Assembly (NCBI GenBank): GCA_024330185.1
Contig: JANDLV010000010.1
Location: forward strand, 1 to 64,000
Reading direction: 5' to 3'
Origin: Candidatus Siliceabacter maunaloa
GTDB taxonomy: Bacteria > Actinomycetota > Thermoleophilia > Solirubrobacterales > Solirubrobacteraceae
DNA: 64,000 bases
The notes below the pieces were generated by a model. That model was given only the letters and a program-made list of their open reading frames with translations. It had not been told where the DNA came from and did not search any database. A program made the position numbers and the translations under genes. Shown piece after piece: positions 1 to 64,000 of the stretch. Each line of letters opens with the position of its first letter. The first letter of the stretch is position 1.

Positions 1-253
1 CCCCGATGAGGGTCATGGCCACATCGGGGGCACCTTCGGTGTCGAAGGCGCGTGAAGTGGGAGTCCCTCGGAGAGCGCAGCCCAGGATCGAGCGATTCTC
101 ATGGAGCGCGGTCCATTCGCGCACGAGCCGCAGCCGACCGGGGCCCGGGAAGCTTCGGAGCGGCGATGAGGCCGCGGCGGTCAGCGGTCAGCACAACAAA
201 CCTACAAAAGCGATATTTATGCCAGTATCTCCTACAGCTACACTGACTCAGCA
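1..253. other. Left flank, no confident gene; A+T-richer promoter-like tract at the right
   Basis: No convincing gene is seen here. Positions 190-253 are clearly A+T-richer than the rest of the window. They carry a direct repeat CCTACA (201-206 and 231-236, spaced 30 bp) and a GATA/TATC inverted pair (212-215 and 226-229) just upstream of the HTH gene at 254, which suits a promoter/operator for that gene. On the minus strand, about 1-175 can be read as an uninterrupted peptide without a start. It may be a decayed 3' gene end, but I cannot identify it. Confidence 0.4.
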
Positions 254-526
254 ATGACGACCACCCTTGCCCCGCCCACGGTTCCGATCGCCGTCGCCGC
301 GCAGCGTCTCGGCGTGCACGAGAACACCGTGTGCAACTGGATCGATCGGAGGCTTCTGCACGGCTACCTGACGCCGACCGGGCGTCGCAAGCTGCGGCTG
401 GACAGCGTTGAGCACCTGGAGCGGGGGATGTTCGGGGTGCCGTCACCGCCGGTCGAGTTGACCGAACCTCAGGTTTCGCCCGCGCACTCGCCGAATCTCG
501 AGCGCGCGCAGGGTCCGCTGCCGTAG
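254..526 (+). CDS. Small helix-turn-helix (MerR/excisionase-type) DNA-binding protein
   Basis: A 90-residue protein with a single winged-helix/HTH domain at about residues 11-56. The pattern AAQRLGVHENTVCNWIDRR followed by a GRRKLR wing is that of excisionase or MerR-like DNA-binding domains. The C-terminal 35 residues are Pro-rich and probably unstructured. There is no catalytic domain. It lies in an A+T-richer patch 420 bp left of a tRNA 3' fragment. I therefore infer a regulator or Xis of an integrated element, although a generic phage-type repressor is equally possible from sequence alone. Confidence 0.65.
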   Translation: MTTTLAPPTVPIAVAAQRLGVHENTVCNWIDRRLLHGYLTPTGRRKLRLDSVEHLERGMFGVPSPPVELTEPQVSPAHSPNLERAQGPLP

Positions 527-568
527 CGACCCGGCGAGCGTCCGGCTCGGCGCATAGCGTGAGCCGCA

Positions 569-835
569 GTGAGGCTCACGGACCCGAGCGACTACTACGC
601 CGACAGAGGGGTCGAGCACACGGCTCAGGGCGACATCTACGCCGGGATCCCATTCGTGCAGGCGATACACGCCGAGCCGGGGTTCCACGCCACCGGGGCG
701 CCACGGATCGCGCGCCTCACGGCCGATGCGACGCGGATCCTCCAGGCCGCGATCATCCAGACTTACACGGCGAGCAACCTCGCGTGGGAGTCGCTCGCCG
801 ACCCCGACATGACCGACGGATGGGCCGTCCCTTGA
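569..835 (+). CDS. Hypothetical 88-aa protein of the integrated element
   Basis: An 88-residue ORF with a GTG start and no recognised family. It is acidic and Tyr/Asp-containing at the N-terminus, without membrane segments or a signal peptide. It lies between the HTH gene and the putative attachment site, in the region I interpret as the distal end of an integrated element. Coding reality is moderate, because two other frames are open across the same bases. This frame has the more protein-like composition. Confidence 0.4.
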   Translation: MRLTDPSDYYADRGVEHTAQGDIYAGIPFVQAIHAEPGFHATGAPRIARLTADATRILQAAIIQTYTASNLAWESLADPDMTDGWAVP

Positions 836-840
836 GCCCA

Positions 841-862
841 GGGGTCCAATTGGGGGTCCAAT
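841..862 (+). repeat. Tandem 10-bp direct repeat near the attachment site
   Basis: GGGGTCCAAT occurs at 841-850 and again at 853-862 with a 12-bp period. It is followed by a 6-bp stem-loop GCCCGT/ACGGGC at 898-913. Repeats of this size about 100 bp from an att core resemble integrase arm-type sites, but this is inference from position only. Confidence 0.4.
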
Positions 863-947
863 CTGAGCGAAAGTGCGCGGATGCAAGCGACCGGAAAGCC
901 CGTAAACACGGGCCATCCGACCCCACCCGACCCCCTGTGGCCGGGTT

Positions 948-985
948 GGTCCAGGCGGTCGGGGGTTCGAGTCCCCTCGCTCACC
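948..985 (+). other. tRNA 3'-half fragment, probable attachment site (attR-like)
   Basis: The 38 bases read as the 3' half of a tRNA: the end of an anticodon stem, a variable loop, a 5-bp T stem with loop TTCGAGT at 961-977, then an acceptor strand CGCTCAC with discriminator C at 978-985. No matching 5' half (expected acceptor GTGAGCG) lies upstream, so it is not a functional tRNA. Tyrosine integrases commonly use tRNA 3' ends and leave such a copy at the distal end of the element. The C discriminator and the acceptor suggest tRNA-His, but the identity is uncertain. Confidence 0.6.
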
Positions 986-1034
986 CTCGGCGGCTTCAGC
1001 ATCGTGCGAGAGCGTGCCCGGCAGCACGGCGCCA

Positions 1035-1052
1035 CCATGCTGCGCAGCATGG
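1035..1052. repeat. Perfect 18-bp palindrome
   Basis: CCATGCTGCGCAGCATGG is its own reverse complement. It lies 50 bp downstream of the stop codon of the leftward gene at 1102 and 50 bp right of the tRNA fragment. It may be part of a terminator for that gene or a protein-binding dyad. There is no T-run. Confidence 0.4.
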
Positions 1053-1101
1053 CCGCCACCGGTAACGAGCGCGCAGCCGTCCGCGATACTGCCTGGGACG
1101 G

Positions 1102-1815
1102 CTACGCCCCGTCCGTGGCCGAGTCTGTCCGGGGTTGCGGGTAGGTGAGCAGGCAGAGCACCTCGCGGTCGTCCACGGTGTCCCAGCTCTGCTCAGTGGG
1201 GTGGTAGAAGAAGATCTCGCCGTCCTCGAGGGCCGGCGATGGGGGCAGCCCAGCGCTGAGCTGTGCGCAGCGCTCCTCGGCCCGGGCGATGACCGGCTCG
1301 AGGCCGGGCCAGTCTCCCTCGGGGAGCTCGAAGTCGGCCACCACCTCCGCGTCGTGGGGCTGCTCGCATGGGACCGCCTCGACGTTGAGGGCTGCCTCCG
1401 TTTCCGTGACGCCCTGCAGGCAGTCGCCGGTCTGCACCTCGAAGACGCTGAGGTCGCCGCCCTCCGCGACGTCTCCGCCGGCATCGCGCTCGGCCTCCGT
1501 GAACACGACCGAGCCGATGCCGATCGCGATGACCAGCGTCCACGCTCCCGAGAGGGCGAGGCCGGCGATGGCCAGGCCGCGGCCGCCCTGTCCGCGCTTC
1601 TTTATCCGTCGCAGTGCGAGGATCCCGAAGATGGGGGCCAGGACCACGGCGCCGAGGAGCCCCAGGACGAAGGCGGCGATCGCAAAGCCGCTGGTTCCCT
1701 CGGACTCGGACGGCGCCGGGCTCGCCGGCGCCACGCCGTGCTCGTCTCCCGGCACGCCGTGCCGCGGAGTCCGCGGCCCCTGCTCCTCCGACCCTGGCCC
1801 GGTCCCCATGCTCAC
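1102..1815 (-). CDS. DUF4190 / septum-formation domain membrane protein
   Basis: A 237-residue membrane protein. The first 40 residues are Pro/Glu/Ser-rich and disordered. Residues about 41-108 hold two transmembrane helices joined by a basic KKRGQGGRGLAIAG loop, the DUF4190 signature. The extracytoplasmic part has the pattern of the actinobacterial septum-formation domain: TGDCL, then CEQPHDAEV, and a later Cys near the C-terminus. The precise role is unknown; relatives are described only as septum-formation or DUF4190 proteins. It is transcribed away from the secreted protein at 1957, so 1816-1956 is a divergent promoter region. Confidence 0.75.
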   Translation of the reverse strand: MSMGTGPGSEEQGPRTPRHGVPGDEHGVAPASPAPSESEGTSGFAIAAFVLGLLGAVVLAPIFGILALRRIKKRGQGGRGLAIAGLALSGAWTLVIAIGIGSVVFTEAERDAGGDVAEGGDLSVFEVQTGDCLQGVTETEAALNVEAVPCEQPHDAEVVADFELPEGDWPGLEPVIARAEERCAQLSAGLPPSPALEDGEIFFYHPTEQSWDTVDDREVLCLLTYPQPRTDSATDGA

Positions 1816-1956
1816 GCGCGCATCTTACCGGTGAGAATGATCTCCGTGCCCGCGAGCTCGCGCCGCGGCCGTTGGGATCGGCCAAGGGGGACAGCGCTAC
1901 TCAGAGGCCGACGTGCGGTTTTCACGAGCGACAACAGCCACTCCCAGGAGGGACCC

Positions 1957-2757
1957 GTGCTCAAGCACTGGAAGTACCTACTCGCCAGCTCGATGCTGCT
2001 GGCGATCTTCATCGTCACGGGCGCACTCGCCGCCGGCGAGGGCGACCCGCTCACCGGCGGGGAGCGCAACCCGGAAGCCAACCAGTCCCAGCAGCTCGGG
2101 GCCGAGACGGAGATCATCGGCTCGATCGCCGCCTCGACCGAGCAGACCGGCGGCTACGTGACCCGCCAGTCCAACACCCGCACCGGAGCGGACGCGGGCG
2201 GTTCTGCCATCTACGGCTGCCGCGCCCAGGCGGGCGGCAGCGCGGCGGGCAAGGAGGCGTGCCTGCGCGCGAACAACCTCGGCGGCGGCCTCGCCTTCGA
2301 GCTCGTCTCCACGACCGGACCGGTCGGGCTGTTCCAGGTCGGTCCGAATCCCGCCCAGCCCGTCGACGTCGCACCGTTCACCACCAACGCGACCGCGGTC
2401 GCGGCGGGCCTCAACGCCGACCGCGTCGACGGCCTGCAGGCACAACAGATCGAGAACCGCGCGGCGCGGCAGGCCAACCTATTCGCGCGCGTCGGCGCCG
2501 ACGGGACCCTCGTCGGAGACCGCGGCGCGGCGAGCTCGACGCGGGCGGGGGCAGGCGACTACCGCGTCGTCTTCGAGCAGGACATCTCAGCGTGCGCCTA
2601 CAACGCGACGGTCAACAGCAGCCAGAACCCGCTGCCCGGCCCGATCGGCGCCCAGCTCCAGGGCGACACCAACAACACGGTGCGCGTGCGCACCTACGGC
2701 GACGGCGGGCCCGACCAGCCCGGCGACCGCCCGGTCCACCTGACGGTCACCTGCTAG
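1957..2757 (+). CDS. Secreted protein of unknown function
   Basis: A 266-residue protein from a GTG preceded by a strong AGGAGG at 1946-1951, which decides this start over longer in-frame starts. Residues 1-25 form a signal peptide (Lys/His n-region, hydrophobic core, cleavage near ALA-A). The mature part is Gly/Ala/Asn-rich. It contains the N-A-D-R-V-D-G-L-Q motif seen in many repetitive surface or fibre-like proteins of high-GC Gram-positives, and ends in a Cys. No catalytic motif is visible. It is followed by a 13-bp inverted repeat that looks like a transcription terminator. Confidence 0.7.
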   Translation: MLKHWKYLLASSMLLAIFIVTGALAAGEGDPLTGGERNPEANQSQQLGAETEIIGSIAASTEQTGGYVTRQSNTRTGADAGGSAIYGCRAQAGGSAAGKEACLRANNLGGGLAFELVSTTGPVGLFQVGPNPAQPVDVAPFTTNATAVAAGLNADRVDGLQAQQIENRAARQANLFARVGADGTLVGDRGAASSTRAGAGDYRVVFEQDISACAYNATVNSSQNPLPGPIGAQLQGDTNNTVRVRTYGDGGPDQPGDRPVHLTVTC

Positions 2758-2911
2758 AGGATCGCCCGTCGTGCTCGGGATGGGCGCGCAGGCGCGCCCA
2801 TCCCAGCCGCGCGGCCAGCTCGACCCAGTCGGCCACCCCGGCCGCCAGGTGGCCCACCGGGCCGGTGACCAGCCACGCTGCCACTGCGGTGGGGAGGGAG
2901 GGCCGGCGCAT
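2747..2911 (-). CDS. Putative 54-aa small membrane-associated protein
   Basis: An ATG-started 54-residue ORF on the minus strand. It has a hydrophobic, Trp/Gly/Ala-rich core (residues about 9-40, with AAWLVTGPVGHLAAG and WVELAARLGWAR) and a basic, Ser-rich tail. It overlaps the last 11 bp of the convergent secreted-protein gene and spans the hairpin at 2777-2804. It starts 25 bp from trigger factor, so the two could share a divergent promoter region. Composition looks protein-like, but the gene is short and unsupported by homology. Confidence 0.4.
   Translation of the reverse strand: MRRPSLPTAVAAWLVTGPVGHLAAGVADWVELAARLGWARLRAHPEHDGRSSSR
2777..2804 (+). terminator. Perfect 13-bp hairpin between convergent genes
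   Basis: GGGATGGGCGCGC and its exact complement are separated by 2 bases, 19 bp after the stop of the secreted-protein gene. There is no U-tract, which is common for terminator-like hairpins in high-GC actinobacteria. With a 2-base spacer the RNA loop would open to four or more bases. It could serve transcripts from both sides. Confidence 0.55.
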
Positions 2912-2936
2912 GGAGTGAAGGTATCGTTGGCCTGCG

Positions 2937-4358
2937 ATGCCAGGGACCGTCACCACCTCCGTCACCGAGCTCCCCGAGTCACGCGTGCGCGTGGAGGCGC
3001 AGGTCGATCCCAAGGAGGTCCAGCGCCACGTCGAGCGGACCGCCCGGCGCCTGGGCCAGGATCTGCGCATCCCGGGCTTTCGCAAGGGCAAGGTGCCGCC
3101 CGGAGTGATCATCCAGCGCCTCGGGCGCGACGCCGTGCTCGACGAGGCCGTGCGCGACGGTATGGGCCACTGGTACGTGCAGGCCATCGACGTGGCCTCC
3201 ATCGCGCCGGTCGGCGACCCGCACCTCGAGCTCGACGGCCTTCCGGACCAGGGCCAGCCGCTGAGCTTCAGCATCGAGGTCGGCGTGCGGCCCACCGCGA
3301 CGCTGGGCGACTACAAGGGCATGGAGGTCGGCCGACGCGAGCCCGAGGCTGACGTCAAGGAGGTCGACGACGAGCTCGAGCAGCTGCGCGAGCGCCTGGC
3401 CAAGCTCGAGACCGTCGAGCGTCCCGCCCGGGACGCCGACTTCGTGGTCATGGACTTCACGGGCACCGTGGACGGCGTCGCCTTCGAGGGCGGCAGCGGC
3501 ACCGACCAGATGGTCGAGCTGGGCCGCGGCATGCTCGTGCCCGGCTTCGAGGAACAGCTCACCGGCGCGTCGGCGGGCGACGAGCGGACCGTCGACATCA
3601 CCTTTCCCGAGGACTACGGCAACGAGGACCTCAAGGGCCGCGCCGCGCAGTTCGCCGTGACGGTCAAGGACGTGCGCGAGAAGTGCCTCCCCGGGCTGGA
3701 CGACGACCTGGCCCTCGAGGCCGCCGGCTTCGACAGCCTCGACGAGCTGCGCGAGGACGTCGTCTCCCGCCTGCGCGACACCGACGAGAGCAAGGTGGCG
3801 GCCGACTTCCGGGAGGCCGTCCTGGACGCCGCGGTGGCCAACGCCTCGGTCGAGGTCCCCGAGCCCCTGGTCGAGGCCCGCGCGCGGGAGAGCTTCGAGC
3901 AGATGGTCCACTCGCTCTCCGGGCAGGGGATCGCCAAGGAGACCTACCTCCAGATCACCGGCAAGACCGAGGAGGAGCTCGTCGCCGAGTCGCGCCCCCA
4001 GGCCGAGCAGCAGTTGCGCCGCGAGGCGGTCATCGCCGCGATCGTGGCCGCCGAGGGCATCGAGGTCTCCGACGACGACCTGCTGGAGGCCATCGAGCCG
4101 GCCGCCCAGGCGCAGGCCGACGAAGCCGGTGGGTCGGGGGAGGAGATGGAGCCCAAGAAGGTCCTGGAGCGCCTGCGCTCCCAGGGCCGCCTCGACGCGC
4201 TGCGCGACGACCTGGCCCAGCGTCGGGCCATCGAGCTGATCGCGCAGGAGGCCACGCCGATCAGCGTGGAGGAGGCCAAGGGGAAGCACGTGCTGTGGAC
4301 CCCCGAGAAGGAGCAGGCCGGCGCGGGCGCCGGGGATCTGTGGACCCCGGGGTCCTGA
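2937..4358 (+). CDS. tig: Trigger factor, ribosome-associated chaperone and PPIase
   Basis: A 473-residue trigger factor, which binds the ribosome exit tunnel through L23 and shields nascent chains. The N-terminal ribosome-binding domain carries the signature PGFRKGKVP at about residues 46-54 (family GFRxGK). A central FKBP-like peptidyl-prolyl isomerase domain (about 155-245) contains the [11 protein letters not shown] stretch. The remainder is the helical C-terminal substrate-binding domain. The length is in the family range, with an acidic low-complexity C-terminus. It is followed by clpP and clpX, the usual tig-clpP-clpX order, which couples folding with Clp proteolysis. Confidence 0.96.
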
Positions 4359-4425
4359 CGCTGACCCCCGAAGCACTACGCTCGCGCAGGAGCCCGCGAC
4401 CGAACCCCGAAGCGAAGCGAGGAGC

Positions 4426-5010
4426 ATGTCCCCACTTGTCCCCATGGTGGTCGAGCAGACGTCGCGCGGCGAGCGCGCGTTCGACATCTACTCGCGCCTG
4501 CTCAACGAGCGCATCGTCTTCCTGGGCACCCCGGTCGACGACCAGGTCGCCAACCTGATCGTCGCCCAGCTCCTGCACCTGGAGTCCGAGGACCCCGACA
4601 AGGACATCTCGATCTACATCAACTCGCCGGGCGGGTCGGTCTACGCGGGCCTGGCCATCTACGACACGATGCAGTTCATCAAGCCCGACGTGTCGACGAT
4701 CTGCGTCGGCATCGCGATGTCCATGGGCGCACTGCTGCTGGGCGGCGGCGCGAAGGGCAAGCGCATGGCGCTGCCCAACGCCAAGATCCTCATCCACCAG
4801 GTCAGCTCCGGCTTCCAGGGCCAGGCGACCGACATCGAGATCCACGCGCGCGAGGTGATCACCCTGCGAGACCGTCTCGACGAGATCATCGCCCAGCACA
4901 CGGGCAAGCCCGTCGAGGACGTCAAGAAGGACACCGAGCGCGACTACTTCATGTCGAGCCCCGAAGCGGTGGAGTACGGCATAATCGACCGGGTCATCAC
5001 CGAGCACTAG
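4426..5010 (+). CDS. clpP: ATP-dependent Clp protease proteolytic subunit
   Basis: A 194-residue ClpP, the tetradecameric serine peptidase that degrades proteins unfolded by ClpX. The catalytic triad can be read as Ser99 (in GIAMSMGA), His124 (ILIHQ) and Asp173 (TERD). The oxyanion/handle region [17 protein letters not shown] is intact. The start ATG is close to the family start ([21 protein letters not shown]), with essentially no propeptide. It lies 67 bp after tig and 38 bp before clpX, consistent with one operon. Only one clpP copy is seen here, although actinobacteria often have more. Confidence 0.97.
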
Positions 5011-5048
5011 CTCGGCGGCGGACGGGGACGCAGCGACCGGGGAGAGAG

Positions 5049-6329
5049 ATGGCGCGACCGACCGACTCCAACGAGCAACTGCTGTGCTCCTTCTGCGGGA
5101 AGTCCCAGCGGCAGGTCAAGAAGCTGATCGCCGGGCCCGGCGTCTACATCTGCGACGAGTGCATCGATCTCTGCAACGAGATCATCGACGAGGAGCTCAC
5201 CGCCCCGCCGAGCTTCGACATCGAGAACCTCCCCAAGCCGCGGGAGATCTACGGCGTGCTCGACGACTACGTCGTGGGCCAGGACGAGGCCAAGCGCACG
5301 CTCTCGGTGGCCGTCTACAACCACTACAAGCGCGTGCAGATGATGCAGGCCGACGACTCGGAGATCGAGCTGCAGAAGTCCAACATCCTGCTGCTCGGCC
5401 CCACGGGCTGCGGGAAGACGCTGCTGGCCCAGACCCTGGCGCGCATCCTCAACGTCCCCTTCGCCATCGCCGACGCCACGGCGCTGACCGAGGCCGGCTA
5501 CGTGGGCGAGGACGTGGAGAACATCCTCCTCAAGCTCATCCAGGCCGCCGACTATGACGTCAAGAAGGCCGAGTCGGGGATCATCTACATCGACGAGGTC
5601 GACAAGATCGCCCGCAAGGCCGACAACCCGTCGATCACCCGCGACGTCTCGGGCGAGGGGGTGCAGCAGGCGCTGCTGAAGATCCTCGAGGGCACGACGG
5701 CGTCGGTGCCCCCCCAGGGCGGGCGCAAGCACCCCCACCAGGAGTTCCTCTCGATCGACACGACGAACATCCTGTTCGTCTGCGGCGGGGCCTTCGCCAA
5801 CCTGGACAAGGTCATCGAGCGGCGCACCGGCGCCAACGGCGTGGGCTTCGGCGCGTCGATCGAGACCAAGGCCCAGAAGGAGGCAGGCGAGGTCTTCGGC
5901 CAGTGCCTTCCCGAGGATCTGGTCAACTACGGATTGATCCCCGAGTTCATCGGGCGCCTGCCGGTCATGAGCGCGGTGCACCAGCTCACCCGCGACGACC
6001 TGATGACCATCCTCACCGAGCCGCGCAACGCGCTGGTCAAGCAGTTCCAGCGCTTCTTCTCCTTCGACGGCATCGAGCTGGTCTTCAGCGACGACGCGCT
6101 GACCGCCATCGCCGATCGTGCCCTGGAGCGCGAGACAGGTGCGCGCGGCCTGCGCTCGATCATCGAGGACATCCTGCTCGAGGTGCAGTTCGAGCTGCCC
6201 TCCCGCCGCGACGTCAAGAAGTGCGTCGTGACCAAGGAGACGGTCGGGCGGGGCCTGGCACCCACACTCGTCACCGAGGCCGCGCCCGACGAGGGCGAGC
6301 AGGACGACGGCCGCGCGGCCTCCGCCTGA
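5049..6329 (+). CDS. clpX: ClpX, ATPase and specificity subunit of the Clp protease
   Basis: A 426-residue AAA+ unfoldase that feeds substrates to ClpP. The N-terminal zinc-binding domain has Cys13, Cys16, Cys35 and Cys38. Walker A is GPTGCGKT at 117-124 and Walker [10 protein letters not shown] at about 178-186. The GYVGEDVE pore-loop region and the sensor and C-terminal small domain are present. A ClpP-docking IGF-type loop is not in the exact canonical form, but the region [10 protein letters not shown] is intact. It has an AGAGAG-type ribosome-binding site 5 bp before the ATG. It forms an operon with clpP. Confidence 0.97.
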
Positions 6330-6383
6330 GGGCCCCCGCCCCGCGTCTCCACGGCGCTGGCCCGTCCATAGACTGGCGCCTGC

Positions 6384-8999
6384 ATGGGCGACCTCCAGTC
6401 ACGCACCCGCTACGACCCCGGCGAGGCCGAGCCGCGCATCATCGCGCGCTGGCTGGAGTCCGGGCTGTTCCACCCCGAGCCGGTGGGGTCGGCGGACGAG
6501 AACATGTCCATCGCGGTGCCCCCGCCCAACGTCACGGGCGCGCTGCACATGGGCCACGCGCTCAACGGCGCGATCCAGGACACGATCATCCGCCTGGCGC
6601 GCATGCGCGGGCGGCGGGCGAAGTGGATCCTGGGCACCGACCACGCGGGCATCGCCACCCAGCGCCAGGTCGAGAAGCGGCTGGAGGCCCAGGGGACCTC
6701 GCGCGAGGAAGTGGGGCGCGAGCGCTTCGCCGACGCGGTCTGGGCCTGGCGAAAGGAGTTCGGCGGACAGATCATCGAGCAGTTCAAGCGCCTGGGGGCG
6801 TCCTTGGACTACGCGGACGAGCGGTTCACCATGGACGCCGCGTACGCGCGGGCGGTGCGCGAGGTCTTCGTCACCCTCCACGAGCAGGGGCTCATCTACC
6901 GCGACCACCGCCTCGTCAACTGGGATCCCGGGCTGCGCACCGCGGTCAGCGACCTCGAGGTGCAGGAGCGCGAGACGCAGGACACCCTCTTCCACATCGC
7001 CTACCCGCTGGCCGGCGGTGGGGAGATCGTGGTCGCCACGGTGCGCCCGGAGACCATGCTGGCCGACACCGCGGTGGCGGTGAACCCCCACGACGAGCGC
7101 TATGCGCACCTCGTCGGCTCCACCGCGACCCTGCCCCTGGTGGGCCGCGAGCTGCCCATCATCGCCGACGAGCACGTGAAGACCGACTTCGGTACCGGCG
7201 CACTGAAGATCACCCCCGGCCACGACCCCAACGACTTCGAGATCGGCCGCCGCCACGGCCTCGAGGAGCTCACGGTCATCGGCGAGGACGGGTGCATGAC
7301 CGCGCAGGCGGGGGAGCGCTTCGCCGGCCTCGCCGTGGCCGAGGCACAGACGGCCGTGGTGACCGCGCTGCGGGCACAGGGCGCGCTGCGCGCGGAGGAG
7401 CCCTACCTCCACGTCGTCCCCTTCTCCCAGCGGTCGGGCGCGCGCATCGAGCCCCTCATCAGCCTCCAGTGGTTCATGCGCATGGAGGAGCTGGCCGGTC
7501 CGGCCGCCGATGCGGTGCTCGACGGGAGGGTGCGCATCCACCCCGAGTCCCAGGCGCGGCGCTACCTGGCGTGGCTGGAGGAGATCCGCCCGTGGTGCGT
7601 GAGCCGCCAGCTCTGGTGGGGCCACCAGCTCCCTGTCTGGTATCGCGGGGAGGACGAGGTCCATGTGGGCCACGAGCCCCCCGAGGGGGAGGGGTGGGAG
7701 CGCGACCCCGACGTTCTGGACACCTGGTTCAGCTCGGCGCTGTGGCCCTTCGCCACGCTGGGCTGGCCCGACGACGACCCGCGGCTGCGGGCCTTCTACC
7801 CCACCGACGTGCTCTCCACGGCACGCGACATCCTTTTCCTGTGGGTGGCTCGGATGGTGATGATGGGGCTGCGCTTCGCCGGTGACGTGCCCTTCGGCGA
7901 CGTGTACGTGCACTCGGTCATCCAGGCCCCTGACGGGCGGCGGATGAGCAAGTCGCTGGGCACGGGCATCGACCCGCTGGACGAGATCGAGCGCGACGGG
8001 GCCGACGCCGTGCGCTTCGGGCTGCTGGCCATGTCCTCCACCCAGGACGTGCGCTACAGCGCCGAGAAGGTCGGCCAGGGACGCGCGCTGGCCACCAAGC
8101 TGTTCAACGCCGTGCGCTTCGTGCTGCTCAACGTCGCGCCGGGAGTGGCGCCCGCGCCGCGGCCGACCGTCCTGGAGGATCGCTGGATCCTGTCGCGGCT
8201 GCGCGCCGCCAAGGCCGGCTTCGTCGCCCAGGTCGACGGCTTCGACTTCGCCAAGGCGGCTCTTGGCCTCTACGACTTCGTCTACGGTGAGCTGTGCGAC
8301 TGGTACCTGGAGTTCACCAAGGGGCGCGAGTTCGACGAGGATCTCTCGGCCACCGTGCTCCACGTGGTGCAGGAGACCCTCAAGCTGGCCCACCCGATCA
8401 TGCCCTTCGTGACCGAGGAGCTGTGGGAGCTGGTGCCCACCGGCGACCCGACCCGCCCACCTCTGCTGGCCGCCGCGCGGATCGAGCCGGAGGCCGACGC
8501 GCTGGCCGATCCGCACGCCGAGGTGCAGGTGACCCGCGTGATCGCTGTGGTCACCGCGCTGCGCCGCTGGCGCGACGAGGCCGGCGTGCGCCGCGGGGCG
8601 GTCCTGCACGTGCGTGCCGAGGTCGTGGGTGCCGAAGGGCGTGACGTGCCCCCTGGGACGGGCCCCACGTGGTCTCCCGACGAACTGGCGCCGCTCGTCG
8701 AGCGCCTGGCGAAGGTGCGCTTCGAGGGCGAGGGCGAGGGCGCGGGCGCGGGAGAGGGCGAGCCGGTGGCCACCGTAACCGCCGACGGCATCGCGGTCGA
8801 CGTGCTCCCCACCGAGGAGGTAGACGCGGGCGCCGCGGAGCGACGCGTGGCCGCCCAGCGCGAGGCGCTGGGAACGGAGATAGCGCGCGCGGAGGGCAAG
8901 CTGGCCAACGGGGGCTTCGTGACCAAGGCGCCACCCGCCGTGGTCGAGGCCGAGCACGACAAGCTCGCACGGCTGCGGGCCGAGCTCGAGGCGCTGTGA
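6384..8999 (+). CDS. valS: Valyl-tRNA synthetase
   Basis: An 871-residue class I aminoacyl-tRNA synthetase charging tRNA-Val. The HIGH motif appears as HMGH at residues 55-58 (after PPPNVTGAL), and the KMSKS loop as RMSKS at 520-524. The CP1 editing domain lies between them, and the anticodon-binding and C-terminal coiled-coil arm follow. The tail includes a Glu/Gly low-complexity stretch (bases 8725-8763) before the predicted coiled coil. The stop overlaps a possible GTG of folC. The protein is cytosolic and essential. Confidence 0.96.
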   Translation: MGDLQSRTRYDPGEAEPRIIARWLESGLFHPEPVGSADENMSIAVPPPNVTGALHMGHALNGAIQDTIIRLARMRGRRAKWILGTDHAGIATQRQVEKRLEAQGTSREEVGRERFADAVWAWRKEFGGQIIEQFKRLGASLDYADERFTMDAAYARAVREVFVTLHEQGLIYRDHRLVNWDPGLRTAVSDLEVQERETQDTLFHIAYPLAGGGEIVVATVRPETMLADTAVAVNPHDERYAHLVGSTATLPLVGRELPIIADEHVKTDFGTGALKITPGHDPNDFEIGRRHGLEELTVIGEDGCMTAQAGERFAGLAVAEAQTAVVTALRAQGALRAEEPYLHVVPFSQRSGARIEPLISLQWFMRMEELAGPAADAVLDGRVRIHPESQARRYLAWLEEIRPWCVSRQLWWGHQLPVWYRGEDEVHVGHEPPEGEGWERDPDVLDTWFSSALWPFATLGWPDDDPRLRAFYPTDVLSTARDILFLWVARMVMMGLRFAGDVPFGDVYVHSVIQAPDGRRMSKSLGTGIDPLDEIERDGADAVRFGLLAMSSTQDVRYSAEKVGQGRALATKLFNAVRFVLLNVAPGVAPAPRPTVLEDRWILSRLRAAKAGFVAQVDGFDFAKAALGLYDFVYGELCDWYLEFTKGREFDEDLSATVLHVVQETLKLAHPIMPFVTEELWELVPTGDPTRPPLLAAARIEPEADALADPHAEVQVTRVIAVVTALRRWRDEAGVRRGAVLHVRAEVVGAEGRDVPPGTGPTWSPDELAPLVERLAKVRFEGEGEGAGAGEGEPVATVTADGIAVDVLPTEEVDAGAAERRVAAQREALGTEIARAEGKLANGGFVTKAPPAVVEAEHDKLARLRAELEAL

Positions 9000-9025
9000 A
9001 GGGGGTGGGCCGACCTTCCCTCGGT

Positions 9026-10381
9026 ATGCGAGGTGAATCCGGCCCACGGCGCGGAGAGGATGGCGTCTCGTGGTCGGTGGCGGACGCCGAGCAGTGGCTG
9101 TTGGGCCTGGAGCTGTTCGGCATGCGCTTCGGGCTTGACCGCATGCGCCGGCTGCTGACCGTGCTGGGCGCCCCGCAGGAGCGCTTCGCGTCAGTCCACG
9201 TGGTGGGGTCCAACGGCAAGTCGTCGACGACCCGGCTCCTGGCCGGCGTCCTGAGCGCCGAGGGGCTGCGTGCCGGAGCCCACCTCTCGCCCCACCTGGT
9301 CTCCTTCACCGAGCGCATCCGTGTCGAGGACGCCGACGCCACCCCCGAGGAGCTGGCCGCCGTGCTGCACCGCGCCCGCCGCGCGACGGAGAAGGTCGAT
9401 CGCACCCTGCAGCCCGGCGACCGCGTCACGCAGTTCGAGGCGGTCACCGCCGCGGCGCTGGACGAGCTGGCCCGGCGTGAGGTGGAGGTCGCCGTAGTGG
9501 AGGCGGGGCTGGGCGGGCGCTACGACGCCACCAACGTCCTCGACTCGCGCGTGACCGTGCTGACCACCGTCGGCCTGGAGCACACCCGCTGGCTGGGGCC
9601 GACGATCCGTGACGTGGCTCGAGAGAAGCTCGCGGTGCTGCGGCCCGGCACGCACCTCGTCGTCGGCGCTGACCTGCATCCCGAGGCCCTGGAGGAGGCC
9701 CGTGCCGCGGCGCAGCGCTCCGGCGCCGCCCTCACAGTCGCGCCGCGCGAGCCCGAGGAGCCCGGAGCCGAGCCGATCCATCTCGCCGCGCTGGGAGCGT
9801 TCCAGCGGCGCAACCTCGCGACGGCGCTCGCGGCGGCCCGGGCCTTCCTCGGTCGGCCGCCGCGCGCCGCCGCGGTGCGCGAGGCGGCCGGGCGAACGCT
9901 GGTGCCGGGGCGCTTCGAGATCGCGGAGGGGGGCGCTGTGGCGGGCGCGACGGTGCCCGGCGAGGTGGCCGAGGGCCCCACCGTCATCCTCGACGGCGCA
10001 CACAACCCGGCCGGCACCACCGCCCTCGCCGAGTCCCTGCGGGCCTTCCTCACCAGCAGAGGAGCACACCGGGTCACGCTCGTCATCAGCGTCCTGGACG
10101 ACAAGGACGCCGCCGCGATGCTGCAAGACCTCTTGCCGTTCTGTGCGGGCGTCGTGGCCACGCGGGCGAGCAATCCGAGGGTCCTTCCGGTGGCCACGCT
10201 GGCCTCGCTGACCGCCCAGCTCGGGGGCCCGCCGGCCCACGTGGAGCCCGACCCCCACACGGCGCTCCAGCGCGCGAAACACCTCGCAGGTCCAGGCGGG
10301 ACAGTGCTCGCGACGGGTTCCCTATATCTCCTGGCCGACCTGAAACGGCCTCCCGGAGCCCCGACCGGAGCCACGCTGTGA
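9026..10381 (+). CDS. folC: Bifunctional folylpolyglutamate synthase / dihydrofolate synthase
   Basis: A Mur-ligase-family enzyme that adds glutamate to (dihydro)folates. The P-loop is GSNGKS at residues 61-66 from this start, followed by the GGRYDATNV stretch and the C-terminal Mur ligase signature ILDGAHNPAG. The start is uncertain. GTG at 8996 overlaps the valS stop, ATG 9026 is used here, and GTG 9077 (VADAEQWL) would give a length closer to the typical one. The gene order valS-folC is common in Gram-positive bacteria. The stop overlaps the GTG of the next tiny gene. Confidence 0.93.
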   Translation: MRGESGPRRGEDGVSWSVADAEQWLLGLELFGMRFGLDRMRRLLTVLGAPQERFASVHVVGSNGKSSTTRLLAGVLSAEGLRAGAHLSPHLVSFTERIRVEDADATPEELAAVLHRARRATEKVDRTLQPGDRVTQFEAVTAAALDELARREVEVAVVEAGLGGRYDATNVLDSRVTVLTTVGLEHTRWLGPTIRDVAREKLAVLRPGTHLVVGADLHPEALEEARAAAQRSGAALTVAPREPEEPGAEPIHLAALGAFQRRNLATALAAARAFLGRPPRAAAVREAAGRTLVPGRFEIAEGGAVAGATVPGEVAEGPTVILDGAHNPAGTTALAESLRAFLTSRGAHRVTLVISVLDDKDAAAMLQDLLPFCAGVVATRASNPRVLPVATLASLTAQLGGPPAHVEPDPHTALQRAKHLAGPGGTVLATGSLYLLADLKRPPGAPTGATL

Positions 10382-10494
10382 AGGAGGACGACCCCTCCGT
10401 CGCACAGATGATCGCCTTCGTGGCGATGACCGTCGCGCTGACCATCCTGGTCTTCTTCGCGCTGGGCTACGTGCTCGGTCGCATCTTCCTGTAG
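10378..10494 (+). CDS. 38-aa single-span membrane protein
   Basis: A tiny gene whose GTG start overlaps the folC stop (GTGA), indicating translational coupling. The product begins with an acidic KEDDPS segment. It continues as one hydrophobic helix (about residues 12-34, FVAMTVALTILVFFALGYVLG) and ends R-I-F-L. Such tiny membrane proteins are usually missed in annotation. The function is unknown. The tight coupling and the clean hydrophobic profile argue for a real gene. Confidence 0.6.
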   Translation: MKEDDPSVAQMIAFVAMTVALTILVFFALGYVLGRIFL

Positions 10495-10519
10495 GCCGGA
10501 CCGGTAGCCTTTCGGGACA

Positions 10520-10966
10520 GTGCTGCCCGCCGTGCTCGGCATCGAAAACGACGGCCTCAACCTGGCCGTCAACCTACTTCTGCTGTTCCTGGCGATCATC
10601 TGGCTCGCCCTGATCTACTGGACCTACACCGACGCCCGGCGGCGGATCGCCGACTCGATGCTGGTCGGCTGCGCCACGGCGGCCTCCCTGTTCCCATTCG
10701 TCGGGACCGTGATCTACATGATCATCCGCCCGCCGGAGTTCCTCGAGGACGCCTACGAGCGCGAGGTCTCCATCGAGTCGTCGGAGACCTTGATCAGGGT
10801 CCTCAAGGATCTGCAGGCGTCCCAGGGGGAGATGCACGCCTCCGTCCAGCGCCTCGAGCAGGCCATGCAGGCCAGCCGCCGGCGCGCGGCGGCCCGGGCG
10901 GCCCAGCAGCGCGAGGCCTCGGGTGGTGGCGAGCGCCAGGCCGCCGCCGAGCCCCGCGGCACGTGA
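10520..10966 (+). CDS. Membrane protein with two N-terminal helices and a cytosolic coiled-coil tail
   Basis: A 148-residue protein. Hydrophobic helices lie at about residues 13-34 and 46-69, with a basic TDARRR loop between them and the motif IIRPPEFLEDAYERE directly after the second helix. The C-terminal half is helical and Gln/Ala/Arg-rich, a likely coiled coil. Similar small proteins are widespread in actinobacteria but uncharacterised. It starts with GTG 25 bp after the 38-aa membrane protein, so the two are likely cotranscribed with folC and perhaps ndk. Confidence 0.65.
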   Translation: MLPAVLGIENDGLNLAVNLLLLFLAIIWLALIYWTYTDARRRIADSMLVGCATAASLFPFVGTVIYMIIRPPEFLEDAYEREVSIESSETLIRVLKDLQASQGEMHASVQRLEQAMQASRRRAAARAAQQREASGGGERQAAAEPRGT

Positions 10967-11026
10967 CGTCGCCGGAGGTCCCCGCTTGCGGTGACCGCAG
11001 GCGAAACCCAAACCCAAGGAGACCGC

Positions 11027-11425
11027 ATGGACCGGACCCTCATCCTGGTCAAGCCCGACGCGTTCGCGCGCGGCCTGACGGGCGAGATCATCGCCCGCTT
11101 CGAGCGCAGGGGCCTGCGCATCGCCGCCCTTCGCCACATGCAGGTCACCGAGGACCTGGCCAGACGCCACTACGCCGAGCACGAGGGCAAGCCGTTCTTC
11201 GGGGAGCTCGTGGAGTTCATCACCAGCGGCCCGCTCGTCGCGATGGTCCTCGAGGGCCACGAGGCCGTGAAGGCCGCCCGCCAGGTCATCGGCGCCACCA
11301 ATCCGCTGGAGGCCGCCCCGGGCTCCATCCGGGGTGACCTCGCGCTCGAGGTGGGCCGCAACATGGTCCACGGCTCGGACTCCGCCGAGTCGGCCCAGCG
11401 CGAGGCCGACCTGTTCTTCGGGTAG
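11027..11425 (+). CDS. ndk: Nucleoside diphosphate kinase
   Basis: A 132-residue Ndk that transfers the gamma phosphate from ATP to NDPs. The catalytic phospho-histidine is His115 in [13 protein letters not shown]. The ATG at 11027 is chosen because AAGGAG sits 6 bp upstream and the family starts at ERTL-type residues; a longer in-frame reading from 10991 is not needed. The next gene, maf, begins in the -1 frame at the ndk stop codon. Confidence 0.96.
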
Positions 11426-11988
11426 TCCTCGCTTCTCGCTCGCCGCAGCGGCGGGCCATCCTCGAGCAGCTCGGCGTTCCCTTCGTGGTGCGCCCGGCCG
11501 ATGTCGCCGAGGACGCGACCGGGGAGCCCGCCGCGCTGGCCCGGGCACATGCCCTGCGCAAGGCCCGCGCCGCGGCGGACGGGTGGGCGGGGTCCGAGCC
11601 GGAGACCGTCCTGGGCGTCGACACGGTCGTCGCGCTTGACGGCGAGGTCTTCGGCAAGCCGTCCGACGAGGACGCCGCCCGCCGCGTGCTGACGCGCCTG
11701 GCCGGACGCACCCACGAGGTCCACAGCGGCCTGGCGATCCTGCACGGCGGCGAGGAGCGCATGGCGAGCGCTGTGACAGCGGTCACGTTCCGCCCGCTCG
11801 AAGCTGCCCAGGTCGCCGCCTACGTTGCGACCGGGGAGTGGCGCGAGCGCGCCGGCGGCTACGCCATCCAGGGCCGCGGGGCGGCCCTGGTGCGCCGGAT
11901 CGAGGGCGACTACCTCAACGTCGTGGGCCTCCCCGTCGCGGCGCTGGTCGACCTCCTGCCCGGTGTGCTCCTCGCGGTAGGAGGGTGA
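11422..11988 (+). CDS. maf: Maf-family nucleotide pyrophosphatase, start codon abnormal
   Basis: Maf/YhdE proteins hydrolyse non-canonical or dTTP/UTP nucleotides and affect septum formation. The essential N-terminal motif LASRSPQRR is encoded from 11428. The [13 protein letters not shown] and GGYAIQGRG motifs follow, giving about 188 residues, the family length. No ATG, GTG or TTG precedes the motif in frame; the codon at the natural start (11422) is GTA. The first legal start, GTG 11485, would delete the motif. Possibilities are a non-standard start, -1 frameshifting out of ndk, or a base error. Gene identity is certain but the start is not. Confidence 0.8.
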
Positions 11989-12071
11989 GCCCGGTGGTCG
12001 CCCTCGCAAGACGTCTCCCGCCGGCCACCTCCCGCAGGCGGTCAACTAGACTGCTCGCGGGTTCGCCTGCC

Positions 12072-12096
12072 GCGCCGGACGTCCTGTGTCCGGCGC
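12072..12096 (+). terminator. Hairpin between maf and mreB
   Basis: GCGCCGGAC (12072-12080) pairs with GTCCGGCGC (12088-12096) around a 7-base loop. It lies after the maf stop and 22 bp before the mreB start. It could end the ndk-maf transcript or sit in the mreB leader. There is no U-tract. Confidence 0.45.
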
Positions 12097-12100
12097 CTGA

Positions 12101-13183
<1,083 letters not shown>

Positions 13184-13263
13184 GGAATAGGACCCATCCG
13201 CCCCCTCCCACCCGCCCGCCCCCGGTCCGCCCACGCCACCCCTGCCTTGGAGACCACGGACAC

Positions 13264-14181
13264 GTGCACGACAAGACAGTAAGGCGCAGGCGTGCAGTCC
13301 TCGGATTGCTCGTCGTCGTCGCCCTGATCCTCCTCACCGCGTCGTTCGGCAGCGCCGGCGGCGGCCTGTCGGCCTTCCAGCGCGGCGCCGCGGAGGTCCT
13401 CGCGCCCATCCAGGAGGGCGCCAGCCGCGCGCTCAAGCCCGTGCGCGACCTGTTCGGCTGGGTCGGGGAGACCGTGGACGCCCGCGGCGAGAACCAGGAT
13501 CTGCGCGCGCAGCTGCGCGACACGCGGCGCGACGCCGCGCAGTTCGAGAGCGCCGCGGCCCAGAACGGCGAGCTGCGCGCGCTGCTGGACTTCTCCGAGA
13601 CCGCCGGACTCGACGCCTGGGAGCCCGTCAGTGCGCGGGTCATCACGCGCTCGCCGAGCGTCTGGTCCTCTGCGCTCACCGTCAACGTGGGCAGCGGTGA
13701 TGGAGTGCGCGAGGGTGACGCCGTGGTGGGCGCGGCCAGCGAGGGCGACGGTGGCGCGCTGGTGGGCACCGTCGTGGCCGTCACCGCCAACAGGGCCAAG
13801 GTGCGCCTGGTCACCGACCAGGACAGCGAGGTCTCCTCCGTGGTCGGCCGCACCCGCAGCCCCGGGATCGTGTCCACGGCCAGCGCCGGCAACCCTCGTG
13901 AGCTGCTGATGGATTTCGTGCCCGCGGAGGACGAGGTGGAGGACGGCATGCGCGTGGTCACCGCCGGCACGACCACCGACGAGAGCCTGCCGTCCCTCTT
14001 CCCGCCGGGCATCCCCGTGGGGGAGATCACCCGCATCGAGGATCCCGGCTCAGAGACCCAGGAGATCCATCTCGAGCCCTACGCCGACCTGCGTCGCCTG
14101 GAGTTCGTGCGCATCCTGACCGGCGACGACGTCGCCGGAGCCGGCGGCGAGGTGGCCGCCGACGCGGGGGCCGACGGCTGA
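13264..14181 (+). CDS. mreC: MreC, rod-shape-determining protein
   Basis: A 305-residue bitopic protein bridging cytosolic MreB to periplasmic PBP2. It has a basic N-terminus (KTVRRRR), one transmembrane helix at about residues 12-30, a coiled coil at about 65-105 (ENQDLRAQLRDTRRDAAQFES), and then the two beta-barrel domains typical of MreC. It starts with GTG. The stop overlaps the ATG of mreD. Confidence 0.93.
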   Translation: MHDKTVRRRRAVLGLLVVVALILLTASFGSAGGGLSAFQRGAAEVLAPIQEGASRALKPVRDLFGWVGETVDARGENQDLRAQLRDTRRDAAQFESAAAQNGELRALLDFSETAGLDAWEPVSARVITRSPSVWSSALTVNVGSGDGVREGDAVVGAASEGDGGALVGTVVAVTANRAKVRLVTDQDSEVSSVVGRTRSPGIVSTASAGNPRELLMDFVPAEDEVEDGMRVVTAGTTTDESLPSLFPPGIPVGEITRIEDPGSETQEIHLEPYADLRRLEFVRILTGDDVAGAGGEVAADAGADG

Positions 14182-14768
14182 TGGGCGAGGGCGGCGCCAG
14201 GCTCCTGGCCCGTATGGGCGCCGTCGCCCTGGCCACGGTGCTCGTCCAGTTGGGCTTCCTGTCGCACCTCGACGTCGCCGGGGGCAACGCCGACCTGCTG
14301 CCCCTGGTGGTCATGAGCATCGGCCTGCTCGGCGGGGCACTGGCCGGGGCCGCCTTCGGCTTCTCCATCGGCCTGCTGACCGACCTGGCCCTCATGGACA
14401 CCCTGGGCATCACCTCGCTGGTCCTGCTGGCCGTGGGCTACTGGTGCGGCCGGGCGCGCGAGGTGCACGACCTCGAGGGTCCGCTGGTGCCCCTGGCCGC
14501 GGGCGCGCTGGCCACGCTCGCCACGCTCGTCGGCTTCTCGGTCCTGCAATTCCTGCTGGGCGCGGACCCGCCCCTTGGCGTCACGCTGCTGCGCCAGATC
14601 ACGGCCACGCTGGTGCTCAACGCGCTGCTGGCCGTGCCCGTGCACTGGGTGGTAACTCGCGGGGTCGGCGGCTCGGTGGTCGCCTCGCGCCCACAGCGGC
14701 GGCGCGCCTATACCACCGGCGGCCTCTCGCCCCTGTCCAGCCGCTCCGACGGCCCGATCAACCGATGA
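14181..14768 (+). CDS. mreD: MreD, rod-shape-determining membrane protein
   Basis: A 195-residue polytopic protein with about five or six hydrophobic helices; the conserved region GFSIGLLTDLALMDTLGITSL is well preserved. It partners MreC in the elongasome. The start overlaps the mreC stop and its own stop overlaps the mrdA start (ATGA), so mreC, mreD and mrdA are translationally coupled. The C-terminus is basic and cytosolic. Confidence 0.92.
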   Translation: MGEGGARLLARMGAVALATVLVQLGFLSHLDVAGGNADLLPLVVMSIGLLGGALAGAAFGFSIGLLTDLALMDTLGITSLVLLAVGYWCGRAREVHDLEGPLVPLAAGALATLATLVGFSVLQFLLGADPPLGVTLLRQITATLVLNALLAVPVHWVVTRGVGGSVVASRPQRRRAYTTGGLSPLSSRSDGPINR

Positions 14769-16801
14769 TCCGCCGCCCCGAGGACCGCGTGCCCGCGATC
14801 AGCCCACGGCTCGCCCTGCGCATCGCCGTGCTGGGCTTCGTCGCGCTGGGCCTGTTCGCGCTGATCTTCTTCCGCCTATGGTACCTGCAGGTGCTCACGG
14901 GCGACCAGTACCTGGCCGAGGCGCGCGACAACCGCGTGCGCGAGCTGCGCATCCAGGCACCCCGCGGCGAGATCGTCGACCGCAACGACAGCACGCTGGT
15001 CACCAACAGGCAGGCCATCGTCGTGTCCCTCGACCCCTCCCGCCTGCCCGAGGAGGTGCGCCTCATGGCCGCCGACTGGGGTCAGCGCGCCGGGCAGAGG
15101 GAGACCAGGCCAGAGGGGGAACGCGGTGAGCCGGAGCCCATCCCCGAGATTCCGGCGGCGGAGCTGCGCGAGCGCTACGAGCGGATCGGCCGGGTGCTCG
15201 AACTCGACGCGCAGGAGGTCCACGCCCGGGTCATTCGCAGCCTCGCCGTCGTGCCCTACGCCAACGTCAACCTGGCCATCGACGCCCCGCTGCCCGTGCT
15301 CAACTACCTCAGCGAGCGCAACACCGAGTTCCCCGGCGTGGAGATCAGCGAGCGCTACCTGCGCGAGTACCCCAAGGAGGAGCTGGCCGCCCAGCTCTTC
15401 GGGGTGGTCGGCGAGATCAGTCCCGACGAGCTCGAGGAGGAGCGCTACCGCGGTGTCGAGCAGGGCACGATCATCGGCAAGGAGGGCCTCGAGCGCTCCT
15501 ACGACCGCTACCTGCGCGGCCAGGACGGGATCCGCCGCGTCGTCGTCGACGCCATGGGACGGCGCAACCCCGACGACGGGCTGCCCGACACCGAGCCGAT
15601 CGCCGGGCGCCAGTTGCGCCTGTCCATCGACCTCGAGCTGCAGGAGGCCGGTCAGCAGGCGCTGGAGGAGATCGCCGGCGGGCGCCCCGGGGGCTTCGTG
15701 GCGATGGATCCCGAGAGCGGGGAGGTGCTCGCCATGGGCTCCGCACCCTCGTTCGACCCCAACGGCCTGTCGGGGCGTCCGATCACCCAGGAGCGCTACG
15801 ACGAGCTCTACGGCGAAGAGGCCGACTCGCCGCGCTTCAACCGCGTGATCAGCGGCTCGTATCCCATCGGCTCGACCTTCAAGCCGATCGCTGCGATCGG
15901 GATGCTTGAGAGCGACGCCGTTCAGCCCGGACTCACCATCAACGATCCGGGTTGCATCTTCATCTCCACACAGGAGTTCTGCAACGCCGGCGATGTGCCG
16001 CTGGGCACCGTGGACTTCGGGCGCAGCCTCGAGGCCTCCTCGGACATCTTCTACTACCGCTTGGGCGAGCGCGCCCACTCCATCGACAGCGACCCGATCC
16101 AGACCTATGCCCGCCGGTTGGGGTTTGACGAGCCGACCGGGATCGACCTTCCCGGCGAGTTCGGCGGCACCGTCCCCGACGAGGAGTGGTCCGAGGAGAT
16201 CAAGCAGGCCGAGCGCGACTGTCGCGAGGAGGAGGATCGCGAGAACTGCGGCATCGCGCTGCTGGACTCCCAGTGGACGGTCGGCCAGACCGTGCAGCTC
16301 GCCATCGGCCAGGGCGGCTTCCAGGCCTCGCCGCTGCAGCTCGCCGTCGCCTACGCGGCGATCGAGAACGGGGGCGACGTGGTCACCCCGCACGTCGGCC
16401 TGGAGATCACGGACGGCTCCGGCGTGCCCGTGCAGAGCATCGAGACCGACCCCGCGCGCGAGCTGGACATCAGCAAGCAGACCCTCGACATCGTGCGCAA
16501 CGGGCTGCGCCGGGCCGCGAACGGCCCCGAGGGCACGTCGACGGCGATCTTCGACGACTGGCCCGGCCGCTACACCGTCCACGGCAAGACCGGCACGGCC
16601 CAGCGCCCGCCTTCGGGGGACCAGTCGTGGTACGCGGCCTACGTGCCCGACCGCGAGCGGCCGCTCGTCGTCGCGGCCACCGTCGAGAACGGCGGCTTCG
16701 GCGCCGAGACCGCCGCCCCGATCGTCTGCCAGATCATGGCCGGCTGGTACGACGTCGACAGCGAGTGCACGGCCGCGGCCTCGGAGATCGTCGACGACTG
16801 A
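14765..16801 (+). CDS. mrdA: Penicillin-binding protein 2 (elongasome transpeptidase)
   Basis: A 678-residue class B PBP that cross-links peptidoglycan during elongation. It has an N-terminal transmembrane helix at about residues 17-38, then the pedestal/dimerisation domain with the QAPRGEIVDRN motif, then the transpeptidase domain. Active-site motifs are STFK (Ser370-Lys373), SSD (425-427) and KTG (608-610). The ATG overlaps the mreD stop. RodA follows within 20 bp, matching the PBP2-RodA pair that polymerises and cross-links the wall. Confidence 0.95.
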   Translation: MIRRPEDRVPAISPRLALRIAVLGFVALGLFALIFFRLWYLQVLTGDQYLAEARDNRVRELRIQAPRGEIVDRNDSTLVTNRQAIVVSLDPSRLPEEVRLMAADWGQRAGQRETRPEGERGEPEPIPEIPAAELRERYERIGRVLELDAQEVHARVIRSLAVVPYANVNLAIDAPLPVLNYLSERNTEFPGVEISERYLREYPKEELAAQLFGVVGEISPDELEEERYRGVEQGTIIGKEGLERSYDRYLRGQDGIRRVVVDAMGRRNPDDGLPDTEPIAGRQLRLSIDLELQEAGQQALEEIAGGRPGGFVAMDPESGEVLAMGSAPSFDPNGLSGRPITQERYDELYGEEADSPRFNRVISGSYPIGSTFKPIAAIGMLESDAVQPGLTINDPGCIFISTQEFCNAGDVPLGTVDFGRSLEASSDIFYYRLGERAHSIDSDPIQTYARRLGFDEPTGIDLPGEFGGTVPDEEWSEEIKQAERDCREEEDRENCGIALLDSQWTVGQTVQLAIGQGGFQASPLQLAVAYAAIENGGDVVTPHVGLEITDGSGVPVQSIETDPARELDISKQTLDIVRNGLRRAANGPEGTSTAIFDDWPGRYTVHGKTGTAQRPPSGDQSWYAAYVPDRERPLVVAATVENGGFGAETAAPIVCQIMAGWYDVDSECTAAASEIVDD

Positions 16802-16817
16802 CGTGGCCGTCAACGTC

Positions 16818-17981
16818 ATGGAGCCCCCGCGGCCCACCACGGCCCTGCGCAGCGCCCTGCGCCTGCCCTTCGACCCGCTGCTGGCGCTGGCCGTCGTGGG
16901 CCTGAGCGTGTGCTCGCTGCTGGCCGTGCGCGCCTCCTCGCCGGGCGACCTGCAGAACTTCTACGTCAGCCGGCAGGCCGCCTACTTCCTGCTCGGGCTG
17001 ATCCTCGCCGTGCTGATCAGCCGCCTGGACTACTCGCGCCTGCGCGAGCTCAAGTACGGCGTCTACACGCTGATGATGGGCGGGATCGTCGCGGTCCTGG
17101 CCTTCGGCTCGATCTCCCGCGGCTCGCGGCTGTCGATCGAGTTCCCGTTCTTCTCCTTCCAGGCCTCCGAGCTGGGCAAGCTCCTGCTCGTGGTGGCCCT
17201 GGCGGGCTTCCTGGTGGACCGCGCGCGTCGTCTCGACGAGCGCGACACCACCGCCCGCACGCTGCTGCTGGCTCTCGTGCCGGCAGCGCTCGTGATGATC
17301 GCTCCCGACCTGGGCTCGGCGACGGTGTACGTCGTCGTGGCCCTCGCCCTGCTGTTCGTGGCGGGCACGTCGTGGAAGCACTTCGCCGCCCTGGCCGGTC
17401 TGGCCGGGGTGGCGGTCGTCCTCGTGCTCGTCGCCGCGCCCGCCGTGGGCGTGAACGTGCTCGAGGACTACCAGACGGAACGTTTCACGGCCTTCCTGAA
17501 CCCCTCTCAGGACCCGGCCGACGCGGGCTACCAGCAGGCCCAGTCGCAGGTGGCCATCGGCTCCGGCCAGAAGGTCGGCCGCGGCGAGCTGGCCACGCAG
17601 ACCCGCCTCGACTTCCTGCCCGAGGCCCGCACGGACTTCATCTACGCCGTGGTCGGCGAGCGGTGGGGCTTCGTGGGCGCCGGACTGGTGCTCTCGCTCT
17701 ACGCCCTGCTGATCTGGCGGGGCCTGCGCATTCTGACCATGGCCAAGAACCTGTTCGGCGCTCTGATCGCCGGCGGGATCGTGGCCATGGTGCTGTTCCA
17801 GGTCTTCATCAACGTCGGCATGAACGTGGGGATCATGCCCATCACCGGGATCGCGCTGCCCCTCATGACCTACGGCGGCTCCTCGGTGATCTCCAACCTC
17901 CTGGCCGTCGGCCTGCTGCAGTCCATCTACGCGCAAGGGCGCGCGACGGCTGCACGCAAGGGCAGGGTGCCGGCCGCCTGA
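16818..17981 (+). CDS. rodA: RodA, SEDS-family peptidoglycan glycosyltransferase
   Basis: A membrane protein of about 387 residues with roughly ten helices. It polymerises lipid II for lateral wall growth together with PBP2. SEDS signatures are visible: FPFFSFQASELGKLLLV (E-x-x-K region), APDLGSATV, and near the C-terminus NVGMNVGIMPITGIALPLMTYGGSS. The start is ambiguous between GTG 16803 and ATG 16818; neither has a good ribosome-binding site. It is the last rod-shape gene before rng. Confidence 0.94.
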   Translation: MEPPRPTTALRSALRLPFDPLLALAVVGLSVCSLLAVRASSPGDLQNFYVSRQAAYFLLGLILAVLISRLDYSRLRELKYGVYTLMMGGIVAVLAFGSISRGSRLSIEFPFFSFQASELGKLLLVVALAGFLVDRARRLDERDTTARTLLLALVPAALVMIAPDLGSATVYVVVALALLFVAGTSWKHFAALAGLAGVAVVLVLVAAPAVGVNVLEDYQTERFTAFLNPSQDPADAGYQQAQSQVAIGSGQKVGRGELATQTRLDFLPEARTDFIYAVVGERWGFVGAGLVLSLYALLIWRGLRILTMAKNLFGALIAGGIVAMVLFQVFINVGMNVGIMPITGIALPLMTYGGSSVISNLLAVGLLQSIYAQGRATAARKGRVPAA

Positions 17982-17997
17982 CTCGAAGGGAACCATC

Positions 17998-19881
17998 GTG
18001 AACAAGCAAGTGCTCGTGAGCGTCGACCGCGGGGAGACCCGGGTCGCGCTGCTGGAGGCCACGTCCGACAAGGACGGCGGCTCTCAGGCGGGCCGGCGGC
18101 GCAGTAGCGCCAAGGACCCGGCCGCCGGCTATCGCGTCGCGGAGCTCTACCTCGAGCGCCGCGGCAACCGCTCCATCGTGGGCAACATCTACAAGGGCAA
18201 GGTCGACAACGTACTGGCCGGCCTGGAGGCCGCCTTCGTGGACATCGGCCTGGACAAGAACGGCTTCCTGCACGTCGACGAGATCGTGCTGCCCGGCGTG
18301 GAGACCGTGCGCCGGGGCCAGGGCAAGGACGGCGGCAAGAAGATCACCGATCTGCTCAAGCCCGGGCAGGAGGTCGTCGTCCAGGTGGTCAAGGACCCGC
18401 TCAAGACCAAGGGCGCACGGCTGTCCATGGAGCTCACGATCGCCGGGCGCTACATGGTCTTCTCGCCCACGGGTGAGGGTGTCGGCGTCTCCAAGCGCCT
18501 GGACGACAAGGAGCGCGAGCGCCTGCGCAAGGAGGCCAGGTCGCTGGACCTGCGCGGGGGCGGGGCGATCATCCGCACCGCCGCCCACGGGGCCAGGCGC
18601 GCCGACTTCGAGCGCGAGCTGCTCTACCTCGACCGCCTGCACAGGGTGCTCGGCGACCGCGTCAAGGAGACCCAGGCGCCCGACCTGGTCTTCCAGGAGG
18701 CAGACCTGTCGGTGCGCGTGGTGCGCGACGTCTTCTCGACGGACTTCGAACGTGCCGTGGTCGACGACCCCAAGCAGCATCAGCGCCTCACCTCGTTCTT
18801 CACCCGCACCGCCCCCGAGCTGGTCGACCGGGTCGAGCTGTGGGAGGAGGCCAAGACCTCGCTGTTCGAGGCCTACGGCGTCGAGGAGGTGATCGACGGG
18901 ATGATGACCTCGCGCGTCGACCTCCCGTCGGGTGGCTACCTGATGATCGACTACGCCGAGGCGCTGACGGTCATCGACATCAACTCCGGCTCTTTCGTTG
19001 GGCGGGGCAAGCAGGCCCGCCTGGAGGACACGATCACCAGGACCAACCTGGAGGCCGCCGAGGAGGTGGTCAACCAGTTGCGCCTGCGTGACATCGGCGG
19101 AATCATCGTCATCGACTTCATCGACATGGCCCGTGCGCGCAACCGCGACACCGTGCTCAAGACGCTGCGCAAGGCGCTGGCCGAGGATCGCACCAAGACC
19201 TACACGGCGGAGATCTCGCGCCTGGGCCTGGTCGAGATGACCCGTCAGAACGTCACCGAGGGGGTGCGCGAGGTGATGTCGCGCCCCTGCCCGATGTGCG
19301 AGGGCGAGGGGATCATCCGCTCCGAGGAGACCATCGCCATCGCCTTCGAGCGCCGGCTGAGGGAGGTCGTCGCGAAGACACGCAAGAAGTCAACGGAGGC
19401 CTACCTGCTGCGCATGAACCCCCGCGTGAGCTCCCAGTTCACCGGCGACGGCGCCCGCGTGCTGCGCGCCCTGGAGGAGGAGACCGCCAAGACCTTCCAC
19501 TTCGAGGGCTCCGAGGGGCTGCCCCTGAACCACTTCGAGGTCATCATGGAGGGCACCCGTGAGGAGGTCGAGGAGCGCGCGGTGCCCTTCCGCGAGGGCG
19601 ACGAGGTGCTCGTCCACATCGTCGAGCCCCACATGTACGAGGTCGACGATGCCGTGGCCAAGATCGACGGCTACATCGTGTCGGTGGTGGGCGGCGGCGC
19701 CCACGTGGGCACCAAGCGCCTCGTGCGCATCGCGGAGGCCGGGCGCACGGCCGCCGTGGCGCACCTCGTGGACGCCTCCGAGGGCGAGGGAGGCGACACG
19801 GAGGATGGCGTAGACTCCGACGCTTCACGGCGCCGGGGCCGCAGAGGCGGGCGTCGCCGTTCGAGCGCCACGGCGGCCTGA
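17998..19881 (+). CDS. rng: Ribonuclease E/G family endoribonuclease
   Basis: A 627-residue Rne/Rng family RNase for rRNA maturation and mRNA decay. The S1 domain appears early (GNIYKGKVDNVLAGLEAAFVDIG split by the usual insert, about residues 61-95). The catalytic DNase I-like part has VIDINSGSFVGRG and GGIIVIDFIDM. The Zn-link CPMCEGEG follows. A basic, Arg-rich C-terminal tail (RRRGRRGGRRRSS) may bind RNA. It lies directly before rplU-rpmA, as in many actinobacteria, and starts with GTG 17 bp after rodA. Confidence 0.93.
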   Translation: MNKQVLVSVDRGETRVALLEATSDKDGGSQAGRRRSSAKDPAAGYRVAELYLERRGNRSIVGNIYKGKVDNVLAGLEAAFVDIGLDKNGFLHVDEIVLPGVETVRRGQGKDGGKKITDLLKPGQEVVVQVVKDPLKTKGARLSMELTIAGRYMVFSPTGEGVGVSKRLDDKERERLRKEARSLDLRGGGAIIRTAAHGARRADFERELLYLDRLHRVLGDRVKETQAPDLVFQEADLSVRVVRDVFSTDFERAVVDDPKQHQRLTSFFTRTAPELVDRVELWEEAKTSLFEAYGVEEVIDGMMTSRVDLPSGGYLMIDYAEALTVIDINSGSFVGRGKQARLEDTITRTNLEAAEEVVNQLRLRDIGGIIVIDFIDMARARNRDTVLKTLRKALAEDRTKTYTAEISRLGLVEMTRQNVTEGVREVMSRPCPMCEGEGIIRSEETIAIAFERRLREVVAKTRKKSTEAYLLRMNPRVSSQFTGDGARVLRALEEETAKTFHFEGSEGLPLNHFEVIMEGTREEVEERAVPFREGDEVLVHIVEPHMYEVDDAVAKIDGYIVSVVGGGAHVGTKRLVRIAEAGRTAAVAHLVDASEGEGGDTEDGVDSDASRRRGRRGGRRRSSATAA

Positions 19882-19896
19882 GCGAGCTTCTTCACC

Positions 19897-20208
19897 ATGT
19901 ACGCGATCATCAAGACCGGCGGTAAGCAGTACCGCGTCGAGAAGGGGCAGACCCTGCTCGTCGAGCGCCTGCCCGACGACGAGGGGGCCACCGTGGCCCT
20001 CGAGCCCATCCTGTTTCGCTCCTCGGACACCATCTTCGACCGCGACGGCCTCGGGAAGGTGAAGGTGGCGGCGAAGGTGCTGGGCCACCAGCGCGGCACG
20101 AAGATCCGCGTCTTCAAGTACAAGCCCAAGCAGGGCTACAAGCGCACCCAGGGCCACCGCCAGGAACTGACCCGGCTGGAGATCACCGAGATGAGCAATG
20201 GCGCATAA
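19897..20208 (+). CDS. rplU: 50S ribosomal protein L21
   Basis: A 103-residue L21 beginning [18 protein letters not shown], the family signature, with [16 protein letters not shown]...YKRTQGHRQ near the C-terminus. It binds 23S rRNA beside L20. It overlaps rpmA by 11 bp, so the two are translationally coupled. Confidence 0.97.
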
Positions 20209-20464
20209 GAAGGGGCTGGGCTCCAGCCGCAACGGGCGCGACTCCAACGCCCAGCGCCTGGGCGTGAAGGTCTTCGCCGGCGAGGTCGTGACCGGCGGCG
20301 AGATCATCGTGCGCCAGCGCGGCACCCGCTTCAGGCCGGGCGACGGCGTGGGCATCGGCAAGGACCACACGCTCTACGCCCGCGAGCCCGGCACCCTCGT
20401 CTTCTCGACCGGCCGCCGCGGGCGGGTCGTGTCGGTCGCGCCGGCCGCCGCACCCGCCGAGTAG
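20198..20464 (+). CDS. rpmA: 50S ribosomal protein L27
   Basis: An 88-residue L27 starting [16 protein letters not shown], with the signature [16 protein letters not shown]. Its N-terminus reaches the peptidyl-transferase centre. There is no N-terminal leader of the Firmicutes cleaved type. The usual partner obgE is not adjacent here: about 1.7 kb of three accessory genes intervene. Confidence 0.97.
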
Positions 20465-20475
20465 TGGGCCACTAG

Positions 20476-20850
20476 ATGGACCCGCGCCTGATCGCACGGG
20501 CGATCGGCGCGGGACGCATCGCCGTGGGCCTGGGGTTCGTCGCGGCGCCGAAGCTGGCGCGTGCTTGGATCGGGCCAGCCGCGCAGCGCGAGGACGTCGG
20601 CGTCGCCCTGCGCGCCTTCGGCGTGCGCGACCTGGTGCTCGGCGGATTGGCGGTACACACCGCGAGCAAGCCGCAGGTCGCGGCCCGCATGGCGGCCGCG
20701 GGCATCCTCGTGGACGCCGTCGACCTCGCGGCCACCGTGGCCGCGCGGCGCTCCGTGCCGGCCACCGGGATCGCGCTCGTCGCGCTCATGGCGGGCGGCG
20801 CCATCGCCGGCCAGGCGATGGCGTACCGGGCGCTGCGCGGGGCGGGCTGA
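20476..20850 (+). CDS. Small membrane protein of unknown function
   Basis: A 124-residue protein starting 11 bp after rpmA. It is Ala/Gly/Val-rich with about three or four hydrophobic stretches (about residues 15-30, 55-65, 70-88 and 96-115) separated by Arg residues. It has RDLVLGGLAVHTA in the centre, reminiscent of DUF4267-like small membrane proteins. It may be cotranscribed with rplU-rpmA. No function can be assigned. Confidence 0.6.
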   Translation: MDPRLIARAIGAGRIAVGLGFVAAPKLARAWIGPAAQREDVGVALRAFGVRDLVLGGLAVHTASKPQVAARMAAAGILVDAVDLAATVAARRSVPATGIALVALMAGGAIAGQAMAYRALRGAG

Positions 20851-20877
20851 GGCCCCAGGCCGGCGACCGCCGCTCCG

Positions 20878-21321
20878 CTACGTGGCGGGCGCGGTGCCGG
20901 GCCCCTCGCCGCGAAGCTGGTCGAGGATGGCGATCAGCGCGGCGCGCTGCATGCGGGATTCCTCCCGGAACGCCTCGCGCAGCGCTCGGGCCTCCTTGTA
21001 GAACTCCTCGCGAAGCTTCTCTTGCTCCTCGCGAGCCTGTCGCCACTGCTCGTGGGACTCCCGCCGCTCCGCGCGCATCTCCTGCCACTGCTCGCGGGCC
21101 TCCTCGCGCAGCTCCTGCCACTGCTCGCGGGCCTCCTCGCGGTGCTCGCCCACCGCTGCGGAGTTCTGGCTGACCTGCCCGACGAGCGCCTGCAGCACTT
21201 CGGTCATCTCGCCGAGGAACTGCCGAAGATCCTCGAACGCGCGCCTGTTCTCCCGCATGATCTGGTTGCCCTCGGCCATGTGGCCGTCGAGGCGGGCGAG
21301 GATGCGATCGTCGTTCTCCAC
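20878..21321 (-). CDS. Coiled-coil protein with 11-residue repeats
   Basis: About 147 residues from GTG 21321; an ATG at 21342 would add the unlikely MLCHTWC. The central region is almost entirely Glu/Arg/Gln and Trp. A hendecad repeat of the type REEAREQWQEL is tandemly duplicated, visible in DNA as a 33-bp repeat (21080-21108 and 21113-21141). It has no membrane segment. It may be a structural or scaffold coiled coil; the function is unknown. It runs leftward and is convergent with the membrane protein at 20476. Confidence 0.6.
   Translation of the reverse strand: MENDDRILARLDGHMAEGNQIMRENRRAFEDLRQFLGEMTEVLQALVGQVSQNSAAVGEHREEAREQWQELREEAREQWQEMRAERRESHEQWRQAREEQEKLREEFYKEARALREAFREESRMQRAALIAILDQLRGEGPGTAPAT
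21080..21141. repeat. 33-bp tandem repeat inside the coiled-coil gene
   Basis: A 29-bp block beginning TCCTGCCACTGCTCGCGG is present at 21080-21108 and again at 21113-21141, a period of 33 bp. It encodes two near-identical 11-residue coiled-coil units and could allow length variation by slippage. Confidence 0.7.
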
Positions 21322-21379
21322 ACACCAAGTGTGGCAGAGCATCTGTGCCGAGACGACCCCTCCTTGTGTCGAGAGCGTG

Positions 21380-22069
21380 TCACTTCGGTTGTGAGACGGG
21401 TCGTACCAGGATCTCGTTGATGTCCACGTGCGTGGGCTGGCCGATCGCGTACATGACCGCGCGGGCGATGTCGTCGGGGTGCAGCGCGCCGGCCGGGCGG
21501 TCGTCGAAGAAGGGAGTGTCGACCATGCCCGGCTCGATCGAGGTGACCCGCACGCCCGTGTCGCTGAACTCGAGGCGGGCGGACTCGGCCATCGCGGTGA
21601 CCGCGTGCTTGGTCGAGCTGTAGAGCGAGCCCTTCATGGCGCTACGGCCCGCCACCGAGCTGGTCAGCAGGAGGTGGCCCTGCCTCTCGACCAGCGCGTC
21701 CATGGTCGCGCGGATGGTGTAGGCGGCGCCCAGCACGTTGGTCAGCACCATGGCGTGCCAGTGCTCCGGCGTCTCCTTCTTGAAGCCCCGGGCGGCGCCG
21801 AAGCCGGCGTTGGCGAACGCGACGTCGATGCGCCCGAAGGCCTCGAGGGTCGTCGCGACCATGGCCTCCTGGGCCTCCCACTCGGTCACGTCGGTGGGGA
21901 TCGCGAGCGCGCGCTCCTCGCCGCCCAGCTCGTCGGCCAGCGTCCGCAGCTCATCCTCCCGGCGCGCCGTGAGCACGAGGCGGTAGCCGGCCTGCGCGGC
22001 CTGACGGGCCGTAGCGGCGCCGATGCCGCTCGAGGCGCCGGTGATGAGGAAGACGGGGTCGTCGGGCAT
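21380..22069 (-). CDS. Short-chain dehydrogenase/reductase (classical SDR)
   Basis: A 229-residue NAD(P)-dependent oxidoreductase. The Rossmann motif TGASSGIG is at residues 10-17, NAG at about 87-89, catalytic Ser137, Tyr150 and Lys154 (YSSTK). The PGMVDTPFF segment after the active site is conserved. An Arg pair in the second strand (TARRED) suggests NADPH preference. The substrate cannot be predicted. It is divergent from obgE. Confidence 0.85.
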   Translation of the reverse strand: MPDDPVFLITGASSGIGAATARQAAQAGYRLVLTARREDELRTLADELGGEERALAIPTDVTEWEAQEAMVATTLEAFGRIDVAFANAGFGAARGFKKETPEHWHAMVLTNVLGAAYTIRATMDALVERQGHLLLTSSVAGRSAMKGSLYSSTKHAVTAMAESARLEFSDTGVRVTSIEPGMVDTPFFDDRPAGALHPDDIARAVMYAIGQPTHVDINEILVRPVSQPK

Positions 22070-22165
22070 GCGGGGAGCTCCTGGTTAGGGTCGGGAGGAA
22101 CGGCGGGGTATCGGAGACCCGCGCGGACTACCCTCGTGCCCAGTGCTCCCCCCGGCGAACCACTG

Positions 22166-23488
22166 ATGCTGGCCGACAAAGCGCGGATCTTCGTGCAGGC
22201 GGGCGGCGGCGGGGACGGGTGCATGTCCTTCCGCCGCGAGGCCCACGTGCCCCGGGGCGGTCCCGACGGCGGGGACGGCGGGCACGGTGGGGCCGTCGTG
22301 CTGCTGTGCGACGACTCCCTGCGCGACCTGCAGGCGTTCAAGCGCCGCGCGCACTTCAGGGCGCAGCGCGCCGGCCATGGGGAGGGCGCGCTACGCCATG
22401 GCGCCGACGGCGACGACCTGGTGGTCCGCGTCCCGCCCGGCACCCAGGTCACGCTGACCGACGGCACGCTGCACGATCTCGTGGCCCCGGGCCAGCGTGC
22501 GATCGTCGCGCGCGGCGGCTCGGGCGGACGGGGCAACAAGCGCTTCGCCGGCCCGGTCCGCCAGGCCCCGCGCTTCGCCGAGCGGGGGCTGCCCGGCGGG
22601 GAGGCCGAGGTGCACCTGCACCTCAAGCTGCTGGCCGACGTCGGGCTGGTCGGGCTTCCCAACGCCGGCAAGTCGTCACTGCTGAGCCGGATGACCCGAG
22701 CGCAGCCGAAGGTGGCCGGCTACCCGTTCACGACGCTGGAGCCCGTGCTGGGCACGCTGGACGGCGAGGAGCGCCAGATCGTCGTCGCCGACATCCCGGG
22801 GCTGATCGAGGGCGCCAGCGCGGGCGCCGGCCTGGGCCACGACTTCCTGGCCCACATCGAGCGCACGGCGCTCCTGGTGCACGTGCTCGACCTCGCGCCG
22901 TTGGACGGCAGCGATCCGCAGGTCAACCACGCGACCATCGAGGCCGAGCTGGCAGCGCACGATCCGCGCCTGGCCGGCCTGCCGCGCATGCTGGCGCTGT
23001 CCAAGGCCGACCTCGTGGCGCCCGAGGAGGCGGCGCGGGCGGCGCGGGAGTGGAGCGAGCGACTGGGGGCGCGCGTTGTCGTGTTGGTGAGCTCCGCTGC
23101 CACCGGCCAGGGCCTGGACGAGCTCGCCGCGGAGCTGCTGCGCCGGGTGCCGCTGGGCGAGGCCGCGCGTGACATCCCCGGAGGCGGCCGGTCGCGCCCA
23201 CCGGTGGCGGAAGCTCTCCCCGAGGCTCCCGCCGGTCACCGGGTCTTCCGGCCCGGCGCGAGACGCAGCTTCGCCGTCGAGGCGGCGGGCGAGGGAGCGT
23301 GGCGTGTGAGCGGCGAGGCCGTCGAGCGCCTCCTGGCCCGCCACGACCTCGACAACGAGGAGGCCCTGGCCCACGTCGAGCACCGCCTGGGGCGGATGGG
23401 CGTCATCCGCGCGCTCGAGGACCGCGGCTTCGCGCCCGGCGACGACGTGGAGATCGCCGGCGTGGCGTTCGAGCTGGATCCCGGCTAG
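22166..23488 (+). CDS. obgE: ObgE/CgtA, ribosome-associated GTPase
   Basis: A 440-residue Obg GTPase linked to 50S assembly and stringent control. The Gly-rich Obg fold covers residues about 1-158 (QAGGGGDGCMSFRREAHVPRGGPDGGDGG). The G domain follows, with G1 GLPNAGKSS at 163-171 and G3 DIPGLIEGAS at about 209-218. A C-terminal OCT-type domain completes it. The ATG at 22166 precedes the conserved start and no alternative fits. Its last base pairs overlap the stop of convergent rsfS. Confidence 0.95.
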   Translation: MLADKARIFVQAGGGGDGCMSFRREAHVPRGGPDGGDGGHGGAVVLLCDDSLRDLQAFKRRAHFRAQRAGHGEGALRHGADGDDLVVRVPPGTQVTLTDGTLHDLVAPGQRAIVARGGSGGRGNKRFAGPVRQAPRFAERGLPGGEAEVHLHLKLLADVGLVGLPNAGKSSLLSRMTRAQPKVAGYPFTTLEPVLGTLDGEERQIVVADIPGLIEGASAGAGLGHDFLAHIERTALLVHVLDLAPLDGSDPQVNHATIEAELAAHDPRLAGLPRMLALSKADLVAPEEAARAAREWSERLGARVVVLVSSAATGQGLDELAAELLRRVPLGEAARDIPGGGRSRPPVAEALPEAPAGHRVFRPGARRSFAVEAAGEGAWRVSGEAVERLLARHDLDNEEALAHVEHRLGRMGVIRALEDRGFAPGDDVEIAGVAFELDPG

Positions 23489-23901
23489 GGGGTGGGCGCG
23501 GGCTCCTGAACCGGCGCGCCGCCCACGGCGCGCGAGGGCACCTCACCCCACAGCGTCTCCAGGCGATAGAAGTCGCGGGTGTCGGGCGTGAACACGTGCA
23601 CCACCACATCGAGGTAGTCCATGAGGACCCACTGCGACTCGCCCAGGCCCTCGACACGGCGGGGGATGAGGCCGTGGCGGTCCTTGAGGCCCTGGTGGAT
23701 GCCGTCGTGGATGGCCTTGACCTGGCGGTCGGTGTTTCCCGAGCAGACCAGGAAGAAGTCGGTGTAGCCGAGCACTCCGCTGACGTCGAGCTCCACGACG
23801 TCGACGGCCTTCTTGTCGGCCGCCAGCGCAGCGATCTCGTCGGCCAGCGCGCGGGGCGCAAGCTCCGAGCGGTCTGTGGGGTGCTGCGCGCGTGCGTTCA
23901 T
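23485..23901 (-). CDS. rsfS: Ribosomal silencing factor RsfS
   Basis: A 138-residue RsfS/DUF143 protein. It binds L14 and blocks 30S-50S joining under starvation. Signatures are KKAVDVVELDVSG, YTDFFLVCSGN and WVLMDYLDVVVHVF. The ATG overlaps the nadD stop (ATGA), the standard nadD-rsfS coupling. The C-terminal 20 residues are Pro/Ala-rich and overlap the end of obgE by 4 bp on the other strand. Confidence 0.94.
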   Translation of the reverse strand: MNARAQHPTDRSELAPRALADEIAALAADKKAVDVVELDVSGVLGYTDFFLVCSGNTDRQVKAIHDGIHQGLKDRHGLIPRRVEGLGESQWVLMDYLDVVVHVFTPDTRDFYRLETLWGEVPSRAVGGAPVQEPAPTP

Positions 23902-24515
23902 CCGGTGGTCGCCCTCGCCATGTGGGTGTACGTGCCTCTCTGCTCGATGTGGGCCGCCACCGCGTCGGGGACGAGGTAGCGGATCGGCCGTCCGTCGGCC
24001 ACCCGTGCGCGGATCTCCGAGGACGAGACGTCGAGCCTCGGCATGTCGAAGAACCGGACCCGGTCGGCCGCCCCGATGCCCGCGAGGCGGTCGGTGATGT
24101 CCTGCCGTGCAGCGCCGGAGCGCTCGGCCACCGCCACGGTGGCCAGCTCCAGCACGGCCTCGGGCTCCCGCCAGGTGGGGAGGCTCAGGGCCATGTCCCC
24201 GCCGACGATGAAGGTCAGCTCGTCCTCCGGCGCTCGGGCATGCAGTTCCCGCAGGGTATCGGCCGTGTAGGACGGTCCTCCGCGGCGCACCTCGAGATCG
24301 CTGACCCCGAGCCGGTCGTCGTCGCCCACGGCCAGGCTGCACAGCTCCAGGCGAGTCCGGGGGCCGGGGTCGCCGGCGATCTCCTTGTGGGGCGGCGAGG
24401 CGACGGGCAGCAGCAGGACGCGGTCCAGGCCCAACTGCGCGTGTGCCTCCTGCGCGCAGAGCAGGTGCCCGAGGTGGGGAGGGTTGAACGTGCCGCCGAG
24501 GAGGCCGAGGCGCAT
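23898..24515 (-). CDS. nadD: Nicotinate-nucleotide adenylyltransferase
   Basis: A 205-residue NadD, which adenylates NaMN to deamido-NAD. The nucleotidyltransferase motif GGTFNPPHLGH is at about residues 7-17, and the ISSSEIR-type motif near the C-terminus is VSSSEIRARV. It is transcribed after proA (10 bp gap) and coupled to rsfS. Confidence 0.95.
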   Translation of the reverse strand: MRLGLLGGTFNPPHLGHLLCAQEAHAQLGLDRVLLLPVASPPHKEIAGDPGPRTRLELCSLAVGDDDRLGVSDLEVRRGGPSYTADTLRELHARAPEDELTFIVGGDMALSLPTWREPEAVLELATVAVAERSGAARQDITDRLAGIGAADRVRFFDMPRLDVSSSEIRARVADGRPIRYLVPDAVAAHIEQRGTYTHMARATTG

Positions 24516-24525
24516 CTAGTGGCCG

Positions 24526-25788
24526 CTACCCGCGGACGTGGCCGTCGCCCTCGACCACGTACTTGAAGGTGCACAGCTCACGCACCCCGATGGGCCCGCG
24601 CGCGTGCAGCTTCTGCGTCGAGTTGCCAATCTCCGCGCCCATGCCGAACTCGCCGCCGTCGGTGAAGCGGGTGGAGGCGTTGACGTAGACGCAGGCGGCG
24701 TCCACGCCGAGCTGGAAGGCGCGGGCGGCGGCGGCGTCGCGGGTGACGATGGCCTCGGAGTGGCCCGAGCCGTTGACGTTGATGTGCGCGACGGCCTGGG
24801 CAGGCGAGTCGACGACCTTGATGGCCATGGTCAGCGCGAGGTACTCGGTCGGCCAGTCCTCGTCGATGGTTGGCGCCAGGTCGGCGTCGATGGCGCGTGC
24901 GCGGTCGTCGCCACGCAGTTCCACCCCCGCGTCGCGAAGGGCGGCGGCTGCGCGCGGGAGGAAGGCGTCGGCGATGTCGGCGTGGATCAGCAGCTTCTCG
25001 GCGGCGTTGCACACCCCCGGGCGCTGGACCTTCGCGTTGACGGTGATGGCCAGGGCGTCGTCGAGGTCGGCGCTCGCGTCGACGAAGACGTGGCAGTTGC
25101 CCGACGCGGCGTAGATGACCGGCACGGTGGCCACCGCCTTCAGCGCAGCCTTGAGGCCCTCGCCGCCGCGGGGGAAGATCAGGTCGACCACGCCGTCCTG
25201 GGTGGCCAGCTCGGCCAGCTCCTGGCGGCCCCCGCCGGCCACCAGGCCGATCGCACCCGCGGGCACCCCGGCCTCCTGAGCGGCCTGCTGGGCGATCGCG
25301 GCCAGCACGGCGTTGGAGTGGGCGGCCGAGGACGAGCCGCGCAGCACGATGGCGTTGCCCGACTTCAGGCACAGAGCCGCGGCATCGATGGTCACGTTGG
25401 GTCGCGCCTCGTAGACCACCGCGATCACGCCGAAGGGCACGCGCACGCGGCGCACATCGAGCCCGTTGGGCAGCCGGTGGCCGTCGAGCACCTCGCCCAC
25501 GGGATCCTGAAGGGCGGCGATGGCCCGGGTGGCCTGCGCCATCTCGGCCACGCGCTCGCCATCGAGGGCCAGGCGGTCGAGCAGCGCGGCGGTCAGTGCG
25601 GTCTCGCGGCCGGCCTCGAGGTCGCGCGCGTTGGCCTCCAGGATCTCCTCGGTGCCCAGCATCAGCGCGTCGGCGATCGCGTGCAGAGCCCGATCCTTGG
25701 TCGCGCTGTCGAGCGTCGCGAGCGTGCGCGAGGCCTCGCGGGCGGCGAGGCAGACATCGGCGACGGGGCGTGCGGGGATCGTGGCCAT
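24526..25788 (-). CDS. proA: Gamma-glutamyl phosphate reductase
   Basis: A 420-residue ProA that reduces gamma-glutamyl phosphate to glutamate semialdehyde in proline synthesis. The aldehyde-dehydrogenase-type active-site Cys lies in VQRPGVCNAAEKLL. The nucleotide-binding part has AVVYEARPNVT and the C-terminal part GPIGVRELCTFKYV. It reads toward nadD. Its partner proB is on the same strand but is separated by a mazEF pair in the opposite direction. Confidence 0.96.
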   Translation of the reverse strand: MATIPARPVADVCLAAREASRTLATLDSATKDRALHAIADALMLGTEEILEANARDLEAGRETALTAALLDRLALDGERVAEMAQATRAIAALQDPVGEVLDGHRLPNGLDVRRVRVPFGVIAVVYEARPNVTIDAAALCLKSGNAIVLRGSSSAAHSNAVLAAIAQQAAQEAGVPAGAIGLVAGGGRQELAELATQDGVVDLIFPRGGEGLKAALKAVATVPVIYAASGNCHVFVDASADLDDALAITVNAKVQRPGVCNAAEKLLIHADIADAFLPRAAAALRDAGVELRGDDRARAIDADLAPTIDEDWPTEYLALTMAIKVVDSPAQAVAHINVNGSGHSEAIVTRDAAAARAFQLGVDAACVYVNASTRFTDGGEFGMGAEIGNSTQKLHARGPIGVRELCTFKYVVEGDGHVRG

Positions 25789-25889
25789 CGCGCTGTGAAG
25801 GGTACGCGCTCAGGGTGCCGGTCGGAAGGGCTCGGCCACCGCGCGCAGCGGGGGGCGCCGCCGCGATGGTTCGGTGGCGACGCGTGGCA

Positions 25890-25913
25890 TACCGCAGTGG
25901 TACCGTACTGGTA
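25890..25913 (+). promoter_or_regulatory. Double inverted-repeat operator ending on the mazE-like start codon
   Basis: Two 13-bp sites of the form TACC-N5-GGTA, at 25890-25902 and 25901-25913, share the TA between them. The second ends on the A of the antitoxin ATG. Adjacent imperfect palindromes are typical binding sites for ribbon-helix-helix antitoxins, so I infer autorepression. The lack of room for a Shine-Dalgarno suggests a leaderless mRNA. Confidence 0.6.
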
Positions 25914-26146
25914 TGGCGAAGCAGATCGCGGTCCGCCTGCCTGACGATGTAGTCGCCTTCATCGATGAGGTCGTGGGGGAGGGCCGCGCGGCCAGCCGGG
26001 CAGCGGTCGTGGCCAAGGCGCTCGAAAGGGAACGCCGTCGCGACATCGCCGCCCGAGACGCTGCGATCCTCGCTGAAGCAGGTGCCGCGCCCGATCTCGA
26101 CGCTCTTGCCAGGTTCTCTGCGCGGGTCCCGCTGGACATCGACTGA
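25913..26146 (+). CDS. Ribbon-helix-helix antitoxin (MazE/CopG-like)
   Basis: A 77-residue protein starting MAKQIAVRLPDDVVAFIDE, a ribbon-helix-helix DNA-binding N-terminus. A basic helical region (ERERRRDIAARDAA) follows, with an Asp/Ala-rich C-terminus suited to wrapping a toxin. It overlaps the downstream MazF-like gene (TGATG). It presumably neutralises that toxin and represses its own promoter at the operator 25890-25913. An upstream in-frame ATG at 25874 is less likely because it would place the operator inside the gene. Confidence 0.8.
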   Translation: MAKQIAVRLPDDVVAFIDEVVGEGRAASRAAVVAKALERERRRDIAARDAAILAEAGAAPDLDALARFSARVPLDID

Positions 26147-26445
26147 TGCGGGCCATCCACACCGCGGGGCTCGACAGGGAGCGACCGGTGTTGATCCTGA
26201 CGCGCGAAGTCGTGCGGGCCCACCTGAAGAACGTGACCGTCGCTCCCATCACGAGCACCATCCGTGGGCTCTCGACCGAGGTGCCACTCGGCACCGCCAA
26301 CGGCCTCGATCAAGCGTGTGTGGTGAGTTGCGACAACATCGTGACCGTTCCCAAGGCCGCACTCGGAGGGCAGGTCGGCTATCTCCTCGCCGCGCAGGAG
26401 CCACTGCTGGCCGCGGCTATCCGAGCTGCCTTCCATCTCGACTGA
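26146..26445 (+). CDS. MazF/PemK-family toxin (endoribonuclease)
   Basis: A 99-residue MazF-like protein. MazF toxins cleave mRNA or other RNA at short motifs. Family features are the RPVLILTR strand (in place of PVVIV), VAPITSTIRGLSTEV, the central CVVSCDNIVTVPK block, and the final GYLL segment. The start overlaps the antitoxin stop. The pair sits between proB and proA, facing the other way, and is probably an acquired module. Confidence 0.82.
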   Translation: MRAIHTAGLDRERPVLILTREVVRAHLKNVTVAPITSTIRGLSTEVPLGTANGLDQACVVSCDNIVTVPKAALGGQVGYLLAAQEPLLAAAIRAAFHLD

Positions 26446-26472
26446 CATGAGGACCGGCGCCGGGCCCGCCCA

Positions 26473-27564
26473 TCAGGTCAGCACGAAGTGGTCCCGGTGC
26501 ACCGCCTCGTCGGTCGCGCGGGGCAGCACCTCGCGGACCTCGGCGGACTTCAGGCCCTTGACCCGGCGCAGCTCGACCGCGGCGTAGCTGGTGATCCCCT
26601 TGCCGATGACCCGGGAGTCGGCGGCGACCTCCACGGCGTCCCCGGCGTCGAAGCTGCCGCGCACGTCCACGATCCCCACGGGCAGCAGCGACCTGCCGCC
26701 CTCGCGCAGCGCTCGGGCGGCGCCGGCGTCGACCACCACGGTCCCCCGCGACGGCTTGGCGTAGCGCAGCCACAGCTTGAACGACGAGTAGCGGGCGCCG
26801 CGGGGTGGGAAGCGGGTGCCCTCGCGCTCGCCCGCCAGCGCCCGGCCCAGCGCGCCATCGCGCAGGCCGCTGCAGATCACCGCGGGCAGGCCGGCGGCGG
26901 TGGCCATCTCGGCGGCGACGACCTTGGAGCGCATGCCGCCCGAGCCCAGCGCCGAGGTCTCGTGGCCGATGGACAGCTCGTCCAGGGCGGCGAAGTCAGC
27001 GACCTCCTCGACCAGGCGCGCGGCGGGATCGGTGCGCGGATCGGCCGTGTACAGGCCCTCGGTGTTGGTCAGCAGCACGAGCAGGTCGGCGCCGACGAGG
27101 ATGGCCACCTGCGCGGCGAGGAAGTCGTTGTCGCCGAAGGAGATCTCGTCGGTGGCCGTGGTGTCGTTCTCGTTGATCACCGGCACCACGCGCCAGTCCA
27201 GCAGCTTGCGCAGGGTCTGGCGGGCGTTGAGGTAGTGGGTCCGCGCACTGAGGTCGAAGAACGTGAGCAGCACCTGCGCCGTGGTCACGCCGTGCTCGCG
27301 CAGCAGCTCGTCGTAGACCCGATAGAGCTTGCCCTGGCCGACCGCGCTGGCCGCCTGCAGGGCGTCGATGGCGCTGGGACGCAGCGGCAGGTCGAGCACC
27401 CGCATCCCCCGCGCGATCGCCCCGCTGGTTACCACGACGATCTCCTCGCCCGCCGCGTGACGGGCGGCCAGCTCCGCGCACACCGCGGCGAGCACCTCGG
27501 CGCGCGGGGAACCGTCGTCGTGGGCGACGATCGAGGAGCCGAGCTTTACGACGACACGGGCCAT
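26473..27564 (-). CDS. proB: Glutamate 5-kinase
   Basis: A 363-residue ProB, the first proline-biosynthesis step. The amino-acid kinase domain starts MARVVVKLGSSIVAHDDG and includes FGDNDFLAAQVA and LTNTEGLYTADPR. A C-terminal PUA domain occupies about residues 270-360. The internal ATG at 27564 is the family start; longer in-frame starts would add a non-conserved leader. It converges on mazF. Confidence 0.95.
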   Translation of the reverse strand: MARVVVKLGSSIVAHDDGSPRAEVLAAVCAELAARHAAGEEIVVVTSGAIARGMRVLDLPLRPSAIDALQAASAVGQGKLYRVYDELLREHGVTTAQVLLTFFDLSARTHYLNARQTLRKLLDWRVVPVINENDTTATDEISFGDNDFLAAQVAILVGADLLVLLTNTEGLYTADPRTDPAARLVEEVADFAALDELSIGHETSALGSGGMRSKVVAAEMATAAGLPAVICSGLRDGALGRALAGEREGTRFPPRGARYSSFKLWLRYAKPSRGTVVVDAGAARALREGGRSLLPVGIVDVRGSFDAGDAVEVAADSRVIGKGITSYAAVELRRVKGLKSAEVREVLPRATDEAVHRDHFVLT

Positions 27565-27607
27565 GGCGCGGCTGAGCTTACGAGTGGCGCTCGGTAGCGT
27601 GCCGCGC

Positions 27608-28867
27608 ATGCCCGTCGGCCTGAGACTGCCGCGCCCGCCGATCGGGCCCGACCCGCTGCGCCGCGTCAAGGTCCCACGCGATCTGGCGACGGTCACGTCG
27701 GTGACGAGGAGGACGACCCGCGCGCCCGGGGGGGATGGACCGCGACGGGGTGGAGCGCATCTGGCGTGGGGTGGAGGGCCTGTACCGCAGCGGCGTCCAC
27801 CCGGCGATCCAGCTCTGCCTGCGCCGCGAGGGGCGCGGCGACATCCACTTCGGCGACCGCGTGGCCGAGTACGTCCCCGAGCACGGCTCCCACGGCAAGC
27901 ACCGCATCACCATCGGGCACATCCTCAGCCACCGCGCCGGCGTGCCCAACCTGCCGTCCGAGGCGCTGGACCTCGACCTGATCGACGACAGCGACACGAT
28001 CCTGCGCCTGCTCTGCGATGCCCGCCCCTCCACCCGGCCGGGCAAGCTGCTCTCCTACCACGCGATCTCGGGGGCTACGTGATCGCCGAGCTCGTGCGCC
28101 GGGTCACCGGGCGCTCGATCCGCGACGTCCTGGCCCAGGAGATCCTCGAGCCGCTGGGCTTCCGCTGGACCAACTACGGGGTTGCGCCGCAGGACGTTGA
28201 CGCGGTGGGGCGCGGCGAGGTGACGGGGGCGCCTGTGCTGCCGCCGCTGTCCACGCTGCTCACCCGTGCGCTGGGCAAGCCGGTCGACCAGATCACGCGC
28301 GAGTCCAACGACCCGCGCTTCCTGACCGGGATCATTCCCTCGGCCAACGTCGTCAGCACGGCCAACGAGATGTCACGCTTCTACGAGCTGCTGCGCTGCG
28401 GCGGCGAGCTGGACGGCGTGCGGATCTTCGAGCCGCGCACCATCCGCCGAGCCACCACGGAGCAGTCGTGGCTGGAGATCGACCTCACGCTGGGCTTCCC
28501 GACCCGTAGCCTGGGCTTCATGCTCGGCGCGCGCGTGCTGAGCCTCTGGGGCCCCGACACCGAGCAGGCCTTCGGCCACCTGGGCTTCACCAACGTGCTG
28601 ACGTGGGCCGACCCGCAGCGCGCGCTGGCCGGGGCCCTCATCACCTCGGGCAAGCCGATCCTCTACCCCGAGCTGCCCGACCTGTGGACGCTCATGCGCC
28701 GCATCGGCATCGAGGCGCCCAAGGTGGACCGCCGAGAGGCGCTCAGCGCGGTCGTGCCGATTTCCTCCCCAGCGGCGCGCGCGATGAAGGGAAACGCAGG
28801 TGAGTCCTCGTGCGCGGCCTTCACGATCGAGGGCCGCCCGGCGACGCCGGACGGCCCTCAGCCTTGA
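27608..28867 (+). pseudogene. Degenerate serine hydrolase (beta-lactamase/esterase family)
   Basis: Remains of a class C beta-lactamase-like esterase read in three segments. The N-terminal piece starts at ATG 27608. The next runs from 27735 (VERIWRGVEGLYRSGVHPAIQ...) to a stop at 28082. The third resumes one base out of frame at about 28070 (GYVIAELVRRVTG...) and runs to 28867. Frame changes coincide with G runs at 27728-27734 and 28070-28074. In addition, the stretch between RREGR and DRVAEY lacks the usual 50-60 residues that hold the catalytic S-x-x-K, so sequencing error alone does not explain it. The downstream Tyr region SYHAIS survives. Confidence 0.75.
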
Positions 28868-29357
28868 TGGAGCTGAGGGGGCTCGAACCCCTGGCCTCCG
28901 CCATGCCATGGCGGCGCTCTTCCAGCTGAGCTACAGCCCCGAGCAGGAGGTATCGGCTAGCCATCCTACAGCCAACGCGCTGGTTGTTCAGCGTAGGCGC
29001 CAGCCGGAGGTGCATGAAGCCCTGGCCCTCGAAGTCCGTAATCGGAACCAGGTAGCACTGCTCATTGTCTGGACAGTAGATGCCAAGGGCGTCGATCTCG
29101 GTGGCGGTGTAGGTCGTGCGGATGTAGCCATTGACCGGCGTGTGCCGACATGTCCTCGCCTGAACGACGACCACGTCTCCCTTGCGCCGCGCCCACTTGC
29201 ACTGCACGCGCAGCAACTGTGGTCCCGTATCGAGCACCAGGTCGTAGCGCCGCCCCTCGGGCGTTGGGCGCAGGACGAAGTAGCCCAGTCGGATCGCGGC
29301 GGCGGTGAAGGCGGCTTCGGCGATCGCTCCCTTCTGGTTCGTCGTGAGGTCTTCCAT
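28821..29357 (-). CDS. PD-(D/E)XK endonuclease-like protein, reading through tRNA-Ala
   Basis: A 178-residue ORF. Residues 1-130 match the group I intron-associated PD-(D/E)XK endonuclease family: NQKGAIAEAAFTAAAIRLGYFVLRP, then YDLVLDTG...LLRVQCKWARRKGD (Asp, and Q-C-K for the catalytic block), then YTATEIDALGIYC and LRLAPTLNNQR. No stop occurs before the downstream tRNA-Ala on the same strand, so the C-terminal 40 residues are translated tRNA and its flank. The ATG at 29357 is chosen because the family starts close to NQKG. Nucleic-acid cleavage is family inference. Confidence 0.65.
   Translation of the reverse strand: MEDLTTNQKGAIAEAAFTAAAIRLGYFVLRPTPEGRRYDLVLDTGPQLLRVQCKWARRKGDVVVVQARTCRHTPVNGYIRTTYTATEIDALGIYCPDNEQCYLVPITDFEGQGFMHLRLAPTLNNQRVGCRMASRYLLLGAVAQLEERRHGMAEARGSSPLSSIKAEGRPASPGGPRS
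28868..28940 (-). tRNA. tRNA-Ala (anticodon GGC)
   Basis: A 73-base cloverleaf on the minus strand. Acceptor GGGGCTG/CAGCTCC has one G-U pair. The D arm contains GCTCAGCTGGAAGAGC. The anticodon stem is CCGCC/GGCGG with loop ATGGCAT (anticodon GGC). The T arm is AGGGG-TTCGAGC-CCCCT and the discriminator is A. CCA is not encoded. It lies immediately downstream of the endonuclease-like ORF. Confidence 0.95.
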
Positions 29358-29397
29358 GGCACGAACACTAGTTCGCCTGCCGGACGGAACCCCTCGC

Positions 29398-30069
29398 TCA
29401 GCGCCGGGGGATGAACTCCGGGACGTCGAGCTCGCCGGCGGGTGGCTCGGGCGCACCGCGGCCGCGGCGGGCCATGACCTCGCGCGCGGACGCCTCGCGG
29501 TCGGTCGGCGGCCGGTTGGCCTCCGGGGCGACCTGGTCCAGGCGGGCGGTCAGTGAACCGTGAGCCTGGCGCACGTCGTCGAGCAGCCGCTCGGCGTTGG
29601 TGCGCAGCGAGCCGGCGAGGTCGCGCACGTCGGAGCCCATCTGGGTGCCCTCGGCCAGCACCTCGCGGGCGGCGGCGCGGGCGTCGGCGGTGAGCGCCGC
29701 CGCGCGCTCCACCGCTTCGTCGCGCGCGCGCCGCGCGTGCTCCAGCGCCTCGGCGCGTACACGGGTGGCCTCCTCGTCGGCCTCCCGGCGGGGGGCGGCG
29801 GCCGCGTGGGTCTCCAGCGCCTGCTGCTCCGCGTGCTCACGGGTGCGCCGCGCCTCCTCGTCGGCCTGGCGGCGCGCCGTGCCCGCCTCCTCGAGGATCT
29901 CGCGGGCCTCGGCCTCAGCGGCCTCTACGCGCATCGTGCTCGCCCGGTCGGCCTCGGCGATGCGCTCGTGCGCGCGGCGCTCGGCGTCGGCGCGCAACTG
30001 CTCGGCGGCCTGCTCGGCCGCAGCCAGGATCCGCCCGACGCGGTCGGGGAGCTGGGCGGGGTCGGTCAT
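29398..30069 (-). CDS. Ala/Glu/Arg-rich coiled-coil protein (DivIVA-like composition)
   Basis: A 223-residue protein that is almost one continuous predicted helix (residues about 8-175), rich in AEQAAEQLRADAERR-type heptads. A Pro-rich C-terminus ends EFIPRR. No transmembrane helix is visible. Composition resembles DivIVA/Wag31-type or ATP-synthase-b-like coiled coils, but the DivIVA N-terminal motif is not recognisable. A scaffold or cell-division accessory role is possible but unproven. Confidence 0.6.
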   Translation of the reverse strand: MTDPAQLPDRVGRILAAAEQAAEQLRADAERRAHERIAEADRASTMRVEAAEAEAREILEEAGTARRQADEEARRTREHAEQQALETHAAAAPRREADEEATRVRAEALEHARRARDEAVERAAALTADARAAAREVLAEGTQMGSDVRDLAGSLRTNAERLLDDVRQAHGSLTARLDQVAPEANRPPTDREASAREVMARRGRGAPEPPAGELDVPEFIPRR

Positions 30070-30179
30070 CGCCGCAGAGCGTAGGCGCGCTCGCGGGGCC
30101 GAGGTGCAAGACGCCTGGCAGGGCGCTCAGCGCGGCTGGCCGCCGAGGTGGGCGGCGACGCGGTCCGACGCCCCGTGCG

Positions 30180-31466
30180 CTACGTGGCGAGGGAGGCGGC
30201 GAGCACGGCCAGCGTGGTCAGGACCAGCCCGGCGGCGGCCGCGATGAGTGCTGTCTCGGCTCGGGACCAGCCGGTCGCCGCCTCGCCCTCCGCCGTCGGC
30301 AGGCGCCCCGCCTCCGAGGCGATCCAGCCGAGCACCACCCCGAGAAGCGGCCCGGGGCGCTTGCGCGCCGAGCCCATCCCGCGACCGAGTCGCCGCGCCG
30401 AGTCGCCGTAGTTCCCCACACCGGCCGAGGCGCCGAGCACGCGGGCGGAGAGGGCGAGCGTCGGCAGGCGCCGAAGCCGGCGGACGGCACGTAGCGAGAT
30501 CGCTCGCAGCCCGTCGGCGCCGGCCGCGCTGCGCAGCCAGACCGCGGTCAGCACGAGCAGGGCCACGCGCGCCGCGCGCCGGAGGCCCAGCTCGGCGCCG
30601 AGCCCACCGACGAGCCCGAAGGCGAGCGTCGAGAGGGCGAGCGGGACGGCGAGCGCGAGACCCCCCGCGAAGCTCCGTGCGCCGGCACGTACGATCAGCC
30701 ACACGGCGGCGAGCCAGCCGGCGACGAGCGCGAGGGCGACCGGCTCCGTCGTGGCGAGCGTGATCACGATCGCGACGAGGCCCGCACCGACCACCGCGCG
30801 CGGGTCTGCGAGGCCCCGGCGATCGGGGGCGGCGGCCGGACGCTCGCCGAGCTCGGCGCCCGCCTCCGGCCAGCGGCGAAGGCCTCGCCGCACGGCCCAC
30901 GCCTGGATCAGGCCGGCGACCAGCGACCAGACGAGGAGGAAGGCCACGTTGACGAGGATCGCCGCGGCGGTGCCCGCGGGCAGGAAGGTGAGCGTCCCGC
31001 GGATCGCCTCGTATGTCCCGAGGTAGGCGTCCAGCCCCACCAACACCAGGAAGTAGAAGGCGCTCGTGACGAGGTAGTAGCCGAAGCGGATCGCTGCGCC
31101 GGTCAGCGCCAGCGACAGGAGCGCCGCGCCGCGGCGTTCGAGCGCACCGAGGGCGGGAGCGCTCGCCGCGTGCGGCACGGGTATGCCCATCCGGGCCGGT
31201 CCCATGATGGCCATCGTCTCGATGAGGCTCGCACCCGCGGCCGCGTAGCCGGCGCGGGTGCCGTGGCGCTGGGAGGCGCGGGCCAGCGGGACGCCCCCTG
31301 CCAGCGCGACCACGAAGCCGCCGGGTACCGCGCGGGCGGCGAGGAACGTCATCGCCGCCACGTTGGCCAGGCCGGCGAGCGTGCGCTCGCGCTCGGTGGG
31401 GGAGCCTGCGCCCGCGCTCGAGGAGTGCTCGGACGCCTCGGCCTCGGCGCGAGGGACACAGGTCAC
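30180..31466 (-). CDS. Polytopic membrane protein of unknown function
   Basis: About 428 residues from GTG 31466; an ATG at 31535 is less likely because the added stretch is Cys/Arg-rich and reaches the leuS promoter. Roughly nine or more hydrophobic segments are seen. Between them are short Arg-rich loops and a cytosolic loop near RRWPEAGAELGERPAAAPDRR. An N-terminal cytosolic Glu/Ser-rich region precedes the first helix. No transporter or enzyme motif is recognised. It is divergent from leuS. Confidence 0.65.
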   Translation of the reverse strand: MTCVPRAEAEASEHSSSAGAGSPTERERTLAGLANVAAMTFLAARAVPGGFVVALAGGVPLARASQRHGTRAGYAAAGASLIETMAIMGPARMGIPVPHAASAPALGALERRGAALLSLALTGAAIRFGYYLVTSAFYFLVLVGLDAYLGTYEAIRGTLTFLPAGTAAAILVNVAFLLVWSLVAGLIQAWAVRRGLRRWPEAGAELGERPAAAPDRRGLADPRAVVGAGLVAIVITLATTEPVALALVAGWLAAVWLIVRAGARSFAGGLALAVPLALSTLAFGLVGGLGAELGLRRAARVALLVLTAVWLRSAAGADGLRAISLRAVRRLRRLPTLALSARVLGASAGVGNYGDSARRLGRGMGSARKRPGPLLGVVLGWIASEAGRLPTAEGEAATGWSRAETALIAAAAGLVLTTLAVLAASLAT

Positions 31467-31548
31467 ACCCGGAAGGTATCGGCAGGTGGCGCAGCAGGGG
31501 CGTGACGATCGGGTCAATCCACCGCGCGATCCCACCTAGACTCGCCGC

Positions 31549-34005
31549 GTGCCCGAGGAGCTTCGCTACGACCCCAAGGAGATCGAGTCCCGCTGGCAGC
31601 GGGTTTGGGCCCACGAGCGCACGTGGGAGGTGCCCGACGACCTGCCGGCCGACGCCGAGACCTCCTACGTGCTCGAGATGCTCCCCTACCCGAGTGGGGA
31701 GCCGCACATCGGCCACCTCAAGGTCTACTCCGTGGGCGACGCGGTCGCACACTTCCACCGCCGTCGCGGGCGGCGGGTGCTGCACCCGATGGGCTATGAC
31801 GCCTTCGGCCTGCCCGCCGAGAACCACGCGATCAAGACCGGCCAGCATCCGCGCGCGTCCACCGACGCGGCCATCGCCTCCTTCCAGCGCGAGTTCCGCT
31901 CCTGGGGGATCTCGATCGACTGGACGCGGGAGCTCGGCACCCACGAGCCGCGCTACTACCGCTGGACGCAGTGGATCTTCCTCCAGCTCCTTCACCGCGG
32001 GCTGGCCTACCGCAAGGAGGCGGCGGTCAAGTGGTGCCCGGTCGACGCGACGGTGCTGGCCAACGAGCAGGTCGTCGACGGCCACTGCGAGCGCTGCGGG
32101 GCCGAGGTCCAGACGCGCCAGCTCGAGCAGTGGTTCTTCAGGATCACCGACTACGCCGACCGCCTGGTCGAGGACCTGGGGCGCATCGAGTGGCCCGAGC
32201 ACGTCAAGACGATGCAGCGCAACTGGATCGGGCGCAGCACCGGCGCGCAGGTGACCTTCCGCTGCGAGGAGCTCGACGTCGACTACCCCGTGTTCACCAC
32301 GCGGCCCGACACCCTCTTCGGCGCGACGTTCTTCGTCATGGCCCCCGAGCACCCCGACGTCCTGCGCCTGGCCGCGGGCACCGAGCACGAGGACGCGGTG
32401 CGCGCCTACGTCAACGCCGCGGCCGGCGGCTCGGCCGAGGACCGGGGCGACGCTGAGCGCGAGAAGACCGGCGTGCCGCTGGGGCGGACCGTGACCAACC
32501 CGGTCAACGGCGAGGCGCTGCCCATGTTCGTGGCCGACTACGTGCTCATGGAGTACGGCACCGGGGCGATCATGGCCGTGCCCGCCCACGACGCACGCGA
32601 CTTCGCCTTCGCGCAGGCCTACGGCGTGGAGGTGCGCCGGGTCGTCGGCACGGACGAGGATCTGCCCTACGTCGGTGACGGACCGCTGGTCAACTCCCAC
32701 CCCGACTTCGACGGGCTGCACAACCGCGACGCGCTGGAGCGGATCGTGGCCTGGCTGGACGGCGAGGGCAAGGGCCACGCGTCGGTCAACTACCGCCTGC
32801 GCGACTGGCTGATCTCCCGCCAGCGCTACTGGGGCTGCCCGATCCCGGTCGTGTACTGCTCCGGGGACTGCGGCATGGTGGCGGTCCCCGCCGACCAGCT
32901 CCCCGTGGAGCTGCCCGACGTCCGCGACTACGCCCCCAAGGGGCGCTCTCCGCTGGCCGGGGCGGAGGACTGGGTGGCCACGACGTGCCCGTCGTGCGGC
33001 GGCGCGGCGCGGCGCGAGACCGACACGATGGACACCTTCGTGGACTCGTCCTGGTACTTCCTGCGCTACTGCGACGCCAACAACGACGAGGCGGCATGGG
33101 ATCCGGCCGTGCTCGCGCGCTGGATGCCCGTGGACCAGTACATCGGCGGGGTCGAGCACGCGATCCTCCACCTGCTCTACGCACGCTTCTTCTGCAAGGC
33201 CCTCAGCGATCTGGGGCTGCTGGGCGCCGACGAGCCCTTCGCCCGCCTGTTCACGCAGGGGATGATCACCCGCGACGGGGCCAAGATGTCCAAGTCGAAG
33301 GGCAACGTGGTCTCCCCGCAGGCCATAGTCGAGCGCTTCGGCGCCGACACCGCGCGCTGCTACATCCTGTTCATCGGCCCGCCCGACCAGGACGCCGACT
33401 GGAGCGACGAGGGCGCGGAGGGCATGCACCGCTTCCTCGGGCGCCTGTGGCGCACCTGCGCCCGGGCGGCGACCGAGCTGCACGACGAGGCCCTCGCCGT
33501 CGAGGCCCTGGGCGCCGACGGGCTGCGGGTGGCGCGCAAGGCGCACTGGGCCATCGACAAGGTCACGGGCGACATGGAGGGGCGCTTCGCCTTCAACACG
33601 GCCATCGCCGCGGTCATGGAGCTGCTCAACGAGTGCGGCCCCTCGCGGCGTGGCGCCGCGGAGTCCGGTGCGGTGCGCTTCGCGCTGGCCACGGCAGCCT
33701 CGCTGCTGTTCCCCTTCGCCCCCCATACGGCAGCGGACGCCCACGAGCGGCTGACCGGCCTGAGGGTGTGGGAGGAGCCGTGGCCCGTGGCCGACCCGGC
33801 GCTGCTGGCGTCCGACACCTTCGAGCTCGTGGTGCAGGTCAACGGCAAGGTGCGCGACCGGGTGCAGGTGCCGGCCGAGGCCGACGCCGAGACGCTGCGC
33901 GCGCTGGCCCGCGACCAACCCAACGTACGCAGCCACCTCGACGGGCGCGAGGTGCTCAAGGAGGTCGTCGTGCCGGGTCGGCTGGTCAATCTCGTCGTGC
34001 GGTAG
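31549..34005 (+). CDS. leuS: Leucyl-tRNA synthetase
   Basis: An 818-residue class I synthetase. HIGH is at residues 53-56 ([11 protein letters not shown]) and KMSKS at 579-583. The CP1 editing domain contains [13 protein letters not shown] and the conserved [10 protein letters not shown]. The zinc-domain cysteines CPSCGG are present after PLAG. The C-terminal domain ends ...[13 protein letters not shown]. It starts with GTG. A hairpin 38 bp downstream probably ends transcription. Confidence 0.96.
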
Positions 34006-34042
34006 GCGGCTCGGCGCGGGCGGGCGGGGCCCGGCGCTTGGC

Positions 34043-34085
34043 GAGTGTCGAGTTGTCGGGGCTCAGCGGGAACAACTCGACACTC
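34043..34085 (+). terminator. Long hairpin downstream of leuS
   Basis: A perfect 14-bp inverted repeat, GAGTGTCGAGTTGT and ACAACTCGACACTC, with a 15-base loop, 38 bp after the leuS stop. There is no U-run. It could be a terminator-like element or a symmetric protein-binding site upstream of the epimerase-like gene. Confidence 0.5.
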
Positions 34086-34172
34086 GACCTCGTCGGGACT
34101 CGTCGATGTCAGCGCCGGGACAGCTCGGCGGGGTAGTGATGCAGCGGGGCCGCCCGATGACCGATCCTTCCT

Positions 34173-35882
34173 GTGGTGTCCGACCGGCCCGACGTTCCAT
34201 CTCCTCGTCTTCGCTGGCCGGTCATCGCCCTGGCGGCAGTCGCCGCCGCGACAACCGCGGGCGGCGCCGCGATCGCGGACGGTGAAGGCGAGGCCTCGGC
34301 CGCGCCGGCGGCCGAGGTGGCCGCTGCTGTCGAGAAGCCCCGTGGCGGACGGGACGATTCGCGAGAGACCGCCGCTTTTCGCCGCGCCCGGGCGGCCGCT
34401 CCGCCGCCGATCCTGCGTACCTGGGAGTCGCCCGACGTGGAGGCCGACGCGGCGCTGCGCAAGCTCGGTCGCCGCGCCGAGGCCAGCGAGCTGCGCGACT
34501 CCACCCGCGTGCGTGACGTGCTGCGCCGCGGCCTGCTGCTGAACCAGCTCGACCGCGACACCCACGATCGTCACGTGGCCACGTGGGAGGAGGCGCTCGA
34601 GGCCACCGATGACCTGCCGGGCCGCCGGGCCAAGGAGCTGGGAGGGGTCGTCGACGGGGTCCAGCGCCTGGCCGACAGGGGGCTGCTGAGCGCCTCGCGG
34701 ATGGAGCCCGCCTTCCTGATGCTGCGCGAGAACACCCGGCTGTGGCGTACCGCCAAGCTGCCCGACAACGGGGATCGGCGCACCGTGGCCGACGGGACAG
34801 TCGTCCTCCAGTACTACGACGGGCGCGGCTGGCAGCTCCAGCCGCTGGCCACCTGGGGCAAGATCAACGCGCTGGCCGCGCGGTGCCTGGCCGCTTCGCA
34901 GTCGCGGGACGACGACGAGCGCACCTGCCCCCAGCAGCGCAAGCGCCTGCGTGAGCGCCTGGACACGATGCTGGACCTCGCGGTCCCCCGCGGCGGGCGC
35001 TACCCGGCTTGGGAGTACTTCTTCAGCTACTCGGGCGGCTCCCCACCGTGGGTGAGCGGCATGTCCCAGGCCACCGCGGCGCAGGCGCTGGCCCGCGCGG
35101 GCTCGGCGCTGGACGCGGACCGCTACCGCGACGAGGCTCGCGAGGTCCTCGGCACCTTCGAGTATCGCCCCCCGCTGGGTGTCGCGGTCTCCGGCCCCAA
35201 CGATGGCTCCCACTATGCGCTGTACTCGGTCCAGCCCGACCTGCGGGTGCTAAACGCCGAGCTGCAGGCCGTGCTCGCCCTGCGCGACGTGACAACGTTG
35301 ACCGGGGACACCACCGCGCGCGAGCTGTACCTGCGTGGCGACCGCGCGGTGCGGGCGACGCTGGGGCGTTATGACACCGGGTCGTGGTCGCGCTACAGCG
35401 CCGACGGGCGGGAGGCCACCGCCGGCTACCACCGCCTGCAGCGGCGGCTGCTGGGGGAGCTGTGCGAGCGCACCGACCGCGGTGGCTACTGCGCACCGCA
35501 CGAGCGGTTCCTGCGCTACGAGCGCGCGGCGCCGGACATCGACCTGAAGGTTCCGCAGCGCACGCGCACCGGACGGGAGGTCACGGTCCGGTTCACCCTC
35601 TCCAAGACGGCCAAGGTCGCCGTGCGGGTGACCGACAACCGCGACGAGGTCGTGACCAGCCGCGTCCGGCGCCTGCCGCGCGGCACCCACGAGGTGACCT
35701 GGACCGCTTCGCGTGGCGGGCCGCACACCGTGCGCGTCGAGGCCCGCGGGCCGACGGGCCCCGCGGAGGTCGAGCGCGGGAAGGTGCGGGTGGCCGATCC
35801 GAAGAGCGAGGCCAAGAAGAAGAAGAAGGACAAGAAGAAGAAGGAGAAGACCAAGAAGAAGAAGGGCAAGGGCGGCGACTGA
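34173..35882 (+). CDS. D-glucuronyl C5-epimerase-like protein with Lys-rich tail
   Basis: A 569-residue exported or membrane-anchored protein with an N-terminal hydrophobic segment (about residues 14-36). The central region resembles the C-terminal domain of glucuronyl C5-epimerases, all-alpha barrel proteins acting on uronic-acid polysaccharides: VVLQYYDGRGWQLQPLATWG and PAWEYFFSYSGGSPPWVSG. A beta-sandwich-like segment follows (RTGREVTVRFTLSKTAKVAVRV). The last 35 residues are nearly all Lys (KKKKKDKKKKEK). The activity is inferred from the family only. Confidence 0.7.
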   Translation: MVSDRPDVPSPRLRWPVIALAAVAAATTAGGAAIADGEGEASAAPAAEVAAAVEKPRGGRDDSRETAAFRRARAAAPPPILRTWESPDVEADAALRKLGRRAEASELRDSTRVRDVLRRGLLLNQLDRDTHDRHVATWEEALEATDDLPGRRAKELGGVVDGVQRLADRGLLSASRMEPAFLMLRENTRLWRTAKLPDNGDRRTVADGTVVLQYYDGRGWQLQPLATWGKINALAARCLAASQSRDDDERTCPQQRKRLRERLDTMLDLAVPRGGRYPAWEYFFSYSGGSPPWVSGMSQATAAQALARAGSALDADRYRDEAREVLGTFEYRPPLGVAVSGPNDGSHYALYSVQPDLRVLNAELQAVLALRDVTTLTGDTTARELYLRGDRAVRATLGRYDTGSWSRYSADGREATAGYHRLQRRLLGELCERTDRGGYCAPHERFLRYERAAPDIDLKVPQRTRTGREVTVRFTLSKTAKVAVRVTDNRDEVVTSRVRRLPRGTHEVTWTASRGGPHTVRVEARGPTGPAEVERGKVRVADPKSEAKKKKKDKKKKEKTKKKKGKGGD

Positions 35883-35956
35883 CCGTTTCGCGTTTCGTCA
35901 CAGACTCGTGACGATCCGCGTGTCCCGTGTGACGCGGACGCGCCTACGGTCGGGCC

Positions 35957-36580
35957 ATGGACGTGCCCCGCTCGCAGCTTGCCGTCTACGTCGCCGCGGC
36001 GATCGCGATCGCCCTGCTGGGCGCGCGCTACGTCAGCGCGGCCCAGGAGGAAGCGCCTCCGCCGGGCGGGACGCCAGCGGTGCAGGTCGAGGAGGAGCGC
36101 TCGGGAGGCGAGGAGGGCGGCCGCGCCGTGGTCCACGTCGCGGGCGCGGTGCGCGAGCCCGGCGTGTACCGGCTGCGCGAGGGCGACCGCGTCGCCGACG
36201 CCGTCGACCGGGCAGGGGGCGCGACCGGCCGGGCCGACCTCACGCTGCTCAACCTCGCCGCCGAGGTCGAGGACGGCCGTCAGGTCGTGGTGCCCGAGCG
36301 GGGGGCCGCGGGGAGCGGGGCGGTAGCGGGGGGCGGTGGCGGGGGCGGTGGCGCGGCGGGCACCGGCGCCACGGGCGGCGCTCAGGCGCCGCCCATCAAC
36401 CTCAACACCGCGACGCTCGAGCAGCTCGACACGCTCGAGGGCGTCGGCCCGGGCATCGCCCAGCGCATCCTCGACTACCGCGACGAGCAGGGAAGCTTCG
36501 GCAGCGTCGATGAGCTCGGGCAGGTCCCCGGGATCGGCGAGAAGCGCATGGCCGCGCTGCGCGACAAGGTCACCGTGTGA
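35957..36580 (+). CDS. comEA: ComEA family DNA-uptake protein
   Basis: A 207-residue protein with an N-terminal transmembrane helix (about 8-28). An SLBB domain (about 58-115; VVHVAGAVREPGVYRL...GRQVVVPERG) is followed by a Gly-rich linker (including nine Gly in a row) and a C-terminal double helix-hairpin-helix DNA-binding domain (INLNTATLEQLDTLEGVGPGIAQ...). It is expected to bind incoming dsDNA outside the membrane. ComEC follows 6 bp later. A small inverted repeat CGTCAC/GTGACG lies at the end of the upstream gap. Confidence 0.92.
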   Translation: MDVPRSQLAVYVAAAIAIALLGARYVSAAQEEAPPPGGTPAVQVEEERSGGEEGGRAVVHVAGAVREPGVYRLREGDRVADAVDRAGGATGRADLTLLNLAAEVEDGRQVVVPERGAAGSGAVAGGGGGGGGAAGTGATGGAQAPPINLNTATLEQLDTLEGVGPGIAQRILDYRDEQGSFGSVDELGQVPGIGEKRMAALRDKVTV

Positions 36581-36586
36581 GCGGGG

Positions 36587-38884
36587 GTGGCGCCGCGCGA
36601 CCGCCTCGCCGCTGTCCTGAGGGCCGTGCGCGCCCACCCGCGGCACCTCGTGCTGGGTGCGGTGGTCGCGGGCCTGCTCGCCGCGCCGCTGGGGCCGCTC
36701 GCCGTCGCTGTTGCGCTCGGCGGCCTCGTCCTCCTCGCCGGTCGTGGGGTGCTGGTAGCGGCGGTGGTGCTCGGGCTGTGCGCCGGCTGCCTGATCGCCG
36801 ACCTGCGCATGGCCGCCCTCGCGGAGACGGCGCTGCGCGTCCATCCGCAACGGGTCGTCGAGACGCGGGCGACCCTGCTCGAGGCCCCGGGCACGCGAGT
36901 CTCGGGCACCCGCGCCGCGATGGCCGAGCTCGCGGAGGGGCGTGGCGCCGGCGAGCGGGTGCTGCTGCGGGCCCCGCCCTACGCACGGTGGGAGGGCGCG
37001 CCGCGCATCGGCGCCGAGGTGGCGGTGCGCGGGCGGATCCACCCGCTCGGCGACCGCGAGGCCCACGCCGGGCGCCGTGGCGCGCAGGCGGTCCTCCAGG
37101 CCGACGCGGCGCGACCCACGGGCCGTGTCCGCGGCGGCCTGGCCGGCGGACTGGATCGCGTGCGCGAGCGCGCCGAGGCGGCCGTCAGCCGCGGGCTGCC
37201 GCCCGAGCTGGGCGCGCTGGCGCGCGGGATGGTGCTCGGGCAGGACGACGCGCTCTCCGACGAGCTGCAGGAGGACTTCCGCGCTTCGGGCCTCGCGCAT
37301 CTCGTCGCCGCCAGCGGCACCAACGTGCTGCTCCTCTGCGCGCTGGTCCTGGGCCTGTCCTCACTGGTGGGACTGCCGCTGCGCGCCCGGCTGGCGCTGT
37401 GCATCGCGCTGGTGGCCGCCTACGTGCCCCTCGCCGGCGCGGGACCCTCGATCCAGCGCGCCGGCGTGATGGGCGTCGCCGCGCTGGTCGCCGCCCTGGC
37501 CGGGCGGCCGTCCTCACGGTGGTACGCGGTGCTGCTGGCGGCCGCGCTGACGCTGGCCTGGAACCCCCGCAGCGCGGGCGACGTGGGCTGGCAGCTCTCC
37601 TTCGCAGCGGTCCTGGCCATGCTGGCGCTCGCCCGGCCGCTGCGCGAGCGCCTGGTCGCCAGACGGGTGCCGCCCGCGCTGGCCGAGGCGCTCGCGCTCA
37701 CGCTCGCCGCCACCCTGGGGACCGCGCCGCTGCTGGCGCTGCACTTCGAGCGCTTCTCGCTGGTGTCGCTGCCTGCCAACCTGCTCGCCGTGCCGGTCGT
37801 CGCGCCGGTCATGTGGATCGGGACCTTGGCCGCGGTCGTGGGGCAGGGGTCGGCCACGCTGGCCGCGCCGCTCGCCGCGCTCGCCGTCTGGCCGCTGGGG
37901 TTCCTGGCGCAGGTGGGGGAGACGGCCGCCGGCCTGCCGCTGGCCGAGGTGCAGCTCGGCCTGCCCGGGCCGGTCGGGCTCGCACTGGCCTACGCGTTGC
38001 TCGCCGCGCTCGTACTCAGCAGTGTGGTGCGTCGCACGGCGCTGGCCGTCGCCCTCGTCGCGGCGGCGGTCGTCCTGCCCGACGCGCTGACCGGGGCGCA
38101 GCCGCCTGCGGGCCTGCGGATCTCCTTCCTGGACGTCGGCCAGGGCGACGCGACCCTCGTGCAGTACGGCCGCCACGCGATCCTTGTCGACACGGGTCCA
38201 CGGGGCGCACCGCTGCTGGAAGAACTGCGCGCCGCGGGCGCCCGGCGCCTTGACGCCCTCGTCGTCACCCACCCGGCGGCCGACCACGACGCGGGCGCCG
38301 CGGCGGTGCTGCGCGAGCTCCCCGTGGATCTCCTCGTCGATGGCGGCGCGCTGGGCGGCCCGCTCGACGTACCCGGTCCGCTCGCGACGCCCGGCCTGCG
38401 GGCCGCCGCCGGCGCTGCGCGCGTCGAGCGGGTGCGCCGCCTGCCCGCGCGCGCCGGCACGGTCGTGCGGGCGGGGCCGCTCGAGGCCCGGGTCCTGTGG
38501 CCGCCGCCCAGCGAGGACCCAGTGCTGGTCGACGACCCCAACGACCGCGCGGTCGTCCTCCACGTGCGCGCCGGCACCTTCGATGCCCTGCTGACCGCCG
38601 ACGCCGAGTCCGACGTGACCCTCCAGCTCGATCTCCCCGAGGTCGAGCTGCTCAAGGTGGCCCACCACGGCAGCGACGACGCGGGCCTACCGCTGCTCCT
38701 CGACCGCCTCGACCCCGACGTCGCGGTGATCCCCGTCGGCCGCAACCGCTACGGGCACCCGACGCCGGCCACGCTCGCCGCCCTGCGCGAGGTCCCCACC
38801 GTCCGGCGCACCGATCGCCACGGCACGGTGCGGATCACCACCGATCCGGCGGGGCGCCTCCTGGTCGAGGAGGCGCGGCCATGA
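36587..38884 (+). CDS. comEC: ComEC/Rec2 DNA uptake channel protein
   Basis: A 765-residue polytopic protein. It has N-terminal helices, an OB-like external domain (EAPGTRVSGTR...RGRIHPLG), the Competence domain with the LAHLVAASGTNVLLL signature, and a C-terminal metallo-beta-lactamase domain (FLDVGQGDATLV, LVVTHPAADHDAG, LLKVAHHGSDDA). It forms the inner-membrane channel for ssDNA and may degrade one strand. GTG start. The stop overlaps the next tiny gene. Confidence 0.93.
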   Translation: MAPRDRLAAVLRAVRAHPRHLVLGAVVAGLLAAPLGPLAVAVALGGLVLLAGRGVLVAAVVLGLCAGCLIADLRMAALAETALRVHPQRVVETRATLLEAPGTRVSGTRAAMAELAEGRGAGERVLLRAPPYARWEGAPRIGAEVAVRGRIHPLGDREAHAGRRGAQAVLQADAARPTGRVRGGLAGGLDRVRERAEAAVSRGLPPELGALARGMVLGQDDALSDELQEDFRASGLAHLVAASGTNVLLLCALVLGLSSLVGLPLRARLALCIALVAAYVPLAGAGPSIQRAGVMGVAALVAALAGRPSSRWYAVLLAAALTLAWNPRSAGDVGWQLSFAAVLAMLALARPLRERLVARRVPPALAEALALTLAATLGTAPLLALHFERFSLVSLPANLLAVPVVAPVMWIGTLAAVVGQGSATLAAPLAALAVWPLGFLAQVGETAAGLPLAEVQLGLPGPVGLALAYALLAALVLSSVVRRTALAVALVAAAVVLPDALTGAQPPAGLRISFLDVGQGDATLVQYGRHAILVDTGPRGAPLLEELRAAGARRLDALVVTHPAADHDAGAAAVLRELPVDLLVDGGALGGPLDVPGPLATPGLRAAAGAARVERVRRLPARAGTVVRAGPLEARVLWPPPSEDPVLVDDPNDRAVVLHVRAGTFDALLTADAESDVTLQLDLPEVELLKVAHHGSDDAGLPLLLDRLDPDVAVIPVGRNRYGHPTPATLAALREVPTVRRTDRHGTVRITTDPAGRLLVEEARP

Positions 38885-39081
38885 GAGCGCTGGCCTCCGC
38901 GCTGCCGGATTGGCTGCAGATCGTGCTTGCCAGCGCGGGGCTCGGCACGCTGATCGGAACCGCTTTCGCGCTGGTCCTGGTGGCGCGCTTCCCGAACCTT
39001 CATCACTGGCGATTCATCGGGGCCGTGAGCGTGTTCTCGGCCGCGATAGCCGTTGCCGTTCTCCTGATCGGCGCCCTATGA
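38881..39081 (+). CDS. 66-aa two-span membrane protein
   Basis: A tiny gene overlapping the comEC stop (ATGA) and, at its own end, the next gene (ATGA). Two hydrophobic helices lie at about residues 13-35 and 44-66, joined by RFPNLHHWRF. No family is recognised. The double overlap puts it in a comEC-orf-orf-holA chain and supports real translation. Confidence 0.6.
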   Translation: MRALASALPDWLQIVLASAGLGTLIGTAFALVLVARFPNLHHWRFIGAVSVFSAAIAVAVLLIGAL

Positions 39082-39293
39082 TTCGTAGGATGAAGCGCGA
39101 CCTGGCACTGATGACCAAGGGACTTGCGATGGTGTTGCCCGCGCTCGCCCTTGTCGTGCTCCTGCTCGACGTCCAGATGCACGAGCCCCTCGCGCTGCTG
39201 GTCGTCCCGGTCTTCGCGCTGCTCGCGGCCATCCCCATCACGCGCGACGAGATCCAGCAGGCCAAGCGGCGCGAGCGCGACGGGCTTCACTGA
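39078..39293 (+). CDS. 71-aa two-span membrane protein
   Basis: The start overlaps the preceding stop; an alternative ATG lies at 39090. A basic N-terminus (MIRRMKRD) precedes two hydrophobic helices (about 14-31 and 37-52). A charged cytosolic tail (RDEIQQAKRRERD) follows. Function unknown. It ends 5 bp before holA. Confidence 0.55.
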   Translation: MIRRMKRDLALMTKGLAMVLPALALVVLLLDVQMHEPLALLVVPVFALLAAIPITRDEIQQAKRRERDGLH

Positions 39294-39298
39294 CCCGC

Positions 39299-40273
39299 GT
39301 GGCAGCGTTCAAGCCGGCCTACCTCATCCACGGCGACGACCACGGGCGGATCGGGGAGCGGCGCGCGCGGCTGCGTGCGCTGGCCGAGCGCGAGAGCGGC
39401 GCGGGCGGGGTGGAGGTGCTGGAGGGCGACGACGCGACGCCCCAGGCGGCGGCCGCCGCGTTGTCGGCCATGACCTTCGCCCTGGGCCGGCGGTTCGTGA
39501 TCGTCGACGGAGCGCAGGGGTGGAAGGACGCGGAGGTCACCGAGCATCTCGTCCCCGTGCTCAAGGACCCGCTGCCCGCGACCACCGTCGCCTTCTTCGC
39601 CCGCGAGGATGGGCGGGCCAAGGTCCCGGCGGCCCTGGTCAAGGCCGTCGAGAAGGCCGGCGGCGACGTCGCGGCCGAGACGGCGAAGAAGGGCCGCGAG
39701 CTGCCGCGCTGGCTGCGCGGCGAGGCCGGCCGGCTGGGCATCGAGCTCGACGACGCCGGCGCACGCGCGCTGGTCGCCCAGGTCGGCGACCGCCAGCAGC
39801 GGCTGCTGCGCGAGCTGGAGAAGCTCGCCCTGGAGCACGGCGAGGGCGCTCGGCTGGGCGCCGAGGAGGTCGAGGCCGCCGCCGCGCACTCCTCCGAGCG
39901 CCAGGTCTGGGGCCTGGTCGACGCGCTGGTGGCTCGCGAGGGCGCCGCGGCCACCCGCGCCTACCTCGGGCTGCGCGGCCAGGGCGAGGCACTCCAGCGT
40001 CTGCTGCCCCTGGCCGTGCGCCGCGTGCGCGACGTGCTGTCGATTGCCGAGCGCCTGCGCATCGGGGAGACCGCCCAGCAGGTCAAGCCCACGCTGCGCA
40101 TGAGCCCCTACGCGGCCGATCGGCGCATCGCCGAGGCCGGGCGCAGCGATCCCGACGCCCTGCGCGCGGCGGTCGAGGCCCTGGCCGACCTTGAGGTGAG
40201 CACGCGCTCACACCCGGCGCCCCAGGAGGACACCGCAGCGGTGCGCACGATCCTGCGCATTGCGACCTCCTGA
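39299..40273 (+). CDS. holA: DNA polymerase III subunit delta
   Basis: A 324-residue HolA, the clamp-loader subunit that opens the beta clamp. The N-terminal AAA+-like domain begins PAYLIHGDDHGRIGE and lacks a P-loop, as expected. The WLRGEAGRLGIELDDAGARALV segment is the usual domain II, and RMSPYAADRRIAEAG is the C-terminal collar region. Placement after comEC and before rpsT is the common bacterial order. Confidence 0.92.
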   Translation: MAAFKPAYLIHGDDHGRIGERRARLRALAERESGAGGVEVLEGDDATPQAAAAALSAMTFALGRRFVIVDGAQGWKDAEVTEHLVPVLKDPLPATTVAFFAREDGRAKVPAALVKAVEKAGGDVAAETAKKGRELPRWLRGEAGRLGIELDDAGARALVAQVGDRQQRLLRELEKLALEHGEGARLGAEEVEAAAAHSSERQVWGLVDALVAREGAAATRAYLGLRGQGEALQRLLPLAVRRVRDVLSIAERLRIGETAQQVKPTLRMSPYAADRRIAEAGRSDPDALRAAVEALADLEVSTRSHPAPQEDTAAVRTILRIATS

Positions 40274-40386
40274 AGGCTCGTGGGATGAGCCCGGCATCGT
40301 CGTCGCTGCCCGCGACCGGCGAGCGGGGACAGTGCGTCAGCACGGCCCCGCTCAGGCGGCGCCCGGCAGCGGCGGCGAGGGCGTGC

Positions 40387-40641
40387 TCAGGCCGCGAGCC
40401 GCGCTGCGCGGGCCTTCTTGCGAGCACCGGTGTTGCGGTGCATCGCGCCGGCCTTGACGGCCTTGTCGATGCGGCTGACCAGCTCGCGGTGCTCGGCCTC
40501 GATCGCCGTGGCATCGCCGCCGTCGACGGCGGCCTGGAGGCGGCGGAACCAGGTGCGCACGGAGGAGGTGTAGCGGCGGTTCTCGAGCCGCTCACGCTCG
40601 GTACGCAGGTTGCGCTTCTTCTGGGAGTGGATGTTGGCCAT
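40387..40641 (-). CDS. rpsT: 30S ribosomal protein S20
   Basis: An 84-residue S20, MANIHSQKKRNLRTERERLENR..., with the C-terminal KAVKAGAMHRNTGARKKAR block. It binds 16S rRNA as a three-helix bundle. The start is the ATG at 40641, since upstream in-frame codons are not conserved. It is convergent with holA and divergent from murJ. Confidence 0.96.
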   Translation of the reverse strand: MANIHSQKKRNLRTERERLENRRYTSSVRTWFRRLQAAVDGGDATAIEAEHRELVSRIDKAVKAGAMHRNTGARKKARAARLAA

Positions 40642-40694
40642 GGCGCGAAAGCGCCGCGGTCGGCCCGCGGCAGCGCCGTATAGTAGCGCGCCGC

Positions 40695-42293
40695 GTGGCC
40701 ACGGACTCCCCATCCGCCGGGCGGCGGATCGTCCGCAACACCGCGATCTTCTCGATCGCCACCGGGCTGTCGCGGGTCGCCGGCCTGGGCCGGGAGATCG
40801 TCGCCTCGGCCTACTTCGGCACCAGCGGCGCGTTCTCGGCCTTCACGATCGCCTTCCAGGTGCCCAACCTGGTGCGCTCGCTGTTCGCCGACGCCGCGCT
40901 GGGCGCCGCGTTCGTGCCGGTCTTCACCGAGCTGCTGGAGACCAAGAACCACAAGGACGCCTACCGGCTGGCCTCGACCCTGTTCTTCGTGATCCTGGGC
41001 GTGCTGGGGATCATCGCCGCGGCCTTCATGGTGGCCGCACCCTGGGTGATGCCGCTGTTCACCGGCGACGCCTTCGACCGGGAGCTCGTCGACCTCACTG
41101 TCGGACTGAGCCAGGTGCTGTTCCCCATCGTCGTCCTGCTGGGCGTCAACGGCCTCCTGGTCGGGATCCTCAACGCCCACGACCACTTCAGCGTCCCGGC
41201 GCTCAGCCCGCTGCTGTGGAACGCGATCATCATCGCCTTCCTGGTCGGCGCGCACGCGACGCTGGACGGCCAGGACCAGCTCTACGGCTACGCGGTCGGC
41301 GTGCTGGTGGGAACCGCCGCGCAGGTCGCGGTGGCCGTGCCCGTGCTGCGCCGCGTGGGGTTCGAGCTGCGCGTGGTCGTCGCGCTGCGCGACCCGCGCC
41401 TGCGCCGCGTCCTGAAGCTCATGCTGCCGGTGACCATAGGGCTGGGGCTGATCAACTTCAACCTGCTGGTCAACTCGGTCCTGGGCTCCTTCGTCTCAAG
41501 GGAGGCCCCGCGCGCCATCGAGGCCGCCTTCCGCGTCTACATGCTCCCCCAGGGGATGTTCTCCGTGGCCGTCGCCACCGTCCTCTTTCCCGCCCTCAGC
41601 CGCCTCGCCGCGCGGCGCGACCTCGACGGCCTGCGCGCGCTCACCTCCACCGGCCTGCGCGCGATCTTCCTGCTTCTCATCCCCTGCGCGGCGCTCACCC
41701 TGGTGCTGTCCGAGCCGATCGTGCGCCTGGTCTACGAGCGCGGCGACTTCGACGCCCAGTCCACGCGCGCCGTGAGCGAGGCGCTCTTCTGGTTCTCCTT
41801 CAGCCTCCCCTTCGCGGGGGCCAACCTCCTCCTCACGCGGACCTTCTTCAGCCTCCAGCGCCCGTGGGCGCCGACCGCGCTGGCCGGCCTCAACCTGGCG
41901 GTCAACGTGGCCGTCGCCCTCGCGCTCTACCGCTCGCTGGGCATCGCGGGCATCGTCATCGCCACCGCCGTGGCCACCGCCGTGATGACCCTGGCTCAGG
42001 CGCTCGTGCTGCGCAGGAGCCTCCACGGGCGCCTCGAGGCGGGGACGACGCTCGCGGCGATCGCGCGGATGCTCGTCGCAGCGGCGGCGCTGGGCGGCGT
42101 GGCATGGGTGACGTGGATGGGGCTCGACGAGCTGCTGGGGCGCTCCCTGCCCGCCCAGCTCGTCGCGGTGGGCACGGGAATCGCCGCGGGCGGGCTGGTC
42201 TACGCCGGCGCCGTGCTGCTGCTGCGCGTGCCCGAGGCGGCGCGCATCGAGCGCATGGTCGAGGCCCGGCTGAGCCGCCGCCGCCAGCTCTAG
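40695..42293 (+). CDS. murJ: MurJ/MviN lipid II flippase
   Basis: A 532-residue MOP-superfamily protein with about 14 hydrophobic helices. It starts [23 protein letters not shown] and carries the MurJ motif [25 protein letters not shown]. It flips lipid II for wall synthesis. GTG start. The 53-bp gap to rpsT is a divergent promoter region. Confidence 0.94.
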
Positions 42294-42333
42294 CCCCGGG
42301 CCTGACCCCGGCGCACCTAAGCTCACCACCGGC

Positions 42334-44148
42334 ATGGCCGCCATGGACCTCATCCGCAACTTCTCCATCATCGCCCACATCGACCACGGGAAGTCGACAC
42401 TGGCCGATCGCATCCTGGAGATGACCAAGACCGTCGACGTGCGCGCGATGCGCGAGCAGGTGCTCGACTCGATGGACCTCGAGCGCGAGCGCGGCATCAC
42501 CATCAAGGCCCAGGCGGTGCGCGTCCTCTACGAGGCCCGCGACGGCCAGACCTACCAGCTCCACCTCATCGACACCCCCGGCCACGTGGACTTCACCTAC
42601 GAGGTCAGCCGGTCACTCGCTGCCTGCGAGGGCGCGCTCCTGGTGGTGGATGCCTCTCAGGGCGTGGAGGCCCAGACCGTGGCCAACACCTACCTGGCCG
42701 TCGACGGCGGGCTGGAGCTGATCCCCTGCCTGAACAAGATCGACCTGCCCGGCGCCGAGCCCGAGCGGGTGGGCGAGGAGGTGTCCGAGCTGCTGGGCGA
42801 GCCGGCCGAGAACATCCGGATCATCAGCGGCAAGACGGGGGAGGGCGTGGTCGAGGTCCTGGAGGAGCTCGTGGCCAAGGTCCCGCCGCCCCGGGGGAAC
42901 CCCGACCGCGAGGCCCCGCCTCGCGCGCTCATCTTCGACTCCGAGTTCGACCAGTACCGTGGCGTGATCGCCTACGTGCGCGTCGTGGACGGCGTCTTCG
43001 CCAAGGGGGAGGCCATCACGGCGATGGCCCAGGGCACGCAGGCCGACATCGACGAGATCGGCTTCTTCACGCCCAAGATGGTCAACGCCAATGAGCTTCA
43101 CGCCGGCGAGGTCGGCTTCCTCATCACGGGGATCAAGGACGTGACCAAGCTGCGGGTGGGCGACACGCTGACCGTCAAGGCGCGCGCGGCCACCGAGGCG
43201 CTGCCGGGCTACAGGGAAGTGAAGCCGATGGTCTTCTGTGGCCTGTTCCCCATCGACGCCGACCAGTACCCCGACCTGCGCGACGCCCTGGAGAAGCTCC
43301 TGCTCAACGACGCGGCGCTGTCGTGGGAGCCCGAGACGTCCGACGCGCTGGGGTTCGGCTTTCGCTGCGGGTTCCTGGGGCTGCTGCACATGGACATCGT
43401 GCGCGAGCGCCTGGAGCGCGAGTACGACCTCGACCTGATGGCCACGATGCCCTCGGTGCAGTTCGAGGTCACGCTGACCGACGGCGACGAGATCGTCGTC
43501 CACAACCCCTCGGACATGCCCGATCCGGCCACCATCGCCGAGATCCGCGAGCCGTTCATCCGCGCCTCCATCCTCACGCCCAAGGAGCACATCGGGGCGG
43601 TGATGGAACTGTGCCAGGAGCGCCGCGGCCAGCACGCCGGGATGCACTTCCTGTCGGCCCAGCGCGTCCAGCTCAGCTACGACATCCCGCTGGCCGAGAT
43701 CGTCCTGGACTTCTTCGACCAGCTCAAGTCGCGTACCCGCGGCTACGCGTCGCTGGACTACGAGATCACCGGCCTGCGCCCTTCGCCGCTGGTCAAGCTC
43801 GACGTGCTGCTGGCCGGGGACGCGGTCGACGCCCTGTCCATGGTCGTCCACCGCGAGAAGGCCTACGCCATGGGGCGCACCCTGACCGAGAAGCTGCGCG
43901 CCAAGATCCCCCGCCAGCAGTACGACGTGCCCATCCAGGCGGCGATCGGCTCCCACGTCATCGCCCGTGAGACGGTCAAGGCCTTCCGCAAGGACGTGAC
44001 CGCCAAGTGCTACGGCGGCGACATCTCCCGCAAGCGCAAGCTGCTGGAGAAGCAGAAGGAGGGCAAGCGGCGCATGAAGCAGGTCGGCCGCGTCGAGGTG
44101 CCCCAAGAGGCCTTCCTGGCCGTGCTGGAGTTGGGCGAGGCGGGCTGA
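42334..44148 (+). CDS. lepA: Elongation factor 4 (LepA)
   Basis: A 604-residue translational GTPase, EF4. G1 is AHIDHGKS at residues 14-21, followed by DTPGHVDF and NKIDLPGA. It has the EF-G-like domains II, III and V plus the LepA-specific C-terminal domain ([21 protein letters not shown]). An alternative ATG lies three codons downstream at 42343 (MDLIRNFS). Confidence 0.97.
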
Positions 44149-44163
44149 GCCCGAGCCCCGGCG

Positions 44164-44562
44164 CTACAGGCTCGCCAGCCGCAGCGAGCGGAAGTGCGTG
44201 GTCAGGATGTCCATGTCGTCGCGGTCGGCGGTAACGAGCAGCGCTCCGGCACGGGCGGCGCTGGCGGCGATCAGGGCGTCGCCCAGCGAGGCGCCGGTTG
44301 CCCCGATCGCAGCCCCGGCGGTGCGCGCGAGGCGCTCGTCGACGGGCTCGAGCACGCAGAGGCGCAGAGCACGCACCAAGCGCAGGCGAGCGGGTTCGCG
44401 CCAGACCTCCGCCAGCGCCGCGGCGCTCACCAGCGCGTTCGTGTCCGCCGCGATCGCTCTGTCGAGCCATCCGAAAGCATCGCGGCGATTGCGCTCGAGG
44501 GCGATCAGGACGCCGGAGTCGAACGCGATTCGCGCCGTTGCTCCTCCTCGAACTGGTGCCAC
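44164..44562 (-). CDS. PIN-domain toxin (VapC-like ribonuclease)
   Basis: A 132-residue PIN-domain protein. Acidic residues expected for metal binding are visible: Asp in RIAFDSGVLIALE, Glu in AAALAEVWRE, and the Asp pair in TGASLGDALIAASA and VTADRDD. VapC toxins cut tRNA or rRNA. The likely start is GTG 44562, inside the antitoxin gene (58-bp overlap); no closer ordinary start precedes the conserved first strand. Pairs with the gene at 44505. Confidence 0.8.
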   Translation of the reverse strand: MAPVRGGATARIAFDSGVLIALERNRRDAFGWLDRAIAADTNALVSAAALAEVWREPARLRLVRALRLCVLEPVDERLARTAGAAIGATGASLGDALIAASAARAGALLVTADRDDMDILTTHFRSLRLASL

Positions 44563-44759
44563 TGCTCGTCGACCCGGCGCTGGACCTCCTCAGGAATCGG
44601 TCCGAACTCGGCCTCGTGCTCTGCCAGCAACTCGCGCGCGTAGGCCAGGCGGATCTCCTTCTCCAGAAGCTCGGTGACGTATGCGGAGAAGTTGCCGTTG
44701 GCTCGCTGCTCGACCTCGGCGACGACCTCCTCCGGAAGCGTGACGGTCTTGCGAACCAT
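44505..44759 (-). CDS. VapB-like antitoxin
   Basis: An 84-residue protein starting MVRKTVTLPEEVVAEVEQ, a ribbon-helix-helix-like N-terminus. The C-terminus is Glu/Gln-rich (VDEQWHQFEEEQRRES), suited to toxin wrapping. Other in-frame ATGs lie at 44765 and 44771. It overlaps the PIN toxin gene and is presumably autoregulatory. It is nearly back to back with the DUF3891-like pseudogene starting at 44784. Confidence 0.75.
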   Translation of the reverse strand: MVRKTVTLPEEVVAEVEQRANGNFSAYVTELLEKEIRLAYARELLAEHEAEFGPIPEEVQRRVDEQWHQFEEEQRRESRSTPAS

Positions 44760-44783
44760 GCTCATACACATGATCCTACCCAC

Positions 44784-45435
44784 GTGCTGATCCGCGAGCA
44801 ACCCGACGGCGCCGCGCTCTGCATCGGCCAGGCCTCGCACGCCTGGCTGTCGGGCCAGCTCGCGCGGGCCTGGGCTCCTCAGCCCGCCGAGGCGGTGTGC
44901 CTCGCCGCGCAGCAGCACGACGTGGGAATGGCGGCACTGGGACCTCACCCCGGTGCTAGATCCCGCCACCGGCCTGCCGGTCGGCTTCACGGACATGGCG
45001 CTGGCCGACCACCTGGCCCTGTGGAGCGCCGCCCCGGCGCGGCTGTTCACCCAGAGCCGCCACGCCGCCCTGCTGGTCTCGCTGCACGGGACGCGGCTCT
45101 ACGAGCTGCGCGACCTCGACGCCATGGAGCCAGGCGGCGCCGACGCCGTGCGCGAGTTCCTCGCCGCTCAGCGCGCGCTCCAGGAGCGCCTGGCCCGGGG
45201 CGACAAGCCCGGCGGGACGCTGTGGTACGCGGCGCGCAAGGTCGCCGCCGTCGGTCCGCGCAAGGTGCACTACGACATCGACACGGCGGGTGGCCAGAGT
45301 GGCAGTGGGGTGTACCGCTTCCTGAACAACGAGCGGCACGTGTTCGGCGTTCACGCCTACGGCGGGGCGACGACGAACTCCGGCACGCGGATCAACGGCG
45401 AGGTCTTCAACAACCTGCTCTCCTGGAACGTCTGA
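44784..45435 (+). pseudogene. DUF3891-like gene frameshifted and fused to a trypsin-like protease C-terminus
   Basis: The first part, from GTG 44784 (VLIREQPDGAALCIGQASHAWLSGQLARAW), reads as DUF3891. It shifts frame near 44940, where one extra G appears in GGCGGCAC, and resumes as LDPATGLPVGFTDMAL...SLHGTRLYELRDLD. From about 45200 the protein changes to the C-terminal third of a chymotrypsin/V8-type serine protease. The Ser nucleophile motif AGGQSGSGV is visible, followed by VHAYGG and NSGTRINGEVFNNLLSW. The His and Asp of a triad are absent. A recombination scar seems likely, but the 44953-45435 part could still be translated. Confidence 0.65.
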
Positions 45436-45438
45436 CCC

Positions 45439-45708
45439 GTGAGCGCAGCGCATCCGGGGCTGATCGCCGGCGTGATTCGTGACGAGAGCGGTGCGCCCGT
45501 GGAGGGCGCGCGGGTCTACTTCACCGACGCGCCGGCACCAACCCCGGATGTGGCTGCCCTGACGGGCTCTGACGGCAGCTTCTCGCTTGCCGCGCCCGTA
45601 GAGGGCGCCTACACGCTCGAATGCAATGCCGACGGCTTCGCCGCGAGACGCACGACCGTCGCCAGTGAAGAGGCCGACGGTCTAGAGCTGACACTACGGC
45701 GGCGGTAG
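45439..45708 (+). CDS. Carboxypeptidase-regulatory-like domain protein
   Basis: An 89-residue single-domain protein with the beta-sandwich pattern GVIRDESGAPVEGARVYFTD...GSDGSFSLAAPVEGAYTLECNADGFA, typical of CarboxypepD-regulatory-like domains. These usually serve as binding or adhesion modules. It has no signal peptide, so it is probably cytosolic. GTG start, 3 bp after the trypsin-like fragment and 54 bp before the S8 protease. It probably belongs to the same protease cassette. Confidence 0.75.
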   Translation: MSAAHPGLIAGVIRDESGAPVEGARVYFTDAPAPTPDVAALTGSDGSFSLAAPVEGAYTLECNADGFAARRTTVASEEADGLELTLRRR

Positions 45709-45762
45709 CCGACGGCCGTCGCTAACGACAACTGGCAGATCTCGAGGATAGGAAGGGTGAGG

Positions 45763-47070
45763 ATGATGGAGTTTTCAGCAACTGGAGGGCCCGAGGAGTA
45801 TCTGGCGGGCACGACGACGGGCAGGTATCTCGTCCTGTTCGAAGGTGGGGCTGCTGAGGCCGGCATTGCCGCGCTCACCCATGCAACCGGTGCGCGCAGA
45901 GTTGCAGCCACCGATGACGTGACGGAACCCGAGCCCAACGAGGCCCTGTTCTTCGAGCAGCTTGGCGTGGCCGTGGTCGACACGAACCCGCAGCAGATGC
46001 GCCAGGCGGGGGTGGAGCCGGCCGCGCAGGGGATCATCGCCGTCGAGCCTGAGCGCATCAACGAGGCCTTCCAGGCTCCGGGTACGGTTGAGGACGTGCC
46101 CGCGACGGCTCGCTCGGTGGAGTACCTGCAGGGCTACCGCGACGCGGTGCTTCACCTGACGGCGCCTGCCGCCGGTGACTTGGCGGAGGAGGCGGGTCTC
46201 TTGGCCGTCGCCGACGAAACACAGGCGACGTGGGGTCTGCAGGCGGTTCGGGCCGTCAACTCCTCGTTCAGTGGAGAGGGCATCCGCGTCGCGATCCTCG
46301 ACACGGGTTGCGATCTCAAGCATCCGGACTTCGCCGGACGAGCGATCACGGACCGCTCATTCATCCCCGGTGAGGCCGTGCAGGACGCCAACGGCCATGG
46401 CACGCACTGCATCGGCACGTCGATGGGACTGAAGACCGCGCCGACGGGACCGCGCTACGGCGTCGCCTATGACGCAGAGATCTACGCGGGCAAGGTGCTG
46501 AGCGACGCCGGGTCCGGCAGCGATTCCCAGATCCTTGGCGGCATCGAATGGGCCATTCGCAACAAGTGCGCTGTCGTTTCTATGTCGCTCGGTGCCAGGA
46601 CCAGCCCCGGGCAGGGCTTCTCGCGCGTGTTCGAGGCCGTCGCCGCACGTGCTCAGGATGCGGGAACCCTCATCATCGCCGCGGCTGGCAACGACAGCAA
46701 TCGCCCGACCTCTGTCATCCCGGTCTCGCATCCGGCCAACTGTCCCTCGATCATGGCCGTGGCCGCGCTGGATTCGTCGTTGAAGGTGGCGCGTTTCTCC
46801 AACCGCGGCATCAACCCCTCCGGCGGTCAGATCGACATCGCCGCGCCGGGCGTCGACGTGTACTCGAGCTTCCCGATGGCGACGCGCTACCGACGGCTCA
46901 GCGGCACCAGCATGGCGACCCCGCACGTGGCAGGTGTCGCAGCGCTGCTCGCGCAGGCGAATCCTGGCGCCCGCGGCGCAGCGCTCTGGCAGCTGGTGAC
47001 GACGCGGGCGCGCCGGCTCGCGCTGCTCTCCTCCGCAGACGTCGGGGCCGGCCTGGTGCAGGCGCCTTGA
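45763..47070 (+). CDS. S8 family serine peptidase (subtilase), apparently intracellular
   Basis: A 435-residue subtilase. Catalytic residues are Asp180 (VAILDTGCD), His212 (GHGTHCIG) and Ser383 (LSGTSMATPHVAG). The oxyanion Asn lies in IIAAAGNDSNR. The N-terminal 150 residues look like a propeptide with a ferredoxin-like I9 pattern at about 20-55. There is no signal peptide: the N-terminus is MMEFSATGGPEEY. The ATG at 45763 is chosen for the GGAAGG about 7 bp upstream. Wobble usage is less G+C-biased than in neighbours, suggesting transfer. Confidence 0.88.
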   Translation: MMEFSATGGPEEYLAGTTTGRYLVLFEGGAAEAGIAALTHATGARRVAATDDVTEPEPNEALFFEQLGVAVVDTNPQQMRQAGVEPAAQGIIAVEPERINEAFQAPGTVEDVPATARSVEYLQGYRDAVLHLTAPAAGDLAEEAGLLAVADETQATWGLQAVRAVNSSFSGEGIRVAILDTGCDLKHPDFAGRAITDRSFIPGEAVQDANGHGTHCIGTSMGLKTAPTGPRYGVAYDAEIYAGKVLSDAGSGSDSQILGGIEWAIRNKCAVVSMSLGARTSPGQGFSRVFEAVAARAQDAGTLIIAAAGNDSNRPTSVIPVSHPANCPSIMAVAALDSSLKVARFSNRGINPSGGQIDIAAPGVDVYSSFPMATRYRRLSGTSMATPHVAGVAALLAQANPGARGAALWQLVTTRARRLALLSSADVGAGLVQAP

Positions 47071-47333
47071 GCCAGGAGGACCAACAGGAATCGGGGCCGG
47101 TCGAGGTCAGCGTGCTCGTCAGCGGTGAGCACCTCTCCTCGATCGACGCTGTCGCCAAAGCGCTGGAGAGTGCCGGTCTACGCGTGAGCGGCGTCATGGG
47201 GACCGTAGGCGTGATCACGGGGGCCACCGACGATCCGGACCAGCTCGGCGCGCTCGAGCAGCTCGACGGTGTCGACTCCGTCGAGGTCACACGCAAGATC
47301 CAGCTGCCGCCGCCGGACTCGCCGATCCAATGA
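47067..47333 (+). CDS. Small subtilase-propeptide-like (I9-type) protein
   Basis: An 88-residue protein from a TTG that overlaps the S8 stop (TTGA), so it is translationally coupled. The sequence alternates strands and helices as in I9 inhibitor/propeptide folds: VEVSVLVSG, a helix IDAVAKALESAG, LRVSGVMGTVGVITG, a helix DQLGALEQLDG, and a final strand VDSVEVTRKI. The C-terminus is Pro-rich (QLPPPDSPIQ), as expected for a segment entering a protease cleft. I infer a trans-acting foldase or inhibitor of the upstream S8 peptidase. There is no experimental support. Confidence 0.6.
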   Translation: MSQEDQQESGPVEVSVLVSGEHLSSIDAVAKALESAGLRVSGVMGTVGVITGATDDPDQLGALEQLDGVDSVEVTRKIQLPPPDSPIQ

Positions 47334-47378
47334 GCCCATCGCTTGTCGTGCCGTCGGTAGGGTCGGCGCCTGAGCGGT

Positions 47379-48386
47379 ATGCCCGAGCCCGCCATCAGAC
47401 AACAGGTGCAGCGGCGGCTTCACGAGCTGTACGAGCGGCATCTGCCCCTGGAGGCGGGCAGCGTCGCCACCTACTACGAAACAGGACGCGGGTACTCCGA
47501 GGCTGAGCTCTCCAACGTGGAGCGTGAGAAGTTCAGCATCTCACTGGCCGGCCTGGACGGTGAGGTCCACTGCGTCGGGGACCACAGCGAGCCCTTTGCC
47601 CTGCAGTCCCTGTCGAAGGTGTTCGCGTACAGCCTCGCCCTAGGCGACCACGGCCGGGATCGCGTACTGGAGCATGTGGGGGTCGAGCCCAGCGGTGATG
47701 CCTTCAACTCGATCGTCTTCGACGAGCGCAACAACCGCCCGTACAACCCGATGGTCAACGCCGGGGCGCTGGTCACGACCGACCTGGTGCGCGGCCGGGA
47801 TCCGGCGGAGAAGCTCGAGCGCCTTCTCGCGGTGATGCGCGTGTACGCGGGCAACGACAGCCTCGACGTGAACTGGGAGACGTTCGAGCGCGAGCTCGGG
47901 ACCGCCGACCGCAACCGCGCCGTCACCTACCTCATGCGCAGCCTGGGCATGCTGGCGGGAGACGGCGAGGCGATCCTCGCCCTCTACCTGCAGCAGTGCT
48001 CGGTGGACGTCACCTGCCGCGATCTCGCGGCGATGGCGGCGACGCTGGCCAACGGCTGCGTGAATCCCGTGACCGGGGAACGCGCGCTGGCCCGCGACCG
48101 GGTCCGCGACGTGCTGAGCGTGATGTACACCTGCGGCATGTACGACGCCGCGGGCCAATGGGCCTTCGATGTCGGCGTCCCCGCCAAGAGCGGCGTCAGC
48201 GGCGGGATCTTCGCCCCGATCCCCGGGAAGATGGGCATAGGGGTGTTCTCGCCGGGGCTGGACATCTACGGCAACAGCGTGCGGGGCGTGAGGGTCTGCG
48301 AGGAGATCGCGGGGCGGCTGGGCCTGCACGTCTTCGCCACCGAGGGCGAGGACGCCGTGCTTGGGGTTGGTCCGGCCACGCGGTGA
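47379..48386 (+). CDS. glsA: Glutaminase A
   Basis: A 335-residue serine-dependent glutaminase converting glutamine to glutamate and ammonia. The catalytic S-x-x-K is Ser77/Lys80 in FALQSLSKVFAYSLAL. Conserved NPMVNAGAL, YMCGMYD-like CGMYDAAGQWAF, GVPAKSGVSGGI and PGLDIYGNSVRG follow. Single domain without STAS or cyclic-nucleotide extensions. It stands alone after the protease cassette. Confidence 0.94.
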   Translation: MPEPAIRQQVQRRLHELYERHLPLEAGSVATYYETGRGYSEAELSNVEREKFSISLAGLDGEVHCVGDHSEPFALQSLSKVFAYSLALGDHGRDRVLEHVGVEPSGDAFNSIVFDERNNRPYNPMVNAGALVTTDLVRGRDPAEKLERLLAVMRVYAGNDSLDVNWETFERELGTADRNRAVTYLMRSLGMLAGDGEAILALYLQQCSVDVTCRDLAAMAATLANGCVNPVTGERALARDRVRDVLSVMYTCGMYDAAGQWAFDVGVPAKSGVSGGIFAPIPGKMGIGVFSPGLDIYGNSVRGVRVCEEIAGRLGLHVFATEGEDAVLGVGPATR

Positions 48387-48459
48387 GCACAGATGCGCCA
48401 GGTTCGTCCGGGGAGGTTGACCTCGCTAACGCCTGTCCCCGTACGGTCGATATGCACGT

Positions 48460-49620
48460 ATGCGCTCGGCGACTCTGATCGGTGAACTGGTGACGTCCAA
48501 CGGCTTCCCGGGCGACGCGTCCGTCCAGCGCGATGCGCCGGGCCAGTGCCTCGACGCCGTCTATCCACCCACTCCCGCGGAGGCCGACCCCACATCCGCG
48601 CCGCCGGCCGCGAGCGCTGTCGCGCCCATCCTGCGCACCGCGCGCGAGCGGCTGGGCATGGATGTCGCGTGGCTCGCCGAGTTCCATGGGGGCGAGCACG
48701 TCTTTCGCGCAGTCGACGGCGACCAGAGCTACTTCGGCGTGCCGGTTGGCGAGGGGATAGCGCTCGAGGGCAGCTACTGCCAGCGCATGGTCGACGGGCG
48801 CATACCCAACGCCGTGCCCGACGTCCGGCGCGAGCCCGAGGTGGCCGATCTCGACGTGACCAGGGATGCCCGCATGAGCTCGTATGTCGGCGTGCCGGTC
48901 CGCCTGCGCAGCGGACGGCTGTACGGCAGCCTGTGCTGCTCGAGCCACCGCACCGCGGGAGAGCTGGACGAGCGCGACGTGGCCCTGATGCACGTCCTGG
49001 CGGAGTCGGTCGCGTCGCACATCGAGCGCGACCAGATGGAGGCCGAGCGTCAGCAGGTGCGCAGCGAGCTGGACGCCGTGAGCGCCCTGCTGGCGGCGCT
49101 GGAGGCGCGCGACGCCTACACCGGCGAGCACTCGCGGACCGTGGTCGAGCTCGCCGGCGCGGTCGCCCGCGACCTGGCCTTCGGGCCCGCCGAGGTCCAG
49201 GTGGTCGAGCAGGTCGCGCTGCTCCACGACCTCGGCAAGGTCGGCGTGCCCGACGCGGTGCTGCAGAAGCGCGGTCCGCTGACCCCACAGGAGTGGGAGG
49301 TCATGCGCGAGCACCCGGAGATCGGCGCTCGCATCGTCGCATCGATCCCATCGCTGCGCCACCTCGCGCCCGCCGTGCGCGCCGAGCACGAGCGCTGGGA
49401 CGGCCGCGGCTACCCCGATCGCCTCGCCGGTGAGGACATCCCCATCGCCAGCCGCATCGCCCTGGCCTGCGACGCGTACCACGCCATGACCAGCGACCGC
49501 CCCTACCGCAGTGCCCTGCCCCATCACGAGGCGTTCGCCGAGCTGCGCCGCGGAGCCGGAAGCCAGTTCGACGCCTCCGTGGTCGCGTCGCTGTGCTCCA
49601 TCCTCAGGGCCCGTCTGTAG
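48460..49620 (+). CDS. GAF / HD-GYP domain protein (c-di-GMP phosphodiesterase type)
   Basis: A 386-residue signalling protein. After about 45 disordered residues comes a GAF-like sensor (about 50-190; SYFGVPVGEGIALEGSYCQRMVDG). A short helix follows, then an HD-GYP domain (about 205-380) with HSRTVVELAG, LLHDLGKVGVPD, HPEIGARIV and HERWDGRGYPD. HD-GYP proteins hydrolyse cyclic-di-GMP to GMP. The metal residues of the HD motif and the GYP loop are intact, so activity is plausible. The ligand of the GAF domain is unknown. Confidence 0.88.
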   Translation: MRSATLIGELVTSNGFPGDASVQRDAPGQCLDAVYPPTPAEADPTSAPPAASAVAPILRTARERLGMDVAWLAEFHGGEHVFRAVDGDQSYFGVPVGEGIALEGSYCQRMVDGRIPNAVPDVRREPEVADLDVTRDARMSSYVGVPVRLRSGRLYGSLCCSSHRTAGELDERDVALMHVLAESVASHIERDQMEAERQQVRSELDAVSALLAALEARDAYTGEHSRTVVELAGAVARDLAFGPAEVQVVEQVALLHDLGKVGVPDAVLQKRGPLTPQEWEVMREHPEIGARIVASIPSLRHLAPAVRAEHERWDGRGYPDRLAGEDIPIASRIALACDAYHAMTSDRPYRSALPHHEAFAELRRGAGSQFDASVVASLCSILRARL

Positions 49621-49671
49621 CACGCCGCCGGCGCGCGTCCAGGTGACGCGGTGAGGCTGTGGCCGAGCCCG

Positions 49672-50904
49672 TCAGGCGGCCTGCGACACCTTCGGGCCCG
49701 CGACCACGCCGTCGTCGTGCAGGCGGCCGATCTCGGTCTCGCTGAGGCCGAGGTCCTCGCCGAGGATCTGGTCGGTGTGCTCGCCCAGCAGCGGGGCGCG
49801 CGAGGGCGGCACGCGCTCCAGGGCCGAGAAGTCCAGCGGCGAGCCGGGGGTCAGGTAGGTGCCGATCCCGGGCTGCTCGAGCTGCTCGAACATCGGGTTG
49901 GCCGTCGAGCAGCGGGGGTCCTCGTTGACCGCCTCGCGGAAGGTCTGGTAGGGGCCCCAGGAGACGCCGTGGCGGTCGAAGATCTCGCCGATCTCGGGCA
50001 CGGTGCGCGTGACCATCCACTCCTTGAGCACCGCCCCGATCACCTCGCGCGCGCGCCAGCGGTCGCCCTCTTTGGTCAGGTCGACCTTCATCATCTTCTC
50101 CAGTAGGGCGAAGGCCTCGTGCAGCCCGGTGGCCTCGACGAGGCTCGTCCAGTGCTTGAGGGTCAGCGCCAGCACCATGATGTGCCGGCCCTCCTTGGTC
50201 GTGAAGTCGCGGCCGAAGGCGCCGTAGAGGTAGTTCTGGTCCTTGGCGCGGTCGCGCTCCAGCACCTGCGCCTCGGCGATCTTCCCGAGGTTGCCGACCA
50301 TCGCGAAGGCGACGTCCGAGAGCGCGATGCTCACCATCTGGCCCTCGCCGGCGAGGCGACGGTGGCGCTCGGCGGCCAGCAGGCCGGCGACCGCCATCTG
50401 GCCGGTGATGCAGTCCCACGCGGGCAGCAGGTGGTTGAACGGCGCGTCGAGGTGGCGCGGCCCCGTGGCCCACGGGAAGCCCGTCGCGGGGTTGACCGTG
50501 TAGTCCACCGCCGAGGAGCCGTCGTGGTTGCCGACGATGTTGACCATCACGAGGTCGGCACGCCTCTCGGCCAGGGCCTCGAAGCCCATCCAGCCGCGCG
50601 CCGGGAAGTTGGTGAGGAAGAGCCCGTTGTTCTCGCCCGGCTGGGTGACCAGCGCGGTGAGCAGCTCGCGACCCTCGGGGCTGCGCATGTCGAGCTGGAT
50701 CGAGCGCTTGCCCTTGTTGAGCCCGTGCCAGAACAGCGACACGTCGTCGTCGTTGACCGGCCAGCGGTGGTAGTCCAGGCCGCCGCCCATCGGGTCGAAG
50801 CGGATCACGTCCGCGCCCATCTGGGCGAGCGTCATGCCGCCCAGGGGGGCGGCCACGAAGGCCGACCCCTCGATCACCCGCATGCCATCGAGGATGCCGT
50901 TCAT
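49672..50904 (-). CDS. Class III CoA-transferase (mesaconyl-CoA C1-C4 transferase-like)
   Basis: A 410-residue CaiB/BaiF family enzyme. N-terminal MRVIEGSAFVAAPLGGMTLAQMGADVIRFDPMGGGLDYHRWP and RSIQLDMRSPEGR are family hallmarks. The FPATGFPW and DRHGVSWGPYQTF segments suit the subfamily moving CoA within mesaconyl-CoA, as in the glyoxylate-assimilation part of the 3-hydroxypropionate bicycle. The neighbouring MaoC hydratase and CitE-type lyase support this, though other acyl-CoA substrates are possible. The internal ATG at 50904 is the family start. Confidence 0.8.
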   Translation of the reverse strand: MNGILDGMRVIEGSAFVAAPLGGMTLAQMGADVIRFDPMGGGLDYHRWPVNDDDVSLFWHGLNKGKRSIQLDMRSPEGRELLTALVTQPGENNGLFLTNFPARGWMGFEALAERRADLVMVNIVGNHDGSSAVDYTVNPATGFPWATGPRHLDAPFNHLLPAWDCITGQMAVAGLLAAERHRRLAGEGQMVSIALSDVAFAMVGNLGKIAEAQVLERDRAKDQNYLYGAFGRDFTTKEGRHIMVLALTLKHWTSLVEATGLHEAFALLEKMMKVDLTKEGDRWRAREVIGAVLKEWMVTRTVPEIGEIFDRHGVSWGPYQTFREAVNEDPRCSTANPMFEQLEQPGIGTYLTPGSPLDFSALERVPPSRAPLLGEHTDQILGEDLGLSETEIGRLHDDGVVAGPKVSQAA

Positions 50905-50938
50905 CGTTTCCCCTCTCGCTTCGTGCCCGTCGTCGCCG

Positions 50939-51970
50939 TCATGCCATGAGCCCGATGAATCGCCAGTCGAGCACCGGCGCGGGTGCGTCCTCGCCCGCTC
51001 GATGGGCGTGCACGACCGCGCGCAGGTCGAGCAGCGCACACGCGTCGTCGCGCAGGTCGACGGGCTCGACGGCCTCCAGGGTCAGCTCTGTGGCGAGGAT
51101 GTCGCCCTCGAAGACCGGGCCGGTGTGCTCGCAGCCCCGCCAGGCCACGATGCTCAGCAGGTTGGGCAGGGCGCGCGTGGCCTGCGCGGCGGCCACGGCG
51201 ATCGTGTAGCCGCCGTAGACCAGGCGGTTGCCGTGGGCGCCGCCATCCGCGTCGGTGTGGGTCTTGGCCACGTTGAGGGTCAGCCGCGCGAGCTCGGGTG
51301 CCGTGGTGACGGTGTCACGACCCTCGATCTCGTAGACGGTCCCCGCGGTTAGGTCGCCGGCGTGGGCGCCGGGCATGAGCTCGCGCGCGGCACGGAAGGC
51401 CCAGTCGCGCGGCACCGCGGCGCGCACGGCGTCCATGTCGAGCTCCTTGGGGATGGACTCGAAGCGGTCGGCGTGGCCGGTCTGCAGCGACGGATCGCGC
51501 AGCGGGATCACCGGACAGCGCCAGTAGTCCAGCACCGGCTCCCCGTGCTGGTCGACGGTGCGGATGCGCAGCGCGACCAGCCCGCTGGCGGTGCCGTCGG
51601 GGCGCGGGCGGTTCTGCTTGAGCCCGACGACCTCGGTGGTGGTGCGCAGCGTGTCGCCGAGGTGCACCGAACGCTGGATGACCAGGCCGCGGTAGAAGAG
51701 GTTGCCGCGGACGCGAAAGGTCGGCTCGGTGGACTGGCCGATCGAGACGTCGCAGACGAGGTTGGGGTGTGCCACGGGCTCGGAGCGCCCGGTCACGGCG
51801 TGGCTCAGGCCGGCGTCGAGCGACAGCCCCATGCGGTCGCCGACGATCGCCTGGTGCAGCGCCGCGTGGCCGCTCGTGAGCGTCATCGCCGGGCCCGCGA
51901 AGACCCGGCCGATCTCGAAGTCCTCGAAGTGGGGGCCGCCGACGTGCACCCTCTCCCCAGCCTGCAGCAT
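50939..51970 (-). CDS. MaoC-family hydratase (mesaconyl-C4-CoA hydratase-like)
   Basis: A 343-residue double hot-dog enzyme. The N-terminal hot-dog has GPHFEDFEIGRVFAGPAMTLTSGHAALHQAIVGD. The C-terminal one has HTDADGGAHGNRLVYGGYTIA with the conserved His of the MaoC hydratase motif. Length and layout match two-domain mesaconyl-C4-CoA / 2-methylfumaryl-CoA hydratases. It lies 34 bp upstream of the CoA-transferase on the same strand and is divergent from the lyase. Confidence 0.8.
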   Translation of the reverse strand: MLQAGERVHVGGPHFEDFEIGRVFAGPAMTLTSGHAALHQAIVGDRMGLSLDAGLSHAVTGRSEPVAHPNLVCDVSIGQSTEPTFRVRGNLFYRGLVIQRSVHLGDTLRTTTEVVGLKQNRPRPDGTASGLVALRIRTVDQHGEPVLDYWRCPVIPLRDPSLQTGHADRFESIPKELDMDAVRAAVPRDWAFRAARELMPGAHAGDLTAGTVYEIEGRDTVTTAPELARLTLNVAKTHTDADGGAHGNRLVYGGYTIAVAAAQATRALPNLLSIVAWRGCEHTGPVFEGDILATELTLEAVEPVDLRDDACALLDLRAVVHAHRAGEDAPAPVLDWRFIGLMA

Positions 51971-52091
51971 TCATCCCCTTCGTGCGTCTCGGCCTGCCGA
52001 CGGGCGTCTGCCCCTTCGGCGGTTTGGGTGGAACCCGAGAATAGTCGAGCGGACTCGACGCTGCGCGCAGCCCGCCGATACCCTCGCGTCG

Positions 52092-52985
52092 GTGCCCGCC
52101 CCCAGACGTTCCTGCCTGTCGGTACCCGGGTCCTCGGAGAAGATGCTCACCAAGGCGCGTGCGCTCGCGGCCGACGAGGTGGTTATCGACCTCGAGGACG
52201 CCGTCGCCCCGCCCGTCAAGGCCCAGGCGCGAGCCGCTGTGACCGCGGCGGTCGCGCAGGGGGGCTGGGGCGAGCGCAACGTGGCCGTGCGCATCAACGG
52301 GCCCGCCACGCGCTGGTGCCACCGCGACGTGATCGACGTCGTCGCGGGCGCCGGCGACGGGCTGGCCTCGCTCGTGGTTCCCAAGGTGGAATCGCCAGGG
52401 GAGGTCGAGTTCGTCGACCGCCTCGCCGGGATGGTCGAGCAGGAGCTGGGCCGAGCCGCGCCCGTCGGGCTGCAGGCGCTGATCGAGACGGCGACCGGGC
52501 TGCGCCACATCTACGCCATCGCGCACGCCAGTCCGCGACTGGAGACGCTGATCGTGGGCTACGCCGATCTCGCCGCCTCACTGGGCCTTCCCCCCGAGGG
52601 GGGCCAGTCGGGCGAGCGCTGGCACCACGTGCTGGCGACCGTGCTGGTCGCGGCGCGCGACGCGGGCCTGCAGGCCATCGACGGGCCCTACCTCGCGATC
52701 AAGGACCTCGACGGCTTCCGGGCCGCCGCCCAGCGCGCCCATGCGCTGGGCTACGACGGCAAGTGGGCCCTGCACCCCACGCAGATAGACGTGCTCAACG
52801 ACCTCTTCGCGCCCAGCCCCGAGGAGCTCGAGCACGCGCGCGGCGTGCTCGAGGCGCTCGAGGCGGCCGAGCGCGCGGAGGGCAGTCGCGGCGCGGTGAT
52901 GCACGACGGCGCCATGATCGACGAGGCCAGCCGCAAGCTCGCGGCGCAGGTCGTCGCCCGGGGCGAGGCGGCGAAGCGCAGCTAG
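52092..52985 (+). CDS. CitE-like HpcH/HpaI aldolase-family lyase (malyl/citramalyl-CoA lyase type)
   Basis: A 297-residue CitE-like lyase. Conserved features are SCLSVPGSSEKMLTKA, the acidic VVIDLEDAV (metal binding), VAVRINGPATRW, PKVESPGEVE and the C-terminal GKWALHPTQIDVLNDLF. Family members cleave malyl-CoA or citramalyl-CoA to acetyl-CoA and glyoxylate or pyruvate. The start is GTG 52092, matching the family N-terminus. Adjacent, divergently transcribed transferase and hydratase complete a mesaconate/citramalate route. Confidence 0.82.
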   Translation: MPAPRRSCLSVPGSSEKMLTKARALAADEVVIDLEDAVAPPVKAQARAAVTAAVAQGGWGERNVAVRINGPATRWCHRDVIDVVAGAGDGLASLVVPKVESPGEVEFVDRLAGMVEQELGRAAPVGLQALIETATGLRHIYAIAHASPRLETLIVGYADLAASLGLPPEGGQSGERWHHVLATVLVAARDAGLQAIDGPYLAIKDLDGFRAAAQRAHALGYDGKWALHPTQIDVLNDLFAPSPEELEHARGVLEALEAAERAEGSRGAVMHDGAMIDEASRKLAAQVVARGEAAKRS

Positions 52986-53087
52986 CTCCGCAGGTCCCGC
53001 GCGACCCGGCGCCTTCTACGGTGTAGGCAAGTACTGGTTGTCGAATATGCGCGCGTGTTGCGAGCTTGCCTCACGTAGGCGGGTGGG

Positions 53088-53261
53088 CTAGGCGGTCTGG
53101 GGCTCGCCGTCGGCGTCGCGCTTCTCGCCGCCACAGCCACAGGCGTCGCCGCTGCGCGTGGGGTCGGCGCAGCCGCAGCTGCACTCCCCGGCGTCGGTGG
53201 TCGTCGGGTCGGTGGTCTCGGTGGTCTCGGTGGTGGTGTTGCAGCCACACTGACAGGCCAT
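53088..53261 (-). CDS. Nested in-frame Cys-rich 57-aa protein (metallothionein-like), alternative start
   Basis: An ATG inside the merR frame, preceded by AAGGAAG 8 bases upstream, would give a free 57-residue Cys-rich peptide starting MACQCGCN with three Cys-x-Cys clusters and a Thr-rich spacer. The good ribosome-binding site inside the frame is what suggests a separate product; otherwise it is simply the C-terminal domain. Metal binding is inferred from Cys spacing. Confidence 0.45.
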   Translation of the reverse strand: MACQCGCNTTTETTETTDPTTTDAGECSCGCADPTRSGDACGCGGEKRDADGEPQTA

Positions 53262-53702
53262 GCTCGTCACTTCCTTCGTCTTGGTTTCGGGGACTGGAGC
53301 GTCGTTCAGGCAGCCGCAGAAGGCCCCGTGGTCGCTGCAACCGCAGCTACTGCCCCGGCCGGCCTGGTAGGCGGTCAGCCGCCCGCGGAAGGCGTGCAGA
53401 TCAGCGATCCGCTCGTCGACCTGGGCGACCTTGTCGGCCAGCAGGCGCTCCAGCTCGGGGACGAGCTCGTCGCAGCAGCCGCTCTGCGCGGCGGCGATGA
53501 GCTCGCGGATCTCATCCAGCGAGAAGCCGATCCGCTTGGCCTGGCGCACGAAGTGCAGCCGGCCCTCGTCCTCGGGCCCGTAGAGGCGGTATCCGGCCTC
53601 GCTGCGCTTCTGCGGGGAGACCAGGCCGATGCGGTCGTAGTAGCGCACGGTGCGGCTCGGAAGCTCCACCCGCTGTGCCACCTGCTTGACTGTGTGCTCC
53701 AT
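53088..53702 (-). CDS. MerR-family regulator with metallothionein-like Cys-rich tail
   Basis: A 204-residue protein. Residues 1-70 form a MerR winged HTH (EHTVKQVAQRVELPSRTVRYYDRIGLVSP). A dimer helix carries Cys76/Cys77 (SGCC) and ends near residue 112. The next segment has Cys120, Cys122, His125, Cys129 and Cys131 (CGCSDHGAFCGC). Residues 148-204 add further Cys-x-Cys clusters (CQCGC, CSCGC, CGCGG) in a Thr/Asp-rich linker. Metal sensing (Zn, Cd or Pb type) with a built-in chelating tail is inferred. An internal start at 53261 may yield the tail alone. Confidence 0.8.
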   Translation of the reverse strand: MEHTVKQVAQRVELPSRTVRYYDRIGLVSPQKRSEAGYRLYGPEDEGRLHFVRQAKRIGFSLDEIRELIAAAQSGCCDELVPELERLLADKVAQVDERIADLHAFRGRLTAYQAGRGSSCGCSDHGAFCGCLNDAPVPETKTKEVTSMACQCGCNTTTETTETTDPTTTDAGECSCGCADPTRSGDACGCGGEKRDADGEPQTA

Positions 53703-53710
53703 GCACCTAC

Positions 53711-53740
53711 CGTAGATCTGCCACTCGCGTGTCAGGTCAA
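53711..53740 (-). promoter_or_regulatory. Probable merR promoter
   Basis: On the minus strand TTGACC (53740-53735) and TCTACG (53716-53711) are separated by 18 bp, just upstream of the merR ATG at 53702. An over-long spacer is typical for MerR-regulated promoters. The -10 is weak and no clean operator dyad is certain. Confidence 0.4.
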
Positions 53741-53905
53741 GCGATCATCCGTTACACTGTCAGGGCGCTGACGTCACGCGGGCGGGATTCCAAACCGTCC
53801 TGCCTGAGTGTGGTGGTGCAACAGCAGAGCAGGACGGTTACCACGATCAGCCGGCCGGCCGCGGCTGCGGGTAGCGTTCAGCGACGGATGGCGAGGACGA
53901 GCCCC

Positions 53906-55306
53906 ATGGACGCGATCGTCGTGGGCGCCGGGCCCAACGGGCTGGCGGCGGCGATCGCGCTCGCGCGCGCGGGGCGTCGCGTGACGGTCCACGAGGGGGC
54001 CGCCGAGGTCGGCGGGGGCTGTCGCTCCGAGGAGCTGACGCTCCCCGGCTTCGTGCACGACACCTGCTCGACGGTGCACGCGCTGGCCGCGATGTCCCCG
54101 TTCCTGCGCGCGCTCCCGCTGGCCGGGCACGGCCTCGAGCTCGTCCACCCCGACGCCCCGCTGGCCCACCCGCTCGACGACGGGACGGCGGTGATGCTGG
54201 AGCGCTCGGTGGAGCGCACGGCGCGCGGCCTGGGACCCGACGCGGACGCCTACCGCCGGCTGTTCGAGCCGCTGGTGCGCGACGCCGAGCCGCTCGTGCG
54301 CCAGATCCTCGGCCCGCTGCGTCCCCCGCGCCACCCGCTGATCCTTGGCCGCTTCGGCCTGGACGCGATCCGCTGCGCCTCCGGCCTCGCCCGGTCGCGC
54401 TTCACGGGGGAGCGGGCGCGCGGGCTGCTGGCGGGCTGCTGTGCCCACTCGGTGCTGTCGCTGCGCGCCCCGGTCAGTGCCGCGTTCGGCATGGTGCTCG
54501 CCCTGGCCGCCCATCACGCCGGCTGGCCGGTGGCCCGCGGGGGCTCCCAGCGGCTGGCCGACGCGCTGGCCGCCCATCTGCGCGCGCTGGGCGGGGAGAT
54601 CGAGACGGGTCGGCCGGTCGCCTCGCTGGACGAGCTGCCCCGCGCAGGCGCCACCCTGCTCGACGTCACGCCGCGTCAACTGCTGGCGCTGGCCGGGGAC
54701 CGGCTCCCCGCCGGCTACCGGCGGCGCCTGGCACGCTACCGCTACGGGCCGGGCGTGTTCAAGCTCGACTGGGCGCTGCGCGGCCCGATCCCCTGGGCCG
54801 CGCCCGAGGTCGCCCGCGCCGGAACGGTGCACCTCGGCGGCTCGCTGGAGGAGATCGAGGCCTCCGAGGAGGCCGCGGCCCGCGGCGAGCACGCCGACCG
54901 GCCCTACGTGCTGCTCGTGCAGCCCACCCTCTTCGACGCCTCGCGGGCGCCCGAGGGCATGCACACCGCCTGGGCCTACTGCCACGTCCCCCACGGCTCC
55001 ACGCGCGACATGACCACCACGATCGAGGCCCAGGTGGAGCGCTTCGCCCCCGGCTTCACGGGCCTGATCGCGGGCCGCCACGCCATGGACTGCGCCGAGG
55101 TCGAGCGTCGCAACCCCAACTACGTCGGCGGCGACATCAACGGCGGCGTCCAGGACCTGCGCCAGCTCTTCGCGCGCCCGGTGGCGCGCCCCGTCCCCTA
55201 CGCCACGCCCGAGCCCGGCCTGTTCCTGTGCTCCTCCTCCACACCGCCGGGCGGTGGGGTGCACGGCATGTGCGGGTACTGGGCCGCCCGCGCGGCCCTG
55301 CGCTGA
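53906..55306 (+). CDS. FAD-dependent oxidoreductase (phytoene desaturase-like)
   Basis: A 466-residue NAD(P)/FAD-binding protein. The Rossmann motif VVGAGPNGLAAAIALARAG is at about residues 5-23, followed by VHEGAAEVGGGCRSEELTLPGF and a C-terminal FLCSSSTPPGGGVHGMCG (FAD-binding end). The architecture is that of the CrtI/NAD(P)-binding amine oxidase superfamily. No carotenoid genes are near, so the substrate is unknown. The ATG at 53906 directly precedes the fold; ATG 53888 would add six residues. Confidence 0.82.
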   Translation: MDAIVVGAGPNGLAAAIALARAGRRVTVHEGAAEVGGGCRSEELTLPGFVHDTCSTVHALAAMSPFLRALPLAGHGLELVHPDAPLAHPLDDGTAVMLERSVERTARGLGPDADAYRRLFEPLVRDAEPLVRQILGPLRPPRHPLILGRFGLDAIRCASGLARSRFTGERARGLLAGCCAHSVLSLRAPVSAAFGMVLALAAHHAGWPVARGGSQRLADALAAHLRALGGEIETGRPVASLDELPRAGATLLDVTPRQLLALAGDRLPAGYRRRLARYRYGPGVFKLDWALRGPIPWAAPEVARAGTVHLGGSLEEIEASEEAAARGEHADRPYVLLVQPTLFDASRAPEGMHTAWAYCHVPHGSTRDMTTTIEAQVERFAPGFTGLIAGRHAMDCAEVERRNPNYVGGDINGGVQDLRQLFARPVARPVPYATPEPGLFLCSSSTPPGGGVHGMCGYWAARAALR

Positions 55307-55350
55307 ACCTTGATGCACCTGGGGGGGCGAACCTTGGTCGCTGCCGCCTA

Positions 55351-56496
55351 GTGCTCCGTCTCGGTTTTAGTTGGTGATTGCGTTGAGGGCGACGCGGCCG
55401 CGGCGGACCTTGGCGAGGATCTGGTCGGCGGTCGCGGTCCACACGAACGGCTTGGGGTCCTCGTTGGTCACGGCGAGGTAGGCGTCGATCGCGGCGATGA
55501 GGTCGGGCACCGACTGGAAGATGGCGCGGCGGGTGGCCTTGTCCTCGAGCTTGCCAAAGAACCGCTCGACCATGTTCAGCCACGAGCTCGAGGTCGGGAT
55601 GAAGTGCAGGTCAAAGCGCGGGTGCTTGGTCAGCCACTTCTTGACGTTGGCGTGCTTGTGGGTGGTGTAGTTGTCCAAGATCAGGTGGATCTGCAGGCCC
55701 GCGGGGACTTCGCGATCGATGACCCGCAGGAACTTCAGGAACTCCTCGTGGCGGTGGCGGGCCATGCACCGGCCGATCACCTCGCCGGTCAGGACGTCCA
55801 GCGCGGCGAACAGCGTCGTGGTGCCGTTGCGCTTGTAGTCGTGGGTCATCGTGCCCGCGCGACCCTTCTTCATCGGCAGCGACGCCTGGGTGCGATCCAA
55901 GGCTTGGATCTGGGACTTCTCGTCCATGCACAGCACGACGGCCTGCGCGGGCGGGTTGAGATACAGGCCCACGACGTCGACGAGCTTCTCCTCGAAGTGC
56001 TTGTCGTTTGACAGCTTGAACGTCGTGACGCGGTGGGGCTGCAGATTGCGCGCGGACCAGATCCGCTGGACCGTGGCGGGACTGACGCCCTGCGCGGCGG
56101 CCATCGAGCGACAGCTCCAGTGCGTCTCGCCCTCGGGCTTGTCCTCAAGCGTCGCGCGGACGATCTCAGCGACCTTCTCCTGGCTGATCGCAGGCTTGCG
56201 CCCACGGCCGGGACGCACGCCGCCCAGACCCCTCAGGCCCTCCACCGCGAAGCGCTCACGCCACGCCTTGACCGTCGCCGGCGAGACCCCGGCGGTCGCG
56301 GCGATCTGCGTGTTCGCCTCGCCGTCGGCGGCCATCAGCAGCACCCGCGCGCGCTGCACTTCACGGTGGGCTGCCGTCCGGGAACGCGCGAGCTTGTCAA
56401 GCACCTCCCGCTGGCTGAAAGCGATCGGTAACGGCGACGTGGCGAGGCGCATACAGCACCCTACCACAAAAGCCAGCTATTTACGAGACACTACAC
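55351..56496 (-). mobile_element. IS630-family insertion sequence
   Basis: A 1146-bp element flanked by TA dinucleotides (55349-55350 and 56497-56498), the expected IS630/Tc1-mariner target duplication. Imperfect terminal inverted repeats read inward as GTGCTCCGTCTCGGTTTTAG (left) and GTGTAGTGTCTCGTAAATAG (right), sharing GTCTCG and TAG. One transposase fills it. The right end lies 11 bp before a broken Uma2-like gene. Confidence 0.88.
55367..56467 (-). CDS. IS630-family DDE transposase
   Basis: A 366-residue transposase. N-terminal HTH domains (ANTQIAATAGVSPATVKAWRERF and a second at VSPATVQRIW) are followed by a DDE catalytic core: LCMDEKSQIQALD (first Asp), HLILDNYTTHKHANVKKW (second Asp), and SSSWLNMVERFFGKLED (Glu). 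All three acidic residues are present, so the element may be active. The ATG at 56467 or the next in-frame MRLATS start is plausible. It sits wholly inside the 55351-56496 element. Confidence 0.9.
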   Translation of the reverse strand: MVGCCMRLATSPLPIAFSQREVLDKLARSRTAAHREVQRARVLLMAADGEANTQIAATAGVSPATVKAWRERFAVEGLRGLGGVRPGRGRKPAISQEKVAEIVRATLEDKPEGETHWSCRSMAAAQGVSPATVQRIWSARNLQPHRVTTFKLSNDKHFEEKLVDVVGLYLNPPAQAVVLCMDEKSQIQALDRTQASLPMKKGRAGTMTHDYKRNGTTTLFAALDVLTGEVIGRCMARHRHEEFLKFLRVIDREVPAGLQIHLILDNYTTHKHANVKKWLTKHPRFDLHFIPTSSSWLNMVERFFGKLEDKATRRAIFQSVPDLIAAIDAYLAVTNEDPKPFVWTATADQILAKVRRGRVALNAITN

Positions 56497-56507
56497 TAGG
56501 GTGAGGT

Positions 56508-56898
56508 GTGGCGATGGCGACGACGGTCAGGCAGCGGATGCGCGTGGACGAGTTCGCCGCGATGTCGGAGGGCGATCCGCGCCCGATGGAGCTCATCGAC
56601 GCGCTCCGGCGCGCCCGTGGACGACCGCGGCTATCTCGCGCAGCCGCCGCTGACCTGCGTGGAGATCCGCTCGCCGAGCACCTGGCGCTATGACGTCGGG
56701 CGCAAGAAGTCCGTCTACGAGGCCGAGGGAGTCGCGGAGGTCTGGCTCGTCGACGACGTCGCCGAGGTGATCCTCGTCTTCTGTCGGTCGACGCCCGCCC
56801 AGGCTACGTACGACGTCGCGCTCGAGCTGGGAACGAGCGACACGCTCACCTCGCCGCAGCTGGCCGGCTTCGCGCTCCCGCTCGCGCGGCTCTTCTGA
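56508..56898 (+). pseudogene. Broken Uma2-family (DUF820) endonuclease-like gene
   Basis: The N-terminus from GTG 56508 (ATTVRQRMRVDEFAAMSEGDPRPMELID) is in one frame. The C-terminal half (PPLTCVEIRSPSTWRYDVGRKKSVYEAEGVAEVWLVD) is in another, joined near 56605. About 60 residues of the usual Uma2 middle are missing. The PD-(D/E)XK core E-I-R-S...K region survives in the second part. The damage lies next to the IS630 insertion and may date from it or earlier. Confidence 0.7.
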
Positions 56899-56940
56899 CG
56901 CAGATCCGCGTCCCCCCGGCGATCGGCGACACTGCCGCCC

Positions 56941-57906
56941 ATGTTCGCCGTCACCGCCGCCCGCCAGGACGCGGAGGATCCGCTGTCGGGCCTCGACCTC
57001 GGGGAGCGCCCCGAGCCCGAGGTGCCCGACGGCTGGACGACGGTGGAGGTACGGGCGGCCTCCCTCAACCACCACGACCTGTGGTCGCTGCGCGGTGTCG
57101 GCCTGGCCGCGGAGCGCCTGCCGATGATCCTGGGCAGCGACGCGGCCGGCGTGGACGCGCAGGGCAACGAGGTGGTCGTCCACGCGGTGGTCAGCAGCCC
57201 CGACTGGCGCGGGGACGAGACGCTGGACCCCAGGCGCAGCCTTCTCTCCGAGGTCCACCAGGGCACGCTGGCCCAACGGGTCGCGGTCCCGGCGGGCAAC
57301 GTGCTGCCAAAGCCGCCCGAGCTGAGCTTCGAGGAGGCGGCCTGCGTGCCCACCGCGTGGCTGACCGCCTATCGGATGCTCTTCACCCGCGGGCGGGTCG
57401 CGCCCGGTTCGACCGTGCTCGTGCAGGGCGCGGGCGGCGGGGTGGCCACGGCGCTGGTCGTCCTGGCCCACGCCGCCGGGGTCCGCGTCTGGGTCACCAG
57501 CCGCTCGCAGGACAAGCGCGACCGCGCGCTGGAGCTGGGGGCCGACCAGGCCTTCGAGTCGGGCGCGCGGCTGCCCGAGCGCGTCGACGCGGTCATGGAG
57601 ACGGTCGGCGAGGCCACCTGGGGCCACTCGGTGCGCTCGTTGCGCCCCGGCGGGCGGATCGTCGTCTCGGGCGCCACGAGCGGCCCTGCGCCCAGCGCGG
57701 AGCTGACGCGCGTGTTCTTCCTCCAGCTCGAGGTACTGGGCTCGACCATGGGAACCCGCGACGAGCTGCAGCGGCTCCTGCGCCTGTGCGTGGAGAGCGA
57801 CGTGCGACCGGTCATCCACGCGACCATGGCGCTGAGCGACGCTCGCACCGGCTTCGAGGCGATGGCCGGTGGCGAGCTGCAGGGCAAGATCGTCTTCAGG
57901 GTCTGA
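56941..57906 (+). CDS. Zinc-type medium-chain dehydrogenase/reductase (quinone oxidoreductase-like)
   Basis: A 321-residue MDR protein. Its N-terminal GroES-like domain has SLNHHDLWSLRG and LGSDAAGV. The Rossmann domain has VLVQGAGGGVATALVVLA and VWVTSRSQDKRDRALELGADQ. Typical structural-zinc Cys residues are absent, pointing to the quinone-reductase/zeta-crystallin branch. The substrate is unknown and it stands alone. Confidence 0.82.
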   Translation: MFAVTAARQDAEDPLSGLDLGERPEPEVPDGWTTVEVRAASLNHHDLWSLRGVGLAAERLPMILGSDAAGVDAQGNEVVVHAVVSSPDWRGDETLDPRRSLLSEVHQGTLAQRVAVPAGNVLPKPPELSFEEAACVPTAWLTAYRMLFTRGRVAPGSTVLVQGAGGGVATALVVLAHAAGVRVWVTSRSQDKRDRALELGADQAFESGARLPERVDAVMETVGEATWGHSVRSLRPGGRIVVSGATSGPAPSAELTRVFFLQLEVLGSTMGTRDELQRLLRLCVESDVRPVIHATMALSDARTGFEAMAGGELQGKIVFRV

Positions 57907-58001
57907 CGGACGCCGCTCTCCTGAGTGGCCGATCATGTTCCCGTTTTCCTGTGCATAGGAGGATCTTGATCCGCCCACGCTCTCGCCGGCGGCTCGCCGG
58001 G

Positions 58002-58652
58002 TCACCCGAACCGCGACAGGTGACGCACGATCTGTGGCTGGCGGCGCTGCCAGTAGCGCTCGATCTCGGCCCGCTCGACAGGGAGCGAGTCGTCGTCGTC
58101 CACGTCGTCGAGGTAGCCGAGGCTCAGTACGATGTGGCGTAGCGTCTCGTGCTCGGCGGGCACGTCGTAGCGGCGGCGATACAGCGCCAGGCCCTCTTCG
58201 GCGGTGCGGCCCAGGCGCCGCTCGATCTCCATCACGTCGAAGTAGTCGCGCAGCTCTCCGCGATCTCCGATCACCTTGAGCTTGATGGCCAGGAGGTCCG
58301 CGACGCTGGCGACAGCGATGCCGGCGATCTGGACGGGCGGCGCAACCCGCCGCTGGCCGGCGGAGGAGAGGAATTGCACCTTCGCGCCAAGGAGCACCCC
58401 GGTGAGCGTGTGCTGCGCGACGAGCGTCGGCGCGAAGTCGCCGAGGCCTTCGAGGAGGCGTTGCAGAGCTTGGAGATCGACGGGTTCCTCGAAGAAGAAG
58501 TCGAGGTCGCGGCTCGTGCGGTGGTGGATGTGGGCTGCGAGCCCGGTTCCACCGACCAGGGAGAGCTCTCGCGGCAGGCCTGCCGCGAGTCGCAGCCATG
58601 CGGCGGCTGCCTGCGCGGGAAGGCCGGCCCGCAGTTCAGGGGGGATGTTCAC
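58002..58652 (-). CDS. AbiEii-like nucleotidyltransferase (toxin)
   Basis: A 216-residue protein with the AbiEii/DUF1814 pattern. LVGGTGLAAHIHHRTSRDLDFFFEEP includes the GG-x and D-x-D catalytic motifs. VADLLAIKLKVIGDRGELRDYFDVMEI follows. AbiEii-type toxins transfer nucleotides to tRNA or other acceptors and act in toxin-antitoxin or abortive phage defence. The start overlaps the stop of the upstream regulator gene (ATGA). Confidence 0.82.
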   Translation of the reverse strand: MNIPPELRAGLPAQAAAAWLRLAAGLPRELSLVGGTGLAAHIHHRTSRDLDFFFEEPVDLQALQRLLEGLGDFAPTLVAQHTLTGVLLGAKVQFLSSAGQRRVAPPVQIAGIAVASVADLLAIKLKVIGDRGELRDYFDVMEIERRLGRTAEEGLALYRRRYDVPAEHETLRHIVLSLGYLDDVDDDDSLPVERAEIERYWQRRQPQIVRHLSRFG

Positions 58653-59362
58653 GCCGCGGCTGCGAGGTTGTGCGCCAGGCGCCTGGTGGGAGCGTCGAGT
58701 CCGCGAGCGGTTGCGCCGTGCTGCCAGTCCTGCGTGCGCAGATGCGCGGCTCCCCAGGCGAGGCCTTCGAGGTCACCGCTGCGCAGCAGCCGCCGCGCGA
58801 TGGAGCCCCCGCAGCGTTGGACGTCGAGCTGCTCGGGGGCGCTGTTCCAGAAGAGGTGGCCCAGGCGTCCGGGCACACGCTCAGCGCGTGGCGCGGCGAC
58901 AGCCCGTGGGGCCTGCACGCGCGCGAGCGTGGGCGCCAGGGCCGGCCAGCGCGCGTCCCACGAAGGCGCGAGCAGCTCGACCGTTCGCGCGCGCCCCGCG
59001 GCGATCCTGGCCGGCCGGGCCTCGACGAGTCCACGGCGGCAAAGCTCGCCCAGCGCGCGCGCCGCAGCTGTGGGTGAGAGCCCGCCACGCCGCGCGACCG
59101 CGCGGGCGGAGGCCAGACCGAGGGGGGCGCTGCTCAAAGCGGCCAGCACGGAGGTCTGGGTGGCCGTCAGCCCGTCGTCGACCGCTCGCGAGCCGAGCGC
59201 CTCGAGCAGTCGCCCGACCTGCTCATCGGTGAGCAGCACCCGGCCGCCGGGACCATGCTCCACGTCAAGGCCAAGACGTTCGATGGCGCGCTTCACGCGC
59301 GGGATCGAGCTGCCCAACCGCCGAGCGACCTCGGCCGCGGAGACCGGGCCCAGACTGTCCAT
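58649..59362 (-). CDS. AbiEi-like winged-helix antitoxin/regulator
   Basis: A 237-residue protein with two probable HTH/winged-helix segments (PVSAAEVARRLGSSIPRVKRAIERL at the start; LASARAVARRGGLSPTAAARALGELC at about 105-130). The C-terminal region ends in LDAPTRRLAHNLAA. Placement directly upstream of, and overlapping, the AbiEii-like toxin gene indicates the cognate antitoxin and operon repressor. Family assignment rests mostly on this context. Confidence 0.65.
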   Translation of the reverse strand: MDSLGPVSAAEVARRLGSSIPRVKRAIERLGLDVEHGPGGRVLLTDEQVGRLLEALGSRAVDDGLTATQTSVLAALSSAPLGLASARAVARRGGLSPTAAARALGELCRRGLVEARPARIAAGRARTVELLAPSWDARWPALAPTLARVQAPRAVAAPRAERVPGRLGHLFWNSAPEQLDVQRCGGSIARRLLRSGDLEGLAWGAAHLRTQDWQHGATARGLDAPTRRLAHNLAAAA

Positions 59363-59463
59363 TTCGTTAGTTTACCGGCCTCCGGGCTGCTGGCCGGAGT
59401 GACCGGACGAGCCCGGGCTGCTTGCCGCGCCTCGGCGGTACCCCAGCCGTCTAGCAGCGCCCG

Positions 59464-59694
59464 CTACCAGGCCTGCAGCTCGCCGCAGCGCGGACAGCCG
59501 ACCGAGGCGGTGACGGGCGCCTCGAAGAGGTAGCCGCAGCCGCAGGTGAACACGGCGCGGTCGTCGGGGCCGCCCGCGTCGCGCAGGCGCCGCTCGTCCG
59601 GGCGCATCGGCTCGGGCGGGGGAGGGGGCGGGGGGACGACGTGCAGGCGCCGGCGGCGGCCCAGGGGGGACTCGCTGGGGCTCTTGGATCGCAT
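59464..59694 (-). CDS. Small zinc-ribbon protein
   Basis: A 76-residue protein with a basic start (MRSKSPSESPLGRRRR) and a Pro-rich middle including seven consecutive Pro. The C-terminal ribbon has FTCGCGYLFEAPVTASVGCPRCG (two Cys-x/xx-Cys knuckles). It could bind zinc and RNA or protein. There is no catalytic domain. The neighbouring AbiEi-like gene, about 100 bp away, is on the same strand. Confidence 0.6.
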   Translation of the reverse strand: MRSKSPSESPLGRRRRLHVVPPPPPPPEPMRPDERRLRDAGGPDDRAVFTCGCGYLFEAPVTASVGCPRCGELQAW

Positions 59695-59824
59695 GGGTAC
59701 CACTCGCATCATCGTTCTCATCGACAACAACGCCACCGAAGCCGAATGGTTTCTCGCCAACCTTCCGATTCCGGCGATCGGCTGACCGGGTGAGGGGCGT
59801 CGTTCTGGGATACTCCAAGGGTCG

Positions 59825-60226
59825 ATGGATCCCTCCCGCAAGCGCAAGATCCGCCTGGGGGCCGCCTTGAGCGTCGCGGTGCTGCTGGCTGCCGCGCTGG
59901 TGTACACGAGCTTCTCGGCCTCCAGCGAGACGCGCACCCCCAGCGAGCTGGACACCGCCCGGGCCGGGGTCTCCTACCAGCTCACCGGGAAGGTGGTCGA
60001 GGACTCGGTGGAGCGCACGGAGCAGGGGCTGGACTTCGAGGTCCGCGACCGCGAGGGCGCCGCTGCCGTGCCGGTCAGCTACCAGGGCGTGGTGCCCGAC
60101 CCGTTCCGCGAGGGGCGCGAGGTGATCGTCACCGTCCAGCGACAGGGCGGAGGCTTCGTGGGCGAGCGCGACACGCTGATCACGAAGTGCCCCTCGAAGT
60201 TCACCACCGACGAACAGCCCAGCTAA
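59825..60226 (+). CDS. ccmE: Cytochrome c maturation protein CcmE, CxxxF variant
   Basis: A 133-residue haem chaperone. One N-terminal membrane anchor (about residues 10-30) is followed by an OB-fold with YQLTGKVVEDS, DFEVRDREG and VPVSYQGVVPDPFREGREVIV. The haem-attachment His of E. coli CcmE is replaced by Cys122 in TLITKCPSKF. Archaeal and some bacterial CcmE use C-x-x-x-Y; here position 126 is Phe, so the axial Tyr is missing. Its stop is separated from ccmF only by the inserted element at 60228-60387. Confidence 0.88.
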   Translation: MDPSRKRKIRLGAALSVAVLLAAALVYTSFSASSETRTPSELDTARAGVSYQLTGKVVEDSVERTEQGLDFEVRDREGAAAVPVSYQGVVPDPFREGREVIVTVQRQGGGFVGERDTLITKCPSKFTTDEQPS

Positions 60227-60227
60227 G

Positions 60228-60387
60228 TGGTCCGTCCTGTGAGTCCGTGCGCGTTTGGGCGGTTGCCGGCGCCGGCTGGCAAGGACGCAGTGAGGGAGTG
60301 GGCCTCCAGGCCCATGACCGAGCGAGGACGCCGCCAGGCGGTGATCGGCGGCCGATCCAAACGGGTGCGGACTTGCAGGACGGGCCA
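60228..60387. mobile_element. 160-bp palindromic element (MITE-like / structured RNA) between ccmE and ccmF
   Basis: The two 29-bp ends are inverted repeats starting TGG(T/C)CCGTCCTG. Six positions differ and five of these still pair as G-U in RNA. Flanks are direct repeats CTAAG (60223-60227 and 60388-60392), extended to CTAAGTGG because the element begins TGG. Removing the element plus one copy gives TAAGTGG, in which the ccmE stop is joined to the ccmF GTG. The interior folds into further hairpins (TTGCC/GGCAA; TGGGCCT/AGGCCCA; CCGCC/GGCGG). No ORF is present. Confidence 0.75.
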
Positions 60388-60391
60388 CTAA

Positions 60392-62590
<2,199 letters not shown>

Positions 62591-62615
62591 CCCGCGGAAG
62601 CGCCCCCGCCCGCCC

Positions 62616-62903
62616 GTGGACGTGGTGACCCTCGTCGCGATCATGGCCCTGCTGGGGGCGGTGGCCTGGCTGGTCGTCGCGCCCCTGCGCGCGGGCTCCG
62701 CGGCCCGCGACGAGGAGCGCTACGAGGGCGCGCGCGCCGACCTCGAGGCGGCCAAGGAGGCCAAGTACGGCGAGATCCGCGACGCCGAGCTCGACCACGC
62801 CACCGGCAAGCTCTCCGACGCCGACTGGCGCGCGGTGGACCGCCAGCTGCGCGCCGAGGCCGTCGAGATCCTGCAGCGCCTGGACGAACTGGGGGTACCA
62901 TGA
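62616..62903 (+). CDS. Short CcmI-like cytochrome c biogenesis protein
   Basis: A 95-residue protein with one N-terminal transmembrane helix (about 3-22), then RDEERYEGARADLEAAKEAKYGEIRDAELDHATGKLSDADWRAVDR. This matches the CcmI N-terminal domain, without the TPR part. It lies 25 bp after ccmF, supporting a role in the Ccm operon. GTG start. The Uma2 gene begins 4 bp after it. Confidence 0.7.
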   Translation: MDVVTLVAIMALLGAVAWLVVAPLRAGSAARDEERYEGARADLEAAKEAKYGEIRDAELDHATGKLSDADWRAVDRQLRAEAVEILQRLDELGVP

Positions 62904-62907
62904 GGGC

Positions 62908-63465
62908 GTGGCAGTTCATACCGCGTCGTTTCCGATCCACAGGATCACGAGTGCCCAGTACCACCAGATGGTCGAATCCGGTGCCCTGGAGGGCGCGAAC
63001 GTCGAGCTGGCCGACGGGCTGCTGATCGAGTTGAGCCCGCAGAGCGGCCCTCACGCGCGGATGATCCAGGTCCTTCAGCAACTGTTGGGCACCCGCCTCG
63101 ATCTGCTGCGCGTGCAGCTGCCGCTTGAGGCGATCGAAGGCTGGGTCCCTGAGCCCGATGTCGCGCTGGCCGAGCACACGGACCCTGAGCGCCATCCGTC
63201 CAGCGCGCTGCTGGTGATCGAGGTCGCGATCAGCTCGCACCAGTACGACCTGAGCAAGGCGAAGATCTTCGCCCAGGCCGGGATCCCCACCTACTGGATC
63301 GTCGACGTGCCCGGCCGCCAGGTGTTCGCCCACACCGAGCCCGGCCCCGACGGCTACGTACTGGAGCGCAGACTCGACGCCAGTGGTGAACTCGACCCCG
63401 GCGTGCCCGGCCTCGAGCCCTTCACCGTCGCCGGGCTCTTCGCCACGGCGTTCGGCGAGCGCTGA
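62908..63465 (+). CDS. Uma2-family (DUF820) endonuclease-like protein
   Basis: A 185-residue protein of the Uma2/DUF820 PD-(D/E)XK family. It has YHQMVESGALEG...VELADGLLIELSPQSGPH at the N-terminus. The catalytic-like block is PEPDVALAEH (Asp), LVIEVAISS (Glu) and YDLSKAKIFAQAGIPTYWIVDV (Lys). Uma2 genes are often mobile and multi-copy; function is unknown, and nuclease activity is assumed from the fold. Intact, in contrast to the copy at 56508. Confidence 0.85.
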   Translation: MAVHTASFPIHRITSAQYHQMVESGALEGANVELADGLLIELSPQSGPHARMIQVLQQLLGTRLDLLRVQLPLEAIEGWVPEPDVALAEHTDPERHPSSALLVIEVAISSHQYDLSKAKIFAQAGIPTYWIVDVPGRQVFAHTEPGPDGYVLERRLDASGELDPGVPGLEPFTVAGLFATAFGER

Positions 63466-63473
63466 GGCATCGG

Positions 63474-63848
63474 TCACCAGACGATGGGGGCGCCGTAGGC
63501 GTGCAGCGCCTCGTCGCCCGACAGCAGCACCGCGCCCTCCACCGTGGCCTGCGCGACGAGCATGCGGTCAAACGGATCGCGGTGGTGCCAGGGCAGCGTC
63601 TCGACCATCTCTGCGTGCGCCAGGGTCACCGGCAGGGCGACGGCCCCCGCGTCGAGCAACGTCCGAGCGAAGGCTTCGGGTGCGTCCAGCTTGCCGAGGG
63701 ACCGCTTGATCGCCACCTCCCACACCACTGCCGCGCTCAAGAGCGCGCGGTTGGAGGGGTCGGTCAAGCACCGGGAGGCCTCGGCGGTGAGGCGACGGTC
63801 GTCAGCCAACCACCACAGGGCGGTATGCGTGTCGAGCAGAAGCTTCAG
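63474..63848 (-). CDS. PIN-domain toxin (VapC family)
   Basis: About 124 residues starting at the conserved LKLLLDTHTALWWLADD, with PIN acidic residues visible (Asp in DTHT; Glu in WEVAIK; Asp in DPFDRMLVAQA). The codon at the natural start is CTG 63848, overlapping the antitoxin stop (CTGA). The only ordinary upstream start is GTG 63923, which would add a 25-residue Arg-rich leader in another reading of the antitoxin gene. RNase toxin of a Phd/YefM-PIN pair. Confidence 0.75.
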   Translation of the reverse strand: MKLLLDTHTALWWLADDRRLTAEASRCLTDPSNRALLSAAVVWEVAIKRSLGKLDAPEAFARTLLDAGAVALPVTLAHAEMVETLPWHHRDPFDRMLVAQATVEGAVLLSGDEALHAYGAPIVW

Positions 63849-64000
63849 CGGGCGCCGAACGCGTCGGCGATGTCGTCGGGCAGCTCGTCGAAGTCGTCGG
63901 CCATGTGCACGCGCCCGCGCCACGCGCCGCGCACCGTTCCCAAGGAGGAGGGCTCACTCGCCGGGACCAGGCGGGCCACCGGCTCTCCGTGGCGGGTGAT
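63845..64000 (-). CDS. Phd/YefM-type antitoxin, 5' end outside the window
   Basis: The last 51 codons of an antitoxin: ITRHGEPVARLVPA is the Phd/YefM signature, followed by an acidic toxin-binding tail (MADDFDELPDDIADAFGAR). The gene continues beyond base 64000. Its stop overlaps the PIN toxin start. Confidence 0.8.
   Translation of the reverse strand: MTRHGEPVARLVPASEPSSLGTVRGAWRGRVHMADDFDELPDDIADAFGAR

What the first reader, a model, noticed from the sequence alone, without database searches (positions are those of the whole stretch)
53088..53702. MerR regulator carrying a nested, separately startable metallothionein-like tail
The reading frame continues from a MerR domain into several Cys-x-Cys clusters. 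At 53261 an ATG with AAGGAAG 8 bases upstream sits in the same frame, so one gene could give both a sensor-chelator fusion and a free 57-residue metal-binding peptide. That would be an unusual self-contained metal-response circuit, or a recent stop-codon loss between two genes.
Basis: partly seen in the sequence, partly recalled or inferred. Interest (0 to 1): 0.6.

Follow-up and report, generated by a model that had tools for sequence, protein, structure and literature searches.

The report
Metal sensor fused to nested chelator
A bacterial metal-sensing gene and a small cysteine-rich metal-binding gene that are normally two overlapping genes have run together in one reading frame here, but the second gene's own start signal is still in place, so one stretch of DNA probably makes both a sensor with a tail and the free metal-binding peptide.

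Summary
ORF 53088-53702(-), 204 aa, is a complete MerR metal sensor (residues 1-~133) running into a Cys-rich, metallothionein-like (MT-like) tail. A nested ATG (53261) sits 8 nt after AAGGAAG. Twenty close relatives explain it. Of 17 with an MT-like ORF directly 3' of merR, 13 have two separate genes (stop/start overlapping by up to 8 nt, or ~35 nt apart), including one in the same genus. Four are fused in frame: the window, a second Solirubrobacteraceae MAG, Pseudonocardia nigra and Arthrobacter sp. H14. Fusion needs four changes on the tree, three forced by well-supported branches. All four fused genes keep Shine-Dalgarno plus ATG at the MT start. The MT also occurs as a stand-alone gene, once behind the same operator. 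A near-invariant MerR-type promoter precedes merR; its -10 lies 6-8 nt from the start codon, so merR is probably leaderless while the MT is SD-led. Across 399 class genomes this operator occurs only in genomes with this merR. Best reading: an autoregulated sensor-chelator bicistron whose frames merged by drift here, probably still yielding free peptide. The fusion itself needs no selection. Translation and metal binding are untested. MerR control of an MT-like protein has a precedent (CadR-Zrd).

The parts
53088..53702 (-). Fused ORF, 204 aa: MerR sensor plus MT-like tail
   Evidence: AlphaFold2 model: MerR fold 1-115 confident, 142-204 pLDDT below 50
53304..53702 (-). MerR sensor domain, residues 1-133, with Cys metal site C77, C120/C122, C129/C131
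   Evidence: Pfam; C77 aligns with ZntR C79 and MerR C82 where CueR has none, C129 aligns with ZntR C124 and MerR C126
53262..53303 (-). Linker, residues 134-147: the translated equivalent of the relatives' intergenic or overlap region
   Evidence: Not conserved in length or sequence; carries the merR stop codon in 13 relatives
53270..53276 (-). Internal Shine-Dalgarno AAGGAAG, 8 nt before the nested ATG
   Evidence: motif kept in all four fused genes
53088..53261 (-). Nested ORF: 57-aa MT-like peptide MACQCGCNTTTE...
   Evidence: Homologous to separate genes in relatives and to stand-alone genes
53713..53740 (-). MerR-type operator/promoter: -35 TTGACC (53740-53735), 20-bp spacer with imperfect dyad TGACAC-GCGA-GTGGCA
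   Evidence: Same architecture in 19 of 20 homologs; only site in the genome at up to 3 mismatches
53709..53714 (-). -10 element TACGGT, 6 nt before the merR start codon: predicted leaderless merR transcript
   Evidence: TANNNT 6-8 nt from the start codon in 19 of 20 homologs

Best explanation
It is an autoregulated metal-response bicistron, merR plus a small MT-like chelator gene, whose two reading frames have merged in this lineage. A soft, probably divalent metal ion (Zn/Cd/Pb/Hg type) binds the MerR dimer through C77 and the C-terminal Cys loop. MerR then activates the one promoter it sits on, which has an over-long 20-bp spacer with a dyad. The mRNA begins at or next to the merR start codon, so the sensor is translated leaderless. 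The chelator is translated from its own Shine-Dalgarno site inside the mRNA. In most relatives the chelator start overlaps or closely follows the merR stop. Here and in three other lineages an indel in the unconstrained linker put both in one frame without a stop, so full-length ribosomes make a sensor with a disordered chelating tail while internal initiation still makes the free 57-aa peptide. Free peptide lowers metal and shuts the circuit down. Shown: architecture, homology, recurrent fusion, SD/ATG retention, operator specificity. Inferred: metal identity, leaderless transcription, internal initiation, chelation, feedback.
For: Separate-gene relatives, one in the same genus with ATGA overlap. 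Fusion needs four changes, at least three forced. SD core plus ATG kept in four of four fused genes against 10% of internal ATGs. Near-invariant operator and promoter in 19 of 20. Operator unique to merR in the own genome and found in 8 of 399 class genomes, all with this merR. In G080 an extra operator sits before a stand-alone MT gene with its own SD. MT-profile hits in the family fall in exactly the 10 genomes that have the merR. Metal-site Cys pattern like ZntR/MerR, not CueR. Tail predicted disordered, MerR fold complete.
Against: No expression, proteomic or metal-binding data. The MT-like peptides match no known MT family. Their Cys content varies (4 to 12) and a few are degenerate, so strong chelation is not assured for all. 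Leaderless translation is inferred from -10 spacing only, and a weak SD-like AGGTG overlaps the window's -10. The MT profile was built from these same peptides, so its hits there are by construction; only its silence elsewhere is informative.
Confidence: 0.72

Rival explanations
1. Only the full-length fusion is made. The internal SD/ATG is a relic, and the MT tail works as an on-board metal buffer that raises the sensor's threshold or desensitises it.
For: The frame is open in four lineages, and in one of them (Pseudonocardia nigra) the tail also keeps its C-terminal helix. In-frame ATGs with an SD of this strength are 12.6% of internal ATGs in this genome.
Against: All four fused genes keep SD and ATG. 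Linkers are not conserved. The frame-phase distribution looks random. The free peptide is a gene in its own right in 13 relatives and two stand-alone loci.
Confidence: 0.15
2. The fusion is a sequencing or assembly error: a single-base indel in the linker of a draft genome, with the true arrangement two overlapping genes.
For: The window's ATG lies at +45 nt after the CGCL motif, against +41 and +44 (phase 2) in its nearest tree neighbours G090 and G392, so one base separates fused from separate. The genome is a draft of 120 contigs.
Against: Three other fused cases exist, two in assemblies not labelled MAG (P. nigra DSM 104088, Arthrobacter sp. H14). The linker holds no long homopolymer run.
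Confidence: 0.07
3. The small Cys-rich product is not a bulk chelator but a metal-delivery or co-regulator peptide that loads or unloads MerR, which would make physical linkage useful.
For: It is tightly tied to this MerR and operator. Many members carry a C-terminal helix LDxRxxxLE suited to protein contact, and some have only 4 Cys.
Against: Stand-alone copies sit away from merR. The window's peptide lacks the helix and has 8 Cys. No efflux pump or enzyme is a conserved neighbour that would need a chaperone.
Confidence: 0.15

Closest known systems
CadR-Zrd, Pseudomonas aeruginosa (PMC12301328)
   Same: A MerR-family Cd/Zn sensor activates a small Cys-rich, metallothionein-like protein through a MerR-type operator (paper read).
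   Different: Zrd is a zinc-ribbon protein at a distant locus. cadR is not autoregulated and also controls the exporter cadA. Here the sensor and the chelator share one promoter and one mRNA, the operator has no exporter target, and the genes can be fused.
SmtB-SmtA and AzuR-NmtA (cyanobacterial metallothionein loci)
   Same: Compact sensor plus metallothionein circuit (own knowledge; PMC7387436 passages; PMC8790569 abstract).
   Different: SmtB and AzuR are ArsR-type repressors; smtB is transcribed divergently from smtA. Here a MerR-type regulator is predicted, on the same mRNA.
ZntR / CueR / MerR (Tn501) metal sensors
   Same: DNA-binding fold, 19-20-bp spacer dyad, Cys metal site.
   Different: 30-34% identity; below every NCBIfam equivalog cut-off. 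CGC...CGC loop and a few residues longer after C77.
Overlapping or coupled gene pairs that are fused in some genomes (GeneTack survey, PMC3711429)
   Same: Adjacent coupled genes appear as one fused ORF in other genomes.
   Different: Here the start of the downstream gene is kept inside the fused frame, in several lineages.

Membership tests
MerR family metal-responsive activator | N-terminal winged-helix MerR DNA-binding domain and long dimerisation helix | tested here: met
   Pfam MerR_1 and MerR-DNA-bind above curated cut-offs; helices H5-12, H16-24, H43-58, H62-74, H77-115 in the model
MerR family metal-responsive activator | Target promoter with 19-20-bp spacer and dyad between -35 and -10 | tested here: met
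   20-bp (16 loci) or 19-bp (3 loci) spacer in 19 of 20 homologs
MerR family metal-responsive activator | Cys ligands at the dimer-helix start and C-terminal loop (divalent-metal type) | tested here: met
   C77 and C129 align with ZntR C79/C124 and MerR C82/C126
MerR family metal-responsive activator | Metal-dependent activation | not testable with these tools
   needs reporter or in vitro transcription
ZntR / CueR / CadR-PbrR / MerR equivalogs | Score above the NCBIfam curated cut-off | tested here: not met
   best is NF007069 (Zn(2+)-responsive regulator) 90.2 bits against 143
Bacterial metallothionein (as described in Pfam/NCBIfam) | Match to a curated metallothionein family | tested here: not met
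   no metallothionein-family match for eight members at E up to 10
Bacterial metallothionein (as a functional class) | Small, Cys-rich with CxC motifs, no aromatic residues | tested here: met
   57 aa, 8 Cys, five CxC, no F/W/Y/H
Bacterial metallothionein (as a functional class) | Binds metal ions in clusters | not testable with these tools
   needs purified peptide
Gene with internal in-frame translation start | SD and start codon at the homologous position in relatives | tested here: met
   four of four fused genes; same position is the gene start in 13 separate relatives
Gene with internal in-frame translation start | Two protein products | not testable with these tools
   needs ribosome profiling, N-terminomics or a tagged blot

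The most novel reading that the evidence does not exclude
One metal-induced mRNA uses two translation modes in one reading frame: a leaderless start for a tailed sensor and an internal Shine-Dalgarno start for excess free chelator. This fixes the sensor-to-chelator ratio and gives built-in feedback, and the tail lets the sensor buffer its own signal. The arrangement has been reached independently several times in Actinomycetota.
Probability: 0.3. Interest if true: 0.65.

Novelty: new variant of a known kind. Interest (0 to 1): 0.46.

Why it matters
It shows a compact metal-response module with sensor, promoter and chelator in under 700 bp and no exporter target, spread over Solirubrobacterales and, sporadically, other Actinomycetota, with a Cys-rich peptide family that the curated libraries searched do not hold. 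The recurrent merging of two overlapping genes into one frame, with the downstream start kept, is a natural set of replicates for asking when gene fusion is neutral and when it changes function. The predicted leaderless sensor beside an SD-led effector gives a testable rule for setting protein ratios on one mRNA.

Tried and rejected
Curated MT families in Pfam and NCBIfam: no match. Mobile source: no match on 72,556 plasmids at E<=1e-20; viral contigs gave only distant MerR relatives, at most 44% identity. Conserved neighbours such as pumps: none shared by most loci. Literature on MerR-metallothionein fusions: none found in the held library; CadR-Zrd is the nearest. A 'selected fusion' reading was set aside because frame phases are 7:3:7 (p=0.39). 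One Pfam scan of the divergent neighbour used the wrong frame (53908 instead of 53906), so its empty result means nothing.

Full report
What is there. The minus-strand ORF 53702-53088 encodes 204 residues. Residues 4-111 match the Pfam MerR domains well above cut-off. NCBIfam places it among ZntR/CueR/MerR-type metal sensors, but below every equivalog cut-off, the best being 90 bits against 143. From M148 the frame carries 57 residues with 8 Cys, five CxC motifs and no aromatic or His residues. No other place in about 150 kb of the same genome, read in six frames, has four or more CxC in 57 residues. The nested ATG (53261) follows AAGGAAG (53276-53270) by 8 nt. Taken alone the SD is weak evidence: 12.6% of internal ATGs in long ORFs of this genome have one as strong, and 10% have an SD core at correct spacing.

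Relatives resolve it. Searches of relatives, class, family, phylum and neighbouring families and of named genomes gave 20 MerR homologs at 60% identity or more, counting one of two tandem copies in G080. Reading the DNA 3' of each shows 17 with an MT-like ORF directly behind merR. In 13 it is a separate gene: the MT ATG overlaps the merR stop (TGATG, ATGA, or up to 8 nt) or follows within about 35 nt, with an SD. One of these, G001 (L035), is in the window's own genus and has an ATGA overlap. In four the two are in one frame without a stop: the window, L036/L057 (Solirubrobacteraceae MAG AVDCRST_MAG53), L044 (Pseudonocardia nigra DSM 104088) and L054 (Arthrobacter sp. H14, cut by the contig end). 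Three homologs, including a paralog in the window's own genome (G000:C39, L031), have no MT next to them.

History of the fusion. On a tree of the MerR cores the fused state needs four changes, and well-supported branches force at least three. The phases of MT starts relative to merR are 7:3:7 for the three frames, not different from equal (p=0.39). So fusion is what drift of the linker frame would give, and it has happened repeatedly. The linkers have no shared sequence; they are largely the translated Shine-Dalgarno region. All four fused genes keep an SD core at proper spacing before the homologous ATG, where background is 10%, about 1e-4 if treated as independent. This retention is the main sequence evidence that the internal start is still used.

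The free peptide is a gene in its own right. Besides the 13 separate cases, G080 carries a stand-alone copy (L145 and L162, G080:C8) with its own SD directly behind a copy of the merR operator, and G402 has another stand-alone copy without the operator. In the 146 genomes of the family the MT profile hits exactly the ten genomes that have the merR. Positive hits are by construction of the profile, so the informative part is the silence in the other 136. The profile misses the shortest members (G080 and G798 beside merR). The peptides share MACQCGC-like starts, a CGCGC middle and often a C-terminal helix, and match no curated family.

Promoter and translation. Nineteen of 20 homologs have TTGAC, a 20-bp (16) or 19-bp (3) spacer with the dyad TGACAC-N4-GTGTCA or a variant of it, and a TANNNT -10 only 6-8 nt before the merR start codon. 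Long spacers with dyads are the hallmark of MerR-activated promoters (own knowledge). A TANNNT -10 centred 7-12 bp upstream of the transcription start, with frequent leaderless mRNAs, is documented in Mycobacterium tuberculosis (PMC3898074). The merR message is therefore predicted to be leaderless, while the MT start has an SD. In the own genome the operator occurs once at up to 3 mismatches. In 399 genomes of the class it occurs at up to 2 mismatches in 8 genomes, all carrying this merR; every site is in front of merR except the G080 stand-alone MT site, and reversed-pattern controls were zero. No efflux gene is a shared neighbour. The recognisable regulon is thus merR and its MT.

Metal site and structure. 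This favours a divalent soft metal over Cu(I), as inference. An AlphaFold2 model gives a confident MerR fold to residue ~115 and pLDDT below 50 for 142-196 and 199-204, so the tail should not disturb the sensor.

Mechanism. Metal binds MerR, which activates its own promoter; the leaderless start gives sensor and the internal SD gives chelator; the chelator lowers metal and the circuit relaxes. In the window some product is sensor with a chelating tail. Architecture and history are shown; metal, leaderless start, internal initiation and chelation are inferred.

What is known. CadR of P. aeruginosa activates a Cys-rich MT-like protein, Zrd, but not itself (PMC12301328). SmtB-SmtA and AzuR-NmtA are ArsR-type counterparts (PMC7387436; PMC8790569 abstract). 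Overlapping genes that are fused in other genomes are documented in general (PMC3711429). No paper on a MerR-MT bicistron or fusion was found in the held library, which is not a full literature search. I rate it a new variant of a known kind.

Noticed in passing
L145:1501-1757 (G080:C8:709382 onward): Stand-alone MT-like gene (TTG start, SD, ~40-nt leader) directly behind a copy of the merR operator, away from merR.
   Followed up: yes
L159, minus strand from about 1683 (G402:C264:2238-2420): Second stand-alone MT-like gene with SD but no recognisable MerR operator.
   Followed up: partly
L050, about 4440-4650 (G402): Adjacent MT in which the CGC repeats have become a long (GS)n run, as if by slippage; possibly a chelator losing function.
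   Followed up: no
L038, 3433-3834 and 8952-9353 (G080:C1): Near-identical merR-MT units 5.5 kb apart: a tandem duplication that seems to include a large neighbouring gene.
   Followed up: no
L031:4304-4705 (G000:C39:21303-21701): MerR paralog in the window's own genome, 63% identical, with no operator dyad and no MT beside it.
   Followed up: partly
window 55367-56467 (-): DDE_3 (IS630-like) transposase ORF close to the locus.
   Followed up: no
window 53906-55306 (+): Divergent neighbour beginning MDAIVVGAGPNGLAAA, looks like an FAD-dependent phytoene desaturase-like oxidoreductase by eye; not tested in the right frame.
   Followed up: no
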